Assembly (NCBI RefSeq): GCF_007833215.1
Contig: NZ_CP042239.1
Coordinates: 1,674,001 to 1,738,000, forward strand
Direction: 5' to 3'
DNA length: 64,000 nucleotides
DNA from: Sphingomonas suaedae
GTDB taxonomy: Bacteria; Pseudomonadota; Alphaproteobacteria; Sphingomonadales; Sphingomonadaceae
The translations under genes and the position numbers were made by a program. Positions 1-64,000 of the stretch are shown piece after piece. Every line of letters starts with the position of its first letter. The stretch's first letter is position 1. Under the pieces are notes generated by a model, which saw only the letters and a program-made list of their open reading frames with translations, searched no databases and was not told the origin of the DNA.

Positions 1-1017
1 CGTCTCGTCCTCGCCGCGCTCCGCGACCGTGGCTGCGCCCCCCACGTCTATGTCTATGGCGTGCCGGGTGATGAGGATGTGGTGATCGCCCACGCCATCG
101 GCGCCGCGCTGGGCTTCCCGGTCGAATGGCTGGACAAGGAGGACGGCAGCGTCCCGCCCGACGCCTTCCCCGAGCTGGTGAACCGCAACTACCACCAATA
201 TGACGGGCTGCCGACCTTCGGAAATCTCTTCGACAACGGCACCAACGGCGCGGCCCAGCTGGCACGCCATGCCGATGGCGCGCTCGCGGTTTCAGGCGGA
301 TGCGGCGAGATCTACCGCAACTTTTTCTACCTGCCGAACCGGCGCTACAGCGCACACGACATCGCCCGCACCTTCTTCGCGCGCTTCACGCCCGCAGACG
401 CCACCGACCGGTTCGATCCCGGCGCCTTTCTGAACGCCATCGCGGCCAAGATCGGCGCCGCGCTCGAGCCGCCCGCCGCCACGGGCCGCCTGCCCCGCAA
501 CCGGATCGAGCAAATCTACCCCCGCATCCGCTGTCGCGCCCTGTTCGGCCGCGAAATCAGCCTGGAGGCGCGGTTCAGCCCCTATCTCATGCCCTTCCTC
601 GACCACCGCGTGGTGGCGGAGGCGATGACGCTGCCATTGCCGCTCAAATATGCCGGGCGGTTCGAGGCGGAGCTGCTCAACGCCATCGACCCGATCCTCG
701 CCGCCCAGCCCTCCGCCTATGGCCATGACTTTGCCGGGCCGCCCAATCTCGCCCATCGCCGCACCGAATGGCTGACCCGCATCCGCCCGGTCTGGCTGCG
801 CCACCACAGCTACGCACTACGTCGCCGCCTCGGCCCGATGGGCGACGAACACGGCGGCGCGATGGGCGCCGACTATATGGCCCGCGTGATCGATCTGGAC
901 TTCCCGGCGATGCGCGCCTTTTTCAATCCGGAGGCGATCACCGACAGCGCGGTGTGGCGCCGGGTCGCCAACCTCGAATATCTCGCCGCCCGGCTGGGGT
1001 CGCGGGTCAGCCGCTAA
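1..1017 (+). CDS. Asparagine synthase-like protein, 5'-truncated by window edge
   Basis: The frame is open from base 1 to a TAA at 1015-1017 and has no start in the window, so the N-terminus lies upstream. The first residues (RLVLAALRDRG) are what normally follows the SGGLDS PP-loop of class B asparagine synthetases, and SGGCGEIYRNF near residue 98 of this fragment fits the same fold. The PP-loop and any glutaminase domain are outside the window. The family makes an acyl-adenylate and amidates or cyclises it. The substrate cannot be told from this fragment. It is convergent with comEC, with 12 bp between the stop codons. Confidence 0.6.
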   Translation, partial: RLVLAALRDRGCAPHVYVYGVPGDEDVVIAHAIGAALGFPVEWLDKEDGSVPPDAFPELVNRNYHQYDGLPTFGNLFDNGTNGAAQLARHADGALAVSGGCGEIYRNFFYLPNRRYSAHDIARTFFARFTPADATDRFDPGAFLNAIAAKIGAALEPPAATGRLPRNRIEQIYPRIRCRALFGREISLEARFSPYLMPFLDHRVVAEAMTLPLPLKYAGRFEAELLNAIDPILAAQPSAYGHDFAGPPNLAHRRTEWLTRIRPVWLRHHSYALRRRLGPMGDEHGGAMGADYMARVIDLDFPAMRAFFNPEAITDSAVWRRVANLEYLAARLGSRVSR

Positions 1018-1029
1018 GCCACCCTTTCC

Positions 1030-3168
1030 TTACGGTCGTGGTGACATCACCGTCTCGGGCTTCAGCCATGGATGCCGCGCCCCCGGCGCGCGTACGGTTT
1101 CCACATGCGGCTCCGGTCCAAAGGTTATCGCCACCCCGCCGGTCTGGCGCAGCAGCGCGCGGTCGAGCTTTAGCCAGCGCGGGGTGCAGCCCCGGGGCAG
1201 CCAGCGATCCGCGATGAAAATATCCACCGACGCACACAAATCCACCATCTCGCGCCACGGCACCCGATAGCCGCTCCGCGTCGCCGCGATCCGCCATGTC
1301 CGTCCTCCGCGCTCCACCGTCACCACGCACAGGTCCGCGCTGCATCGCGCGTCGCGCTGGTCGGCCAGTGCGGGGAGCGCGGCATCGACCCCACCATTCT
1401 CTGCCAGCGTGTCCCGGACATAATCCCCCGCCCGGTCGCGCAGCAGCGCCATCTCGCCGCCTGGCATCCGCAGCGCGAGATGCTTGCCGTCACCGGTCAC
1501 CAGCAGATCCGGCATCGGCGTCGCCAACGCCCAAACCGCCCCCGCCGCCACCGGCAGCAGCCCGGCCACCCGCACCCGTGTCCGCCACAGTGTGATCCAC
1601 AGCCCGCCAGCGACCATCAGCGCATAGGCCCCGCCCGGCATGGCAGGCAGCATCGCCAGCGCGCCGGGCGCATTGGCGACGCTGTGCGCGATCCACAACA
1701 GCAGATGCAACCCCTGTTCCGCCACCCACCAGAAGGGCGCGCCCAGCCCGGCCAGGTCGAAGAACAGCCCCGCCGCCTCGAACGGCATCACCACAAAGGT
1801 GGTCAGCGGGATCGCGACGATGTTCGCCAACGCGCCGTAAATCCCCGACTTGTGAAAATGATAGAGCGCGATCGGCGTCAGCGCGATCTCGACCACCAGC
1901 CCGGTCAGCAGCAGCGAGCCGATACCGCGCCCGACTCGCATCCCCCAGCCCTCCTCGCGCCGCTCGAACCAGCCGCGCACCCGCGCGCTCTCGAACAGCG
2001 CGACGATCGCGGTTACCGCGGCGAAACTCATCTGGAAGCTCGGCCCCATCAGCGCCTCGGGCCAGAGCAGCAGCACGACCAGCGCGCCGAACGCGACCAG
2101 CCGCAGCGTGATCGCCTGCCGCCCCAGCATCATCGCCGCCAGCACCATCAGCGCCGCGATGCACGACCGCACCGTCGGCACCTCCGCCCCGGTCAGCAGC
2201 GTATAGCCGATCGCCACCATACCCGCCGCGCCCGCCGCGATCACCGGCAGCGGCCAGCGCAGCGCCAGTGTCGGACTGAGCGCCAGCAGCCGCAGCACCA
2301 GCAACATCGTCGCCCCGACCACCGCCGTCACATGCAGCCCGCTGACCGACAACAGATGCGCCAGCCCCGACCGGCGCAGCGCCTCGGCATCCTCCTCGCT
2401 GATCGCCCCCCGGTCGCCGGTCACGAGCGCTGCGGCGATCCCGCCCGCGCTCCCCCCGATCTGGCTCTGGACATGCGCCGTCAGCCGCGCGCGCAGCCCG
2501 CTATCGGGTCGCCCCGGCACCACCACCGCGACCCGCGCGAATCCCCGCCCCGTCGCGCCCAGCCCCTCGAACCAAGCCACCCGGTCGAATGCATAGGCCC
2601 CCGGCACGGCTGCCGGCGCTGGCGGCATCAGCCGCGCCCGCAGCCGCACCCGCGCGCCGGGCGTCAGCCCATCCGGCATATCCTTCACCGCCAGATTGAC
2701 CCGCACCGTCGGCGGCAGCCGGGTCGCCGCGTCGGTGGCGATGCGCAGCCGTACCAGCTCGCGCGCGGGCAGCGGTTCGATCCGCTCGACCGTCCCCGCC
2801 ACCTGCACCACCGCCGGTCGCGCCAGCACCGGCGCCGCCACGCGCTCGGCCCGCCACCACACCAGCGCGCAGCCCAGCGCCACCAGCACCGCGCCCCAGG
2901 CCAGCGCCCGTGCCGCCCGCCCGCCGCGCCCCACCGCAAGCGCAGCCGCCCCGACCGCCAGCGATCCCAGGATCACCGCCCCCCATCGCGCCGCATCGGG
3001 CAGCACGAACCACGCCGCGATCCCCATGCCCAGCATCACCGGCACCCACAGGAACAACTGCCCGCGCTCGGCCTCCAGCCAGCGTTCCGCCGCCGCTCCG
3101 GCGCGCGCGCCGGGCGGGTCCGGCATCGCCCGCGCCGCCCCCGGCGCGCTCATGGCTCGGCTCCCCAT
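1030..3168 (-). CDS. comEC: ComEC/Rec2-family DNA uptake channel
   Basis: This is a 712-residue polytopic inner-membrane protein. It has an N-terminal DUF4131-type region, the ComEC competence domain with the signature [10 protein letters not shown], and many hydrophobic segments. The family passes transforming single-stranded DNA across the inner membrane. The C-terminal ~150 residues occupy the place of the usual metallo-beta-lactamase domain but show no HxHxDH motif, so that domain is degenerate or absent. The start at 3168 has only a weak upstream AGG; an ATG at 3153 has GGGGAG just two bases away. It is divergent from gltX. Identification as ComEC is firm, but transformation ability is not shown here. 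Confidence 0.88.
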
Positions 3169-3301
3169 CGTCGCCGAACCTGCGGGAGGATCGCGGTTCA
3201 GGCAAGCTGCGCCAACATCCCCCGATCCGCTGCGGTTTGAAGCCGCTCAAACTGCGTGCTACGGGCGCCCCGGGCCGGTTCGGCCCGGTCTATCACATGT
3301 C

Positions 3302-3306
3302 GGAGG
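3302..3306 (+). promoter_or_regulatory. Shine-Dalgarno site setting a TTG start for gltX
   Basis: GGAGG lies ten bases before the TTG at 3317. The open frame runs far upstream through sequence antisense to comEC, so this site is what fixes the start. The first ATG upstream in that frame would add a long nonconserved extension. Confidence 0.7.
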
Positions 3307-3316
3307 TCGCGCGGTT

Positions 3317-4747
3317 TTGAGCGCAGTTACTGAGCCCGTTTCGGGCACGAATATCGTCACGCGCTTCGCGCCTTCGCCGACGGGATTCCTGCATATCGGC
3401 GGCGCGCGCACCGCGCTGTTCAACTGGCTGTTCGCGCGCCATCATGGCGGCAAGTTCCTGCTGCGGATCGAGGACACCGATCGCGCCCGTTCGACGCAGC
3501 CCGCCATCGCCGCGATCCTTGACGGGATGCGCTGGCTCGGCCTCGATTGGGATGGCGAGGAAGTCTATCAGTTCGCGCGCGCCGATCGCCACGCGGCGGT
3601 CGCGCACCAGATGCTCGATTCGGGCCATGCCTATCGCTGCTGGATGAGCCAGGAGGAAATCGCCGCGCAGCGCGAGGAGGCACAGGCGGCGAAAAGGCCC
3701 TATCGCATCCGCAGCCCCTGGCGCGACCGCAGCGATGGCCCGCTCGACCAGCCGCACGTCGTGCGCATCCGCGCCGAGCGTGAAGGCGCGACCACGATCC
3801 GCGACCTCGTCCAGGGCGAAGTGACGGTGCAGAATGCCGAGCTGGACGACATGGTCCTGCTGCGCTCGGACGGCACGCCGACCTATATGCTCGCGGTGGT
3901 GGTCGATGATCACGACATGGGCGTCACGCATGTCATCCGCGGCGACGATCACCTCAACAACGCCTTCCGCCAGTTGACCATCATCCGCGCGATGAACTGG
4001 CCCGAGCCGACCTATGCCCATATCCCGCTGATCCACGGCGCGGACGGGGCAAAGCTGTCGAAACGCCACGGCGCGCTCGGCGTCAATGACTACCGCGACG
4101 AACTCGGCGTGCTGCCCGAAGCGCTGTTCAACCACCTGCTCCGCCTCGGCTGGGGCCATGGCGATGCGGAGATCATCAGCCGCGAGCAGGCCGTCGAATG
4201 GTTCACGCTCGACGGCGTCGGCAAGTCGCCCTCACGCTTCGACCTCAAGAAGCTCGACAGCCTCAACGGCCATTATATCCGCGCCGCCGACGATGCCCGA
4301 CTCGCCGATCTGGCGGCGCGCTTCCTGCCGTTCGAGGCGAGCGCGGAGCAGCGCGATCTTCTGCAGCGCAGCATGTATGCGCTCAAGCCGCGCGCGGCCA
4401 ATCTCATCGAAATTGCCCAGGGCGCGGCCTTTTTGTTTCGCACCCGCCCGCTGGAAATGGACGCAGATGCACAAGCTCTGCTAGAGGGCGGCGCGCGAGC
4501 GCTTCTCGCCAGCCTGCACGATGCGCTTGACGCGGTGGCGAACTGGAATACGGAAGCGCTCGAAACCGCAGTACGCGAGGTCGCGGAGTCGGCGGGCGTG
4601 AAGCTGGGGGCGGTGGCACAACCGCTTCGCGCAGCGCTCACCGGCAAACGCACCTCGCCGGGCATTTTCGACGTCCTCGTCCTGCTTGGGCGCGACGAAA
4701 GCCTTGGACGCATTGCGGATCAGATGACGGCCTCCCCGGGCGAATGA
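3317..4747 (+). CDS. gltX: Glutamyl-tRNA synthetase
   Basis: The product is a class I aminoacyl-tRNA synthetase that charges tRNA-Glu (and, in organisms without GlnRS, tRNA-Gln). It is 476 residues from a TTG start, the usual length. The HIGH signature appears as HIGG at residues 26-29 inside [20 protein letters not shown], and KLSKR is at 246-250. The anticodon-binding helical domain fills the C-terminal third. The stop is 29 bp before gltA, so the two are probably co-transcribed. Alphaproteobacteria often carry two gltX paralogues, and this sequence alone does not say which one this is. Confidence 0.95.
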
Positions 4748-4776
4748 CACGGACGGCTGAAGGAAAGGAAGTGACG

Positions 4777-6051
4777 ATGACCGACTCCACTCTCAAACTG
4801 GGCGACAAGGATTATCCGGTTCGAAAGGGGAGCGTGGGTCCCGAGGTCGTCGATATCCGCAAATTCTATGCCCAGTCGGGCATGTTCACCTACGATCCCG
4901 GCTTCACTTCGACCGCCAGCTGCGAAAGCGGGCTGACCTATATCGATGGCGATGCGGGGGTGCTGCTGCATCGCGGTTACCCGATCGACCAGCTTGCCGA
5001 ACAGTCGAGCTTCATGGAAGTCGCCTATCTGCTGCTCAACCATGAGCTGCCGAGCAAGGACGAACTCGACAAGTTCAGCTACACCATCAGCCGCCACACG
5101 ATGCTGCACGAGCAGCTGGCGCAATTCTATCGCGGCTTCCGCCGCGACGCGCACCCGATGGCGATCATGTGCGGCGTGGTCGGCGCGCTCTCGGCCTTTT
5201 ATCACGACTCGACCGACATCACCGATCCGCAGCAGCGGATGATCGCCAGCCACCGGCTGATCGCCAAGATGCCGACGATCGCGGCGATGGCGTACAAGTA
5301 CAGCGTCGGCCAGCCGTTCCTCTATCCGGACAACTCGCTGTCCTACACCGGCAATTTCCTGCGCATGACCTTTGGCGTGCCTGCCGAGGAGTATGTCGTC
5401 GACCCGGTGGTCGAGGCGGCGATGGACAAGATTTTCATCCTCCACGCCGATCACGAACAGAATGCATCGACTTCGACCGTACGTCTCGCGGGTTCGTCGG
5501 GCGCCAATCCCTTCGCCTGCATCGCGGCGGGCATCGCCTGCCTCTGGGGTCCGGCGCATGGCGGCGCGAACGAGGCCGCGCTCAACATGCTGCGCGAGAT
5601 CGGCCGTCCCGAGCGGATTCCCGAATATATCGCCCGCGCCAAGAACAAGGACGATCCCTTCCGCCTGATGGGCTTCGGCCACCGCGTGTACAAGAATTTC
5701 GACCCGCGCGCGAAGGTGCTGTCCAAGGCCGCGAGCGACGTGCTCGACAGCCTGGGGATCAACGATCCGGTGCTCGACACGGCGCGCGAGCTGGAGCGGA
5801 TCGCGCTCAGCGACCCGTATTTCATCGACAAGAAGCTCTACCCGAATGTCGATTTCTATTCGGGCGTGATCCTCTCGGCGATCGGCTTCCCGACGACGAT
5901 GTTCACCGTCCTCTTCGCCCTGGCCCGCACCGTCGGCTGGGTCGCACAGTGGAACGAAATGATCAGCGATCCGGACCAGAAGATCGGCCGCCCGCGCCAG
6001 CTCTATACCGGCCCGACCCAGCGCGATTACGTGCCGGTCAGCCAGCGCTGA
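4777..6051 (+). CDS. gltA: Citrate synthase (type II)
   Basis: The enzyme condenses acetyl-CoA and oxaloacetate at the entry of the TCA cycle. It has 424 residues, typical of the hexameric bacterial type II enzyme. Conserved active-site segments are visible: [19 protein letters not shown] and PNVDFYSG, which carry the two catalytic His and the Asp. The start at 4777 is preferred over an in-frame ATG at 4744 because AGGAAAGGAAG (4761-4771) precedes it at good spacing and the protein then begins with the normal [10 protein letters not shown]. It is followed by a strong terminator. Confidence 0.96.
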
Positions 6052-6066
6052 GCCACACGCGCCGTG

Positions 6067-6112
6067 AAACGAAACCGGGGATCGTCGCAACGCGGCGGTC
6101 CCCTTTTCGTTT
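6067..6112. terminator. Bidirectional-type terminator after gltA
   Basis: A 12-bp stem (6077-6088 with 6092-6103, two G:U pairs, loop AAC) is flanked by AAACGAAA on the left and its complement TTTCGTTT on the right. The A- and T-rich flanks extend the hairpin and suit intrinsic termination on either strand, mainly for gltA. Confidence 0.85.
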
Positions 6113-6140
6113 GAACCGCTGACCCTGTCCGGAGTCCCCG

Positions 6141-6332
6141 ATGCGCCACACCATTCTCGTCCTCGCCGGAATTCTCGCGATCCTGATCGGCCTGCTCTGG
6201 GTCGCGCAGGGTCTGGACCTGCTCAACTGGCCACCACAGAGCTTCATGATCGCCGACAGGCAATGGGCGCTGCGCGGCGCGGTTCTCGCCGGCGTCGGCG
6301 CAATCCTGATCGCGGCAATGCGCCGCCGCTGA
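6141..6332 (+). CDS. Small two-helix membrane protein
   Basis: This 63-residue protein has two hydrophobic helices (about residues 4-23 and 44-58) and a basic C-terminus (MRRR). A GGAG site sits about eight bases before the ATG. Its stop is four bases from the convergent stop of the TauE-like exporter. I do not recognise a named family. The hydrophobic pattern, the ribosome site and the tight fit between neighbours support a real gene. Confidence 0.6.
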   Translation: MRHTILVLAGILAILIGLLWVAQGLDLLNWPPQSFMIADRQWALRGAVLAGVGAILIAAMRRR

Positions 6333-6336
6333 GCGG

Positions 6337-7113
6337 TCAGCGCGCGACGATCAGGTAGAGGCCGACCGCGATCACCACGACCGCGAACAACCGCTCCAGC
6401 AGCCCCTTGCGTGCCGCCAGACGCTTGCCCAGCGCGATTCCCGCCACGGCACCCCCGACCCCGCCGACCAGCATCAGACCGGCGATCCGCCAGTCGACAT
6501 AGCCCGACAGCGCATAGGAGCCCGCAGTCGTCGCCCCCAGCGCGCTGACCACCACCAGCGAGGTTCCCGCAGCTTGAGGAAGCGACATCCGCGTCGCCGC
6601 GATCAGTGCGGGCACGATCAGGAACCCGCCGCCAATCCCGAAAAAGCCCGATGCCAGCCCCACGCCCAGCCCCGCCGGAATCAGCCGGGGGACGAGGTGG
6701 CGTGCGGTATCCCGGCTCAGCCGGACATCGGGCATCTCGGCACCACGGCGCTTGCGGAACATCGACAGGCCGACGCCGATCATCAGCAGCCCGAACAGCA
6801 TCAACAGGCGCTGACCATCCACCGCCTTGCCGATCTCCGCCCCCGCCGCCGCGCCGATCATTCCCGCCGCCGCGAATAACAGGCCACAGCGCCACTTCAC
6901 CGTCCCTGCCCGCGCATGGCCGACCAGCCCGGCCAGCGCATTGGCCGCGACCGCCACCGCTGCGGTGCCGATCGCCGTATGGGCGGACGTGACCCCTACG
7001 CCATGCACCAGCAACGGCACGGCCAGGATCGATCCCCCGCCCCCGACCAGCCCCAGGACCAGACCGATCAGCGCGCCAGACGCGATCGTCGCCAAGAGGG
7101 TGGCAACGGCCAT
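6337..7113 (-). CDS. TauE/SafE-family sulfite (sulfur anion) exporter
   Basis: This is a 258-residue integral membrane protein with about eight hydrophobic segments and the two internally repeated glycine-rich motifs of the TauE/SafE family (GLVLGLVGGGGSILAVPLL near the N-terminus, GLASGFFGIGGGFLIVPAL in the second half). The family exports sulfite, sulfoacetate and similar anions. It lies six bases downstream of the rhodanese-DUF2892 gene and is the last member of the operon led by the ArsR-type repressor. The context suggests it removes sulfite or thiosulfate made by persulfide oxidation. Confidence 0.88.
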   Translation of the reverse strand: MAVATLLATIASGALIGLVLGLVGGGGSILAVPLLVHGVGVTSAHTAIGTAAVAVAANALAGLVGHARAGTVKWRCGLLFAAAGMIGAAAGAEIGKAVDGQRLLMLFGLLMIGVGLSMFRKRRGAEMPDVRLSRDTARHLVPRLIPAGLGVGLASGFFGIGGGFLIVPALIAATRMSLPQAAGTSLVVVSALGATTAGSYALSGYVDWRIAGLMLVGGVGGAVAGIALGKRLAARKGLLERLFAVVVIAVGLYLIVAR

Positions 7114-7119
7114 ATCGGC

Positions 7120-7641
7120 TCACCCGGCCTGCAGCGCGCGATTCCACGGCATCCGCCGCAGCAACAGCGCCATGCCGCACCAACCGATCATGCCCGCGAC
7201 CGTCAGCCCGGCGCCGACAAAGGCCGACAGGCCGAAAAAGCCGGGATGGACCAGAAAGCCAAGCGCGATGCTGGTCAGCGTCAGCGATCCAGCGCCGATC
7301 TGCACCTGACGCATCAGTTCCAGCGGCTGGTTGCGGTCAACCGCGACGGGCAGTCCCGCCTTGCGCCAGCCCTCGATCCCGCCCTCCAGCAGATGGCAGG
7401 GCGATCCCGCCGCCGCCGCGCGCAGCGCATCGGCATTGGCCTGCGTCCGCATTCCCGAACGGCAGTGGAACACCAGCGGGCGCCCCAGCGCCGCCACCTC
7501 CCCGATCCGCGCCAGCGGCACGTTGAGCGCGCCTGGAATCTTCTCGCGCGCATGTTCGTCCGCATCGCGGATATCGACCAGCAACGCGCCGGCTTCCACC
7601 GCCCGCCGCGCGTCGACGGGCGCGATTGCCCTGATCGTCAT
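7120..7641 (-). CDS. Rhodanese domain fused to a DUF2892 membrane domain
   Basis: The product has 173 residues. The N-terminal ~105 form a rhodanese (sulfurtransferase) domain with active-site loop FHCRSGMRT, whose Cys carries the persulfide. The C-terminal ~65 carry two hydrophobic helices of the DUF2892 type (GFLVHPGFFGLSAFVGAGL). Rhodaneses move sulfane sulfur between persulfides, cyanide, sulfite or glutathione. The start at 7641 gives the family's normal N-terminus and is four bases past the stop of the ArsR gene, so the genes are an operon. Role in persulfide handling is inferred from context. Confidence 0.88.
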   Translation of the reverse strand: MTIRAIAPVDARRAVEAGALLVDIRDADEHAREKIPGALNVPLARIGEVAALGRPLVFHCRSGMRTQANADALRAAAAGSPCHLLEGGIEGWRKAGLPVAVDRNQPLELMRQVQIGAGSLTLTSIALGFLVHPGFFGLSAFVGAGLTVAGMIGWCGMALLLRRMPWNRALQAG

Positions 7642-7645
7642 CACG

Positions 7646-7960
7646 TCAGTCCTTGCAATAGAGTTGGTAGAGGGTGGCGAGCAGCGCCTCGGTCCGCGGA
7701 TCGGCGATCCGGTACCACAAAGTCTGCCCTTCGCGGCGAAAGGCGACGAGTCCTTCGTCGCGCATCTTCGCCAGATGCTGCGACAGCGCCGATTGCGACA
7801 GCGCGACCTCATGCGACAGGTCGGTCACGTTCATCTCGCCATGTTCGACCAGCTTGCACAGCACAATCAGGCGACGGCCATTGCCCATCGCCTTGAGCAA
7901 TGCGGCCACGGCGTCCGCCTTCGCGGCAAAGGTCGACAGATCCATCGGAGCCTTGAGCAT
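7646..7960 (-). CDS. ArsR-family persulfide-type repressor (BigR/SqrR-like)
   Basis: This is a 104-residue winged-helix ArsR/SmtB regulator with the recognition helix in SQSALSQHLAKMRDEGL. It has just two cysteines, at residue 35 (VLCKL) and residue 102 near the C-terminus. That is the arrangement by which BigR and SqrR sense sulfide through an intramolecular tri- or tetrasulfide bond. ATG 7960 is chosen because AGGAAG lies at six-base spacing; a GTG at 7966 overlaps that site. It leads the rhodanese-exporter operon and faces the persulfide dioxygenase gene, both of which it probably represses. The ligand is inferred from family and context. Confidence 0.85.
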   Translation of the reverse strand: MLKAPMDLSTFAAKADAVAALLKAMGNGRRLIVLCKLVEHGEMNVTDLSHEVALSQSALSQHLAKMRDEGLVAFRREGQTLWYRIADPRTEALLATLYQLYCKD

Positions 7961-8035
7961 CTGCACTTCCTTACATTAGGCATTGCTAATTTAGATTGTG
8001 CTTATATATTGTCAAGCATCCTGATGGAGGGACCC
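7961..8035. promoter_or_regulatory. Divergent AT-rich control region with ATTAG-N6-CTAAT operator
   Basis: This 75-bp spacer is much richer in A and T than its surroundings. It holds a perfect inverted repeat ATTAG (7975-7979) and CTAAT (7986-7990), then TTATATATTG at 8002-8011, which could supply the -10 for the dioxygenase gene. It is the obvious binding place for the adjacent ArsR-type repressor. No unambiguous -35/-10 pair was found. Confidence 0.55.
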
Positions 8036-8905
8036 ATGCAGCCCATTATCGAAGCCTTTTTCGACGAACCGACCAACACCATCACCTATCTCGTCGCCGA
8101 CCCGGCCACGGGTCAGGCCGCGGTGATCGACCCGGTCCATGATTTCGACCCCGCCCGCGGCGAGGTCGATTCGGCCTCGGTCGATCATGTGCTCGCCAGG
8201 GCGGAGGAACGCGGCTGGCGGATCGCGATGGTGCTCGAAACCCATGCCCATGCCGATCATCTCTCCGGCGCCCCGCTCATCAAGGCGCGAACCGGCGCGT
8301 GGATCGGGATCGGCGAGCATATCCGCGACGTGCAGAAGATCTTCCGCCCGGTCTTCAACCTCACCGATCTCAAGACCGACGGTTCCGATTTCGACCGGCT
8401 GTTCGCCGATGGCGAGCGGTTCGCGCTGGGTGAGATGGAGGTGGAGGTGCTGCACGTTCCCGGCCACACCCCCGCCGACATCGCCTATCGCATCGGCGAC
8501 GCCGCATTCGTCGGCGACACGCTGTTCATGGCGGATTACGGCACCGCCCGCGCCGATTTCCCGGGCGGCGACGCGCGGACCCTGTACCGCTCGATCCGCA
8601 GGCTGCTCGCCTTGCCCGACGACACCAGGCTGTTCCTCTGCCACGACTATAAGGCGCCGGGGCGCGACGACTATCGCTGGGAAACCACCGTCGGCGAACA
8701 GCGCCGCGCCAGCGTGCATGTCCATGACGGGGTCAGCGAGGACGATTTCGTCGCGATGCGTGAGGCGCGCGACGCGACGCTCGCGGTGCCCAAGCTCCTG
8801 CTCCCCTCGATCCAGGTCAATATCCGCGCGGGGCAACTGCCCGAGGCGGAGGCGAACGGCGTCCGCTATCTGCGCATCCCGGTCAAACCGCGCGCTTCCG
8901 GCTGA
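8036..8905 (+). CDS. ETHE1/Blh-like persulfide dioxygenase (metallo-beta-lactamase fold)
   Basis: This 289-residue metallo-beta-lactamase-fold protein has the metal motif HAHADH at residues 70-75, [16 protein letters not shown] and [10 protein letters not shown]. These match the mononuclear-iron persulfide dioxygenases (ETHE1, Blh), which oxidise glutathione persulfide to sulfite. The ATG at 8036 follows GGAGGG at five bases; the open frame continues upstream but has no such site. It is divergent from the BigR-like operon and should be derepressed with it. Its 3' end overlaps the convergent MerR-type gene by 40 bp. Confidence 0.88.
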
Positions 8906-9285
8906 ACCGGCGCGTCGAACGCCGTCAGGATCGGGCATCCATCGCCCTCCCCCGCCGCACAGCGCGTCGCAAGCGTTTCAAGCGCCGCGCGCGCCTGTGC
9001 GAGCCGGGCCATTTGTGCGTCGATCGCCGCCATCCGCTCCTGCGCCAGGGCCTGTGCCCGCGCGCGATCTTCACCCGCGTCCAGCGTCAGCAATTCGGCG
9101 ATCTGCGCCAGCGTAAACCCGGTGCCTGCTGCGGACCGGATGAAGCGCAATCGGGCGAGATCGTCACCGCCATAGCGCCGCACGCCGCCCGCCCGGCCCG
9201 GCTCGTTCATCAACCCGCGCCGTTGGTAGAAGCGCACGGTTTCCACCCCCACCCCCGCCGCTTTGGCCAGCGTTCCGATCGTCAT
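8866..9285 (-). CDS. MerR-family regulator, MerR/mercury subgroup without Cys82
   Basis: The N-terminal helix-turn-helix ([24 protein letters not shown]) is very close to that of mercury-responsive MerR, and the C-terminus keeps two cysteines as CAAGEGDGC before PIL, similar to Cys117 and Cys126. The residue matching Cys82, the third Hg(II) ligand, is Arg (in EDRARA). Other starts are possible at 9312, inside the operator, or further upstream; 9285 is chosen by homology although AAGGA is only one base away. It is divergent from the glutaredoxin-MauE gene and presumably controls it. The effector is unknown and may be thiol- or metal-related. Confidence 0.82.
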
Positions 9286-9297
9286 GTCCTTCACGGC

Positions 9298-9328
9298 TTG
9301 ACTCCGTACCATGGTACGGACCTTATCT
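9298..9328 (+). promoter_or_regulatory. mer-type promoter/operator with 19-bp spacer
   Basis: The -35 TTGACT (9298-9303) and the -10-like TTATCT (9323-9328) are separated by 19 bp, the overlong spacer typical of MerR-controlled promoters. The spacer holds an 18-bp perfect palindrome TCCGTACCATGGTACGGA (9303-9320). TTGACTCCGTAC and GTACGGA also occur in the classical mer operator. It reads toward the glutaredoxin-MauE gene. Confidence 0.85.
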
Positions 9329-9362
9329 GGGGTGGACACGTTACGCTGCCAAGGAGCCAGAC

Positions 9363-10100
9363 ATGTCCAGCCGTCCCGTCGCCACGCTCTATCGCATGGT
9401 CATGCCGGGCCATATCTGCCCCTATGGTCTCAAGTCGAAGGCGCTGCTGGAGCGCAAGGGCTATGCGATCGACGATCACTGGCTGAAGACACGGGCGGAA
9501 ACCGACGCGTTCAAGGCCGAGCACGACGTCGCCACCACGCCCCAGACCTTCATCGACGGCAAGCGGATCGGGGGCCATGACGATCTGCGCCGCCATTTCG
9601 GCCTCCACGTCCGCGAAAAGGGCGAGACCAGCTACGCCCCGGTCATCGCGCTGTTCGGGATGATGGCGCTGATGGCGCTCGCCGCCAGCCATGCAGCCTA
9701 TGGCTCCCCCTTCACGATTCGCGCCGCCGAATGGTTCATCTCGTTCAGCATGGTCGCGCTCGCGATCCAGAAGCTGCGCGATGTCGAGAGCTTCTCGACC
9801 ATGTTCCTCGGCTATGACCTGCTCGCCCGCCGCTGGGTCCCCTATGCCTATCTCTATCCCTTCGCGGAGGGCGCCGCAGGCATATTGATGACGGCACAGG
9901 CGCTGCACTGGTTGTCGATCCCGCTCGCGGCATTCATCGGCACGGTCGGCGTGATATCGGTGTTCAGGGCGGTCTATGTCGAGAAGCGCGAGCTCAAATG
10001 CGCGTGCATGGGCGGCGACAGCAGCGTGCCCTTGGGCTTCGTCTCGCTGACCGAGAATGTGATGATGGTCGCGATGGCGGCGTGGATGCTGCTGCGGTAA
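9363..10100 (+). CDS. Glutaredoxin-MauE/DoxX fusion membrane protein
   Basis: The product has 245 residues. Residues 1-80 are a glutaredoxin-like domain with a single-Cys site CPYG (Cys19) and the TTPQTFIDGKRIGG substrate loop. The rest is a four-helix MauE/DoxX-type domain ending with a CAC pair in LKCACMGGDS. MauE-type domains carry redox equivalents across the membrane in methylamine dehydrogenase maturation and related roles. AAGGAG at 9351-9356 precedes the ATG. The gene is driven by the mer-type promoter. A role in thiol redox or thiol-metal stress is inferred. Confidence 0.83.
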   Translation: MSSRPVATLYRMVMPGHICPYGLKSKALLERKGYAIDDHWLKTRAETDAFKAEHDVATTPQTFIDGKRIGGHDDLRRHFGLHVREKGETSYAPVIALFGMMALMALAASHAAYGSPFTIRAAEWFISFSMVALAIQKLRDVESFSTMFLGYDLLARRWVPYAYLYPFAEGAAGILMTAQALHWLSIPLAAFIGTVGVISVFRAVYVEKRELKCACMGGDSSVPLGFVSLTENVMMVAMAAWMLLR

Positions 10101-10101
10101 A

Positions 10102-10184
10102 TGGTGGGAGGGTGTGGTTACGCTCCACTCCCCGAAGGACCGGTTTTACAGACCGGCTGCCGGAACTACCGGCTTTACCCTCCC
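10102..10184 (-). ncRNA. tRNA-like structured RNA with Tyr anticodon loop and encoded CCA
   Basis: Read on the minus strand, the 83 nt fold as a cloverleaf. An 8-bp acceptor GGGAGGGT (10184-10177) pairs with ACCCTCCC (10113-10106), followed by ACCA. The left arm is GCCGG/CCGGC. The anticodon arm is CCGGT-CTGTAAA-ACCGG, whose loop is that of tRNA-Tyr (anticodon GTA). A UUCG-capped variable hairpin follows, then a 4-bp T-like arm GTGG-AGCGTAA-CCAC. The left loop is short and the T-loop lacks TTC, so this is not a canonical tRNA. It lies in the gap between two convergent genes. Function unknown. Confidence 0.5.
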
Positions 10185-10400
10185 GGACAGAGGGCAATGG
10201 CAATGCTGTGAGATGAATCTGGCAAGATGAAGCCGACTGCTTCATCCGTCTCGCCGTCCCGCATCCCGGGACGCACGCCATCGCCCCGTCAATCAGATGA
10301 CGCGGTAATATCGATAGCTGTGGCGGACCTGCGTGTTCATGCGCCGCCACATAGCGGCGTCGATGCGCGCGTCAAGCTGCGATGCACGCTCGACACGAGT
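10185..10400. other. Noncoding spacer with two hairpins
   Basis: No credible gene is seen. Two perfect short hairpins are present: GATGAAGC/GCTTCATC at 10226-10246 (loop CGACT) and GTCCCG/CGGGAC at 10256-10272. Neither is followed by a T-run. They could help stop transcription from the peptidase gene or belong to the tRNA-like unit. Confidence 0.4.
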
Positions 10401-11615
10401 TTAGCGGGCGGCGATCAACCGTCGCGCCTCGGCAATTCCCGCCGCGAGGATGTCGGCGCCATCGGGCACCGCCACATCAGGCTCGAGCAGCCAGCGCGGG
10501 CGGTCGTTCACATCATAGACCGGCTCGGCCGAATATTGCAGTTCCAGGCCGCTGCGATCGAGCCGCAGCGGAAACACCGCCGCGCCCAGCCGCATCATCG
10601 GCGTGCCGACGATCCGCGCGCGGCCCAGCCCGCGCATCCCCATCGGAAAACCCTCGGCCATGCTGCCGCTCCATCGGTTGCACAGCACGACGACGGGGCG
10701 TTCATAGGTGAACGGTCCGCGCGGTTCGACGACCTCGGTCCACGCCGCACTCAGCCCCGCCCCCGCCCGGCGGCGCATCCGCGCATAGGGCCGCGTCTCG
10801 GTGATGAACCGGCCCATGATCGGTCGCGCGACGGCGGTATCCCCGCCGCCATTGTCGCGAACGTCGACGATCAGCGCCGGCGCATCGCGCAATTCCGCCA
10901 GCCCCAGGTCGAACGCCGCGATCGCCGCATCGTCGGAAAAGCCGCGGATCGCGATCAGGCCGATGCCATTGTCCAGCCTGCGATGACTCACCTCCGCCAC
11001 CGCATCGCGCTGCTTGAGCGGCAGCGACAGGTCGCGCACCGCGCCGTCGCGCCGCACGGTCATGCGGCGCGGCGTCGACCGTCCCCCCGCCACGACGGAA
11101 TTGATTACGAAGGCGTCGGCTTCGGGATCGGCCCGCGACAGGCACCGCAGCGCCGCGTCGCGGATCGCCACATCCACCGATCGCCCGTCGACCGCAGTCA
11201 CGATGTCGCCGATCGCAATTCCCGCCGCGCTTGCCGCCGAATCCGTCTGCACCGCCGTCACGCGCACTCCGTCCGGCGCGCGGGCCACGATCAGGTCGAA
11301 CGGCGGCATTCGCGGAGTCCCGTCGGGCGCGGTCCGGATATTGGTGTGCGTGTCGTACACTTCGCCCAGCGCACCGCGCATCACCAGCGCGAACGCATCC
11401 CAGTCCGGCGCGGCGAGCGCCAGCGGCCGATAGACGCGCCGCACCGCCGCCCAATCGGTCGTCTTCTCGCCGAAATAGCAATAGCGCTCCGCGAGCGTCT
11501 CCCACATCTCGTCAAAGTCCTGCGCCATCGAAATGTCGCTCGGTGGTTCCTTCGCGAACGCTGGCAAGGTCAGGCCGGCGGCAAGGCCGGCCAGCGTCGC
11601 GCGGCGGGTGATCAT
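10401..11615 (-). CDS. Exported S41-family (tail-specific) serine peptidase
   Basis: This 404-residue protein has a twin-arginine-like leader (ITRRATLAGLAAGLTLPAFA). A PDZ-like segment follows (VTAVQTDSAASAAGIAIGDIVTAVDGR), then the S41 catalytic domain with VDVRDNGGG and the nucleophile region RWSGSMAEGF. S41 peptidases (CtpA/Prc and tricorn-like) use a Ser-Lys dyad or Ser-His arrangement to cleave unfolded or C-terminal-tagged proteins, and this one should act in the periplasm. It lies five bases after the kinase-like gene, which suggests co-transcription. Confidence 0.85.
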   Translation of the reverse strand: MITRRATLAGLAAGLTLPAFAKEPPSDISMAQDFDEMWETLAERYCYFGEKTTDWAAVRRVYRPLALAAPDWDAFALVMRGALGEVYDTHTNIRTAPDGTPRMPPFDLIVARAPDGVRVTAVQTDSAASAAGIAIGDIVTAVDGRSVDVAIRDAALRCLSRADPEADAFVINSVVAGGRSTPRRMTVRRDGAVRDLSLPLKQRDAVAEVSHRRLDNGIGLIAIRGFSDDAAIAAFDLGLAELRDAPALIVDVRDNGGGDTAVARPIMGRFITETRPYARMRRRAGAGLSAAWTEVVEPRGPFTYERPVVVLCNRWSGSMAEGFPMGMRGLGRARIVGTPMMRLGAAVFPLRLDRSGLELQYSAEPVYDVNDRPRWLLEPDVAVPDGADILAAGIAEARRLIAAR

Positions 11616-11620
11616 GGAGG

Positions 11621-12997
11621 TTACTCGCGGGCTGGAAGCGTCAGGACGAAGCGCGCGCCCTGTCCCGGCGCGCTGTCGACCGTGATATCACCCCCCATCG
11701 CCCGTGCAAGCCGCCGCGCGATATAGAGGCCAAGGCCGCTTCCGCCCGGCTCGGTCGGGTCGACGCGGCCGAACTTCTCGAAGATGCGCGCCTGATCGTC
11801 CTCTGCAATCCCCTTGCCCTGGTCCGCGACGATCACGCAGCCATAGGGGCCTTCGCGTTCCATCCGCACCCACACCCATCCGCCCGGCGGCGAATAGCGC
11901 ACCGCGTTGCCGATCAGGTTGACCATGATCTGGAGCACGCGACGGAATTCCCCGGTCGCGGGCATCGACTCATCCGCCTTCGGCCGGTCGATCCGCACAT
12001 CGGCCTCGCTCGCCCGCACGGCGAGCAGTCCGGCGGCGCGGCGCGCGACATCGGCAAGGTCGATCGGCTCGGCCTCGACCTCGAAATCGTCGCGCTCGAT
12101 CGCCGACAGGTCGGCCAGGTCGTCGACCAGCGACAGCAGATGCCGCCCGGCATTGGCGATGTCGCCCGCATATTCGGCATAATCGGTGCGCAGCGGCCCC
12201 TCGACCTGCGCGCTGATACTATCGGCATTGGCGATGATCCGCGTGAGCGGTCGGCGCAAGGCGCGATCGAGCCGCTGGCCGAATTCGGTGGTGAACACCG
12301 CCTCGGGCGGCGCGGGCGGCTGGTCCGCCTGTTCCTCCTCCGGCTCCTCCATCTCGGCCGCGCCGGTAAAGCCCGCAAACCGCCCCTGCGCGTCGATGCG
12401 CGGGCTGGCCGACAGGCGCACGCGCTTGCCCGTCCCGCGCAGCTCGGCCACCTGTCCCTCGAACCGCGACTGTTCCGCAGCGGCGGTCAGGATCGGCAGC
12501 GCGCCCTCGTCATCGGCCTCCAGCGCGAACAACAGGGTCAGCGGCTGGCCCAGCATCTTGCCCGCGTCGAACCCGTGCCGCGCGCCCGCCTCGATCGACA
12601 GATGCGTGATCCGCATCGCCGAATCGGTTTCCCACACCCAGTCGGCCTCGGCGCGCAGGAAATCGCCCTCGCGCATACTGTCTTCCGCCGCGCGCCAGGC
12701 TGCACGCGGGCGCCATCCGCTGACTTCGATTCGCACGCCCAGTTCGTCCGGCTCGGCGCGAACCCACAGGTCGATATCGTCCTCGCCATCCGCCGCGACG
12801 ATGTTGCGCGAGATGGCGATGCCCAGCCGCTGCGTCAGCCGCGCGATGGCCGCGATCTGCGGGATTGCCAGCGGCTCGCCCTGCTTGCCCCCCGCGCGTG
12901 CGTTGAGGTCCGCCAGCCGAGGCTCGGCCTCCACCAGCCGCCCGTCGCGACCGACCCGGCCGATGGCGATCGGCAGATGGGGGTCGATCGCGTTCAT
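11621..12997 (-). CDS. PAS-histidine-kinase-like protein with missing phospho-acceptor His
   Basis: The protein has 458 residues. A PAS-like region covers about 110-215, an acidic linker (EEPEEEQ) follows, then a HisKA-like helical hairpin (about 235-305) and a complete HATPase domain with the N box (NLIGNAVRYSP), G1 (DQGKGIAEDD), F (IFEKFG) and G2 (GSGLGLYIARRL). Where HisKA has HELRTPL, this reads RALRRPL, so Arg245 replaces the phosphorylated His. ATP binding seems intact. Such proteins can act as scaffolds or allosteric regulators, as with DivL, which carries Tyr there. It overlaps the upstream DUF2336 gene by four bases and is translationally coupled to it. Confidence 0.85.
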   Translation of the reverse strand: MNAIDPHLPIAIGRVGRDGRLVEAEPRLADLNARAGGKQGEPLAIPQIAAIARLTQRLGIAISRNIVAADGEDDIDLWVRAEPDELGVRIEVSGWRPRAAWRAAEDSMREGDFLRAEADWVWETDSAMRITHLSIEAGARHGFDAGKMLGQPLTLLFALEADDEGALPILTAAAEQSRFEGQVAELRGTGKRVRLSASPRIDAQGRFAGFTGAAEMEEPEEEQADQPPAPPEAVFTTEFGQRLDRALRRPLTRIIANADSISAQVEGPLRTDYAEYAGDIANAGRHLLSLVDDLADLSAIERDDFEVEAEPIDLADVARRAAGLLAVRASEADVRIDRPKADESMPATGEFRRVLQIMVNLIGNAVRYSPPGGWVWVRMEREGPYGCVIVADQGKGIAEDDQARIFEKFGRVDPTEPGGSGLGLYIARRLARAMGGDITVDSAPGQGARFVLTLPARE

Positions 12998-14112
12998 ACG
13001 GCGCTCCCCAATGCGACGAGTGCCGCGCGATAGTCGGCAGGCAGGCGCAGCCGCGCCATCGCCTCGCGCGCATCCTCCACGCCCACGGCCATGATCGTGT
13101 CGAGCGTGTCGGCGAACGCCTCGATATCGCGGCGCGGATCGGCTTCGGTCAGCGCCAGGCCCAGCCGCGCGATCGCCGCCCGGTCCAGCCCCAGCGCCCG
13201 CAACGCCACCCATAATTGCCCGCTATCGGTGTCGAACGCGATGCCGCGCGCCACCGCATAGTCGACGCCCAGCGCATGGGCGAGCAACGCCGCGAACAGC
13301 GTCACGCGCCGGTCGCCCAGCGCCTCGGTCATCAGTTCGGCAAGTTCCTCGGGCCGCGCGTCGATCGCGACCGCCAGCCGCATCACCGCCGCCTCCAGCC
13401 GGTCGCCTTCATCATGCGCCACCAGGCTGCGCTGCGCCGAATCCGCCAGCACCCGGTCCAGCGCGGCGGCGCCTGCGGGATCAAGATCGCGCGACTGGGC
13501 AACCCGCAGCCGCAATGCAGCCGCAACCCACCACACCAGCTTGTGATGCAGTTCGGCGGGCAGGTCGGTCTGCGCCAGCGGCCCCTCCTCGGGCAGGCTG
13601 CGCCGCCGGCTTTCGGCGATCAGCACCGCCATCGCGCCCTGCGCCAGCACCCGATCGGGATGCTGGACGAATCGGTTGATCAGGCTCGGCCGTTCCGGAT
13701 CGTCATGCGCCTGCACCGGCATCGCGCTCGCCAACAGATCCTGGCGCACCTGTGCGATCAGTTCCGCCATCAGCTCGCGGTCGCGCAACAGCCCCGACGC
13801 CTGCAAGGCCCCGAGCGTTTCGGCGGCTTGCCCGAGCGAGTCGGCCAGCTCCGTCGCCCCCTGCATCGCCAGCTGGCGCACCGCATGGCCGCGAATCTCG
13901 CCCTCGACCGTCTCCACCAGCGCGCGAATCAACCGCGCCAGTGCCACCCGGCTGCGCTCATCCAAACGCCCGGATTCGGGCAGAAAGAAATCGTCGATCG
14001 CCGTCGCCAGACCGCGATACACGGCAGCGTCCGCGCTCGCGACATGCGCGAGCAACGTGCGGGCGCCCCGATCGGCGGCGCCGTCACTCATGTCGACATT
14101 CGGGTCGGACAT
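12994..14112 (-). CDS. DUF2336 domain protein
   Basis: This 372-residue soluble protein is mostly alpha-helical and rich in Ala, Arg and Leu, with the helical-repeat pattern of DUF2336 (for example RSRVALARLIRALVETVEGEIRGHAVRQLAM and QHPDRVLAQGAMAVLIAES). The family is common in alphaproteobacteria and often sits beside signalling genes. Its biochemical role is not settled. The stop overlaps the ATG of the kinase-like gene (ATGA), which points to stoichiometric production and a possible complex. No catalytic motif is evident. Confidence 0.8.
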   Translation of the reverse strand: MSDPNVDMSDGAADRGARTLLAHVASADAAVYRGLATAIDDFFLPESGRLDERSRVALARLIRALVETVEGEIRGHAVRQLAMQGATELADSLGQAAETLGALQASGLLRDRELMAELIAQVRQDLLASAMPVQAHDDPERPSLINRFVQHPDRVLAQGAMAVLIAESRRRSLPEEGPLAQTDLPAELHHKLVWWVAAALRLRVAQSRDLDPAGAAALDRVLADSAQRSLVAHDEGDRLEAAVMRLAVAIDARPEELAELMTEALGDRRVTLFAALLAHALGVDYAVARGIAFDTDSGQLWVALRALGLDRAAIARLGLALTEADPRRDIEAFADTLDTIMAVGVEDAREAMARLRLPADYRAALVALGSAV

Positions 14113-14147
14113 GGTCTCCGGACTAGCGGAATGCGGTTAAGACCGAA

Positions 14148-15314
14148 CTAAGGCTTTTCCCGTCGCGCCTCAACTGCCGCGGCGAGCGTGACGAATGCGT
14201 AGATCGCAATCGCCGCCAGCCCCCAGCTCGCCCGATCCGCGATCGCAAAGGGGGTCACGATCAGCAGATAGGCGGCCGGGCTGCCCCACCAGCGGCGGAT
14301 CACCGCCTGGCTCCGCTCGGCAATCGCGGTCGCGGCGATCGTCACCATCGCCAGGATGACGCCATCCAGCGTCGCGTCCGCGCGCATTTCCATCAGCCCC
14401 AGCGCGCCCACCACCGCGCCGACGATCAGGCCGATCAGCGCCTCCTGCATCAGTGCGCACTTCTCCTCGCCGCGCAATGCCGACAGCGCCGCCCCGGTCG
14501 CCAACGCCGCAACGCCGGGAATCGCGACCGCCACGCCCCACGCAAAGCCCGACGCAATCAGCGCGGTCGCCCCCGCCCCGGTCGCCGCCCCGCCGATCAT
14601 CAGCAGCCAGCCCGGCACGCCCTTCTCGACCACCTTGGGCAGCACCCAGCGGGCGATTCGCGTGAACACCCAGCGGTCGGCCCAGCTCGTCCGCCGCTCG
14701 GTCAGCGCGGCCAGCACCGCATTGCTGCGGCTGGCGAGCGCCGCGCCCTCGCGCTCGACGCCATGGCCCGCGCGCACCGCAGCGGCGGACAGCATCACCT
14801 GCTCGGCGCCTGCCTGCACGATCGCGCGCAACAGGGTGGACTGAAAATCATAATCGGGTGGAAAGGCGGCGATATCCTTGATCCGCTGCGCCGGCATCCG
14901 CGCGACGCCCGCCCAGCAATTGCGCGCATCGATCCGCTCGAGCGACGCGGCGGGCTCCTGCGTCACCAGGATCGCGTCTTTCCCCTCATGCGCCATCCGG
15001 TCGATCACATCGTCGGTCGTGACCAGCCCGTCGGCGATCACCACGAACTGCGCCAGCGGATGCGCCCGCGCCGCCGCTTCCTCCGCCGATCGCACGATAT
15101 CCACCGGCACCCCGCGCTTGGCCGCGCGATTGACCGCGCCGAGCAGCGCCGGAGTGACGCGCGTGACGGCGACCAGAATATGCCCCGCGCCCGCGCCGAT
15201 CAGCAGCCGCGCCTGATATTCGAGCAGCGTCATGCCCCCGAACGGCAGGGTCGCCGCAAGCGTCCCCGCCCGGTCCCCCGCATCCTCGGTCGCAAAGATC
15301 AGCCCTGCCAGCAT
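14148..15314 (-). CDS. NTP-transferase-like domain fused to a membrane domain
   Basis: The protein is 388 residues from ATG 15314. The N-terminal half (MLAGLIFATEDAGDRAGTLAATLPFGGMTLLEYQARLL) resembles the nucleotide-binding start of MobA/GlmU-type nucleotidyltransferases, but I see no complete LxAGxGxRMG loop. The C-terminal half has about five hydrophobic segments. The order sugar-nucleotide-like domain then membrane segments suggests a lipid- or polyol-linked transferase, but the function is unassigned. A longer frame to 15506 is rejected because it is Arg-rich and low in conservation character. It is transcribed toward the DUF2336 gene, 35 bp away. Confidence 0.65.
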   Translation of the reverse strand: MLAGLIFATEDAGDRAGTLAATLPFGGMTLLEYQARLLIGAGAGHILVAVTRVTPALLGAVNRAAKRGVPVDIVRSAEEAAARAHPLAQFVVIADGLVTTDDVIDRMAHEGKDAILVTQEPAASLERIDARNCWAGVARMPAQRIKDIAAFPPDYDFQSTLLRAIVQAGAEQVMLSAAAVRAGHGVEREGAALASRSNAVLAALTERRTSWADRWVFTRIARWVLPKVVEKGVPGWLLMIGGAATGAGATALIASGFAWGVAVAIPGVAALATGAALSALRGEEKCALMQEALIGLIVGAVVGALGLMEMRADATLDGVILAMVTIAATAIAERSQAVIRRWWGSPAAYLLIVTPFAIADRASWGLAAIAIYAFVTLAAAVEARREKP

Positions 15315-15356
15315 ATCGATCCGGTTAGGCGAATTGACGAAGTGGGGGAAGCACAC

Positions 15357-15383
15357 AAATCCTCCCCGGCACGGGGAGGATTT
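15357..15383. repeat. CCTCCCC/GGGGAGG palindromic repeat, overlaps namZ stop
   Basis: Perfect 11-bp arms AAATCCTCCCC (15357-15367) and GGGGAGGATTT (15373-15383) surround a GGCAC loop. The element overlaps the stop codon of the downstream-facing namZ-like gene and probably acts as its terminator. It shares its GGGGAGG core with the larger paired palindromes elsewhere in the window. Confidence 0.75.
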
Positions 15384-16578
15384 AATACAGCAAGAACTGC
15401 TCCCGCGTCGCCACCCACGCCGCCTCGTCCGCCCCGGCCGCCGCATCCAGATCGCCCGGCGCCGCCGCCCCATCATCGACCCACGCCCGCAACCCCGGCC
15501 CGCCATTGATCACGTCGATCGCCAGCTTGTCGAACTCATATTCATACGGAAAATCGCGCCACAGATCGTAATCCGGGTAGAGCGACCGGATCGCCCGGAA
15601 CCCCAGCGCCTGCACCCGCCATGGCCGGAAGGCAGCATGATCGTACCCCGCCCCTTCGGCATGGATGAACACGCCGCTGCACAGCTGCCCGACATGCTTG
15701 TGAAAGGTCGGCTGGAACCAGAAGTCACGCAGCGTGCACCCCGCGACCCACTCCGGCGCGATCCGGCGCATCTCCGCGATCACTGCCTTCGCATCGATAT
15801 CCGGCGCGCCGAACAGCTCCAGCGGTCGCGTCGTCCCGCGCCCCTCGGATAGCGTCGTGCCCTCCAGCATCACCGTCCCGGCATAGGCGCGCGCCATGTT
15901 GACGTTCGCGGCATTGGGGCTGGGGTTGATCCACACGCGATCCATGGGCCAGCCGAACCCCGGCGCCGCATCGGGCTCCCACCCCTGCATCGCGATCACG
16001 CGGTATTCGACGTTCAGCTTGAAGTGGTCGATGAACCACGCCCCCATCTCGCCCAGCGTCATGCCATGCCGCATCGGCATCGGCCCGGCGCCGACGAAGC
16101 TCTCCCATCCGGGCAACAGCGTCAGCCCTTCCACCGGCCGCCCCGCCGGATTGGGCCGGTCGAGCACCCACACTTCCTTGCCGTGCGCCGCCGCCGCCTC
16201 GAGCATGTAGAGCAAAGTCGTGACATAGGTGTAGATCCGGCACCCTAGGTCCTGCAGGTCGATCAGCACCACGTCGAACGTGTGCATCGACTGCCCCGTC
16301 GGCCGCCGCACTTCGCCATACAGGCTGAACACCGGCATCCCGTAGGTCGGGTCGGTATAGTCCGGCGACTCCATCATATTGTCCTGCAGGTCGCCCCGCA
16401 CGCCATGCTGAGGCCCGAACACCGCCGACACGTTCAGCCCCGCCGCGACCAGCGCGTCGAGGCTGTGCGTCAGGTCCGCCGTCACCGATGCGGGATGCGC
16501 GAGCAACGCGACGCGGCGGCCCTTGAGGTGTCCGAGAAGCGCGGGGTCGGCAAGCAGCCGGTCGATACCGAAGTTCAT
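15382..16578 (-). CDS. namZ: DUF1343 / NamZ-type exo-N-acetylmuramidase
   Basis: This 398-residue protein matches the DUF1343 family throughout: VALLAHPASVTADLTHSLD, VFGPQHGVRGDLQDNM, DVVLIDLQDLGCRIYTYVTT, DRPNPAGRPVEG and EGTTLSEGRGTTRPLELFGAP. The characterised member NamZ of Bacillus is an exo-beta-N-acetylmuramidase of peptidoglycan recycling. No signal peptide is evident from the chosen start, which gives the family's usual N-terminus. The stop lies inside a palindromic repeat. The peptidoglycan-recycling role is taken from the family, since the neighbours do not add to it. Confidence 0.85.
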   Translation of the reverse strand: MNFGIDRLLADPALLGHLKGRRVALLAHPASVTADLTHSLDALVAAGLNVSAVFGPQHGVRGDLQDNMMESPDYTDPTYGMPVFSLYGEVRRPTGQSMHTFDVVLIDLQDLGCRIYTYVTTLLYMLEAAAAHGKEVWVLDRPNPAGRPVEGLTLLPGWESFVGAGPMPMRHGMTLGEMGAWFIDHFKLNVEYRVIAMQGWEPDAAPGFGWPMDRVWINPSPNAANVNMARAYAGTVMLEGTTLSEGRGTTRPLELFGAPDIDAKAVIAEMRRIAPEWVAGCTLRDFWFQPTFHKHVGQLCSGVFIHAEGAGYDHAAFRPWRVQALGFRAIRSLYPDYDLWRDFPYEYEFDKLAIDVINGGPGLRAWVDDGAAAPGDLDAAAGADEAAWVATREQFLLY

Positions 16579-16684
16579 GGGTGCTGGGTGCCGGGACTCG
16601 GCGCGCAAAGCAATCGGCTTTGTCGCGATGCGGGGACCCGGCCCACGCCTCAGCCGTTGGAGAAGAAAAGAAAGGGACTCCCCG

Positions 16685-17131
16685 ATGCTCAGATCGATCC
16701 TGCTCGGCCTTGTCGCCGGTTCGCGCGCAATGACCCCGCTGGCGGCGGTGGCCAATGCCGCACGCACCGGTCGGCTGCCACGCGACAGCGCAGCGCCGCC
16801 ATTGCTCGCGCATCCGCTGATATCGGCGGGAACGGGCGGGCTCGCGCTGCTCGAACTGGTCGGCGACAAACAGGACAAGGCGGGCGACCGCATCGTCACG
16901 CCGGCGGTGGTCGTACGCACGCTCAACGCGGCGTTTGCAGGCGCGATGCTGGCTCCCCGGCGTCGACGTTTGGCGGCAGCGGCCGTCGCCGGTACGGCTG
17001 CCGCCGCCGCATCCTATGTCAGCTGGCGCATGCGCAAGACAGCGATGGAGCGACACAGCCAGGCCACGACCGGACTGGTGGAGGATGCGATCGTCGTCCC
17101 GACCGCCATCGCTGCCGCCACGGCCCGCTGA
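16685..17131 (+). CDS. DUF4126-family membrane protein
   Basis: A 148-residue protein with hydrophobic stretches near the N-terminus (SILLGLVAGSRAMTPLAAVANAA), around residues 95-115 and at the C-terminus. GSRAMTPLA and a short D/E-rich turn (LVGDKQDKAGDR) are typical of DUF4126. AAAGGGA precedes the ATG. It stands alone between namZ (divergent) and a TonB receptor (convergent). Function unknown. Confidence 0.7.
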   Translation: MLRSILLGLVAGSRAMTPLAAVANAARTGRLPRDSAAPPLLAHPLISAGTGGLALLELVGDKQDKAGDRIVTPAVVVRTLNAAFAGAMLAPRRRRLAAAAVAGTAAAAASYVSWRMRKTAMERHSQATTGLVEDAIVVPTAIAAATAR

Positions 17132-17140
17132 ACGCGGATG

Positions 17141-17174
17141 AAAAAAGAAGCGGCCCGGTTTCCCGGACCGCTTC
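17141..17174 (-). terminator. Intrinsic terminator of the TonB receptor gene
   Basis: Read on the minus strand, a 12-bp stem (17174-17163 with 17158-17147, one G:U pair) is closed by a GAAA tetraloop and followed by six Ts (17146-17141). This is a textbook Rho-independent terminator, 16 bases past the receptor stop. Confidence 0.92.
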
Positions 17175-17189
17175 TCCATACGCAGACGA

Positions 17190-19583
17190 TCAGAACGAAG
17201 CCGCCACCTGCACATACCAGCTGCGCGGCCGCGCATAGATGCGCTCGGCATAGCCCAGCGTCGCTAGGCTGGCATTGCCCTGGATCAGATAGCGCTCGTC
17301 GAACACGTTGTTCACCCCGCCGCTCACCTCGATGCCGTTGTCGAGCTTGAGCGTCAGCGACGCATTGCCGAGGAAATAGCCGTCCTCCTCGATCAGCGGG
17401 ATGCTCCCGGTGATGAAGGTGATCTTCGACGTGTAGCTGCCATCGACGCGCGGGGTCAGCGTGGTGCTACCGCCAAGATCGATCCTGTAGCCCAGGCCGA
17501 AATTCGCCTGCATGTCGGGCGTGAAGGGCAGGTCGTCGTTCGGCGTCACCGTCGCGGTCGCACCCGGAACCGGCGTGATGCTCTTGATCTTGTCGTCCAG
17601 GATGCTGAACCCCGCATCCAGGATCAGGCCCCAGGGCGCACGATAACTCGCCTCGCCCTCAAGCCCGCGGATACGCGCCTCGCCCGCGTTGAACAGCAAC
17701 GGCACGACGCCCTGGCGGAAGATCAGCTGAATATCCTGATATTCGGCCTGGAACGCGGCGAAGTTCAGACGCAGCCGCCCGATATTGGTCTTCGCGCCGA
17801 TCTCGTAGCTGGTGACGCTTTCCTCCGCGAACGGCACGGGCAGATTGCCCGCGGGCGCCGCATTGTAGCGCGTGTTGTACCCGCCCGACTTGAAGCTCTT
17901 GGCATAGGACGCATAGGTGCTGATCGCGTCGCTCCAGCGATACTGGATGCTGGCTGAGCCGGTCAGCGCCGAGAAGTCCTGCTTGAACGGGCGGTTGAAG
18001 ATGAACAGCGGCCCGCCCTGCGATGTCGCGAGCGTGGGCAGCGGATCGGGGTCGGGCTGGGTCGCGGGGAACAGGTTGAGCACCGTGCCGCGATAGGTCT
18101 TGCGGTCGCTGGTGTAGCGCAGGCCGCCGCTGACCTCGAGCGCGTCGGTCACGTTCCACGTCACTTCGCCGAACGCCGCGACCGAATCGGTCTTGAGCCG
18201 CGACAGCTGAAGGTCGCGCGACCCTGGCCCGCCCGCCAGCAGCGATCCAATCACCGGCGGCGAGGGCGGGAAGGCGAGCGGAACGGTCGCGCGCTCGTCG
18301 GTGACCTCGTTGAAATAATAGCCGCCCAGGATCGCGTTGACCGATCCGAAGTCGAGCTGGAGCTGCACTTCCTGGCTGAACTGCGCCGATTGCGCGCCGA
18401 CATCGGTGGTGATCAGCAACAGCGGCGTGTTGTCGCCGTCACGGATGCCGCGCGATTCGGTCTCACGATAGGATGAGATGAGCTTCACCGACGCGACGTC
18501 GGTCAGCCGGATATTGGCGGTGGCGCCGACGCCCCACACTTCCGACGTGCTCTGCACCGGCGCGGTGCCGCCATTCACGAACGGGCCGCGGTCCTGGAAG
18601 TCGTTGGCGCAGCGCACATCGTTGATCATCGGCACGTTGGGCGCACCGAAGCGCGGGTCGCCCGGCACCAGCGGCGCGAACGGGATCGTCGCGCCCGGGC
18701 AGCCCGCCGCAACGCTGGCGATCGCGGCGACCGGCGCCTGCTCGTTCACCCCGGCAAAGGTGAAGGGCGCGCCATTCTCGTCCTGCTTGCTATAGTCCGC
18801 ACGCAGATAGAGGTCGAAGTCCGCCGACGGCTCCCACAGCAGCGACGCGGCGAGCGAATAGCGGTTCTCATTGCCCAGATCGAGACCGTCCACCGCACGG
18901 ATGACATAGCCATCGCGCTTGCGCACCCCGGCCGAAACGCGCGCCGCGACCGTCTGGCCCAGCGGCACGTTCACCACGCCAAAGCCTTCGATCAGATTGT
19001 CGCTGCCTGCGCGCACTCGCGCACGGCCGCTGAATTCGCCCAGGATCGGGCGTTGCGTCCGCACCAGGATCGCGCCGCCGATCGTGTTGCGCCCGAACAG
19101 CGTCCCCTGCGGCCCGCGCAGCACCTCGACGCCCGCAATATCGCCGAAATCGATCGCCCCGCCCACGGCGCGGCCGAGATACACTTCGTCCAGATAGACG
19201 CCGACGCCCGGATCAACCGCCGCGGTTGGATCGACCTGGCCGACGCCGCGGATGAAGACGACCGACGATGCGCTGTTGCCCGACAGCTGGCCGGCGGGCT
19301 TGAACTGCAGGCTCGGCGTGATCCGCTCCAGATCCTGCGTCTGGGTGATCTGGCGATCCTGTAGCATCTCCGCGCTGAACGCGGAGATCGCGACCGGCGT
19401 ATCCTGAAGGCTTTCCTCACGCCGGCGCGCGGTCACGACGATCTCGTCGGTGGGCGCCGGTGCGGCCTCGACCGCCGTGTCCTGTGCCAGCGCCGGAACG
19501 GCGGCGGTGAAGCTCAAAAATGCTGCAATTGCAGTGATGCTGGATGCGGCGCGGCCACGCGCGCGAAACTCTTCTCGGCCCAT
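17190..19583 (-). CDS. TonB-dependent outer-membrane receptor
   Basis: The protein is 797 residues from ATG 19583, which has GGGGAG upstream. A signal peptide (ITAIAAFLSFTAAVPALAQ) is followed by a TonB box (DEIVVTARRREESLQDTPVAISAF), a plug domain (FIRGVGQ, YLDEVYLGRAVGGAIDFGDIAGVEVLRGPQGTLFGRNTIGGAI) and a 22-strand-type barrel ending in aromatic SWYVQVAASF. It takes up a siderophore or other large nutrient using TonB-ExbBD energy. The substrate cannot be read from the sequence. No regulator or sigma/anti-sigma pair is adjacent. It ends at a strong terminator. Confidence 0.92.
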   Translation of the reverse strand: MGREEFRARGRAASSITAIAAFLSFTAAVPALAQDTAVEAAPAPTDEIVVTARRREESLQDTPVAISAFSAEMLQDRQITQTQDLERITPSLQFKPAGQLSGNSASSVVFIRGVGQVDPTAAVDPGVGVYLDEVYLGRAVGGAIDFGDIAGVEVLRGPQGTLFGRNTIGGAILVRTQRPILGEFSGRARVRAGSDNLIEGFGVVNVPLGQTVAARVSAGVRKRDGYVIRAVDGLDLGNENRYSLAASLLWEPSADFDLYLRADYSKQDENGAPFTFAGVNEQAPVAAIASVAAGCPGATIPFAPLVPGDPRFGAPNVPMINDVRCANDFQDRGPFVNGGTAPVQSTSEVWGVGATANIRLTDVASVKLISSYRETESRGIRDGDNTPLLLITTDVGAQSAQFSQEVQLQLDFGSVNAILGGYYFNEVTDERATVPLAFPPSPPVIGSLLAGGPGSRDLQLSRLKTDSVAAFGEVTWNVTDALEVSGGLRYTSDRKTYRGTVLNLFPATQPDPDPLPTLATSQGGPLFIFNRPFKQDFSALTGSASIQYRWSDAISTYASYAKSFKSGGYNTRYNAAPAGNLPVPFAEESVTSYEIGAKTNIGRLRLNFAAFQAEYQDIQLIFRQGVVPLLFNAGEARIRGLEGEASYRAPWGLILDAGFSILDDKIKSITPVPGATATVTPNDDLPFTPDMQANFGLGYRIDLGGSTTLTPRVDGSYTSKITFITGSIPLIEEDGYFLGNASLTLKLDNGIEVSGGVNNVFDERYLIQGNASLATLGYAERIYARPRSWYVQVAASF

Positions 19584-19717
19584 CGTCACACACTCCCCTG
19601 TCATCCCCGGATTCTTGGCGATCCGCGGTCGGACCTTTAGTCCCATCGCCCATTGTTTTTGTCAATAACAGTTATGACACGAAACTACTATGACGGTTGA
19701 GCACCTTGTCTTCCGCA

Positions 19718-20257
19718 TCATCCTTCGCGCAACGGCAGTTCCAGCGCGAAGCAATCGGGATGATGAAAATCGGGCTTCCCCGGCGGATGACGAAGCGCCC
19801 AATAGGATTTGGTGCCGTCGATTTCCTCGATCACCGCGGAGAGGGCGAACCGCGCGTTCGGCCGGGCGACGATCGCCCCGGCGTCGAAATCGGCGCCGAC
19901 GGCAACGGTGTCGGCCCAAGTCGCCACGGTGATCTGAGGCTCGTCCATATCCTTGGATCGCATTCCTTCGCGATAGGTGTCGAAGCTATAGGCTGCCCAT
20001 TGCCGTGAAGAGGTGAGGTTGATCTCGTCATAGGCAGGGCTGTCGCCATTTCGGAAAAACACTTCGAAACAGGTCGCCTGCCATAGCCCATCGGCCCGGG
20101 CCGGTTCGCCCAAGGCAGGAAATCGCACGACATCGATCGCACCGTTCACCACATACCACAGACGCAACCCCGTCCCGCGCAGCCGCGACACCTCCACCGC
20201 CAGCGTGATCGACGGATGCGGCATGTCAGGATGGGGGATCAGCCGATGCTTTTGCAA
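19718..20257 (-). CDS. DOMON-like domain protein
   Basis: This protein is about 179 residues and has the pattern of the DOMON-like family of sphingomonads: [62 protein letters not shown] and ELPLREG at the end. A TTG at 20257 after GGAGATGGAG is the best start: it keeps the conserved N-terminus and avoids overlap with the divergent tyrS ATG 31 bp away. Longer ATG starts at 20290 or 20320 are possible but would overlap tyrS. DOMON folds bind heme or sugar. The role here is unknown. Confidence 0.75.
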
Positions 20258-20288
20258 ACTCCATCTCCATGCTAACCGCCCGCGCACC

Positions 20289-21515
20289 ATGACCGAATAC
20301 GCATCCGATCTGCTCCGCACCCTGTCCGACCGTGGTTACATCCACCAGGTCACCGACGCCACTGCGCTCGACGCGCTGGCGGCCAAGCAGATCGTGCCCG
20401 GCTATATCGGCTTCGATCCCACCGCCCCCTCGCTCCACGTCGGCAGCCTCGTCCAGATCATGCTGCTGCGCCGGATGCAACAGACCGGGCACAAGCCGAT
20501 CGTGCTGATGGGCGGCGGCACCGGCAAGATCGGCGACCCCAGCTTCAAGGACGAAGCGCGCAAGCTGATGACGGACGAGGTCATCGCGGCCAATGTCGCG
20601 TCGATCAAGACCGTGTTCGAAAAGTTCCTGACCTTCGGTGACGGTCCCACCGACGCGATGATGGTCGACAATGCCGACTGGCTCGACAAGCTCGAATACA
20701 TTCCCTTCCTGCGCGACATCGGGAAGCATTTCTCGATCAACCGCATGCTCAGCTTCGACTCGGTCAAGCTGCGCCTCGACCGCGAACAGTCGCTGTCGTT
20801 CCTCGAATTCAACTACATGATCCTCCAGGGCTATGACTTTCTGGAGCTGTCGCGCCGCGCCGGATGCCGGTTGCAGATGGGCGGGTCGGATCAGTGGGGC
20901 AACATCGTCAACGGCATCGAGCTGTCGCGCCGCGTCGACGGGACCGAAGTGTACGGCGTCACCACCCCGCTGATCACCACGGCCGACGGCGGCAAGATGG
21001 GCAAGACCATGTCGGGCGCGGTGTGGCTCAACGAAGACGCGCTCCCCGCCTTCGATTACTGGCAGTTCTGGCGCAACACCGACGACCGCGATGTCGGCCG
21101 CTTCCTGCGCCTGTTCACCGATCTGCCGCTGGACGAGATCGCCCGCCTCGAAGCGCTGCAGGGCGCGGAAATCAACGAGGCGAAGAAGATCCTCGCGACC
21201 GAAGCCACCGCCATGTGCCGCGGCCGCGACGCCGCGCTGGCCGCCGAGGAAACCGCGCGCAAGACCTTCGAGGAAGGCGCCTCCGGCGACGCCCTGCCCA
21301 CTTTGTCGGTCAGCGGCGAGATCAGCGTCGTCGACGCCCTTGTCGGCCTCGGCTTTGCCGCGTCCAAGGGCGAAGCCCGCCGCCTGATCAAGGGCGGCGG
21401 CGCGCGCATCGATGGCGAAAAAGTCGGCGATGAAGCCGCGACCGTCACTGTCGGCGCCGATCCGGTGCGCGTGTCGGCGGGGAAGAAGCATCACGGGCTG
21501 CTCAACCCCGTCTAG
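20289..21515 (+). CDS. tyrS: Tyrosyl-tRNA synthetase
   Basis: The product is a class I aminoacyl-tRNA synthetase of 408 residues. The HIGH-like motif is HVGS in [21 protein letters not shown], the KMSKS-like motif is KMGKT in [13 protein letters not shown], and the tyrosine pocket shows [13 protein letters not shown]-terminal S4 RNA-binding domain ([27 protein letters not shown]) binds tRNA-Tyr. Length and domain order are normal. It is divergent from the DOMON-like gene. Confidence 0.96.
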
Positions 21516-21617
21516 ACCAGCCCCCGGCTAGAGGTTGGTAACCACACTGGTTGCCGACATATTTACCCGCCTACCCTTAGGGAAACCGCACGAAACCTCG
21601 AGTTTTGTGGGGGCAGC

Positions 21618-21956
21618 GTGAGTTACGAGTTCTCGTCGATCGTCCGCGACATCGCCGCCGACACCGATCAGCGGGCCATGACGCGCGACGCGGTTCATTA
21701 CCGCGCCCGCGCCTTCGGCCCCGATGCCGAGCCGCACACGCTGCTGATCGTCAACATTTCCCCCCACGGCCTGATGGCGCGGTGCGAGCATGAATTTGCC
21801 GAAGGCGACCGCCTGCGCGTCATGCTCCCGGTGGTCGGCGCGCTCCCCGCCGAAATCCGCTGGTCGCTCGGCGGCCGCATCGGCGTTAGCTTCGACAGCG
21901 CGGTCGACCTGGCGAGCTATTACGAGCTGCTGGCGCAGATGCTGAAGGTGGGGTGA
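21618..21956 (+). CDS. PilZ-domain protein
   Basis: A 112-residue single PilZ domain with an arginine-rich N-terminal stretch (RDAVHYRARAF) and NISPHGLMARC, equivalent to the D/NxSxxG part of the c-di-GMP-binding motif. The start is GTG at 21618 after GGGGG. PilZ proteins bind c-di-GMP to control motility, adhesion or polysaccharide output. The RxxxR part is imperfect, so binding is not assured. It follows tyrS by 102 bp that includes a short AT-rich stretch. Confidence 0.72.
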   Translation: MSYEFSSIVRDIAADTDQRAMTRDAVHYRARAFGPDAEPHTLLIVNISPHGLMARCEHEFAEGDRLRVMLPVVGALPAEIRWSLGGRIGVSFDSAVDLASYYELLAQMLKVG

Positions 21957-22200
21957 GCCTGCTAAGCCCCCGAGGGGGGCGGGCTAGATTGCCTCATCCC
22001 GCCTGGCGGGATCCGGGTCTCTCCAAGCGCATCGCTCCAGCCTCCTGCCCAGCGACCGCCTTCTAATGGACCCGACATAACGCCGCTGTGGCAGCTGAAC
22101 TTGGGTAGGACGCCGAATTGCGGCTTTCGGCAACCCCCGGCATTTGAATGGGCCCCAAGCTCTTGTGAATGGGCCCCAAGCTCTTGGGACCTGCCGTTGA
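21957..22200. other. Intergenic spacer with a hairpin
   Basis: No convincing gene is seen. ATCCCGCCTGGCGGGAT at 21997-22013 is a near-perfect palindrome that may terminate the PilZ transcript. The right half carries the 21-bp tandem repeat listed separately. A 74-codon minus-strand frame here spans the tandem repeat and has no ribosome site. Confidence 0.4.
22145..22186. repeat. Two perfect 21-bp tandem repeats
   Basis: The unit TGAATGGGCCCCAAGCTCTTG occurs twice head to tail (22145-22165 and 22166-22186). Each unit contains the palindrome GGGCCC. The pair sits 15 bp upstream of the promoter of the beta-lactamase-like gene. Confidence 0.85.
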
Positions 22201-22246
22201 TTGACCATCTCGCAGATTTACTGTATTACTACTGCAATACAGTAAA
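22201..22246 (+). promoter_or_regulatory. Promoter with an 11-bp-arm palindromic operator
   Basis: TTGACC (22201-22206) and TATTAC (22224-22229) form a -35/-10 pair with a 17-bp spacer. A perfect inverted repeat TTTACTGTATT (22217-22227) and AATACAGTAAA (22236-22246) covers the -10 and the likely start site. A repressor bound here would block transcription of the hydrolase gene that starts 11 bases later. The regulator is not in the window. Confidence 0.75.
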
Positions 22247-22257
22247 AGGGGCTGGAA

Positions 22258-23445
22258 ATGTTCAATGCCGCGCGCCGTGAAGTCCTTATGGGAGCAGCGA
22301 TGGCAGCCCTGTCCGCGCGCACCGCCGTGGGTGCCGCAGGCACTTCAGTCGAACGCGCCTCGGCAGTGGGGAAGGCGGGTGCGTGGTTGGAGGGGGTATT
22401 CGCCACCAGGCCTGCGCCTGCCATATCGGTCGCGGTCGCCAACCCCGATGGGCTTGTATGGGCAGGTACCGCCGGAGTCGCTAATCTCGAACTCGCCGTT
22501 CCTGCCCGGACGGATACCCTGTTCCCGCTCGGATCGATCAGCAAAGTCGTCACCTCGACGCTGGCGGCGCGGCTGGCATTGCGCGGCGTGCTTGACCTTG
22601 ATGCGCCCATCAGCGCCGCCATGCCCGGGCTGCCCGCACAGCATCGCGATACGACCCTGCGTCAGCTGCTCACGCATCGCGCCGGCATCCGGCACTTTTC
22701 GGCTGCCGAAGCCGACATGGGGACCAACGGATCGCCAGTGTTCATGCGGGTGTATCGGTCTGAGGACGACGTTCTCGCCCTGTTCATAAACGATCCGCTT
22801 GTCGCGCCGCCGGGCACCGCAGTGAATTATTCCTCCTACGGCTATACGCTCGCCTCGATGGTGATGGCTGCGACGTCCGGCCGCGCCTTTCTCGATCTGG
22901 TCGAGGCCGAGATCGCCATACCCTTCAATGTGCCGAGCCTCGTGCCCGATGACCCATGGCGCATCACGCCGCATCGAGCCGCAGGGTATATGAATGATCT
23001 CGACCTCAGGATGTTCGGCGCCGGCCTGCCTGAAGGCGCGAAACCGAAGCTCGACAATGGTTGGGCCAACCTGCCATTCAACAATTCCGCTTACTCCTGG
23101 TCGGGAGCGGGCTTTCTCATGACGCCATCGGACACCGCAAGATTCGGTGCAGCCATGATCGATTCACAAGCGAGCGTTTTGAACGAAGCGGAACGGGCAC
23201 TGCTCTTCACACCGGTGACGGTGGCGACGAAATCCTCACCACCCCTGGGCCTTGGCTGGCGTATCGATACCGACAAGACCGGGCGGCGAAGATGGCATCA
23301 TGCCGGCGCCACGCCAGGGGGCTGCCAACTGCTAGTCGTGTATCCCGACCAGCGTCTGTCCGTGGCAATCGCCGGGAACGTGATGACGATGAAGATGAAC
23401 CTGCTGCAAGGCGCAGCCGAGCTGATCGAGGTCTTTACAGAGTAG
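22258..23445 (+). CDS. Exported class C beta-lactamase-like serine hydrolase
   Basis: This 395-residue protein has an N-terminal leader with RREVLMGAAMAALSA (Tat-like). The class C/penicillin-binding-protein fold shows SISK (nucleophile Ser in GSISKVVTS), YSSYGY in place of the YxN motif, and HHAGATPGG in the KTG/HxG position. Such proteins include D-aminopeptidases, esterases and EstB-type hydrolases as well as AmpC; the departure from YxN and KTG makes a true beta-lactamase unlikely. It is controlled by a strongly palindromic promoter and followed by an apparently empty 190-bp spacer. Confidence 0.8.
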   Translation: MFNAARREVLMGAAMAALSARTAVGAAGTSVERASAVGKAGAWLEGVFATRPAPAISVAVANPDGLVWAGTAGVANLELAVPARTDTLFPLGSISKVVTSTLAARLALRGVLDLDAPISAAMPGLPAQHRDTTLRQLLTHRAGIRHFSAAEADMGTNGSPVFMRVYRSEDDVLALFINDPLVAPPGTAVNYSSYGYTLASMVMAATSGRAFLDLVEAEIAIPFNVPSLVPDDPWRITPHRAAGYMNDLDLRMFGAGLPEGAKPKLDNGWANLPFNNSAYSWSGAGFLMTPSDTARFGAAMIDSQASVLNEAERALLFTPVTVATKSSPPLGLGWRIDTDKTGRRRWHHAGATPGGCQLLVVYPDQRLSVAIAGNVMTMKMNLLQGAAELIEVFTE

Positions 23446-23635
23446 ACCGGCGCCTTTGGGGGAGCTCGTCGATTGTTGTTCCAAATCCCCAAAGATTGGG
23501 AGCAATCAATCCGATTTGACCGACGAATGCTATGGACGAGAGGCTTGCACTTCGAAGCGACGCCCGGCCGTGAAATGTATGAAATAGCGTCGAAATCTGC
23601 TCATCCTGAATTTTACCGCACCGCTCCCGCAACCC

Positions 23636-25693
23636 TCACCCCGCCCGCAACAAGCCCACAGCCGCATCGCGCTCGAACAAATACAGCGCCACCCGCGCCG
23701 CCTGTCCGCGCTCCCCGTCCAGCCCGCCGTCGCGGTCGACCAGCAGCCGCGCATCGTCGGTCGCCGCCGCGATCAGTTCGGCGAACTTCTCCGGCGGGGC
23801 GAGCCGGAACGTCTGTTCCCCCGATTGCCGCGTCCCCAGCATCTCGCCCGCACCGCGCAGCCGCAGATCCTCTTCGGCGATCCGAAACCCGTCATTGGTC
23901 TCGCGCATCAGCGCCAGCCGCGCGCGCGATGTCTCGCTCAACGTCCCGCCGCGCAGCAGCACGCACACCGACCGCCCCCCGCCGCGCCCGACCCGCCCGC
24001 GCAACTGGTGCAGCTGCGCCAGCCCGAACCGGTCCGCCGCCTCGATCACGATCAGCGTCGCGTTGGGGACATCGACCCCGACCTCGATCACCGTCGTCGC
24101 GACCAGCACGCCGAGTTCGCCCGCGGAAAAGCGCGCCATCACCGCGTCCTTTTCCGGCCCCTTCATCCGGCCATGGACCAGCCCCACCCGATCGCCGAAC
24201 CGCGCGCGCAGCGCCTCGGCCCGCGCCTCGGCGGCGGCAAGGTCGGTCTTCTCGCTCTCCTCGACCAGCGGACATACCCAATAGGCCTGCCCCCCGCCCG
24301 ACAGATGCCGGGCAAGGCCGTTGACCACCTCCTCGATCCGCTCCTCGCTGATCACGCTGGTCTCGATCGGCTGGCGCCCCGGCGGCATCTCGTCGAGCTT
24401 GCTCACATCCATCTCGCCATGCGTCGCGAGTTGCAGCGTGCGCGGGATCGGTGTCGCGGTCATAACCAGCAAATGCGGCGCGGTCTTCGCCTTGGCCTGC
24501 AGCATCATCCGCTCGGCGACGCCGAAACGGTGTTGCTCGTCCACCACGACTAGGCCGAGATCGCGATATTCGACCCCCTGCTGAAAAATCGCATGGGTGC
24601 CGATCAGGATGTCGATCGACCCATCGGCGACCCCCATCAGCGTCGCTTCGCGCGCCCGGCCCTTGTCGCGCCCGGTCAGGATTGCGATCTCGACGCCAAG
24701 GCCCGCGAACAACTTGCGCAGCGTCTCATAATGTTGCCGCGCCAGTATCTCGGTCGGCGCCAGCATCGCCCCCTGCGCCTCCGCCTCGACTGCGATCAGC
24801 AGCGCCATCGCCGCCACCAAAGTCTTGCCCGCACCGACATCGCCCTGAAGGAGCCGCAGCATCGGGCGCGGCTGGGCCATATCGCCCTCGATCTCGCGGA
24901 TCGTCCGCGCCTGCGCCCCGGTCGGCGTGTAGGGCAGGCTCAGCGCATCGCGCAGCCGCCCGTCGCCCTGCAGCGCGCGCCCCTTCTTCGCCCGCGCCGC
25001 CCCGCGCACCAGCATCAGCGCCAGCTGGTTGGCGAACACCTCGTCATAGGCCAGCCGGTCGCGCGCCTTGGCATCCGCCGGATCGGCATGGATGCGCTCA
25101 AGCGCCTCACGCCAGTCGGGCCAGCCCTTGCGCGCCTTCAAACTCGGCTCGATCCATTCGGGAAGCACGGGCGCGCGTTCCACCGCCTGCGCCGCAAAAT
25201 CCGCCAGCCGCTTCGACGTCATCCCCTCCGACAGCGGATAGATCGCCTCACGCCCACCCGGCCGCGGCTCGCTCAGCGCGACCACCTCAGGATGCACGAT
25301 CTGCAGCTCCTGGCCATAGTGGTCGAGCTTCCCCGACACCCATTTGGCCTCGTTCAGCGGCAGTTGCTTCTTCACCCAGCCGCTATTCCCGCCAAAGAAG
25401 ACGAGCGTGACATAATTGCCGCGCGCATCGGTCGCCTCGACCCGCGCCGGCGCCCGCGCGCTCCCGCCCATGCGATAATTCACCGGCGTCAGCTTGATCG
25501 CGATCGTCCGCCCGACATCCGCCTGATCCAGCTCCTCGCGCGGCAGCCGGTCGATATAGCCAGAGGGCAAATGAAACGCGACATCCACCACCCGGGCAAG
25601 CCCCAGCCGCTCCAGCGGCTTGGCCAGTTGCGGCCCCACACCTTTCAGCGCGGTGACTTCGGCAAAGAGAGGGTTGAGGATATCGGGGCGCAT
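23636..25693 (-). CDS. recG: ATP-dependent DNA helicase RecG
   Basis: The 685-residue protein remodels stalled replication forks and Holliday junctions. An N-terminal wedge/OB domain (residues ~60-150) is followed by helicase motifs: Walker A GDVGAGKT, DEQH box VVVDEQHRFG, motif III MTATPIPRTL, and motif VI HQLRGRVGRGG. The length is normal. RecG next to sdhE and mfd is a common alphaproteobacterial arrangement; here a surface-protein gene has been placed between recG and sdhE. Confidence 0.95.
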   Translation of the reverse strand: MRPDILNPLFAEVTALKGVGPQLAKPLERLGLARVVDVAFHLPSGYIDRLPREELDQADVGRTIAIKLTPVNYRMGGSARAPARVEATDARGNYVTLVFFGGNSGWVKKQLPLNEAKWVSGKLDHYGQELQIVHPEVVALSEPRPGGREAIYPLSEGMTSKRLADFAAQAVERAPVLPEWIEPSLKARKGWPDWREALERIHADPADAKARDRLAYDEVFANQLALMLVRGAARAKKGRALQGDGRLRDALSLPYTPTGAQARTIREIEGDMAQPRPMLRLLQGDVGAGKTLVAAMALLIAVEAEAQGAMLAPTEILARQHYETLRKLFAGLGVEIAILTGRDKGRAREATLMGVADGSIDILIGTHAIFQQGVEYRDLGLVVVDEQHRFGVAERMMLQAKAKTAPHLLVMTATPIPRTLQLATHGEMDVSKLDEMPPGRQPIETSVISEERIEEVVNGLARHLSGGGQAYWVCPLVEESEKTDLAAAEARAEALRARFGDRVGLVHGRMKGPEKDAVMARFSAGELGVLVATTVIEVGVDVPNATLIVIEAADRFGLAQLHQLRGRVGRGGGRSVCVLLRGGTLSETSRARLALMRETNDGFRIAEEDLRLRGAGEMLGTRQSGEQTFRLAPPEKFAELIAAATDDARLLVDRDGGLDGERGQAARVALYLFERDAAVGLLRAG

Positions 25694-25866
25694 CGATGCT
25701 GACCTAACCGCCCGCTTCGCTACGGCGCAAGCCGGAGTGGACGAACGCTACGAACTCATGGGCATTCTTCGCCTCGCGTCGCAACGGCTTCAAGCAGAAT
25801 GCTTTGTCGTGCTGCCAAGTTCGCCGGATAGGGTATGTGGCCGTATCTGCCACGGGAGGAAACAAA

Positions 25867-26487
25867 ATGCGCCGTTATTTCACCGCGATTCTGGCACCTT
25901 GTCTTTGGATCATGCCCGCCCAAGCGCAGGAAAACTGGGAAGGGACGCCGGTACCACCTGCAAACGGATCGGCCGGAAAGGTTAGCGGGAACGAATATAT
26001 CGTTGCCCGGTGTAATCGCCGCGTACCTAACAACTACCTGTGCACCGATGATCCATTGGCGGTCCGCGAGGTTTTCATCCCGATCAGCGAGTTTGCGCGG
26101 TGGGATACCGTAGATGCCCTGCGGCAGGATCTGGTCGGGCTGGCCGGAACGGTCGAGATGCAGGGCGGTCGCATTGCCGCGCTCGAAACTATTGTCGGAT
26201 TGCAGGGCGCTGACATAGCCGAGTTGGACCGAAAGATGGAGCGGGACCGCGTGTCCGCCCGGCAGGGTATCGCCGCTGCGGTTGCGATCGGAAATGCGCC
26301 GATGCCGTCGGAGCCAGGCCGTCTCAGCTATGATATCAATGTCGCGACCTTCCGCGGGGAGCAGGCGGCGGGTGGTTCCTTCAAATATCGCCTGAACCTG
26401 CCCGATCCTACTGCGATCTCGTTCGGATTCTCGTCTTCCGGTAGAGGAAATCAAGCAGCACGCGTTGGGCTCTCCGGCGAGTTTTGA
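25867..26487 (+). CDS. Minimal YadA-type trimeric autotransporter-like protein
   Basis: This 206-residue protein has a signal peptide (MRRYFTAILAPCLWIMPAQA) and a ~60-residue segment with two Cys. A short heptad-like coiled coil (about residues 75-125, VDALRQDLVGLAGTVEMQGGRIAALE) leads into a C-terminal segment matching the YadA-like membrane anchor: ARQGIAAAVAIGNAPMPSEPG, then alternating strands ending LSGEF. Three copies would build one 12-strand pore. There is almost no passenger. GGGAGGA precedes the ATG at six bases. It lies between recG and sdhE, an unusual place. Adhesin function is not evident. Confidence 0.7.
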   Translation: MRRYFTAILAPCLWIMPAQAQENWEGTPVPPANGSAGKVSGNEYIVARCNRRVPNNYLCTDDPLAVREVFIPISEFARWDTVDALRQDLVGLAGTVEMQGGRIAALETIVGLQGADIAELDRKMERDRVSARQGIAAAVAIGNAPMPSEPGRLSYDINVATFRGEQAAGGSFKYRLNLPDPTAISFGFSSSGRGNQAARVGLSGEF

Positions 26488-26673
26488 TGCGCGAAATCAT
26501 TGTCCGGGGCCATGCGACTGTTCGCACCACAGAGAGGAGAACCGGCAAATCTGGCAGCATCCAGCGATGAAGTTGCGACTGGCGCTGATCGGCTCAGACA
26601 CCTATCTGAAACCCATATTCTCACTGCCGACCGCGCATTTTTTGGCGCTGTCGGCCAATTTGCGTTGGACTCG

Positions 26674-26940
26674 ATGAACCGCGAAACCCGCATCAAACGC
26701 CTTCGCTTCCGCGCCTGGCACCGCGGCGTCAAGGAAGCCGACCTGATGATCGGCGGTTTCTTCGACGCCCACCATGCCGGCTGGAACGATGCCGAGATCG
26801 AACTGTTCGAAGCGCTGCTGGAGGAACAGGATGTCGACATCATGGCCTGGGCGATGGGCGGCCAACCCGTCCCGCCCGAATATCAGGGCACGATCATGTC
26901 CGCGCTCAAGACGCTGAACTACGTGCCGGTCGCGAAATAA
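26674..26940 (+). CDS. sdhE: Succinate dehydrogenase assembly factor 2
   Basis: The 88-residue protein of the SdhE/Sdh5 family attaches FAD to the SdhA flavoprotein. The conserved RGxxE motif is seen in HRGVKEADLMIGGF, with WNDAEIELFEALLEEQDVDIMAWAMG following. The start at 26674 gives the standard N-terminus (MNRETRIKRLRFRAWHRG). It sits between recG and mfd, as in other sphingomonads. Confidence 0.93.
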   Translation: MNRETRIKRLRFRAWHRGVKEADLMIGGFFDAHHAGWNDAEIELFEALLEEQDVDIMAWAMGGQPVPPEYQGTIMSALKTLNYVPVAK

Positions 26941-26943
26941 CCA

Positions 26944-27053
26944 AGCCCCTCCCCTTCAGGGGAGGGGTTGGGGTGGGGCCTGTCCACACAGGCCGCGGTC
27001 TCGGTGAGACTGAAACGCCCCACCCCCTACCCCTCCCCTGAAGGGGAGGGGCT
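26944..27053. repeat. Paired-palindrome repeat, copy 1 (before mfd)
   Basis: Two hairpins CCCCTCCCC-TTCA-GGGGAGGGG (26946-26967) and CCCCTCCCC-TGAA-GGGGAGGGG (27030-27051) face each other, with GGGGTGGGGC inside the left and its complement inside the right, so the whole 110 bp is a nearly perfect inverted repeat. It ends 12 bases before the mfd ATG. Related copies precede atpG and atpC. Confidence 0.9.
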
Positions 27054-27065
27054 GAAGAGAAGAAT

Positions 27066-30000
27066 ATGCCCGACCTCAACCGCATCCTCTCCGCCAACAC
27101 GCCGCTGACCCTCTCCGGCGTCCCCACGGGATTCCTCCCCTGGCTGCTCGCCGATCTCGCGCGCGCCAGCGAGGCGGGCGCGGTCTATATCGCCCCCGAC
27201 GAATCCGCGATGCGCGCGGTCGCCTCGACCGCGCCCTTCTTCGCGCCCGAGCTCGAGATCATCCAGTTCCCCGCCTGGGACTGCCTCCCCTATGACCGCG
27301 CCAGCCCGACCTTGCGCGTCATGGCCGAACGCATGGCCGCGCTGTCCGCACTCCAGTCCCCAAGCAAGCAGCCGCGCCTGATCCTCACCACCGTCAACGC
27401 CGCGAGCCAGCGCACGCTCACCCCCTTCCGCATCCGCCAGCTGACCGCGCGCCTCGCGCCGGGCGAGCGCATCTCGCTCGACAAGCTCGCCGCGATGCTC
27501 TCGTCCAACGGCTATGTCCGCACCGACACCGTCCATGATTCGGGCGAGTTCGCGGTGCGCGGCGGCCTGGTCGACCTCTACCCCTCGGGCGCGGAACAGG
27601 CGCTCCGCCTCGATTTCTTCGGCGACGAGATCGAGAGCGTCCGCACCTTCGATCCCGCCGACCAGCGCACCACCGGCCGCGTCGACGGCTTCACCCTCCT
27701 CCCCGCCAGCGAAGCGCTGCTCGACGAGGATACGATCAAGCGCTTCCGCACCCGCTATCGCGAGAAGTTCGGCGCCACCGCCACCGGCGACCCGCTGTAT
27801 CAGGCGATCAGCGACGGCCGCCGCCTCGCCGGGATGGAGCATTGGCTGCCTTTGTTCGAAGAGCGGATGGAGACGCTGTTCGACCATCTCCCCGCCGACG
27901 CCGTGATCATCCGCGACGCCGGGGACGCGGGCGCCGCCGAAGCCCGCTTCGAAGCGATCGCCGACTATCAGGCCAACCGCGTCCGCGCCCAGTCGACCGA
28001 TGCCGGCAGCTACCGCCCGCTCGGCACCGACCAGCTCTACCTCCTCCCCGCCGAATGGGAGACGCGCCTCAAATCCGCCCGCGCCCATCTCGCCACCCCG
28101 TTTCACGAGCCCGAAAGCGCGACCGTCCTCGACTTCAACGTGGACGGCCCGCGCGACTTCGCCCCCGAGCGCGCGGCGCAATCGAACATCTACGACGCCG
28201 TCACCGACCACCTCGCCAAGCTGCGCAAGGGCGGCAAGAAGCCGATCCTCGCCAGCTACTCCACCGGCTCGCGCGAGCGGCTCAAGGGCCTGCTCGCCGA
28301 CCACGGCCTGACCAGCACCGTCCTCGCCGACGGCTGGCAGGAGGCACTCGGCGCCGCCGCCGGCGGCCGCGACTCCGCCAACGTCGCGCTGATCGTCCTC
28401 CCCCTCGACCACGGCTTCACCGCGCCCGACATCGCGCTGCTCACCGAGCAGGACATGCTCGGCGACCGCCTCGTCCGCCGCAACAAGCGCAAGAAGTCGA
28501 CCGACGCCTTCCTCGCCGAACTCGCCACCCTCTCCCCTGGCGACCTCGTCGTCCACACCGAGCACGGCATCGGCCGCTACGAAGGCCTCACCCAGATCCC
28601 GGTGCAGAAGGCTCCGCACGATTGCGTCGCGCTCACCTATGCCGGCGGCGACAAGCTCTACGTCCCGGTCGAAAACCTCGAAGTCCTCTCCCGCTACGGC
28701 TCCTCCGAAGAGGGCGCGACCCTCGACAAGCTCGGCGGCGAAGCCTGGCAGCGCCGCAAGTCGAAGATGAAGGAGCGCATCCGCGAGATCGCGGGTGAAC
28801 TCATCGCCACCGCCGCCGCGCGCGCCGTCCGCCCGGGCGAGGTGATCGAACCCGATCCCGGCGCCTACCCCGCCTTTGTCGACCGCTTCCCGTTCAGCGA
28901 GACCGACGACCAGGAACGCGCCATCGCCGAAACGCTCGACGATCTCGCCGCCGGCCGCCCGATGGACCGGCTCGTCGTCGGCGATGTCGGCTTCGGCAAG
29001 ACCGAGGTGGCGCTGCGCGCCGCCTTCGTCGCGGCGATGGCCGGCTATCAGGTCGCGATCGTCTGCCCCACCACGCTGCTCGCGCGCCAGCATTACGCCA
29101 ACTTCGTCGCCCGCTTCGAAGGCTTCCCGCTGCGCATCGGCCGCCTCTCGCGCCTCGTCCCCGCCGCCGAAGCCAAGGCGACCAGGGACGGCCTCGCCGC
29201 CGGCACGCTCGACATCGTCGTCGGCACCCATGCCGTCCTCGCCAAGGGCCTCGACTTCAAGCGCCTCGGCCTCGTCGTGGTGGACGAGGAACAGCGCTTC
29301 GGCGTCACCCACAAGGAACGGCTCAAGGGCCTCAAGGCCGACGTCCACGTCCTCACCCTCACCGCCACCCCCATCCCGCGCACGCTGCAGATGGCGATGT
29401 CGGGCCTGCGCGAACTCTCGGTCATCCAGACCCCGCCGGTCGATCGCCTCGCGGTCCGCACCTATGTCATGCCCTGGGACCCGGTCGTCCTGCGCGAAGC
29501 CCTGCTGCGCGAACATTATCGCGGCGGGCAGAGCTTCGTCGTCACCCCGCGCATCGCCGACCTGCCCGATATCGAGCAGTATCTGCGCGAGGAAGTCCCC
29601 GAAATCCACTACGTCGTCGCGCACGGCCAGATGGCGCCGAGCGAGGTCGAGGAGCGCATGTCCGCCTTCTACGACAAGAAATACGAGGTGCTCGTCTCCA
29701 CCTCGATCATCGAGAGCGGGATCGACATCCCCAGCGCCAACACGATGATCGTCAACCGCGCCGACCGCTTCGGCCTTGCCCAGCTCTACCAGCTGCGCGG
29801 CCGCGTCGGCCGGGCCAAGACCCGCGCCTATGCCTATATGACCACCGCCCCCCAGCGGATGATGACCGAAGCCGCCGAAAAGCGCCTCAAGGTCCTCTCC
29901 GACCTCGAATCCCTGGGCGCCGGGTTCCAGCTCGCCAGCCACGATCTCGACATCCGCGGCGCGGGCAATCTGCTCGGCGACGAACAGTCCGGGCACATCA

Positions 30001-30539
30001 AGGAGGTCGGCTACGAACTCTACCAGTCGATGCTGGAGGAGGCGATCATGGACGCCAAGGCCGGCGGCATGGCCAGCGACCGCCCCCGCGACCTGTCGCC
30101 CCAGATCACCGTCGACGCCCCGATCCTCATCCCGGAAACCTTCGTCCCCGACCTCGACCTGCGCATGGGCCTCTACCGCCGCCTCAACGAGGTCGAGGAC
30201 CGCGCGGGAATCGAGGAATTTGCAGCGGAAATGATCGACCGCTTCGGCAAGCTGCCCGAAGAGACCGAAAACCTCCTGCTCCTGATCGAGGCCAAGCTGA
30301 ACGCCAAAAAGGCGTGCATCGCCAAGATCGACGTCGGCCCAAAGGGCGCGCTGGTCACCTTCCACGAAGACAAATTCCCCAGCGTCGAGGGGCTGATGGC
30401 CTATGTCACCAAGCTCGACGGCACCGCCAAGCTGCGCCCCGACATGAAGCTGGTCGTGGCCCGCGCCTTCGCGACGCCGCGCGCACGGCTGAACGCAGCG
30501 CTGCAGATTTCGCGGGGGTTGGCTAAGGCGGCGGGGTGA
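27066..30539 (+). CDS. mfd: Transcription-repair coupling factor
   Basis: This 1157-residue translocase releases RNA polymerase stalled at lesions and recruits UvrA. It has the UvrB-homology region at the N-terminus, the RNA polymerase-interacting domain (HTEHGIGRYEG), the RecG-like motor with GDVGFGKT and VVVDEEQRFGVTHKE, TATPIPRTL and QLRGRVGR, and a C-terminal regulatory domain. Length is normal. It starts 12 bases beyond a paired-palindrome repeat, so its ribosome site (AAGAGAAG) is next to the hairpin. Its last 212 bp recur in diverged form at 32103-32313. Confidence 0.96.
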   Translation: MPDLNRILSANTPLTLSGVPTGFLPWLLADLARASEAGAVYIAPDESAMRAVASTAPFFAPELEIIQFPAWDCLPYDRASPTLRVMAERMAALSALQSPSKQPRLILTTVNAASQRTLTPFRIRQLTARLAPGERISLDKLAAMLSSNGYVRTDTVHDSGEFAVRGGLVDLYPSGAEQALRLDFFGDEIESVRTFDPADQRTTGRVDGFTLLPASEALLDEDTIKRFRTRYREKFGATATGDPLYQAISDGRRLAGMEHWLPLFEERMETLFDHLPADAVIIRDAGDAGAAEARFEAIADYQANRVRAQSTDAGSYRPLGTDQLYLLPAEWETRLKSARAHLATPFHEPESATVLDFNVDGPRDFAPERAAQSNIYDAVTDHLAKLRKGGKKPILASYSTGSRERLKGLLADHGLTSTVLADGWQEALGAAAGGRDSANVALIVLPLDHGFTAPDIALLTEQDMLGDRLVRRNKRKKSTDAFLAELATLSPGDLVVHTEHGIGRYEGLTQIPVQKAPHDCVALTYAGGDKLYVPVENLEVLSRYGSSEEGATLDKLGGEAWQRRKSKMKERIREIAGELIATAAARAVRPGEVIEPDPGAYPAFVDRFPFSETDDQERAIAETLDDLAAGRPMDRLVVGDVGFGKTEVALRAAFVAAMAGYQVAIVCPTTLLARQHYANFVARFEGFPLRIGRLSRLVPAAEAKATRDGLAAGTLDIVVGTHAVLAKGLDFKRLGLVVVDEEQRFGVTHKERLKGLKADVHVLTLTATPIPRTLQMAMSGLRELSVIQTPPVDRLAVRTYVMPWDPVVLREALLREHYRGGQSFVVTPRIADLPDIEQYLREEVPEIHYVVAHGQMAPSEVEERMSAFYDKKYEVLVSTSIIESGIDIPSANTMIVNRADRFGLAQLYQLRGRVGRAKTRAYAYMTTAPQRMMTEAAEKRLKVLSDLESLGAGFQLASHDLDIRGAGNLLGDEQSGHIKEVGYELYQSMLEEAIMDAKAGGMASDRPRDLSPQITVDAPILIPETFVPDLDLRMGLYRRLNEVEDRAGIEEFAAEMIDRFGKLPEETENLLLLIEAKLNAKKACIAKIDVGPKGALVTFHEDKFPSVEGLMAYVTKLDGTAKLRPDMKLVVARAFATPRARLNAALQISRGLAKAAG

Positions 30540-30561
30540 CCGGACCGACGATTAGGTCGGG

Positions 30562-30969
30562 TCAATATACCCAAACGTCCTCGCCATCGAAATCGGGATA
30601 CACGATCGGCTTCTCGCCAAAATACTTTTTGACGACCCTATCGCGTCGCTTGATGGAACTCTCGTCCTCGTCAATTTCGTCAGGATAAATAAAAGTCAGT
30701 TCGAAACGACCGTCCTTGACGAAATACGCAAGCCCTCCCCAACGCTCGTCACCTTCCTGAGCGTACCACAGGTCAAGCAGGGCATCGCCCAATCGGTCGA
30801 GGTCAGGATCTCTATACCTGAGGTGATTGCCCAAATCTTTGAAGATTGAGGGCGAAACATATCCTCGCCCAACCTCTGCGTGCAGCAGCGTCTTGTCGAG
30901 TGGGTATTCCGTGTCCTCGGCGAGCAACTGGCCAATCCGTTTCAAAATCTCTTCTGTCTTAGCGCTTGC
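30562..30969 (-). CDS. DUF600/YezG-like immunity protein
   Basis: This 135-residue acidic protein resembles the DUF600 (YezG) immunity family: a helical N-terminus with TEEILKRIGQLLAEDTEY, strands LLHAEVGRGYV and GLAYFVKDGRFELTFIYPDE, and an acidic tail (DFDGEDVWVY). YezG neutralises the nuclease toxin YeeF. The GTG start at 30969 follows GGAGCGGAAA and overlaps the end of the toxin gene by 11 bases, so the two are translationally coupled. A longer ATG frame is possible but less likely. Pairing with the neighbour is strong evidence for the role. Confidence 0.75.
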   Translation of the reverse strand, partial: ASAKTEEILKRIGQLLAEDTEYPLDKTLLHAEVGRGYVSPSIFKDLGNHLRYRDPDLDRLGDALLDLWYAQEGDERWGGLAYFVKDGRFELTFIYPDEIDEDESSIKRRDRVVKKYFGEKPIVYPDFDGEDVWVY

Positions 30970-32023
30970 CACTTTCCGCTCCCTCCGGCTCATTGGGAAG
31001 TTTGTCGCTTTTCGGGCTGCCGTCGATCCAGTACCAGATATTGAGAGCGGACGGCCGCTGCGAGCCATGTTCATAGACCGGAACTATTTTCACCCGAACG
31101 TCCCTGCCAGCGCGCGTCTCGCGCGCCCACTCATTTTCGAGTTTGAGATACTTGCGGCGATTGAAGTTCGCGTCCTGCGCGAAATGATTGAAGGCTTCGG
31201 TAGGTCCATTGAAGCGCCGAGCGATGTAGTGCCCGCCATGATCGCTCGGACGACGGTCCTCCCCGCCAGCCGCTAGTTGCGTTGATTGCGAACGTACCTG
31301 CTCCGGATTGAGCGTGAGTTCGCCCGAAATCCGGCGAGTCCGGTTATGCTCGTCAATCTCGTAGAGATATCCGTTGCTCACCACCTTCCGCCACCGCTCT
31401 GCCCCGGCCGGTTGATGGTCTCGCCCCGCCGACCGATCTGCGCTGGCCGTTAGTATCGCCTTGCCGATCGGATCGGCGACAGCATCAGCCCCTGATGGCT
31501 TGAGCGACAGCGGACCAGGCTCATCCCAGCTGCCGGTAGCACCGCCGCCGCCGAAGCCGCCGACACCGCCATTCGCCGCAATGTCGCGGGCTGGTGACGG
31601 TGGAGGTGGAGGCGGAGGCGGCGGTGGGGGTGGCGGAGGCGGCTGAGAGAGCCGAGCAAATGCCGCCTTATAACGCTGATACTGCGCTTCTATCGCTCGG
31701 CGATACTCTGGTTTGTGGCCATGTTTGGCCAGTTCTGCGGCTCTCCAGGCGTTGGCCTCTTCCATGCTCCGGATCGGCCGCTTGGCCGGATCATCTACAT
31801 ACTCAACCTTTCCGCGCCCTGGGCCGAGCTGATCCTTCGCCCCGTCACTGCCGCGCCCGTAATAGCGCCCGGTCCCTGCGAAAGTGAAACGCCCGTTTTC
31901 TGGATCGTGCCAAGGATTGAACTTGAACTCGATCCCGCCGAAATCCCGTGCCGACGGAAGCCGCCCCGTCCGTACCCACAGCGAAAAAGCGCGCCGCCGC
32001 GCATAGTCCTGTTCCCGAATCAT
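30959..32023 (-). CDS. Polymorphic toxin with DNA/RNA non-specific nuclease tip
   Basis: The protein has 354 residues. The N-terminus carries FNPWHDPENGRFTFAGTGRYYGRG, a segment shared by alphaproteobacterial polymorphic toxins. A 15-residue proline run (about residues 130-145) follows. The C-terminal ~130 residues resemble the YeeF-type DNA/RNA non-specific endonuclease, with GGEDRRPSDHGGHYIARRFNG (about 250-270, where DHGGH stands in for DRGH) and a later N and E. No secretion signal or LXG/RHS domain is seen, so delivery is unclear. ATG 32023 has GGGG four bases upstream. An SOS box lies just upstream. Confidence 0.75.
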   Translation of the reverse strand: MIREQDYARRRAFSLWVRTGRLPSARDFGGIEFKFNPWHDPENGRFTFAGTGRYYGRGSDGAKDQLGPGRGKVEYVDDPAKRPIRSMEEANAWRAAELAKHGHKPEYRRAIEAQYQRYKAAFARLSQPPPPPPPPPPPPPPPSPARDIAANGGVGGFGGGGATGSWDEPGPLSLKPSGADAVADPIGKAILTASADRSAGRDHQPAGAERWRKVVSNGYLYEIDEHNRTRRISGELTLNPEQVRSQSTQLAAGGEDRRPSDHGGHYIARRFNGPTEAFNHFAQDANFNRRKYLKLENEWARETRAGRDVRVKIVPVYEHGSQRPSALNIWYWIDGSPKSDKLPNEPEGAESGKR

Positions 32024-32048
32024 ATCGCCCCGCGTTAAAATGCGGTTA

Positions 32049-32063
32049 GAACATTTCAGGAAC
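32049..32063 (-). promoter_or_regulatory. Alphaproteobacterial SOS (LexA) box upstream of the toxin gene
   Basis: GAAC-N7-GAAC on the plus strand (GAAC at 32049-32052 and 32060-32063), read as GTTC-N7-GTTC toward the toxin gene. This direct repeat is the known LexA target of alphaproteobacteria. It sits 25 bases before the toxin ATG, where bound LexA would cover the promoter. Confidence 0.65.
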
Positions 32064-32102
32064 ATTTTCCAACAAGTCAAGCGCGTCGCGGTCGCTTCGC
32101 CC

Positions 32103-32313
32103 TCGACGTCGGGCCAAGGGCGCGCTGGTCAACTTCCACGAAGACAAGTTCCCCAGCGTCGAGGGGCTTTTGGCTTACGTCGAGCGCCTCGACGGCACCG
32201 CCAAGCTGCGCCCGGACATGAAGCTGGTGGTGGCCCGCGCATTTGCGACGCCACGGGCACGGCTCAACGCGGCGCTGCAGATTTCGCGGGGGTTGGCTAA
32301 GGCGGCGGGGTGA
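32103..32313 (+). pseudogene. Diverged second copy of the mfd 3' end
   Basis: The segment repeats 30328-30539 with many third-position changes and one missing base near its start (GGCCCAAAGGGC against GGGCCAAGGGC), which breaks the reading frame. The last 42 bp, including the stop codon, are identical in both copies (30498-30539 and 32272-32313). The silent-site pattern shows that both copies evolved as coding DNA before they came together. Confidence 0.92.
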
Positions 32314-32424
32314 GGGCGCGCGCTCGTCGGGAACAATAGAAAAACTCCGCCTTATGGACCAGAGCTGATCTAGCAGTCTTTCTTGCGCATAGAACCTAAA
32401 CCACGCTTGCCGAAAAGTTTGTTT

Positions 32425-32860
32425 TCAGCGGTCTTGGACCAGCCTAACATTGAGTTCCAAATTGAGGCGCATCCCTTCGGCTTCCTTGCCGTAGTTTGTC
32501 GTGTCGTCATCGTGTTCGCCGAGCCAATCTGGAAACAGCGCGACGGCTGGCAGGTGCATATCATTATGGGCAGGTAAGCGGGCGTCGGTAATGCAGGAGA
32601 GACGATAGTGTATGGCTTGCCGCATGGCGTCGGCAAACTCGCTTTTGTACAGATTCGACTTCTTAAACTCCCAGCCGAACGTCCAGCCGGTCATTCGGCA
32701 TGTTGCCACGGCGTCGATCCGTAGGACGTGACCATCAGCGTTGGTAGCTTCAACTTCTTCGATAAATTCAAAAGTGCGGCGCGAGTCGTCGCAGAACTTC
32801 GGCGCGGGCCAAAGGTTCGGTCACGTAGCGACGTCGGCTATCGTCCTTAGACTTCGGCAT
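32425..32860 (-). pseudogene. Frameshifted PD-(D/E)xK-like gene coupled to the protease
   Basis: ATG 32860 overlaps the protease stop (TGATG). From it the frame reads MPKSKDDSRRRYVTEP and soon stops. One base out of phase it continues as PKFCDDSRRTFEFIEEV to a stop at 32425. The length, 436 bp, is 145 codons plus one base, so a single extra T in CCTTTGG would explain the break. The second part has LRIDAV then GWEFKKSN, a D...ExK arrangement of PD-(D/E)xK nucleases. It may be a true pseudogene, a sequencing error or programmed shifting. Confidence 0.55.
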
Positions 32861-33696
32861 CACCAACCCGGAATTTGAGCGGCAAGATCTTCGATCAACG
32901 CGCTCTTGATGCACAGCCCCAAATTTATCATATGCGTGACCTTAGCGACCGACGCGAGGTTCGTCGGGATGGGTTCTGCTACGATATTGCCGTTCACGGT
33001 TTCGGTGTGTCCGGCGTAAAGAACTCCAATCAGCGCGAACCGCGTCCCCATCGCTATGCCACTCGCCGTCGTATAAGCACCTTCGTTGACCACAAGTATC
33101 GGGGAACCTGAAGAACCCCCGTAAACGGGAATATCTGCAAGAAACTCTTTCTTACCTTGATAATCCATAGTGTAAGGTGTTGATGTGATTCCACGTCGAA
33201 CAATAGGAAAGTTATTGAAACTATCGACAAGCCCCGTTGGATAACCAACCATCACGACATCTTCTAACGAACTAAAATCTTTCATCATCGATGCAGAAGG
33301 CAAATTTTCTTTACTAAGGCATTTGATGAACGGCTGCCAACCATCAACTTTTTTAGCGTGCTCTATAATAGGAACAATTCCGATAGCAGCGAGGTCCACG
33401 TTGGTGTCATGATGACGCATTATCGGCAGTTCGCTCGAGCGAACTGAAATTAGTCGCCCAGCCCCCGGCAGCGGGGTTTGGCTGTTATCGGTCGTAACAT
33501 GAAAATTCAGGCCTATGACTACCGCGCCATCTAAGACGTGCTTGTTCGTCACTAACAGCAAAGATTCATGGTCGCCTTTGCTGAAAAGATACAAAAAGCT
33601 AGTGCCTGCGCCCGTCGAATTCGTCGTTTCATTTTTCGACGTAAGGATGCGCACCGTCATATAGCGCAATTGGTCGGATATTCTGCCGTTGCTCAT
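32860..33696 (-). CDS. Trypsin-like serine protease of an accessory cassette
   Basis: This 278-residue protein has a chymotrypsin-fold triad in order: His53 in NKHVLDG, Asp101 in TNVDLAAIG and Ser196 in GGSSGSPI. It has no signal peptide or membrane segment, so it should be cytoplasmic. Base composition is clearly lower in GC than the flanking genes, a sign of transfer. Its stop shares a base with the ATG of a broken PD-(D/E)xK-like gene. Cytoplasmic trypsin-like domains are common in phage-defence operons. That role is an inference here. Confidence 0.78.
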   Translation of the reverse strand: MSNGRISDQLRYMTVRILTSKNETTNSTGAGTSFLYLFSKGDHESLLLVTNKHVLDGAVVIGLNFHVTTDNSQTPLPGAGRLISVRSSELPIMRHHDTNVDLAAIGIVPIIEHAKKVDGWQPFIKCLSKENLPSASMMKDFSSLEDVVMVGYPTGLVDSFNNFPIVRRGITSTPYTMDYQGKKEFLADIPVYGGSSGSPILVVNEGAYTTASGIAMGTRFALIGVLYAGHTETVNGNIVAEPIPTNLASVAKVTHMINLGLCIKSALIEDLAAQIPGW

Positions 33697-33778
33697 GACG
33701 CGCTTGCCCCGAATTCGACGGCAACGATATGGCGGTCACTTTCGCGATTCAAGCGCTAACGAAACGATGCTGCTGTAT

Positions 33779-33950
33779 CCCCTTGCAATGTTGGATTTCA
33801 TTTGCCCCCCGGTCGAATACTGACCGCTCTTTGACCCCGTCGATCGCCTCGCTGAAGGACCGCGCAGCCCTTCCGCCCGAACCTGACAACCGCCCGGCAC
33901 ACACCGCATGTCACCTTAGTCAGCTTGGCCCCGCCACCGCGCTACCTTTG
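33779..33950 (+). repeat. Left diverged direct repeat flanking the Xre/RES module
   Basis: Starts with CCCCTTGCAATGTTGGA and contains CCGCTCTTTGACCCCGTCGA and CTGAAGGACC. The same order of blocks recurs at 35057-35225 with scattered differences. The rest of the 33697-34122 spacer shows no gene. A short inverted repeat GAATG/CATTC (34076-34090) near the antitoxin start could be an operator. Confidence 0.8.
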
Positions 33951-34122
33951 CAGGCCCGGCAAAATTGAAGATCCAACGTCACCCCGCGAACATGGCGGCG
34001 CAGCTACATTTCGATTTCATAGTTGACTTTTGTGTAATTAAAATGCAATCCTGCCTTAAGATGCCCTATGTGTACGAATGTTACGCATTCCGCACCCGCC
34101 CAGTCTCGCAAGGCTATAAGTC

Positions 34123-34461
34123 ATGTCCACAGCCGTCACGCGCATCCTCGACGACCTGAAAACCTATGGCGGCCTCCAGGGAAAGGACATCGCCAACATC
34201 GTCGATGTGTCGACGGCGACCGTGTCGCGCTGGTTGCGCGGCAACGCGATGCCCGGCCTTCATACTCAAACGGTCATCGCCGACCTGCGCTACGTCGTGG
34301 ACCGGCTTTCCGATTTCTACACGGCGGACGAGACGCGCCTGTGGCTGCACTCGCGTCATGCATTGCTCGGCAACGAGCGTGCGATCGATCTTATCAATGC
34401 CGACCGGACGGAAGAGGTGTTGGCGGTAATTGAGCGGCTTGAGGCCGGGGCATTCCTTTAG
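34123..34461 (+). CDS. Xre/MbcA/ParS-type antitoxin
   Basis: This 112-residue protein has an N-terminal helix-turn-helix (LQGKDIANIVDVSTATVSRWLRG) and a C-terminal DUF2384 toxin-binding domain ending LLGNERAIDLINADRTEEVLAVIERLEAGAF. It neutralises the RES toxin encoded 10 bases downstream and should autoregulate the operon. The upstream DNA is AT-rich, with TTGACT at 34023-34028 as a possible -35. The pair is bounded by diverged direct repeats, which suggests insertion as a unit. Confidence 0.85.
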   Translation: MSTAVTRILDDLKTYGGLQGKDIANIVDVSTATVSRWLRGNAMPGLHTQTVIADLRYVVDRLSDFYTADETRLWLHSRHALLGNERAIDLINADRTEEVLAVIERLEAGAFL

Positions 34462-34471
34462 GCGTCTGGGC

Positions 34472-35023
34472 ATGAGCGACCGGCGCGCCCGAGACTTAGA
34501 ATTGCTCGATCTTATCGACGGACATCAGGGCATTCCGTTCGAGGGCGATGTTTGGCGTATCGTCCGCGAGGAGCGCGATGTTCTTCAGGGCTATCCCGCC
34601 GGTGCCCGCTGGGATCCGGGCACCTTCGACGTTCTCTACACAGCACTCGAGCGCGAAGGCGCACTCGCGGAAATCCATTTCCATCTGAGCCAGCAGCCGG
34701 TTTTTCCTTCCAAGCTCCGGTCGGTGCTGCATCGCCTGACCGTGCGTACAACACGTACTCTGAAAATTGCCGATCTCGACGCCCTCGTCGGCTTGGGTGT
34801 CAGCAGGGAGCACTATAGCAGCCTATCCTATGATCGTTGCCAGGAGATCGGCGATGCAGCGCAGTTCCTCGGCTTCGACGGCATTTTGGCACCGAGCGCA
34901 CGCTGGCCATGTCATAATCTGGTGCTCTTTATGGATCGATTAGACCCTGACGACCTGCACCTGGTCGAAAGCGAACCGGTCGATTGGCAGGAATGGCGAG
35001 ACAGTCAGCGTAAAAAATCCTGA
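34472..35023 (+). CDS. RES-domain toxin (NAD+ phosphorylase family)
   Basis: The product is 183 residues. The RES residues appear as Arg29 (VWRIV), a Glu in YTALEREGALAE (60-67) and Ser142 (APSARW). MbcT and ParT of this family destroy NAD+ or ADP-ribosylate targets. The usual CDN near the Ser reads CHN here, which still fits. The start at 34472 gives a 10-base gap after the antitoxin; an upstream in-frame start would overlap it. Confidence 0.83.
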   Translation: MSDRRARDLELLDLIDGHQGIPFEGDVWRIVREERDVLQGYPAGARWDPGTFDVLYTALEREGALAEIHFHLSQQPVFPSKLRSVLHRLTVRTTRTLKIADLDALVGLGVSREHYSSLSYDRCQEIGDAAQFLGFDGILAPSARWPCHNLVLFMDRLDPDDLHLVESEPVDWQEWRDSQRKKS

Positions 35024-35056
35024 CTAGCCACAGTTTTGCGAAACACCCAGTCTGTG

Positions 35057-35225
35057 CCCCCTTGCAATGTTGGACCCGATATGTTCTCCTCCGCCGGTCG
35101 AACACCGACCGCTCTTTGACCCCGTCGATCGCGCCCCTGAAGGACCTGGCAGCCCTTCTGCCCTAACCTGACACCCCGCCTGACACACCGCGTATTTTTG
35201 TCAGCTTCGTCAGCCCCGCCCGCCA
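35057..35225 (+). repeat. Right diverged direct repeat flanking the Xre/RES module
   Basis: The counterpart of 33779-33950: CCCCTTGCAATGTTGGA, GACCGCTCTTTGACCCCGTC, CTGAAGGACC and CTGACA occur in the same order. It lies between the RES toxin and the rhlE-like gene. Confidence 0.8.
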
Positions 35226-35561
35226 TCATCCGCCCCGGAACCGTCCGAAGCTGACAGGATGAACCGCGTTCCGCGTAACTTCGTCAGTTTCGCGTCAACC
35301 CGATCGGGTCGCCATACCGCGCGTGGACAACCTTCATAACGTTCGCCCAACCCCGCGCCATCTTGACTTAAGACAGCCCCACTGCCATATCGCGCCGCAG
35401 CGAGGCGTTATGCAGCGTGATCGGGCCGGGGTTCATCCTGCGGCTCCGGCTCCGCCTCGGTTGATTGCTCGGCTTCCCATATCACGCGGGTCGTCATTTT
35501 TTGACCCGCCTGCGCGCGCGCATTCCGCATGCGCGCTGGCCGTTTATGCAAAAGAGATTCC
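35199..35561 (+). promoter_or_regulatory. Long leader of the DEAD-box helicase gene with hairpins
   Basis: No gene is seen in this stretch. An 11-bp perfect inverted repeat TGTCAGCTTCG (35199-35209) / CGAAGCTGACA (35246-35256) is followed by further GTCAG-type words. GCGGGTC/GACCCGC (35486-35509) forms a hairpin with a T-rich loop, and a GC-only hairpin lies near 35512-35535. Structured leaders are common for RNA helicases that autoregulate or respond to cold; regulation here is inferred. Confidence 0.5.
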
Positions 35562-37016
35562 ATGACCAAGTTCAATACCCTCGGCCTGTCCGAGACCACG
35601 CTGGCTGCGCTGGCGGCAAAGGGCTATACCGACGCGACGCCGATCCAGGCGCAGTCGATCCCCGCTTTGCTCGAAGGGCGCGACCTGCTCGGCATCGCCC
35701 AGACCGGCACCGGCAAGACCGCCGCGTTCATGCTCCCCTCGATCGAACGCCTCGTCGCGTCGAACAAGCGGGCGCAGCCGCGCGGCTGCCGCATGCTCGT
35801 CCTCGCCCCCACCCGCGAACTGGCCAGCCAGATCGCCCAGAGCGCCCGCGACTATAGCAAGGGCACCAAGCTTTCGGTCGCGACCGTGTTCGGCGGCACC
35901 TCGATCCACAAGAACAAGACCGATCTGGCGCGCGGCGTCGACATCGTCGTCGCGACCCCCGGTCGCCTCGTCGACCTGATCGAACAAAGCTATGCGATCC
36001 TGCTCGGCATCGAGATCCTGGTGCTGGACGAGGCCGACCAGATGATGGACCTCGGCTTCATCCATGCGCTCAAGCGCATCGTCCGCGAGCTGCCCAGCAA
36101 GCGCCAGACTTTGTTCTTCTCGGCCACCATGCCCAAGTCGATCCGCGACCTGGCCGGCCAGTTCATCAAGGATCCGGTCGAGGTGAAGGTGACCCCCGTC
36201 GCCACCACCGCCGAGCGCGTCGAGCAGTTCGTGACCTTCGTCAATCAGGCGGAGAAGCAGTCGCTGCTGACCATCGCGCTGCGCGACGAGAGCATCGACC
36301 GCGCGCTGGTCTTCACCCGCACCAAGCATGGCGCCGACCGCGTCGTGAAGCTGCTGGCGGCAAGCGGCGTCGCGTCGAACGCGATCCACGGCAACAAGAG
36401 CCAGCCGCAGCGCGAGCGCGCGCTGGGCGAGTTCAAGTCGGGCAAGGTCAAGATCCTGGTCGCGACCGACATCGCGGCGCGCGGCATCGACGTGTCGGGG
36501 GTGAGCCATGTGTTCAACTTCGAACTGCCCAACGTGCCGGACCAATATGTCCACCGCATCGGCCGCACCGCCCGTGCCGGCGCGACCGGCGTCGCCATCA
36601 GCTTCTGCGCCGATGACGAGAGGCCGTATCTCCGCGATATCGAAAAGCTGATCCGCCAGAAGGTCGCGATCCAGCCGCTGCCCGAGGATTTCGTGGCCGA
36701 ATCGGCCCGCATCAAGTCGAGCCGCGGCCCGATCCCGATGAGCCGCGACGAGCAGAATGGCCGCAACGGCCGCACGATGCAGGATCGCAACGCCCATCAC
36801 CGCGCCGCCCAGCGCGACCGCGGCCCCCGCGGCAATCCCGCCGGTGAGCGTCGCGAGACGCTCGGCACGGCCGGTCCGCGCGGTGGCGAAGGTGCCGGTG
36901 CAGGCGACAAGCCGCGCTTCTACGGCCCGCGCAAGAAGAAGTTCTCGCCCCGCCCCGCCGGTGCCGGCGGCGGCGGCCAGCGCAGCGGCGGCGGCCAGGG
37001 CCAGCGCCGCGGCTAA
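35562..37016 (+). CDS. rhlE: DEAD-box RNA helicase (RhlE-like)
   Basis: The protein has 484 residues. The Q motif (TPIQAQSIP) is followed by AQTGTGKT, PTRELASQ, the DEAD box (VLDEADQMMDLGF), SAT, and HRIGRTARAG. The C-terminal ~90 residues are basic, Gly/Arg-rich (GPRKKKFSP, GGGGQRSGGGQGQRRG) and disordered, suited to RNA binding. It unwinds RNA in ribosome assembly or decay. AAAGAG lies before the ATG. The RhlE assignment over other DEAD proteins rests on overall size and tail type. Confidence 0.9.
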   Translation: MTKFNTLGLSETTLAALAAKGYTDATPIQAQSIPALLEGRDLLGIAQTGTGKTAAFMLPSIERLVASNKRAQPRGCRMLVLAPTRELASQIAQSARDYSKGTKLSVATVFGGTSIHKNKTDLARGVDIVVATPGRLVDLIEQSYAILLGIEILVLDEADQMMDLGFIHALKRIVRELPSKRQTLFFSATMPKSIRDLAGQFIKDPVEVKVTPVATTAERVEQFVTFVNQAEKQSLLTIALRDESIDRALVFTRTKHGADRVVKLLAASGVASNAIHGNKSQPQRERALGEFKSGKVKILVATDIAARGIDVSGVSHVFNFELPNVPDQYVHRIGRTARAGATGVAISFCADDERPYLRDIEKLIRQKVAIQPLPEDFVAESARIKSSRGPIPMSRDEQNGRNGRTMQDRNAHHRAAQRDRGPRGNPAGERRETLGTAGPRGGEGAGAGDKPRFYGPRKKKFSPRPAGAGGGGQRSGGGQGQRRG

Positions 37017-37025
37017 ATAATCCTG

Positions 37026-37976
37026 TCAGGGGCGGTTCCGGCCGCCCCTGCGCGCTTCCTCATCCTCTGCCCCGGCGATCAGCCGCGCGATCCGCTCGGC
37101 GCCCTGCGTCCCCTCGTTGCTCCCCCGCCCGATCAGCTGCGCCGCGCGACCGTACAGCGCCCCGGCCCGGTCATAATCCCCCTCCGCTTCGGCACACAGG
37201 CCCAGGTCGAAGACGATCGACGGGTGATTCGGCGCCTGAGCATCCATCGCCGTCCATGCAGCACAGGCCCCGCGCAGATCGCGCTGCGTCTGCCTGACGA
37301 TATCCTTGAACGTCCGGTTGAGTTCCTTGGGCAGCCCCCGGGTGCTCTCACGGAAACGGATCGAATAATTCTCGACCGACGGTACGATGTCGCGCCGGAC
37401 ATTCTCGGCGATATCGACGATCATCCCGCGAATCGCTTCCTCGGTGGTCCGCGGCGGGTTCTGCCCCCGGCACCAGCTCGTCTCGTCCCGGCGCGGGCGC
37501 GAGACACTATAGAGGACGCGCCCGTCCGCACTTGCGAGGCGCAGGTCGGCGTTCACATTGATGACGCGGCGGGTACAGTCCTTCTCGACCTCCTCTTCGC
37601 GCAGGCATTTGCCGTCGCGTTTGCCCCCTTCGCGTTCGACGCATTCCTTTTCCTTGCGCTTGAAGCGGCTCTCCTGAACGCCCGTCGTGACATTGCCGTT
37701 CAGCATCCCGTCCGCTTGCGCGCCGCGCCCGCCGACCAGATCGAAATGGACGTCGCCGGTGATGTCGGGCCGCGCCAGCGCCCGCTCGATCGCCATGCCC
37801 AATTGCACCCCGTCCTGCCCGGTGATGCGGCCGACGCGCAGCGAATCGAGCATCGCGGCATCGCGATAGGGCGCGGCGAACCGCCCGGTCATCCGGACGC
37901 TTTCCGCATAAGCGGTGCTGGCAAGAAGCGATGTGGCGGCAAGCGCGACGACCGCGCGGATCGGTGTCTGAAACAT
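37026..37976 (-). CDS. Secreted hypothetical protein with C-terminal TPR-like region
   Basis: The 316-residue protein has a signal peptide ending TAYA, then a beta-rich region with a Lys/Glu/Cys-rich charged patch (RKEKECVEREGGKRDGKCLREEEVEKDC). The C-terminus (NHPSIVFDLGLCAEAEGDYDRAGALYGRAAQLIG) looks like a single TPR. I do not recognise a named family. Its stop is nine bases from the helicase stop (convergent), and it is divergent from the atp operon. Confidence 0.7.
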   Translation of the reverse strand: MFQTPIRAVVALAATSLLASTAYAESVRMTGRFAAPYRDAAMLDSLRVGRITGQDGVQLGMAIERALARPDITGDVHFDLVGGRGAQADGMLNGNVTTGVQESRFKRKEKECVEREGGKRDGKCLREEEVEKDCTRRVINVNADLRLASADGRVLYSVSRPRRDETSWCRGQNPPRTTEEAIRGMIVDIAENVRRDIVPSVENYSIRFRESTRGLPKELNRTFKDIVRQTQRDLRGACAAWTAMDAQAPNHPSIVFDLGLCAEAEGDYDRAGALYGRAAQLIGRGSNEGTQGAERIARLIAGAEDEEARRGGRNRP

Positions 37977-38186
37977 GATATCCCCCCGACTGAGTCAGTC
38001 GGCAATTGTTTCGCATCCGATGCCCGGCCCAGCAAGCCCGTTCGCCGCGCCGTCATCGCACGGTCACACAGGTTGCATCCTCGCCCCCCCTTTGCTAGGC
38101 GCGCGCCAACCCATCGGGGGTGCCGCGCAGGCACACCCCCGAATCCCCATGGGGCCATTCTAGAGTCCAAGAGGAAACACGCGTCC

Positions 38187-40282
<2,096 letters not shown>

Positions 40283-40290
40283 AGCAAAAT

Positions 40291-40390
40291 AGCCCTCTCG
40301 CCGCTTGCGGGGAGAGGGTTGGGAGAGGGGCATGAAGGCTCCACTCTCGACTGCCCCTCTCCCCGGCCCTCTCCCCTGAAGGGGAGAGGG
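40291..40390. repeat. Paired-palindrome repeat, copy 2 (between atpA and atpG)
   Basis: The left hairpin is CCCTCTCGCCGC-TT-GCGGGGAGAGGG (one mismatch). The right hairpin is CCCTCTCCCC-TGAA-GGGGAGAGGG (perfect). They are related to the copies before mfd and atpC but in a GGGGAGAGGG variant. The element ends 14 bases before the atpG ATG. It could attenuate or process the atp mRNA. Confidence 0.9.
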
Positions 40391-40404
40391 AGAAGGAAAG
40401 AAGA

Positions 40405-41282
40405 ATGGCCTCTCTCAAGGCACTCAAAGTCCGGATCAACTCGGTCAAGTCGACCCAGAAGATCACCAAGGCGATGAAGATGGTCGCCGCCGCCAAGCTG
40501 CGCCGCGCGCAGGAAGCGGCGGAGGCCGGGCGCCCATATGCGCAGCGGCTTGAACAGGTCGTCGCCAGCCTCGCGTCGAAGGTCGCGGGCAGCCCCGGCA
40601 TGTCGCCGCTGCTCGCCGGCACCGGCAAGGATCAGGTCCATCTGTTCGTCGTCGCGACGAGCGACAAGGGCTTGGCCGGCGCGTTCAACACCAACATCGC
40701 CCGCCTCGCCCGCCGCCGCGCGCAAGAGCTGATCGCGCAGGGCAAGACGGTGAAATTCTACACCATCGGTCGCAAGGGCCGCGCGGTGCTCAACCGGCTC
40801 TACCCGAACAATTTCGTGCACGGGATCGAACCCGGCGACCTCGGCAAGCTCGGCTTTGCCGACGCCCGCGGCTATGCCGACGACCTGATCGCCCGGTTCG
40901 AAGCCGGCGAGTATGACGTCGCGCACCTGTTCTACTCGAACTTCAAGTCGGTCCTGACGCAAGAGCCGACCGAGCAGCAGCTGATCCCGGTCAAGATTCC
41001 CGAGGTCGCCGCCGTCGAGGAAACCAACGCGGCGGTGGTCGAGTACGAGCCCGATGAGGAATCGATCCTCGAAGATCTGCTCCCGCGCAACGTCGCGATC
41101 CAGCTCTACCGCGCGATGCGTGAAAACGCTGCGTCGGAGCAGGGCAGCAAGATGACTGCGATGGACAACGCCACGCGCAACGCGGGCGACCTCATCAAGC
41201 GGCTGTCGATCCAGTATAACCGCGCGCGCCAGGCCGCGATCACGACCGAGCTGGTCGAGATTATCTCGGGCGCCGAGGCGCT

Positions 41283-41286
<4 letters not shown>
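40405..41286 (+). CDS. atpG: ATP synthase F1 subunit gamma
   Basis: The 293-residue central rotor shaft opens with the conserved [34 protein letters not shown] coiled coil and ends with [30 protein letters not shown] precedes the ATG, directly after the repeat. The stop overlaps the GTG of a lipoprotein gene (GTGA). Confidence 0.96.
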
Positions 41287-43414
<2,128 letters not shown>

Positions 43415-43423
43415 GCCCTCTTA

Positions 43424-43528
43424 AACCCCTCCCCTTCAGGGGAGGGGTTTGGGGTGGGGCAGTAATCACAGGGGCCGGGCGCGTGTTGATACGCCCCACC
43501 CCAACCCCTCCCCTGAAGGGGAGGGGCT
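43424..43528. repeat. Paired-palindrome repeat, copy 3 (between atpD and atpC)
   Basis: CCCCTCCCC-TTCA-GGGGAGGGG (43426-43447) and CCCCTCCCC-TGAA-GGGGAGGGG (43505-43526), with GGGGTGGGGC and GCCCCACCCC inside, repeat copy 1 almost exactly at the ends while the middle differs. It ends 12 bases before the atpC ATG. Confidence 0.9.
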
Positions 43529-43540
43529 AGGAAGAAGAAC

Positions 43541-43795
43541 ATGCTGCACTTCGAACTCGTGACCCCTGAAAAGCTGCTCCGCTCGGAGAACGTCCATATG
43601 GTGGTCGTTCCCGGCAGCGAGGGCGATTTCGGCGTGCTGGAGGGCCATGCGCCCTTCATGTCGACGATCCGCGACGGCAATATCGAAATCTACAAGACCG
43701 CTTCGAACCAATCGCCGGAGATCATCCGGGTCGAGGGCGGCTTTGCAGAAGTGAATGAAAAGGGGCTGACGGTCCTCGCCGAAAAGGCGGGCTAA
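43541..43795 (+). CDS. atpC: ATP synthase F1 subunit epsilon
   Basis: This 84-residue protein has only the N-terminal beta-sandwich of epsilon ([47 protein letters not shown]). The C-terminal helical hairpin that inhibits ATP hydrolysis in many bacteria is missing, a short form seen in alphaproteobacteria. GGAAGAAG, directly after the repeat, serves as ribosome site. It closes the operon before a strong terminator. Confidence 0.93.
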
Positions 43796-43812
43796 CCCCG
43801 CGTTACAGAATC

Positions 43813-43848
43813 GAAAATGGCCGCAGGGGCAACCCTGCGGTCATTTTC
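43813..43848. terminator. Terminator of the atp operon
   Basis: A 16-bp stem (43813-43828 with 43833-43848, one G:U) with a GCAA tetraloop has A-rich and T-rich outer ends, so it can act in both directions for atpC and the convergent gene. Confidence 0.88.
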
Positions 43849-43864
43849 ATGTCTGCGCGTCTTT

Positions 43865-44335
43865 TCACCCCCGGCGATAGGCCATCGCGGTTGCCCAGCT
43901 ATCGGCATTGCCGCGCTCGACCTTCAGGGCGTCGCCAGTGCGGGTGAAGCGCAATCTGGCGACACCCATCTTGGTCGGCATCTCGAACGTCACGCTCTGC
44001 CCCTCGCGCGCCACTTCGGTGAAGGTGCTGGGCGGAATAGACGGCAAGGCGACGCGCAACCGTGCCTTGTCACCCGCCGTGTCGAACGCAAGCTCCGCCT
44101 TGGCTCCCTTCATCGCCGCGCTCGTGCCCTCCTCGCTGCACGCGATTCCCAGCTTGGTCTGTTCGCAAATCATCTCGAGTGCGTCGGTCTTCCAGGTCCC
44201 GCCCAGCCAGTCGAGCCGCCCCCCCGTCGCTGGCGCCGACGCCGCCGCCGCGACGACAGGTGCCGGTGCTGGCGCGGTCGCAAGCCCGGTCGGCGTGACA
44301 AGCATGGTGAAGAGCGAAACGAAGAATGCGAGCAT
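43865..44335 (-). CDS. Secreted small hypothetical protein
   Basis: The 156-residue protein from ATG 44335 has a hydrophobic N-terminus (AFFVSLFTMLVTPTGLATA) and an Ala/Pro linker. The globular domain contains RLDWLGGTWKTDALEMICEQ and AMAYRRG. WLGGTW resembles the opening WLEGEW of the next gene, so the two may be distant relatives. Function unknown. It converges on atpC across the shared terminator. Confidence 0.65.
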   Translation of the reverse strand: MLAFFVSLFTMLVTPTGLATAPAPAPVVAAAASAPATGGRLDWLGGTWKTDALEMICEQTKLGIACSEEGTSAAMKGAKAELAFDTAGDKARLRVALPSIPPSTFTEVAREGQSVTFEMPTKMGVARLRFTRTGDALKVERGNADSWATAMAYRRG

Positions 44336-44409
44336 GTGAGAAACCCCTGTGATCGACTGTCGCCCGGTTCTTCCCCTTGTTCGCCCCGTCCGGCTACGGT
44401 CAGGATCGG

Positions 44410-44832
44410 TCAGCGCGCCCGTTTGAAGACCCAGCGCATCGGCCTGGTCCCGTCCGCCAGCGCGGTCTCGGCGATCAGTTCGTCGCCGCGCCGCCAATAT
44501 CGGATGCGTTGCGGATAATCATGCCCGGGATTGGCGAAGGTGATCCCCCTCGCCTCGCGCCCGCTCTCGCGAAACGGGACCGCAGGCGCGCCGCGCGGCG
44601 ACCCGTAAAAGATCGCGACGCCATCCCCCAGCTCGATCCGCATATATTCAAAGTCGCGCGTCTTGCCGTCACGCACCGTCTGGCTCGTTCCCAGCATCGT
44701 GCCGCCACGCGCGGGCCCCCATAGTTCGCAGGTCTGGCGTCCGTTCGCGGGCTTTGTACACCATTCCCCCTCCAGCCAGGCCAGATTGGGCGCGGCGCCT
44801 GCTGCCGCCAGCAACACCATCATTCCCAGCAT
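44410..44832 (-). CDS. DUF6265-type secreted protein
   Basis: The 140-residue protein has a short signal peptide and the DUF6265 pattern: LAWLEGEWC, CELWGPARGGTMLGTSQTV, FEYMRIE, FANPGHDYPQRIRYWRRGDEL. The family is small, probably a lipocalin-like barrel, with unknown ligand. It is upstream of and parallel to the other secreted gene and divergent from cpaF. Confidence 0.75.
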   Translation of the reverse strand: MLGMMVLLAAAGAAPNLAWLEGEWCTKPANGRQTCELWGPARGGTMLGTSQTVRDGKTRDFEYMRIELGDGVAIFYGSPRGAPAVPFRESGREARGITFANPGHDYPQRIRYWRRGDELIAETALADGTRPMRWVFKRAR

Positions 44833-44927
44833 CGCTGAATCTCCCGCGCCGCAATCCGTTGATGGTTAGGAACTTGTCAAATCTTGGCGGCTATCCCCTT
44901 CCCTGTAGCGGATTTTGGGGAGCGAAT

Positions 44928-46481
44928 GTGAGCGCATTTGGACGTCGCAGCGGACCCGGGGGAGCGCCGGGGCGTCCCGCCTTCGGTGTTGCACGCCCGA
45001 TGCAGGGCGGCGGTACGGCGCGCCCGGCCGAGCCGGTGGGCGGCGAGCAATTCCCGCCGCTGCACGATGTCCCCCTCCCCGGCGCCAGCCAGCGCGAACC
45101 CGATCCGGTTCCGAGCGGCGGCACCACCGGCGGATCGCATTCGTCCAGCGAAGCGATGCAGCGACTCGCGGATCGCCAGTCGGCCTCCGCAGAGTCGGGC
45201 AGTTCGCGCCATGAGGGCTTCGAAGCCTCAATTCATCGAATCAAGGAACAGGTGCTCCCGCGCCTGCTCGAACGCGTCGATCCCGAAGCCGCGGCGACGC
45301 TCAGCAAGGACGAGCTCGCCGAGGAATTTCGCCCGATCATCGGCGAAGTGCTCGCCGAGCTGAAACTCACGCTCAATCGCCGCGAACAATTCGCGCTCGA
45401 AAAGGTGCTGGTCGACGAATTGCTCGGCCTTGGCCCGCTCGAGGAATTGCTGTCCGACAGTGCGATCAGCGACATCATGGTCAACGGCCCCGACCAGACC
45501 TTTGTCGAGCGCAAGGGCAAGTTGGAACTCGCGAATATCCAATTCCGTGACGAGGAACATCTGTTCCAGATCGCCCAGCGCATCTGCAACTCGGTCGGCC
45601 GCCGCGTCGATCAGACCACCCCGCTGGCCGACGCGCGCCTCAAGGACGGCAGCCGCGTCAACGTGATCGTGCCGCCGCTCAGCCTCAAGGGCACGGCGAT
45701 CTCGATCCGCAAATTCTCCGACAAGCCGATCACGCTCGACATGATGGCGGGCTTCGGATCGATGTCGACCAAGATGGCGACGATGCTGAAGATTGCCGGT
45801 GCCTGCCGCTTCAACATCGTCATCTCGGGCGGCACCGGCTCGGGCAAGACGACGATGCTCAACGCCCTGTCGAAGATGATCGACCCGGGCGAACGCGTGC
45901 TGACGATCGAGGACGCCGCCGAACTTCGCCTGCAACAGCCGCACTGGCTCCCGCTCGAAACCCGCCCGCCGAACCTCGAGGGTCAGGGCGAGATCACCAT
46001 CCGCGACCTGGTCAAGAACGCGCTGCGTATGCGCCCCGATCGCATCATCCTCGGCGAAATTCGCGGGTCGGAATGTTTCGACCTGCTCTCCGCGATGAAC
46101 ACCGGCCATGACGGCTCGATGTGCACGCTCCACTCCAACAGCCCGCGCGAATGCCTGGGCCGTATGGAGAACATGGTGATGATGGGCGACATCAAGATCC
46201 CCAAGGAGGCGATCAGCCGTCAGATCGCGGACTCGGTCGACCTGATCGTTCAGGTCAAGCGCCTGCGCGACGGCAGTCGCCGCGTCACCAACATCACCGA
46301 GGTGATCGGGATGGAGGGGCCCGTCATCGTGACGCAGGAACTCTTCAAGTTCGAATATCTGGACGAGAGCGCCGACGGCAAGATCATCGGCGAGTACCGG
46401 TCGATGGGCCTGCGCCCCTACACGCTCGAAAAGGCGCGTGCCTTCGGCTTCGACAATGCGTTGCTGGAAGCGTGCCTCTGA
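44928..46481 (+). CDS. cpaF: CpaF-type Flp/Tad pilus secretion ATPase
   Basis: The protein is 517 residues from a GTG at 44928 (GGGGAG five bases upstream). An N-terminal ~110-residue Gly/Pro/Ser-rich region leads into the CpaF/TadA ATPase: VNGPDQTFVERKGKLE, Walker A GGTGSGKTTMLN, the Asp box LTIEDAAEL, the His box GHDGSMCTLHSNSPRE. It powers assembly of Flp pili. No other tad/cpa gene is in the window, so it is either an orphan or split from its locus. A long palindrome follows it. Confidence 0.9.
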   Translation: MSAFGRRSGPGGAPGRPAFGVARPMQGGGTARPAEPVGGEQFPPLHDVPLPGASQREPDPVPSGGTTGGSHSSSEAMQRLADRQSASAESGSSRHEGFEASIHRIKEQVLPRLLERVDPEAAATLSKDELAEEFRPIIGEVLAELKLTLNRREQFALEKVLVDELLGLGPLEELLSDSAISDIMVNGPDQTFVERKGKLELANIQFRDEEHLFQIAQRICNSVGRRVDQTTPLADARLKDGSRVNVIVPPLSLKGTAISIRKFSDKPITLDMMAGFGSMSTKMATMLKIAGACRFNIVISGGTGSGKTTMLNALSKMIDPGERVLTIEDAAELRLQQPHWLPLETRPPNLEGQGEITIRDLVKNALRMRPDRIILGEIRGSECFDLLSAMNTGHDGSMCTLHSNSPRECLGRMENMVMMGDIKIPKEAISRQIADSVDLIVQVKRLRDGSRRVTNITEVIGMEGPVIVTQELFKFEYLDESADGKIIGEYRSMGLRPYTLEKARAFGFDNALLEACL

Positions 46482-46513
46482 GGGTTTTGCTATCTGCGCT
46501 GGCGCGCAGCGGC

Positions 46514-46594
46514 GGTACCGGCCCGCTCCCCCACCCGGCCACCCACTTCGAGGTATCCTCGACGGGTGGCGGGGTGGGGGAGCGGGCCGGTACC
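46514..46594. repeat. 81-bp near-perfect palindrome after cpaF
   Basis: The outer arms are 23 bp and perfect (46514-46536 with 46572-46594, each ending in GGTACC). GCCACCC (46538-46544) pairs with GGGTGGC (46564-46570) and TCGAGG with CCTCGA around a TAT loop. The CCCCCACCC/GGGTGGGGG core recalls the other repeats. It can act as a terminator for cpaF, though no T-run follows. Confidence 0.88.
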
Positions 46595-46662
46595 GTCATC
46601 GCCGGCTATCCCGTCCGCCAACGGGACATTAACCACGCCTGCAACGGCTGGCGCGCTCGACC

Positions 46663-47868
46663 ATGCGCTCTAGCATGGCGCACATGGATGTCCGCGCGCC
46701 CATGATCCTGTTTGCCGCCCTGATCGGCATCGTCACGCCCGCCGCGCAGCTCAACGCCGCGCCGCCGGCGATGCACCTGGCCGCCGATACCGAAGCGCGC
46801 TGGGTCCCGTTCGAGCTGACGGCGGGCAACCAGATCCGGTTCCGAACCCTGCTCAACGATCGCTGGGTCGATGCGATGCTCGACACCGGCGTCACCGACA
46901 GTGCCGTTTCCGCGCGCTTCGCCCGCGAGGCAGGGCTCAAGCCATTGGTGAAGGGCCGTGCCGACGCGATCGGGGGCAGCGTCGCGCTGTCTTGGACCGG
47001 GATCGATCGGGTCGAGGTGGGTGGTCTGGTCCGCACCGGCGGCCGGGTCGCGATCATCGATGCCGATCCGCGCGTTACCGGCGCGGCGCCGGTCGACCTG
47101 TTCGTCGGCTCCGACCTGCTCGCCGCGCACGCGCTGGAGATCGATTACGACGCTCAGCGCTTCCGCCTCCTCCCCAGCGGGCGGATGCCGTTTCGCGGCA
47201 CCACCGTCCCGCTGCGGCTTGCCGATCGGACCGGCCTGTATCTCAGCGAGCTCGATCTTGGCGGTCGGTCGCATCGCCCGGTGATCGTCGATACCGGCGA
47301 TGGCAGCATGGTGACGCTCACCCGCGCCGCCTGGCGGGCCAGCGCATCGCCGGTCGCGCGCACGACCACCGCCATCGCCTATGGGCTGGGCGGAACCGTG
47401 GAGAGCGAGGTAACGATCGTCCCCGCGCTCCGCCTTGCCGGGCTGGTCGCCCGGGAAGTGGAACTGCGCGTCGAGCCCGATACCGGCTTTTCGGCCCGCA
47501 AGGGCGCCGCCGGACGCATCGGCGGCGGCCTGTTGCGCCGCCACCGCGTGCTGCTCGATCCGCGCGCCGGCCGCATGGTGCTCGCACCCGGTGCCCGCGC
47601 CGATTGGCCCGTTACCCGCTCCACCAGCGGACTTTTGGTCGCGCAGGAAGGCACGCGGCTGAAGGTGCTCCATGTCATGCGAAACAGCCCCGCGGCAGAG
47701 TCGGGGTGGCGCGCCGGAGCGCAGATTTGCGCGATCGACGGGGTCGGCATTGCCGACGCCGAAACGAGCGCCATTCAGGGCTGGTCGGTCGGAACCCCGG
47801 GGCGCCAGGTACGGCTGACCCTGTGCGACGGCAGCGAGCGCAGCCTGACCCTCGCCCGCTTCTATTGA
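46663..47868 (+). CDS. Exported retropepsin-like aspartyl protease with PDZ domain
   Basis: The protein has about 401 residues, with a signal segment (MILFAALIGIVTPAAQLNA). Two retropepsin-like halves follow, with the first catalytic loop MLDTGVTDSAV and the second VIVDTGDGSMV, then a C-terminal PDZ domain (VLHVMRNSPAAESGWRAGAQICAIDGVGI). Such periplasmic proteases are frequent in alphaproteobacteria; substrates are unknown. The start may be 46663, 46675 or 46684, and no clear ribosome site separates them. Confidence 0.8.
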   Translation: MRSSMAHMDVRAPMILFAALIGIVTPAAQLNAAPPAMHLAADTEARWVPFELTAGNQIRFRTLLNDRWVDAMLDTGVTDSAVSARFAREAGLKPLVKGRADAIGGSVALSWTGIDRVEVGGLVRTGGRVAIIDADPRVTGAAPVDLFVGSDLLAAHALEIDYDAQRFRLLPSGRMPFRGTTVPLRLADRTGLYLSELDLGGRSHRPVIVDTGDGSMVTLTRAAWRASASPVARTTTAIAYGLGGTVESEVTIVPALRLAGLVAREVELRVEPDTGFSARKGAAGRIGGGLLRRHRVLLDPRAGRMVLAPGARADWPVTRSTSGLLVAQEGTRLKVLHVMRNSPAAESGWRAGAQICAIDGVGIADAETSAIQGWSVGTPGRQVRLTLCDGSERSLTLARFY

Positions 47869-47869
47869 A

Positions 47870-48058
47870 CTAGCCGCCCTTCAGCGCGAGTGCCGCGCCG
47901 GTGACCGCCAACAGGATCGCCAGCAACTGGATCAGCGTCCACGGCACCCAGCCGACCTTGTCGAGATCGTGCCGCCGCCCGCGTCGCCATTCGGCCAGCC
48001 CGCTCACGCCTGCAAGCGTGACCATCGCCCCCACCCCGATCCACAACGGCACTTGCAT
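47870..48058 (-). CDS. Small two-helix membrane protein
   Basis: This 62-residue protein has two hydrophobic helices (VPLWIGVGAMVTLAGVSGLA and TLIQLLAILLAVTGAALAL) around a basic loop (EWRRGRRHDLDK). GGAGG lies three bases before the ATG. Its end is immediately next to the convergent protease stop. No named family. Confidence 0.6.
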   Translation of the reverse strand: MQVPLWIGVGAMVTLAGVSGLAEWRRGRRHDLDKVGWVPWTLIQLLAILLAVTGAALALKGG

Positions 48059-48108
48059 CGACCTCCGCCCCGCTTACACCTGAGTTCCAGAACAGAGAGG
48101 AGCCGATC

Positions 48109-48939
48109 ATGCGCTACACCCTGCCCGTTATCGCCGTCACCGCGGCCGCCCTTGCCGCCGCCGCTGCCATCGGCGCGCCTCAGATGGCGACGCCGGGGGC
48201 CGATTTGAAGGCCGCGGTCGCCGCCTCAACCCGCAGCCCTGCGAATGTCGCGCGCGACAAATACCGCCACCCCGCCGAAACCCTCGCCTTTTTCGGGGTA
48301 AAGCCGAGCCAGACCGTCGTCGAATTGTGGCCGGGCGGCGGCTGGTACACCGAAATCCTCGCCCCCTATGTAACCAAGGGCGGCGGCACGCTTTATGCTG
48401 CGGCCCCCTGGCCCAACGGCGTCAAGGGAATCCAGACGCTCCAGGCAAAGGACGCGGCGACCTATGGCGCGGTCAAGCTCGCCGCTTTCCCCGCAGCGGA
48501 GGGGCAGCCGTCCGTTCCCGCCGGAAGCGCGGATGTCGTCCTCACCTTCCGCAACATCCACAATTGGAAGATGGGAACGACCGACCGCAGCGCCGAAGCG
48601 TTCAAGCAGATCTTCGCAATGCTCAAACCCGGCGGCACGCTCGGCATCGTCGAGCACCGGCTGCCCGAAGCGGCCGACGCGGCTCGGGAGAAGACCAGCG
48701 GCTATCTGAAGGTCTCGACCGTCCGCAAGCTGGCGGAAGAGGCAGGATTCAAGTTCGTCGCAGCGTCTGAAGTGAACGCCAATCCCAAGGACACCGCCGA
48801 TTGGGAAAACGGCGTCTGGACGCTTCCGCCCAGCTATCGCCTCAAGGACGTCGATCGCGCCAAATATGAGGCGATCGGCGAGAGCGATCGCATGACGCTC
48901 AAATTCCGCAAGCCGAACCCGAGCGTGCGCGGGGGCTGA
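48109..48939 (+). CDS. Exported class I SAM methyltransferase-like protein
   Basis: The 276-residue protein starts with a clear signal peptide (RYTLPVIAVTAAALAAAAAIGA). It is followed by a Rossmann-type methyltransferase: motif I VVELWPGGGWYTEILAPYV, VVLTFRNIHNW, and KPGGTLGIVEHRL. SAM is not known to be available in the periplasm, so the combination is odd. Such proteins are nevertheless widespread in sphingomonads. GAGAGGAGC precedes the ATG. It may bind a different ligand. Confidence 0.78.
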   Translation: MRYTLPVIAVTAAALAAAAAIGAPQMATPGADLKAAVAASTRSPANVARDKYRHPAETLAFFGVKPSQTVVELWPGGGWYTEILAPYVTKGGGTLYAAAPWPNGVKGIQTLQAKDAATYGAVKLAAFPAAEGQPSVPAGSADVVLTFRNIHNWKMGTTDRSAEAFKQIFAMLKPGGTLGIVEHRLPEAADAAREKTSGYLKVSTVRKLAEEAGFKFVAASEVNANPKDTADWENGVWTLPPSYRLKDVDRAKYEAIGESDRMTLKFRKPNPSVRGG

Positions 48940-48942
48940 CGG

Positions 48943-50352
48943 TCAGCGCGCCGCCGAGGATAAAGTCCAGGCGGCGCGCACCTGCTCGACGAACACCGGG
49001 CGGAATGCGCGCAGATCGGCCTGCGCGGCAGCCGAATCGGCACCTATTGTCGGTAGCCGGGCCAGCACCCCTTGCGCGGCCGCCGCGCTGAGCGTGCGCG
49101 CTACCGCCGGCGCGTCGCTCGTGCGCCGATAATGGGCAGCGATCGTCAGGAATCCGGCGATCCTGCCGCGCGACCATGGCGGCGTGGAAGCAAGAATCGC
49201 ATAGGCGCGCCGATAGGCACGCCTCGCAGCCTCCGGCCGGTTCAATTCCTCGTCGTTCATCGCGAGCAGCAACAGGGCCGACGCGATCTTGGGATGATCG
49301 GCAGGGTAAATGGCCTCGAATATGGCGAGCGCGCTCGCCAGCATGGTCTGCGCTTCGGCAAGACGCCGCTGCTCGCGATACTGGATCCCCAGCGCCAGCT
49401 TCGTATTCGCGATATAGGGATGGTTCGGCGGCAACGACCTGGCAGCGCGGTTCAGCACCTCGCGATAGGCGGCTTCGGCACCGGCATCGTCACGCTCCAG
49501 CCCCAGCGCGCTGCCCAGATTCAGATATCCCCCGATCACGTCCGGGTGATCCGGTGCCAGCGACGCCTCCAATCCCGCCAACCCCCGCCTAAAATACGTT
49601 ACAGCATCGCGCCCACGCTTCAGGCCGATCAGGCAGTGACCCAGATTGACATAGGCTGCGGCGACGAGGGGGTGGGTGGCCGGCAAGGTGCGGGCGCGGA
49701 TATCGAGCGCCTCGCGCAGCGGCGCTTCCGCTTCGGCATAACGCCCCTGCATACTCAGATTCAGGCCCAGCGCGGTCAGGATGGTGCCGCTCGCGGGATC
49801 GTCGCCGGGCGAGCGGGATAATTGCGCGCGGGCACGGTTCAGCAACCCTTCGGCTTCGATCAGTTCGCCGCGCTCGCCCAGTGTCAGGGCCAGGTTCATC
49901 GCCGCGATCGCGATCCGGCGATCGCCGGGCGCCAGCATGCGTGATCGAATGTCGAGGGCGCGGCGAAATGCCGCCTCCGCGTCGGCAAAACGTGCAAGGC
50001 GGTGCAGGCTGATTCCCAATTGCGTCAGCGCCGCCGCGGTTTCGGGCGTATCCGGTCCGGAATGTTGCTCCGCGATCACCAATCCGCGGCGCGCAAAACG
50101 TTCGCCGCCCGTCAGGTCGCCGGCCATCGTCGCCAGATCGGATGCGAGCAGGATCATTGCCAGGCATCGCGATTCACCGGCGTCTGCGACCTCGCACTGC
50201 GCGATCAGGGGCCGCAGGGCGGCAAGCGCACCGGCATGATCGCCCCGCGCGAGCGCCGCCTTGATCGTATCCCCTGCCGCTTCACGCTGCGCCGCCGCCG
50301 CCGGCGGCACGACAAGCGCACCCGTCATCGTCAGGATCATCGGGAACCACAT
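48943..50352 (-). CDS. Exported tetratricopeptide-repeat protein
   Basis: The protein is 469 residues from ATG 50352. A hydrophobic leader (FPMILTMTGALVVPPAAAAQ) is followed by about eight TPR-like repeats of the kinesin-light-chain type (ALTQLGISLHRLARFADAEAAFRRALDIR and similar). It is probably a periplasmic scaffold. The stop is three bases from the methyltransferase stop (convergent). No catalytic domain. Confidence 0.75.
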   Translation of the reverse strand: MWFPMILTMTGALVVPPAAAAQREAAGDTIKAALARGDHAGALAALRPLIAQCEVADAGESRCLAMILLASDLATMAGDLTGGERFARRGLVIAEQHSGPDTPETAAALTQLGISLHRLARFADAEAAFRRALDIRSRMLAPGDRRIAIAAMNLALTLGERGELIEAEGLLNRARAQLSRSPGDDPASGTILTALGLNLSMQGRYAEAEAPLREALDIRARTLPATHPLVAAAYVNLGHCLIGLKRGRDAVTYFRRGLAGLEASLAPDHPDVIGGYLNLGSALGLERDDAGAEAAYREVLNRAARSLPPNHPYIANTKLALGIQYREQRRLAEAQTMLASALAIFEAIYPADHPKIASALLLLAMNDEELNRPEAARRAYRRAYAILASTPPWSRGRIAGFLTIAAHYRRTSDAPAVARTLSAAAAQGVLARLPTIGADSAAAQADLRAFRPVFVEQVRAAWTLSSAAR

Positions 50353-50432
50353 GGTGGCCCGATAGCGCCTCGCCGCACGCGGTGCTTCGGTGCAATCATG
50401 ACGCGCTGGACCTCGGGCGGTCATTCGATCGG

Positions 50433-51731
50433 TCAGCCGCCCTTGTGCACCACCCCGGCGCGCATCACGAAACCGACCGATTTCAGCACGCGCACGTCCT
50501 TCAGCGGATCGCCGCTGACGGCGATAATATCGGCGCTCTTGCCGGGCTCGATGCTGCCGACGTCCTTGGCCAGCCCCAGCAGATCGGCGGCGTTGGTCGT
50601 GGCGGCGACGATCGCCTGCATCGGGGTCATCCCGTGCTTGACCATCAGCTCGAACTCATCGGCATTGCGACCGTGCTTCGATACGCCGGCATCGGTGCCG
50701 AATGCGACCTTGACCCCCGCCGGAACCGCTTTTTCCAGCGCCTTGCCGGTGATCGAGATGCGCCAGTCGATCTTCGCGCGCACCGCGGGCGGATAGGCGT
50801 TCGGATCCTTGGCGATCCGCTCCAGATAGCCGTTCACGGTCGACAGGGTCGGGACATAATAGGCGCGGCTCCTGGCGAACTGTGCGATCGTCGCATCGTC
50901 CATCAGCGTGCCATGCTCGATCGAATCCGCGCCCATCTTCAGCGCCAGCGCGACGCCGTCGGCGCCATGGGCATGGACCGCGACCTTCTTGCCATAGAGG
51001 CGTGCGGTCTCGACGATCGCCTGCGCCTCGTCGTCGAACATCTGTTTGCCCAGGCCCGCGCCGATCCGGCTGTTGACGCCGCCCGTGGTCGCAATCTTGA
51101 TGACATCGACCCCACGCGCGACCTGATTGCGCACCGCCTTGCGGCATTCCGCCGGGCCGTCGCACAAATTCTCGGTATTGATCGCGGCGTGCAGGTCCTC
51201 GACCACCCCCAGCCGCCGGTCCATATGGCCCGAGGTCGTCGAGATCGACCGCCCCGCATCGACGATGCGCGGCCCCACCGCCCAGCCGCGCGCAATCGCC
51301 TCACGCAGCGCCAGCGTCGCGCCGTCGTCGCCCAGGTTCCGGACAGTGGTGAATCCCGCCATCAGCGTCTTGTGCGCGTTCCACAGCGCCTCGTAAGCGC
51401 CGAGTTCCTTGCTCTCGGTGAACCCGGCCAGCAGCCCTTCCTGCCCCGCGCGATCCGAACCCAGATGGACATGGCTGTCGATCAGCCCGGGCAGCACCGT
51501 CTTGTCCTTGAGATCGATCACCGGCGCCTGGCCCAGGGGCATGACATGACCGTCATAGACGCCGATGATCGTGCCGTCCTTGACCGCGATGGTGCTGGCC
51601 CCGCGCGGCGCCTGTCCCGGCCGGTCGAGCAGCGACCCGGCATGGATGTAGCGGTCCACCGACGCAGACGTTTGTGCGAGTGCAGACCCCGCGAGCAGGC
51701 TGGCGGCGGCGAGTGCGGCCCAGGATTTCAT
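50433..51731 (-). CDS. Exported amidohydrolase (imidazolonepropionase/prolidase-like)
   Basis: The 432-residue protein has a signal peptide (AALAAASLLAGSALAQ). Metal-dependent hydrolase motifs are DSHVHLG, an internal Lys/His region, AVHAHG, EHGTLMDD and GTDAGVS. Relatives include Xaa-Arg/Xaa-Lys dipeptidases and mycotoxin amidohydrolases. AAGGGGAA precedes ATG 51731, preferred over 51746. The substrate is unknown. Confidence 0.85.
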   Translation of the reverse strand: MKSWAALAAASLLAGSALAQTSASVDRYIHAGSLLDRPGQAPRGASTIAVKDGTIIGVYDGHVMPLGQAPVIDLKDKTVLPGLIDSHVHLGSDRAGQEGLLAGFTESKELGAYEALWNAHKTLMAGFTTVRNLGDDGATLALREAIARGWAVGPRIVDAGRSISTTSGHMDRRLGVVEDLHAAINTENLCDGPAECRKAVRNQVARGVDVIKIATTGGVNSRIGAGLGKQMFDDEAQAIVETARLYGKKVAVHAHGADGVALALKMGADSIEHGTLMDDATIAQFARSRAYYVPTLSTVNGYLERIAKDPNAYPPAVRAKIDWRISITGKALEKAVPAGVKVAFGTDAGVSKHGRNADEFELMVKHGMTPMQAIVAATTNAADLLGLAKDVGSIEPGKSADIIAVSGDPLKDVRVLKSVGFVMRAGVVHKGG

Positions 51732-51769
51732 GCTGTTCCCCTTCATTGCGAAGGAGAAAGCTATGCAGC

Positions 51770-52333
51770 TCAGCCGAGCTTGTCGACCTGATCCTTGAGC
51801 GCCGAAAGCTGCGCCTTCAGCGCCGCGATCTCGTCATCCTTGCTCTTTTCGGGAGCCGCCGTACCGGGCGCGGTCCCGACCGGTGCCGCGCCAGGCTTGA
51901 ACGCCTCGGCCGCCGCTTCGAACATCTGCATGTTGCGCTTGGCGATCTCGGCAAAGGGCGAATTGGCGAATGCGCCTTCGACTGCAGTCTTGAACTGCTC
52001 CTGATTGCGGCGAAAGCTCTCCATCGACGCTTCGAGATAGCCGGGGACCATCGCCTGCATACTGTCGCCATAGAGCGCGATGAGCTGGCGCAGGAAGTTC
52101 ACCGGCAGCAATGTCTGGCCGCGCGCTTCCTCTTCCATGATGATCTGCGTCAGGACGTTGTGGGTGATGTCCTCCTCGCTCTTGGCATCGATGACCTTGA
52201 AGTCGCGCCCTTCGCGCGTCATCGCGGCGAGATGGTCGAGCGTGATGTAGGACGAGGTTTCGGTGTTGTAGAGTCGCCGGTTCGCGTATTTCTTGATGAT
52301 GACCGGGCCGTCGGTATTCGCGGTCTTCTTCAT
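51770..52333 (-). CDS. phaR: Polyhydroxyalkanoate synthesis repressor PhaR
   Basis: This 187-residue protein has the PhaR DNA/PHA-binding N-terminus (IIKKYANRRLYNTETSSYITLDHLA), a second conserved helix region (NVLTQIIMEEEARGQTLLPVNFLRQLIALYGD) and a C-terminal coiled coil (DDEIAALKAQLSALKDQVDKLG). PhaR binds PHA granules and represses phasin genes and itself. It is divergent from a PhaC-like gene, separated by 23 bp. Confidence 0.93.
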   Translation of the reverse strand: MKKTANTDGPVIIKKYANRRLYNTETSSYITLDHLAAMTREGRDFKVIDAKSEEDITHNVLTQIIMEEEARGQTLLPVNFLRQLIALYGDSMQAMVPGYLEASMESFRRNQEQFKTAVEGAFANSPFAEIAKRNMQMFEAAAEAFKPGAAPVGTAPGTAAPEKSKDDEIAALKAQLSALKDQVDKLG

Positions 52334-52356
52334 GCTGGCCCCCAAAGGTGTCTGAT

Positions 52357-53418
52357 ATGTCCCTAACACCTTTCCTTGCCGCATCGCAACACGGACCGCG
52401 CCCGCTGCCGCTGTTTCTGGAATTGCTGCGCAGCGAGACCGCACAATCGCCCGATCGCCGCGCCGCCGCGCTGGCAGGGCTCGCCGCCTATCAGGCCGCG
52501 CGCCGCCCCCGTCCGCGCAAGCCGATGCCGGTCGTCGCTCAGGCCGGGCGGGCGGTGCTGCGCGATTATGGCGGTACCGGAACTCCGGCGATATTCGTCC
52601 CCTCGCTCATCAATCCGCCGATGATCCTCGACATGCGCTATCGCCGCTCGCTGCTGCGCTGGATGTCGCGGCGCGGAGTCCGGCCATTGCTGGTCGACTG
52701 GGGCACGCCCACCCCCGCCGACCGCGCGCAGGACGCGGCGCAGCATATCGAGGAGATGCTGATCCCCTTGCTCCGCAGCATCGGCGAGCCGGTGGCGCTG
52801 GTCGGCTATTGCCTCGGCGGCACCTTTGCTGCTGCAGCGGCAAGCGCCGTGCCGGTGCGCGGCCTCGCGATGATCGCGACGCCCTGGCGGTTCTCCGGCT
52901 TCTCGCCGGAAGCGCTTGAGCGGATCGATTCACTCTGGCACGCCGCGCACGATAGCTGCGACCGGCTCGGGCTGGTCCCGATGGAGGTGCTCCAGACCGG
53001 CTTCTGGCAGCTCGACCCGGGCCGCACCATCGCCAAGTACGAGCGCTTCGGACGGCTCGACCCGGCCAGCCCAGCTGCCAGAACCTTCGTCGCGATGGAG
53101 GATTGGGCGAATGCGGGCGCGCCGCTCACCTATGCCGCAGGGCGCCAGATCTTCGACGATTTCTTCGCGACCGATCTGCCTGGGCAGGCACGCTGGCGGG
53201 TTGCCGGAACGATCGTCGACCCGCACGCCCTGCCCTGCCCGACGGTCGAGTTCGTCTCGCTCACCGACCGGATCGTTCCCGCCACCAGCGCCGCCGGGCT
53301 TGCCGACCGACGCGAGCTTCGGCTCGGCCATGTCGGCATGATGGTCGGCTCCTCGGCCCGCCAGTCTCTCTGGCAACCGCTTGCGGACTGGCTAACCGCG
53401 CTTCCTGCCCCTAGATAG
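52357..53418 (+). CDS. PhaC-like alpha/beta hydrolase (PHA synthase relative)
   Basis: The 353-residue protein has an alpha/beta-hydrolase fold. The nucleophile elbow GYCLGG carries Cys152, as in PHA synthases rather than lipases, with Asp in SLTDRIVP and His in LGHVGMM. FVPSLINPPMILDM and PLLVDWGTPTP are typical of PhaC. It is shorter than class I PhaC (~570) and near the class III catalytic subunit, but no phaE is seen. AAAGG before ATG 52357 sets the start. It is probably a synthase or a granule-associated variant. Confidence 0.82.
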   Translation: MSLTPFLAASQHGPRPLPLFLELLRSETAQSPDRRAAALAGLAAYQAARRPRPRKPMPVVAQAGRAVLRDYGGTGTPAIFVPSLINPPMILDMRYRRSLLRWMSRRGVRPLLVDWGTPTPADRAQDAAQHIEEMLIPLLRSIGEPVALVGYCLGGTFAAAAASAVPVRGLAMIATPWRFSGFSPEALERIDSLWHAAHDSCDRLGLVPMEVLQTGFWQLDPGRTIAKYERFGRLDPASPAARTFVAMEDWANAGAPLTYAAGRQIFDDFFATDLPGQARWRVAGTIVDPHALPCPTVEFVSLTDRIVPATSAAGLADRRELRLGHVGMMVGSSARQSLWQPLADWLTALPAPR

Positions 53419-53448
53419 CCCGCAAAGGACCCCAGCAGGAGCTATTCC

Positions 53449-54621
53449 ATGACCGAAGCCGTGATCGTCGCCGCCAAGCGCACCCCCGTCGGCAGCTTCC
53501 TCGGCGCGTTCGCATCGACCCCCGCGCACGAGCTGGGCCGCATCGCGATCGAAGCCGCGCTCGCACAGGCGGGCGTGAAGGGCGATGAGGTTTCCGAAGT
53601 GATCCTCGGCCAGGTGCTCACCGCCGCGCAGGGCCAGAACCCCGCGCGCCAGGCATCGATGGCGGCGGGCGTCCCCGAGGAAGTTCCCGCATGGGGCGTC
53701 AACCAGGTCTGCGGATCGGGCCTCCGCGCCGTCGCGCTCGCGGCGCAGGCGATCCAGACCGGTGACGCGACCATCGTCGTCGCGGGCGGGCAGGAATCGA
53801 TGTCGATGTCGGCCCATGCGCAGACGCTGCGCGCGGGCGCCAAGATGGGCGATGTCGCGCTGGTCGATACGATGATCAAGGACGGCCTGACCGACGTGTT
53901 CAACGGCTATCACATGGGCATCACCGCCGAGAATCTGGCCGAACAATATCAGGTGACCCGCGGCGAGCAGGATGAATTCGCCGTCCGCTCGCAGAATCTC
54001 GCCGAACAGGCGCGCGCCGACGGCAAGTTCAAGGACGAGATCGCCCCGGTCACGCTCAAGACCCGCAAGGGCGAGACGGTCGTCGACCAGGACGAATATA
54101 TCCGCGCGGGCGCCACGCTCGACGGTGTCAGCGGCCTGCGCCCCGCGTTCAAGAAGGACGGCACCGTCACCGCCGCCAACGCCTCGGGCATCAATGATGG
54201 CGCCGCTGCGCTCGTGGTGATGAGCCGAGAGGAAGCCGAAAAGCGCGGCGCACCGATCCTGGCCACGATCAAGAGCTGGGCAACTGCAGGCGTCGATCCC
54301 TCGATCATGGGCATCGGCCCCGTCCCCGCGACAAAGAAGGCACTCGCCAAGGCGGGATGGAGCATCGCCGATCTCGATCTGATCGAGGCGAACGAAGCCT
54401 TTGCGGCGCAGGCGCTGTCGGTCGGCAAGGAACTCGGCCTCGACCCCGACAAGGTCAACGTCAATGGCGGCGCGATCGCCATCGGCCACCCGATCGGCGC
54501 GAGCGGCGCGCGCGTGCTGACGACGCTCCTCTACGAAATGCAGCGCCGCGACGCCAAAAAGGGACTCGCGACTCTGTGCATCGGCGGCGGCATGGGCATC
54601 GCCATGTGCGTGGAGCGGTAA
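53449..54621 (+). CDS. phaA: Acetyl-CoA C-acetyltransferase (beta-ketothiolase)
   Basis: The 390-residue thiolase condenses two acetyl-CoA to acetoacetyl-CoA. The acyl-binding Cys88 is in [11 protein letters not shown], the catalytic His in [16 protein letters not shown], and the second Cys in [12 protein letters not shown]. The symbol phaA is suggested by the position 30 bp downstream of the PhaC-like gene and near phaR; atoB would be the other name. AGGAG precedes the ATG. Confidence 0.9.
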
Positions 54622-54657
54622 TGCCTTGGCGGGCGCGCGGTCCGGTCGCGCGCCCGA

Positions 54658-55176
54658 TCAGTCGATCCGCTTGATCCGCGCGGACCGCAGTCCGTTGACC
54701 GATCCCATGAAACTGCCCAGCGCCGCGCGGCGTATCGTGATTGTATCGCCCGTCTTTGGTTCGGCCGAAGGGAAGTTCTCCAGCGTCTGCCAGGTCGATC
54801 CGTCCTCCAGCTTGATCGTCCAGCGGTCGTAGCCGCTGCGCCACGCACGATCGATTTTGGCGGTGATCTCCTTGATCTCCTCGCGCTCCTCCTCATCGTC
54901 GTCGCCACCGAACAGCTTGATCTTGGGGATCGATATCCCGAACAGGCGTCGCCGCGTGTCGCGCACCGACTCCCGCGTGACCACGACGATCTCCTTCTTG
55001 TCGCGCGCCTCTTGCAGTGCAGCGACGGCCGAATCAAAGCAGGCGAGTCGCGCCGCCGCATCGGTAATCGCCCGGCATTTGGTCACGTCTTCGACCAATG
55101 CGGAGGGCTTACCCTCCTGCGCGCTGGCGGTGGCCGCCACGCTTCCGATTGCCGTTGCCAATAGGATCAGGCGCAT
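54658..55176 (-). CDS. Secreted hypothetical protein
   Basis: This 172-residue protein has a signal peptide ending TASAQ. Two Cys lie in KCRAITDAAARLACFDSAVAAL, a pattern shared by many small periplasmic proteins. A charged acidic stretch (GGDDDEEEREEI) and a C-terminal beta-rich domain (WTIKLEDGSTWQTLEN, GDTITIRRAALGSFMGSVNG) follow. The last part resembles an SH3-like fold. No assigned function. It is convergent with the thiolase. Confidence 0.68.
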   Translation of the reverse strand: MRLILLATAIGSVAATASAQEGKPSALVEDVTKCRAITDAAARLACFDSAVAALQEARDKKEIVVVTRESVRDTRRRLFGISIPKIKLFGGDDDEEEREEIKEITAKIDRAWRSGYDRWTIKLEDGSTWQTLENFPSAEPKTGDTITIRRAALGSFMGSVNGLRSARIKRID

Positions 55177-55448
55177 CACGAACTCCCTCCCTGTTCGACC
55201 ATATTCAGCCGATTCTGGATGGGGGACAGGCTGCCACGCTCCGGCACGGACCGCCACCCCAAAGCCAATGTTTCGAATATGTGTCGAATTTGTCACACCG
55301 GATACGAAAATCCATGACAGGGTGCTTATCGCATTGCGGCAAAGATGAACCGCAACTTACAACTCCCCGCAGCGTCCGCAGCCGGGCAACCGGTAGCTGG
55401 GCCAACCGCATGACCAATCCACGGTCTGTCTTAGGGGGTTTAAAACCT

Positions 55449-58376
55449 ATGAAATCTGTTTTCCGCACTCGCCTGATGGCATCGACGCTGCTGATCGGCG
55501 CGTCGATGGCGGCGGCTCCTGCGTTCGCGCAGGTAACGGACGGCGCGCAAGAAGAAGATGCGCCCACCACCGTCACCATCACCGGCACCCGCATTGCGCG
55601 CCCCGATCTGGAAGCGCCCAGCCCCGTCACCACCGTTTCGGCCGAGCAGATCGCTCTGACCGGTACGCAGACGCTCGAAAACCTCGTCAACGAACTGCCG
55701 CAGGTCATTCCGGGCAACACCCGCGTGTCGAACAACTCGGGCGGTGAGAACTTCGCCACCCTCGACCTGCGTGGCCTTGGCCCGGGTCGCACGCTCATCC
55801 TGCTGAATGGTGAGCGTCTCCCGGCTTCGACCACCACCGGCGTCACCGACATCTCGCAGATCCCGGTCGGCCTGATCCAGCGTGTCGACGTTGTGACCGG
55901 CGGCGCATCGGCCGTTTACGGTTCGGACGCGATCGCGGGCGTCGTCAACTTCATCCTTCGTGACGATTACGAGGGCATGGAGCTGACCGCGCAGACCAAC
56001 GTTTCCGAAGAAGGCGTTGGCTTCAACCACTCGATCTCGGGCATGTTCGGCGGCAACTTCGCCGACGGCAAGGGCAACATCACGCTGTACGCGTCGTATT
56101 TCGATCGCGACGCGGTGAGCCAGAGCCGCTTCGATTACTCGCGCGTTGCTGGCGCTCTCGTCTATGACAGCTCGCGCGGCGAAACGATTATCATCGACGA
56201 CGCAAGTGAATACAACGCCGCAACGATGACGATCGTCGCGGGCGGTGGTTCGGCGACCCCGGCTTGGGGAACGATTACCACCAATACCTCGACCAACCCG
56301 TTCAACTCGGCGATCCTGAACACCTATCCGGGCTTCGCCGCAGGCAACACCCCGGCAGGCTGCACCCGTTCGACCTCGACGCTGACGTTCAACGCGGCAG
56401 GTCAGCTCTCGCCGACCTTCGGCAGCGGCGCCTGCACCGTAGGTGATGGCCCGGAGCGTGCTTATGGCTCGTCGCGCTACAACTATGCCCCGGCGAACTA
56501 TCTGATCACGCCCTATGATCGCCTGAACTTCTCGGCGCTCGGCAGCTATGAGCTGGGCGATGACACGATGTTCCGCTTCTACAGCTCGTTCACCCAGGCA
56601 AACCAGCAGGTCAACCTGGCGCCGACGCCTGCGACGGGCATCTCCGTGCCGTACAACTCGCCGCTGATCCCGGCCGATCTGGCTGCGGCTCTGGCGACCC
56701 GTCCGGACCCGACGGCACCATTCACGATCAACCGTCGTTTCACCGAAACCGGCCCGCGTGACGGTCGTTTCAAGACCAACTCGTTCAACATCCGCGGCAT
56801 CGTGGAGCATGATCTGGGCGGTGGCTGGAACCTCAATGCAATCGCCAGCTTCGGTCGCGTCGATAACGCCATTCGCGGCATCGGCAACATCAACCGCACC
56901 GCGGTGGCCCAGGGTCTCGCTGGCTGCCCGACCGGTTCGCTGCCGGGCTGCGTGCCGATCGACATCTTCGGTCAGAACACCCTGACGCCGACGATGGTCA
57001 ACTTCGTCCAGGTCGACACCCAGAGCCAGGAAACGTTCGAGCAGGTCCGCGCTGCGGTCAACCTGGCCGGCGAGCTCTTCGAGCTTCCGGGTGGTGCGGC
57101 CGGCGTCGCGGTTGGTGCGGAATACCGCAAGGACACCGGCGCGACCGTCGTCGATGCCAACATGGCGAGCGGTAACATCTACGGCTTCAACGCTGCTCAG
57201 TCGATCAGCGGCTCGATCAACGTGAAGGAGTTCTACGGCGAAGTTCGTCTGCCGATCCTCGGCGGCGATGGCTTCCCGGATCTCCTCGCGATCGGTGCCG
57301 GTGCCCGCTATTCCGACTATTCGTCGATTGGCGGCCTGTTCAACTGGAAGGCCGAAGCGGAGTTCGCGCCGATCAAGGAAGTTCGCTTCCGCGGTACGTA
57401 CAACCGTGCGGCACGCGCACCGAACGTGTTCGAGCTGTTCCAGAACGGTGACCAGGGCTTCTACAGCTATGTCGATCCCTGCAACGCGGGCGCAACCCGT
57501 GATGCCACCGAGGAAGCGAACTGCGCAGCCTTCGGCGTTCCCGCCGGTGCGCTGCCTGGCTTCGCCCAGATCAACTCGCAGGCACAGGGCTTCTCGTTCG
57601 GCGATCCGACGCTGACCGAGGAAAAGGCTGAAACCTGGACGATCGGCGCGGTGATCTCGCCGGGTCGTGTTCTGGGTGGTCAGCTCAACCTGACGATCGA
57701 CTATTACAACATCGAACTGACCAACCGCATCGCTGGCCAGTCGCCGCAGTTCTACCTGAACCAGTGCTACAGCCAGTCGATCGCTTCGGCGTGCGCCAAC
57801 ATCACTCGCGACCCGGCAACGGGTCAGGTGACGGCGGTCAACGTCGGTCGTCTGAACAGCCCGACCCCGCTGACCACGGCTGGTGTCGACGTTGGTTTCG
57901 ACTGGTCGGTTCCGGTGGGTGACGGCGCGCGCGTCTTCATCAGCAACCTGACCACCTATGTCGACACGTACGACATCGGCGGCACCGAATATGCCGACAC
58001 GGCCGAAGGCGGTCTCGGCGGCGTGACGTTCCGCTGGGCCAACACCGCGACGGTCGGCTATCGCAACGACCGGTTCACCGGTCAGGTGCGCTATGTGTGG
58101 CGTCAGGGCGGTCGTCAGGACTATACCGGTGGCACCTTCTCGGGCTACTTCGACGATGCACGCGGTCGCATCCCCGATCTGCATCTCGTGAACCTGTCGC
58201 TCCGCTATGCGGTCACCGACAATTTCGAGATCACGGGCATCGTGAACAACCTGCTCGACAAGTTCCCGCCGCAGACTGCGGGCGGCTATTTCGAGCAGGC
58301 CAACACCAACATCAACTTCTACGACGCCTACGCGCTGGGCCGGAACTTCACCTTCCAGGCGAAGATCAAGCTCTGA
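55449..58376 (+). CDS. TonB-dependent receptor, large
   Basis: The 975-residue outer-membrane receptor has a signal peptide (STLLIGASMAAAPAFAQ), a plug domain (ITGTRIARPDLEAPSPVTTVS, LDLRGLGPGRTLILLNGERLP, VDVVTGGASAVYGSDAIAGVVNFILR) and a long beta-barrel with Asp/Asn-rich loops, ending in Phe-rich RNFTFQAKIKL. This type often serves peptide or complex carbohydrate uptake. AGGGGG lies before the ATG, the preceding 270 bp seem noncoding, and a perfect terminator follows. Its neighbour is a 2OG-Fe(II) oxygenase, a combination seen in other proteobacteria. Confidence 0.93.
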   Translation: MKSVFRTRLMASTLLIGASMAAAPAFAQVTDGAQEEDAPTTVTITGTRIARPDLEAPSPVTTVSAEQIALTGTQTLENLVNELPQVIPGNTRVSNNSGGENFATLDLRGLGPGRTLILLNGERLPASTTTGVTDISQIPVGLIQRVDVVTGGASAVYGSDAIAGVVNFILRDDYEGMELTAQTNVSEEGVGFNHSISGMFGGNFADGKGNITLYASYFDRDAVSQSRFDYSRVAGALVYDSSRGETIIIDDASEYNAATMTIVAGGGSATPAWGTITTNTSTNPFNSAILNTYPGFAAGNTPAGCTRSTSTLTFNAAGQLSPTFGSGACTVGDGPERAYGSSRYNYAPANYLITPYDRLNFSALGSYELGDDTMFRFYSSFTQANQQVNLAPTPATGISVPYNSPLIPADLAAALATRPDPTAPFTINRRFTETGPRDGRFKTNSFNIRGIVEHDLGGGWNLNAIASFGRVDNAIRGIGNINRTAVAQGLAGCPTGSLPGCVPIDIFGQNTLTPTMVNFVQVDTQSQETFEQVRAAVNLAGELFELPGGAAGVAVGAEYRKDTGATVVDANMASGNIYGFNAAQSISGSINVKEFYGEVRLPILGGDGFPDLLAIGAGARYSDYSSIGGLFNWKAEAEFAPIKEVRFRGTYNRAARAPNVFELFQNGDQGFYSYVDPCNAGATRDATEEANCAAFGVPAGALPGFAQINSQAQGFSFGDPTLTEEKAETWTIGAVISPGRVLGGQLNLTIDYYNIELTNRIAGQSPQFYLNQCYSQSIASACANITRDPATGQVTAVNVGRLNSPTPLTTAGVDVGFDWSVPVGDGARVFISNLTTYVDTYDIGGTEYADTAEGGLGGVTFRWANTATVGYRNDRFTGQVRYVWRQGGRQDYTGGTFSGYFDDARGRIPDLHLVNLSLRYAVTDNFEITGIVNNLLDKFPPQTAGGYFEQANTNINFYDAYALGRNFTFQAKIKL

Positions 58377-58400
58377 TCGTTTCGATCAAGTCGAACTACG

Positions 58401-58432
58401 GACGGCGGGGAGAAATCCCCGCCGTCTTTTTT
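58401..58432 (+). terminator. Intrinsic terminator of the large TonB receptor
   Basis: GACGGCGGGGA (58401-58411) pairs perfectly with TCCCCGCCGTC (58416-58426) around a GAAA loop, followed by TTTTTT (58427-58432). Confidence 0.95.
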
Positions 58433-58486
58433 GCGTCCGGCACAGCGGGTGCCAAATAGCGCTCGAATGCGGGAAAGGGCGGCGCC

Positions 58487-60298
58487 TCAGCGCGCGGGAA
58501 CGACGTCGAAAGCAACCGTCAGCCGCTCCGCATCTCCGGCAAAGGGCAAGGTTCCGTGCCACATCGACGACGGGAACAGCGCCAAAGCGCCGACCTGGGG
58601 TGTGATGATGCGGCGTGGCGCAAGATCGAGTTCCAACTCGTCCGGCGGAGCGCCCAGCTGAAGCGCCCCGGCATCGGCCCCATCGGCCGGATCATGCGGC
58701 GGCAGCGCAAAATAGCAGGCCGAGCTGATCCAGCCTTCGGAATGGACATGGTTGATATGATAGCCCGAGCGGCGCAACCGCACCGACCAGGAGCCGGAGA
58801 AACGGAAATCTGCGGACTTGCGGTTCAGCATCGGATGCCCGGCATCATCGGGCAGGCCGTCGATATAGCGGCCGACCGCGCGTCCGATCATCGCCTTCAA
58901 TTCGGCGATTTCGGGTTCCGGGCGCGTGAACAACGCCCCCGCCGTCTGCGTCCCGTTGCGCAGCGTCTGGTCCGCGGGATGGTGACGGGTAATGTGCATA
59001 CGCCGCAGGACAGCCGCCATGCGCGCCGCAAATTCAGCTGCCTCGCCGGTATCGGGCGCCAGCTGGATCAGCGCGACGTGCCGCTCATAGTCGTGCAGCC
59101 ATCGCTCGCGCGGGTCGTCCAGCAGCCGCCACGCCGTCCCCAGATAGGCCCAGGCCAGCTGATTGGCGGGATCGGCATCGCAGCACGCCTGCGCCTCCCC
59201 CGCCGCGCGCGCCGGATCGCGGCGGCGCAACAGATGCCGGGCCAGCGCGACACGATAGTCCGAATGCCCGCCCCACGCGCCCTGCGCCGCCGCGAATGCT
59301 GCGTCGGCCTCGTCAAGCTGGCCCTCCTCGCTATGGGCCATTGCGCGCGCCAGATGCAGCGTCGGCGTTCCCCCCGTCGCCGCGATACCGCGCGCCGCGA
59401 CCTGCGCGGCATCGCGATACTGGCGAAACCCGTTCAGCGCCGCGCACCAGCTCTCCCAGACCGTTGCTTCGCGCGGATAGGACCTCGCGAGCGCGGCGAA
59501 ACTCTCGAACGGATCGCGATCGATGCCGAACTCCCATATCAGCCGCGCCCGTGCATGATGACCCGTCATATAGGCGGGCGCAGAGACGGTCAGCCCGTCC
59601 AGCAGCGCCAATGCGCCGTCGACATCGCCCAGTTCGATCAGTGCCGCCGCGCGATTATTCGCCAGTTCCGGGCTGTTGAGACCAGCCGAGCGCGCGTTAT
59701 CATAAGCGATGAGGGCGCCGCGCGGGTCTCCTGCGGCATTCAGCGCGACTCCCAGATGCAAGGATGTGGCCGCCCGCGCCGGGTCGATCGCTTGCGCCTT
59801 GCGCAGCATTGCCACGGCCTCGGCGTGATCGCCCCGCTGCCGCAGCGTATTGCCCAGGCTGACATGGGCCAGCGCCGATCGCGGCGCGATCCTGCACGCC
59901 GCGCGCAGCCATTCGATCGCGGCGTCATAATCGCCGCGGCTCGCCGCCAGTTGCCCACGATTGATATAGGGATCGACATAGGCGGGATCGGCGGAAATCG
60001 CGTTGGCATAGGCCGCGTCGGCGTCGGCATCCTCCTTCAGGTCGCGCAGGATATTGCCAAGGACGTTGCCAAGCTGCGGCGTAAAGGCGCCGGCAGCGAT
60101 TCCACGGCGCAAGACATCGCGTGCGCCCTCCAGATTGCCAGCGGCCCGCTCGACCATCGCGGCCAGCTGAACGACCGTCGCGTCACCCGCATGGCTCGAA
60201 AGAAGAGGCGCGATCGCCGTACGCGCAGCCACCACCTCACCGCGCTGGACGTTCGTGTGAATTGACTGGAGTTCGGATGCGAGCGCGGGCGGGATCAT
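58487..60298 (-). CDS. TPR protein with C-terminal 2OG-Fe(II) oxygenase domain
   Basis: The protein is 603 residues from ATG 60298. About 380 residues of TPR repeats (residues ~5-390) precede a putative 2OG-Fe(II) oxygenase (PF13759-type) with HVHSEGW near residue 517 (metal-ligand region), ACYFALPP, and FPSSMWHGTLPF with the distal His. It probably hydroxylates a peptide or protein held by the TPR region. It is convergent with the TonB receptor, as this family often is in Caulobacter- and Xanthomonas-like genomes. The target is unknown. Confidence 0.83.
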   Translation of the reverse strand: MIPPALASELQSIHTNVQRGEVVAARTAIAPLLSSHAGDATVVQLAAMVERAAGNLEGARDVLRRGIAAGAFTPQLGNVLGNILRDLKEDADADAAYANAISADPAYVDPYINRGQLAASRGDYDAAIEWLRAACRIAPRSALAHVSLGNTLRQRGDHAEAVAMLRKAQAIDPARAATSLHLGVALNAAGDPRGALIAYDNARSAGLNSPELANNRAAALIELGDVDGALALLDGLTVSAPAYMTGHHARARLIWEFGIDRDPFESFAALARSYPREATVWESWCAALNGFRQYRDAAQVAARGIAATGGTPTLHLARAMAHSEEGQLDEADAAFAAAQGAWGGHSDYRVALARHLLRRRDPARAAGEAQACCDADPANQLAWAYLGTAWRLLDDPRERWLHDYERHVALIQLAPDTGEAAEFAARMAAVLRRMHITRHHPADQTLRNGTQTAGALFTRPEPEIAELKAMIGRAVGRYIDGLPDDAGHPMLNRKSADFRFSGSWSVRLRRSGYHINHVHSEGWISSACYFALPPHDPADGADAGALQLGAPPDELELDLAPRRIITPQVGALALFPSSMWHGTLPFAGDAERLTVAFDVVPAR

Positions 60299-60358
60299 AA
60301 CCCTGATCCTCGCCCGTTCACTCCGTCGGGTCAACGCATCCGAAATTACCCCTGGCCG

Positions 60359-60763
60359 TCAGCGCGCGCTGGTGCGGACCTGCTCATAGGGGACGAAATC
60401 GCCGAGACGGACATAGCCAGCCGGCGTGCCGGCGACATTGTCGGCCAGTTCAAGCGCCTGACCGCTGCACAGCTGCGAACCATAGACCTTGCGGTACAGG
60501 CTCGTATCGGTGCCCAGGCTCTCAGTGCCCGACCGTGGGCGGTTCACGTAAAGCTTATTGCCACGCCGGAACACGATCGCGGTGCCCTCCACAACCGAAG
60601 CCATGGCAGGGGTCGCCAGGCAGCTCACCGGCTCCCGCTCGACCAGTCCATCGACGAGGATCGCAAGCTTGGCCTCACCGTCGAGGGCCGGTTCCTGATC
60701 TGCCGCTGCCATGCCCGGCAGAACGATGGCGGAAAGGGCGGCCGCTACAAGCATCTTACGCAT
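60359..60763 (-). CDS. Secreted small protein, paralogue A
   Basis: This 134-residue protein has a signal peptide (RKMLVAAALSAIVLPGMAAA), two Cys (SCLATP and SQLCSG, probably disulfide-bonded) and the C-terminal motif LYVNRPRSG...KVYGSQLC...LGDFVPYEQVRTSAR. It is a clear tandem paralogue of the next gene. The family has no name known to me. It is likely periplasmic. Confidence 0.75.
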   Translation of the reverse strand: MRKMLVAAALSAIVLPGMAAADQEPALDGEAKLAILVDGLVEREPVSCLATPAMASVVEGTAIVFRRGNKLYVNRPRSGTESLGTDTSLYRKVYGSQLCSGQALELADNVAGTPAGYVRLGDFVPYEQVRTSAR

Positions 60764-60834
60764 ATGAGTCACTCCCTGTTGCATATCGAGCGGGGCAGAT
60801 GTCAGGCCACGCCAGAGCGCCCGAAGGCGGTCGC

Positions 60835-61245
60835 TCAACGCGCGCTGGTGCGCACCTTTTCATACGGCACAAAGTCACCCAGAACGACAAAGCCGTTCCA
60901 CATGCGCGACGTGCGGTCGAGAAGGTCGACCTTGTCGATGTTGCACAGCTGGCTGCCATAGATTTTGGTCAGCAGGATATCGTCATCGTCCAGGCTGTAT
61001 GCGCCCGAGCGCGGGCGGTTGACATACAGCTTGCTGCCACTGCGATAGACGATCGCGGTGCCGTCGATGATCGTGCTGTTGTCCATCGAATAGGTGGGCA
61101 GGCACTTGACCGGCTTTCCGGCCACACGCCCCTCCAGCATCTTGGCCAGTTCGGCCTCGCCCTTCGGATTTGGTTTTTCATCGGCCGACGCCACGCCCGG
61201 AAGGGTCAGAGCGGCGAGAGCGGCGGCTACAAGCATTTTACGCAT
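60835..61245 (-). CDS. Secreted small protein, paralogue B
   Basis: This 136-residue protein shares the signal peptide (RKMLVAAALAALTLPGVASA), both cysteines, SKLYVNRPRSGAYSL, KIYGSQLCN and LGDFVPYEKVRTSAR with the neighbour 71 bp downstream. The central region has diverged. A tandem duplication with relaxed or shifted function is likely. Confidence 0.75.
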   Translation of the reverse strand: MRKMLVAAALAALTLPGVASADEKPNPKGEAELAKMLEGRVAGKPVKCLPTYSMDNSTIIDGTAIVYRSGSKLYVNRPRSGAYSLDDDDILLTKIYGSQLCNIDKVDLLDRTSRMWNGFVVLGDFVPYEKVRTSAR

Positions 61246-61320
61246 GGGGTTCACTCCACTCCTGTCTTGTCCAAGATGGTGCCACAGCGCGCCTTTCACA
61301 ACGCTGAACCGTTTCGGGAT

Positions 61321-62358
61321 CTAATCCCAGATCCGGTCGAACCGCGCGCCCAATCCGGTAATCAGCTCATATTGCGACAGGCCCGACACTGCGGAGGTAG
61401 CGGGCAGGTCATAGGCGATCGTGACCCAATCCCCTTCTGCCAGATCGGGTGCGGCGCCGACATCGATCGCGGTCAGGTCCATCGACACACGCCCGACGAC
61501 CGGCAGCGCGACCCCGTCGGCGGAACGCGCCAGCCCCCTGCCCGAAAAACAGCGCAGATAGCCGTCTGCATAGCCCAGGTTCAGGATCGCGATCTCGGTG
61601 TCCGCCGTCGCCGTCCAGGTGAGGTTATAGCCAACGCCCTGCCCCGCCGGGACCAGCCGCCGCTGAAGGATTTGCGCCTGCGGCGTCACCACCTGCGCGA
61701 TCCGGCCTTCAAAGGCCGGGCTCGGCACGCCGCCATAAAGCGCGATGCCTGGCCGCGTCAGATCGAACGCATAGTCGGCACCCAGGCCGATCCCGGCGGA
61801 ATTGGCGAGACTCATCCGTCGCGCTCCCGTCCGCCCGCGCAGCGCCGCAAATCGCTCGCACTGAAGCGCGTTGAGCGGGACATCCTCATCGGCACTGGCA
61901 AGATGGCTCATCAGCGTTTCGATCCCGAGGCCGTCGAGCAGCCCCGCCGCGACATCTTCAGGCCGGATGCCGAGCCGGTTCATGCCGGTATCCACCATCA
62001 CGTCGCACGCGCCCCCGCCCGCCTCGCGCCAGCGGCGTATCTGCTGCACACTGCTCAGTACCGGTCGGACATTGCGCGCCGCCAACGCCGCCGGCAGATC
62101 CGCGTCGCGCACCCCGTGCAGGACCGAGACGGCGACATCCTCCTCCGCAAGCGCCAGCGCCTCGCGCCAGGTCGCGACAAAGAAGTCGCGGCACCCTGCC
62201 CCGGCCAGCCGGCGCACCACGTCGCGTGCGCCCAGCCCATAGCCATCGGCCTTCACCGCCGCGCCGCACGCCGCCGATCCGCTCATCGCGGCCAGCGTGC
62301 GCCAGTTGGCGGTCAGAGCGTCGGAGTCGAGGCGCAGGCGAAGGGGCGAAGGGATCAT
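61321..62358 (-). CDS. alr: Alanine racemase
   Basis: The 345-residue PLP enzyme makes D-Ala for peptidoglycan. The lysine that binds PLP is Lys36 in AAVKADGYGLG. The second catalytic Tyr is in GVGYNLTW, and GRVSMDLTAIDVG is the conserved C-terminal motif. The protein is slightly short for the family but has both barrel and C-terminal beta domain. It is followed downstream by the small secreted paralogues. Confidence 0.93.
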   Translation of the reverse strand: MIPSPLRLRLDSDALTANWRTLAAMSGSAACGAAVKADGYGLGARDVVRRLAGAGCRDFFVATWREALALAEEDVAVSVLHGVRDADLPAALAARNVRPVLSSVQQIRRWREAGGGACDVMVDTGMNRLGIRPEDVAAGLLDGLGIETLMSHLASADEDVPLNALQCERFAALRGRTGARRMSLANSAGIGLGADYAFDLTRPGIALYGGVPSPAFEGRIAQVVTPQAQILQRRLVPAGQGVGYNLTWTATADTEIAILNLGYADGYLRCFSGRGLARSADGVALPVVGRVSMDLTAIDVGAAPDLAEGDWVTIAYDLPATSAVSGLSQYELITGLGARFDRIWD

Positions 62359-62393
62359 ATCCCCCGCCTAGGATCGCCCCGCGATTCCCGCAA

Positions 62394-63992
62394 TCACGCG
62401 TGAACCAGATCGCGTTCCTTGAGCAGAAACACCGTCACCACCAGCGCCATCGCGACGACGATCCAGGTGTACCACAGCCCCGAATAGGGATCGCCGCTCT
62501 TCGCGACCATATATTGACTGATGAGCGGCAGGAATCCGCCAAAATAGCCCGTCCCGATATGATAGGGAATCGACATCGAGCTATAACGGATGCGCGGCGG
62601 GAACAGCTCGGTCAGCAAGGCTGCAACCGGGCCGTATGTCGCTCCGGACAGCGCCGCCAGCGCGACGATCGCGATCAGGATCAATATCAGATCGACCGCT
62701 CCTGGCGTCACCCGCTCCAGCGAATAGCCCGAATCGGCGAGCGCCGCATCGATATCGACCGCCGTGTTCGACACGACCGGAATGCTGCCGATCGCCACCG
62801 ACGCCGAGGGGGTCACCGCCTGGCTGTAGGGAATGCCCTTTTTCGACAGATAGTCCATCAACTGGCCGCATGTCGTCGCCTGCCGCGCGGCAAAGGGATC
62901 ATAGGCGCAGTCGGGGCCGGAGACGACCACCGGCGACCGCTTCGCCGCCTCCGCCAGACCCGGATTGGCGGCGTGACCCATCGCCCAGAACAGCGGGAAC
63001 AGCATCAGCAAGGTGAAGCCATAGCCGATGATGATCGGCTTCTTGCGTCCGATCCGGTCGGACAATTTGCCGAACAGGATGAACCAGAACAGCCCCGCCG
63101 CCGCGCCCCCCGCCGCCAGCAGCTGCGCGGTGACCGCCTCGACCCGCATCGGCCCCTGCAGGAAGGAGAGAACCGAAAAGGTCGCTGTGTACCAGATCAC
63201 CGTCAGCCCCGCCGCGATGCCGAACAGCGCCACGAACAGTCGGCGCAGATTGCCGGGATAGGTGAAGCTTTCCTTGAGCGGATTGCGCGCCACCTCGCCC
63301 GACGCCTTCATCGCCCGGAAGACCGGACTCTCGGACAGTTTGAGGCGCATATAGAGCGAGATCGCCAGCAACGCGATCGAGAAGAGGAAGGGCAGCCGCC
63401 AGCCCCATGCGTCGAACGCGCTCTCGGGCATCGCAAATCGGGTCGTCAGCACCACCGCGAGGCTCAGGATGAAGCCTGCCGACACGCTCGCCTGAATGAA
63501 ACTGGTGTGATAGCCCGCACGCCCCGGCGGCGAATGCTCCGCGACATAGATCGCCGCGCCGCCATATTCGCCGCCCAGCGCAAGTCCCTGAAGGATGCGC
63601 AGCCCGATGACGATGATCGGCGCCGCCGCCCCGATCGAGGCATAGGACGGGACCAGTCCGACCCCCGCCGTCGCGACGCCCATCAGCGTGATGGTGACAA
63701 GGAAGGTGTATTTGCGCCCGAGCTTGTCGCCCAGATAACCGAACAGCACCGCGCCGAGCGGACGGAAGCCGAACCCGACCGCAAACCCCGCCCAGGCGTA
63801 CAGCGCCTCCATGACCGGTGATGATGCGGCGAAGAAGGTCCGTCCGATAATCCCCGATGCGGCGAGCGTCCCGTAGATGAAGAAATCATACCATTCGAAC
63901 ACGGTGCCGAGCGAGGAGGCGGTCACCACCTGCCGCATCTCCGCTTTGCTCGGCTCGCGCTGTACGACGCCCTCGTCCGCTATGCTCGCCAT
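62394..63992 (-). CDS. MHS-family MFS transporter (ProP/ShiA-like)
   Basis: This 532-residue transporter has 12 predicted transmembrane helices and metabolite:H+ symporter (MHS) motifs: SLGTVFEWYDFFIYGTLA, GYLGDKLGRKYTF, LGGEYGGAAIYVAEHSPPG and FGKLSDRIGRKKPI. A ~100-residue insert with two Cys lies between helices in the second half (SGPDCAYDPFAARQATTC). It may import a carboxylate, betaine or similar compound. The gene begins eight bases from the window edge, so its promoter is outside. Confidence 0.88.
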   Translation of the reverse strand: MASIADEGVVQREPSKAEMRQVVTASSLGTVFEWYDFFIYGTLAASGIIGRTFFAASSPVMEALYAWAGFAVGFGFRPLGAVLFGYLGDKLGRKYTFLVTITLMGVATAGVGLVPSYASIGAAAPIIVIGLRILQGLALGGEYGGAAIYVAEHSPPGRAGYHTSFIQASVSAGFILSLAVVLTTRFAMPESAFDAWGWRLPFLFSIALLAISLYMRLKLSESPVFRAMKASGEVARNPLKESFTYPGNLRRLFVALFGIAAGLTVIWYTATFSVLSFLQGPMRVEAVTAQLLAAGGAAAGLFWFILFGKLSDRIGRKKPIIIGYGFTLLMLFPLFWAMGHAANPGLAEAAKRSPVVVSGPDCAYDPFAARQATTCGQLMDYLSKKGIPYSQAVTPSASVAIGSIPVVSNTAVDIDAALADSGYSLERVTPGAVDLILILIAIVALAALSGATYGPVAALLTELFPPRIRYSSMSIPYHIGTGYFGGFLPLISQYMVAKSGDPYSGLWYTWIVVAMALVVTVFLLKERDLVHA

Positions 63993-64000
63993 CCAGAATC

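Follow-up and report, generated by a model that had tools for sequence, protein, structure and literature searches.

The window (the whole stretch of 64,000 nucleotides of DNA analysed here) contained a tRNA-like element on its minus strand at positions 10102..10184. The element lay directly after the stop codon of a glutaredoxin-MauE gene (9363..10100, plus strand), which is convergent with it and ends beside it, and a co-directional S41 peptidase gene (10401..11615, minus strand) was located upstream. By Pfam, the neighbours in the window were citrate synthase, S41 peptidase and MauE. A leader module on the minus strand was also found upstream of the element. It comprised a candidate -35 motif, TTGAC, 35 nt before an ATG (10371..10375), a candidate -10 hexamer identified by eye, TATGTG, 7 nt before the ATG (10348..10353), a leader ORF encoding MNTQVRHSYRYYRVI with three Tyr codons (10293..10340), the putative attenuator strands 2, 3 and 4 (10255..10288) and a linker between the hairpins and the element (10185..10254). 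The tyrS gene, which was the only TyrRS match of the genome, was found at 20307..21488 on the plus strand; the earlier note had correctly placed tyrS in the window. Its account of the locus held for the tRNA part and missed the upstream leader ORF and hairpins.

The RNA of 10102..10184 was predicted to fold into a cloverleaf with an 8-bp acceptor stem, a 5-bp D-like stem, a 6-bp anticodon stem with the loop CUGUAAA and a 4-bp T stem. Its GUA anticodon is at 10147-10149, its D loop UAGUU at 10164-10168, its T loop AGCGUAA at 10118-10124 and its encoded ACCA at 10102-10105. The minimum free energy (MFE) was -40.3 kcal/mol; the 200 shuffles averaged -28.9 kcal/mol (sd 3.3), and not one of them equalled it (z -3.5). 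The coordinates and the anatomy given by the earlier note (8-bp acceptor, CTGTAAA loop, 4-bp T stem, AGCGTAA and ACCA) were borne out by this fold, as was its description of a noncanonical tRNA with an 8/4 acceptor-T branch and a Tyr anticodon. Two of its details stood only in part. The UUCG hairpin that it took for a long variable arm does exist, as a 2-bp mini-hairpin between the anticodon and T stems, but the variable arm is not long, being 10 nt, whereas the canonical tRNA-Tyr encoded by this genome has 14 nt and the relatives have 10-16 nt, and UUCG was not conserved among relatives. Of the G18 and G19 that it reported lost, G18 is replaced by A, but G19 is retained, as is C56. The presence of a tRNA-like element at 10102..10184 is thus confirmed.

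ARAGORN called only a tRNA-Gln in the window and missed the element. Rfam gave no tRNA match (RF00005) at the element, even at E 10 over 9900-10420, and it detected the element in none of the seven loci with the element to which it was applied (L052, L053, L056, L057, L059, L075, and L104); the canonical tRNA-Tyr of the same genome scored 63.5 bits with Rfam. Some relatives are called by ARAGORN, including L036, L052, L111, L112, and the leader-bearing L057, in which the sole call was the element itself. The carrier genomes had one match each to the canonical tRNA-Tyr pattern (10 of 10 tested), which ARAGORN read as tRNA-Tyr in the eight loci examined, and one TyrRS match each (10 of 10). Given one canonical tRNA-Tyr and one TyrRS per carrier genome, the element is an extra tRNA-Tyr with a presumably shared synthetase, and a second TyrRS as a dedicated partner was rejected.

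When 295 genomes of the genus were searched at the DNA level, 47 matched, and only five matches extended beyond short stretches (<50 bases): those of the own genome, G046 (locus L033), G292 (L034), G288 (L035) and G063 (L036, tRNA part only). In the large genome searches, which score few candidates per genome and can miss members, model R1, built from four element copies, matched 7 of 396 genomes of the order, one of these in an array, and 4 of 114 genomes in the genus of G475. Over 337 genomes of the class, R1 gave, besides the own genome, three weak matches (32-36 bits) that were read as canonical tRNA-Tyr. A 21-base pattern identified 12 loci in named genomes, of which 9 matched R1, all from Sphingomonadales. 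L064, L066, and L070 gave no R1 match. The same pattern identified 17 viral loci, 16 of them with full R1 matches. No match to the element was found in the plasmid search. Other tRNA genes occurred within 1.5 kb in 20 of 37 loci. Of the remaining 17, L071 was degraded, and 16 had no further tRNA within that distance and represented 13 distinct units. One of these 13 stand-alone units, L082, is from a contig catalogued as viral. L103 repeats the element and leader of L067, and L113 those of L072. In two Sphingomonadaceae genomes, G063 and G558 (L036 and L060), the element was in a tRNA array beside Leu and Ser tRNAs.

Two close relatives (L004 and L005) have the same junction without the segment 10101..10400. 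However, L034 retained the 300-bp segment at the same junction with MauE, and in L033 the segment lay, as it does in the window, between a gene read as citrate synthase and one read as histidine kinase. Loss after vertical descent therefore fits better than mobile insertion, which was rejected. A downstream co-directional gene was also rejected: the long ORF 3' of the tRNA was convergent in most units, judged by ORF length alone, and Pfam gave no match for six candidate ORFs near the tRNA of L069, L072, and L082, four of them co-directional and two opposite.

Conservation was assessed with 27 aligned elements (alignment A7), in which identical copies were entered once. L036, L071, L107, and L112 were excluded. 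In separate tables, L071, a degraded copy whose leader was not seen, was dropped from the comparison of relatives, and L036 from the stem table that accompanied the elbow rows, because its longer D loop shifts the columns; L084, which is partial, and five weak second matches were also dropped. Standard pairs filled 97.6% of the 621 pair cells, 18 of 23 pairs showed double-sided changes and all four stems had compensatory changes. None of 500 shuffles reached any of the five covariation measures, and pairing dropped to 41-51% when the partners were slid. The eighth acceptor pair was present in 25 of 27 rows. The anticodon, G19 and C56 were invariant, and the ACCA end varied solely in Cellulophaga phi38:1 (ACAA). 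At the elbow, positions 18 and 55 covaried in 24 of 24 rows, which share ancestry, so that their Fisher value is no true probability, with A18 accompanied by G55 in 16 rows and G18 by U55 in 8; the elbow position numbers are our own assignment, and position 18 of L036 was set by hand. The T loop was AGCGUAA in 16 of 24 rows, the D loop was 5 nt in most copies, and U54 and U55 of translation tRNAs were missing in most copies. For the loci found with the 21-base search pattern, the constancy of the T stem and of part of the T loop is no evidence, because the pattern itself prescribed them. The covariance check over homologous loci that the earlier note had proposed supported the stems. Because compensation is seen and the stems, the anticodon, the elbow and the CCA end have all been kept, the RNA is not the decayed tRNA that was then considered; a chance fold, or a terminator serving both convergent genes, is likewise rejected on the covariation. 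That 10102..10184 is a tRNA gene appears nearly certain from these comparisons, and the conserved second tRNA-Tyr of unusual shape, often missed by standard programs, is by the same token judged to be real.

The identity elements of tRNA-Tyr are the GUA anticodon, A73 and G1:C72. The element family has all three, with G1:C72 in 26 of 27 rows. Similar to canonical bacterial tRNA-Tyr, the element possesses the CTGTAAA loop, G1:C72, A73 and an encoded CCA. Different from it, however, the canonical form has a 7/5 branch, G18G19, a TTC loop and a 14-nt variable arm. Branches of 8/4 and 9/3 have been described for allo-tRNAs and selC* tRNA-Cys (Mukai et al., 2017, as summarized in PMC7609411), with which the element shares an 8/4 acceptor-T branch outside the usual shape. 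In that account, however, these tRNAs are of Ser/Ala- or Cys-type with longer variable arms, whereas the element has a Tyr anticodon, A73, G1:C72 and, in most copies, a 5-nt D loop. Moreover, section 5 of PMC7609411 describes no attenuator for them, whereas the units in this study carry a leader module. A Tyr anticodon alone does not exclude Ser identity; as the longer variable arm is absent, the element was not filed as an allo-tRNA.

Relatives of the element were found in Erythrobacter phage L02, Rhodobacter phage RcXuper, Caulobacter phages of the phiCbK type, Cellulophaga phages and Sinorhizobium phage Phosso, as well as in Brevundimonas phages, where the element is annotated as tRNA-Tyr. 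Two phage relatives annotated as tRNA-Tyr were also called by ARAGORN. In phage arrays, the AGCGUAA form sits among tRNAs of other isotypes, and ARAGORN found no other Tyr tRNA in the array stretches L073, L075, L083, and L086. However, further tRNA-Tyr genes accompany the element in L074, with two additional ARAGORN calls (644-727 and 3030-3114), in RcXuper, where an unannotated element directly precedes an annotated tRNA-Tyr in tandem (L053 6001-6177), and probably in Phosso. The Phosso record contained a further unannotated tRNA-Tyr-like match of 30.9 bits (L105 4316-4406).

All 13 stand-alone units had a leader ORF of 14-15 codons with 1-3 Tyr codons, all located 3-7 codons before the stop codon; the ATGs were chosen by eye. 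Tyr-containing stretches included SYRYYRVI in the window, FYYRLVI in L069, SYYYLVG in L072, EYYYPAN in L056, AYYYPVI in L057, and HRYPYAA in L059; L058 had one Tyr codon only and L059 two. Tyr accounted for 34 of 191 leader codons, with TAT and TAC exchanged between units, and Arg was also frequent (29). The control codon of the leader is thus the codon that matches the anticodon of the downstream tRNA product. TTGAC was found 35-39 nt ahead of the ATG in 13 of 13 units, and a -10-like hexamer was recognized by eye ~7-10 nt before the ATG, so near that the mRNA would be leaderless. By eye, no leader module was seen in the 260 nt upstream of the 20 array-type loci.

Strand 1 is at the end of the leader ORF, where its support in the window is weak, and strands 2, 3 and 4 follow the stop codon. 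In the window, strand 3, CGTCCCG, can pair with CGGGGCG (helix 2:3) or alternatively with CGGGACG (helix 3:4). Summed over the 13 units and compared with 500 dinucleotide shuffles, helix 2:3 scored 249 vs 151.9 (sd 9.8; ~10 sd), helix 3:4 246.5 vs 161.5 (sd 10.0; ~8.5 sd) and helix 1:2 188 vs 151.4 (sd 10.9; ~3.4 sd), and the single units that fell below 5% of shuffles numbered 12, 10 and 4 of 13, respectively; these scores are guides only, given the relatedness of the units and search windows that were defined with the helices already in view. RNAalifold chose 2:3 unprompted. Covariation of 2:3 in a machine alignment was weak, with one double-change cell and 73 of 500 shuffles as good on pairing. 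For 3:4, with arms picked by hand, 77 of 78 cells were paired and two pairs showed double changes. No U tract was seen after 3:4 in the units, including the window, and 3:4 is therefore no ordinary intrinsic terminator. In each of the 13 linkers C outnumbered G, which would suit Rho. In 10 of the 13 units, the MFE fold of the full transcript retained the whole cloverleaf, the others keeping 15-22 of its 23 pairs; when strands 1 and 2 were hidden, the cloverleaf shrank in only four of the 13 units, to 11-15 of 23 pairs. An anti-acceptor in the linker that would misfold the tRNA was rejected, as its signal was weak (197.5 vs 178.0, sd 9.3; 4 of 13 units below 0.05).

To test the linkage between leader and tRNA, 397 genomes of the family were searched at E 0.01 with model R2, for which only the leader modules had been used. 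R2 matched 66 genomes, of which 60 scored below 25 bits and six above. The top five, at 54-79 bits, were the own genome, G545, G475, G447, and G1116, all with the tRNA downstream; they are no new cases, because R2 was built from four of them and the sequence of G1116 is that of L072. Nine weaker R2 loci that were tested had no R1 match. The sixth genome, G1188, with 29.9 bits, was a new case, in which a Tyr leader, MKMFALGYRYPRSN, and hairpins are followed by a different unusual tRNA-Tyr (L118 1425-1585, minus strand). The T loop form of this tRNA is TGCGAAT, its predicted fold has a 7-bp acceptor and a 5-bp T stem, and TTGAC is missing at the usual distance before the ATG. By eye, the strand GACGGGC, which can pair with GCCCGTC, belongs to the 5' half of the tRNA's acceptor stem, and one switch helix would thus unfold the tRNA. 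Folded without the leader, the G1188 sequence formed 2:3 together with the cloverleaf. T loops of the form TGCGAAT or TGCAAAT were also found in the phages Kabachok and CcrColossus (both unannotated), in a Vibrio phage (annotated as tRNA-Tyr) and in a Sphingobium phage Lacusarx candidate; three other matches of the TGCGAAT-type search (L146-L148) had different T loops.

Ribosome-mediated attenuators, such as the his, trp and phe leaders, combine a short leader peptide rich in the sensed residue with alternative helices. The units in this study share both features, with helix 1:2 the weaker part. However, the known leaders control enzyme operons, whereas here a tRNA gene would be controlled, by a leaderless ORF with a weak strand 1 and no U tract. 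On this likeness, attenuation by the leader is likely. On balance, we favour the reading that the element is a reserve tRNA-Tyr gene behind its own Tyr-codon sensor, which would be made when Tyr decoding stalls. The promoter would start a leaderless transcript with the short ORF, whose Tyr codons precede the stop by 3-7 codons. When charged tRNA-Tyr is plentiful, the ribosome would reach the stop codon and cover strands 1 and 2, 3:4 would form, possibly with Rho as the means of stopping expression, and little RNA would reach the tRNA. When the ribosome stalls at Tyr codons, it would hold strand 1, so that 2:3 forms, 3:4 is blocked and the tRNA is produced. RNase P would then free its 5' end, and the 8/4 tRNA with its GUA anticodon would be charged by the single TyrRS and supplement or replace the canonical tRNA-Tyr. 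From the arrangement of the units we infer transcription, the direction of the switch, the stop mechanism at 3:4, charging, use in translation and the trigger. As more tRNA would cure the destruction of tRNA-Tyr and not plain tyrosine starvation, destruction of the canonical tRNA-Tyr is the most plausible trigger, and the purpose would probably be a reserve for tRNA-Tyr loss. Against this reading speak the rarity of the units (7 of 396 genomes of the order with an R1 match), the absent U tract, the weak 1:2 and the weak covariation of 2:3, the few Tyr codons of L058 and L059, the missing TTGAC in G1188, the weak R2 matches in 60 further genomes and the lack of U54 and U55 in most copies.

Loss of tRNA-Tyr is known from phage defence. 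According to PMC11555353 and PMC13096335, retron-Eco7 PtuAB depletes tRNA-Tyr, Septu cuts its variable loop, and tRNA-Tyr of T5-like phages rescues. Earlier work cited in PMC13096335 is reported there to show that T5 tRNA-Tyr resists cutting via its variable loop, and the same text states that T6 tRNA-Tyr is cut. PMC11555353 also describes rescue of phage from retron-Eco7 by the tRNA-Tyr of E. coli when this was expressed from a strong promoter. An unusual shape is therefore not required for rescue, and together with the cutting of T6 tRNA-Tyr this suggests that the amount may matter more than the shape. Phage tRNAs have also been proposed to be insensitive to host anticodon nucleases (PMC10264068). 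Similar to the rescuing phage tRNAs, the element would be an extra tRNA-Tyr, and its family has phage relatives; T5, T6 and SP15 tRNAs were set beside this family by description and not by sequence. A bolder version of the proposal, which in our estimate falls somewhat short of an even chance, is that the stand-alone Sphingomonadaceae tRNA belongs to a disguised family shared with phages and serves as a self-sensing emergency tRNA, switched on upon destruction of tRNA-Tyr through a leader that reads its own codon, with the altered elbow and variable arm evading a nuclease, and that the G1188 leader directly controls tRNA folding.

Four other explanations were weighed against the reserve tRNA-Tyr. 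The first, which we consider unlikely, is that the RNA is a regulator or TyrRS decoy, made upon Tyr stalling and charged or bound by TyrRS off the ribosome. The T loop AGCGUAA and A18 do depart from translation tRNAs, a single TyrRS would serve both the canonical tRNA and the element, and some phage arrays hold the element beside further tRNA-Tyr. However, the AGCGUAA form sits among other isotypes in phage arrays, with no other Tyr call in L073, L075, and L083, the elbow covaries, and ARAGORN calls L057 as tRNA-Tyr. Thus, the decoy or regulator that the earlier note suggested is not the preferred explanation, given the phage arrays, four of whose stretches had no other Tyr call, and the ARAGORN calls of L057 and two phage relatives; the arrays with additional tRNA-Tyr (L074, RcXuper and probably Phosso) count against that outcome. 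No likelier is a working spare tRNA-Tyr in which the leader-like ORF and the hairpins serve processing, Rho entry or a small protein instead of attenuation. The missing U tract, the weak 1:2 and the modest covariation of 2:3 would agree with such a role, but Tyr occurs in 13 of 13 leaders, 2:3 and 3:4 were well above shuffles, and the additional unit of G1188 has the same layout with other sequences. Very improbable is a tyrosine donor outside translation, in peptide or lipid tailoring or another isotype-specific pathway. The unusual elbow could keep the RNA off the ribosome, but the phage relatives lie in tRNA arrays, and no common biosynthetic neighbour was noticed in the window, L033 or L035, the neighbours in the latter two being read from translations as citrate synthase, histidine kinase, permease and carotenoid-type genes. 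Finally, an artefact, either a decayed tRNA or a terminator of two convergent genes, is hardly credible: the position directly after the MauE stop codon and the absence from two close relatives would suit it, but the stems show compensatory changes, the anticodon, CCA and elbow are conserved and the tRNA unit also occurs at other sites with different neighbours.

If the reserve reading holds, a tRNA gene attenuated through a leader peptide that contains its own codon would represent a new type of circuit, in which the ribosome reports the loss of one tRNA and a substitute is made. Among the titles and abstract openings surveyed, which included few subscription journals, no leader-controlled tRNA genes or Tyr leaders and no unusual tRNA-Tyr like these were found. 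Such a circuit would be a host-side counterpart to the tRNA-Tyr-destroying defences and to the phages that bring their own tRNA-Tyr, as described in PMC11555353 and PMC13096335.

The finding also bears on the annotation of phage tRNAs. An unannotated 8/4 family member with an R1 score of 55.5 bits was found in Caulobacter phage phiCbK between annotated tRNA-Ser and tRNA-Phe genes (L104 2994-3078), and an unannotated tRNA-Tyr candidate with an R1 score of 14.9 bits and the T loop TGCAAAT was found in Lacusarx (L110 6294-6377). The phiCbK-like phages have been published as having no Tyr tRNA (PMC3556154), and Lacusarx as being without only Met and Tyr tRNAs (PMC5648845); both statements rest on tools able to miss such tRNA forms. 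In two records of Cellulophaga phage Calle_1 (H34 and H38), the element is annotated as tRNA-Ser.
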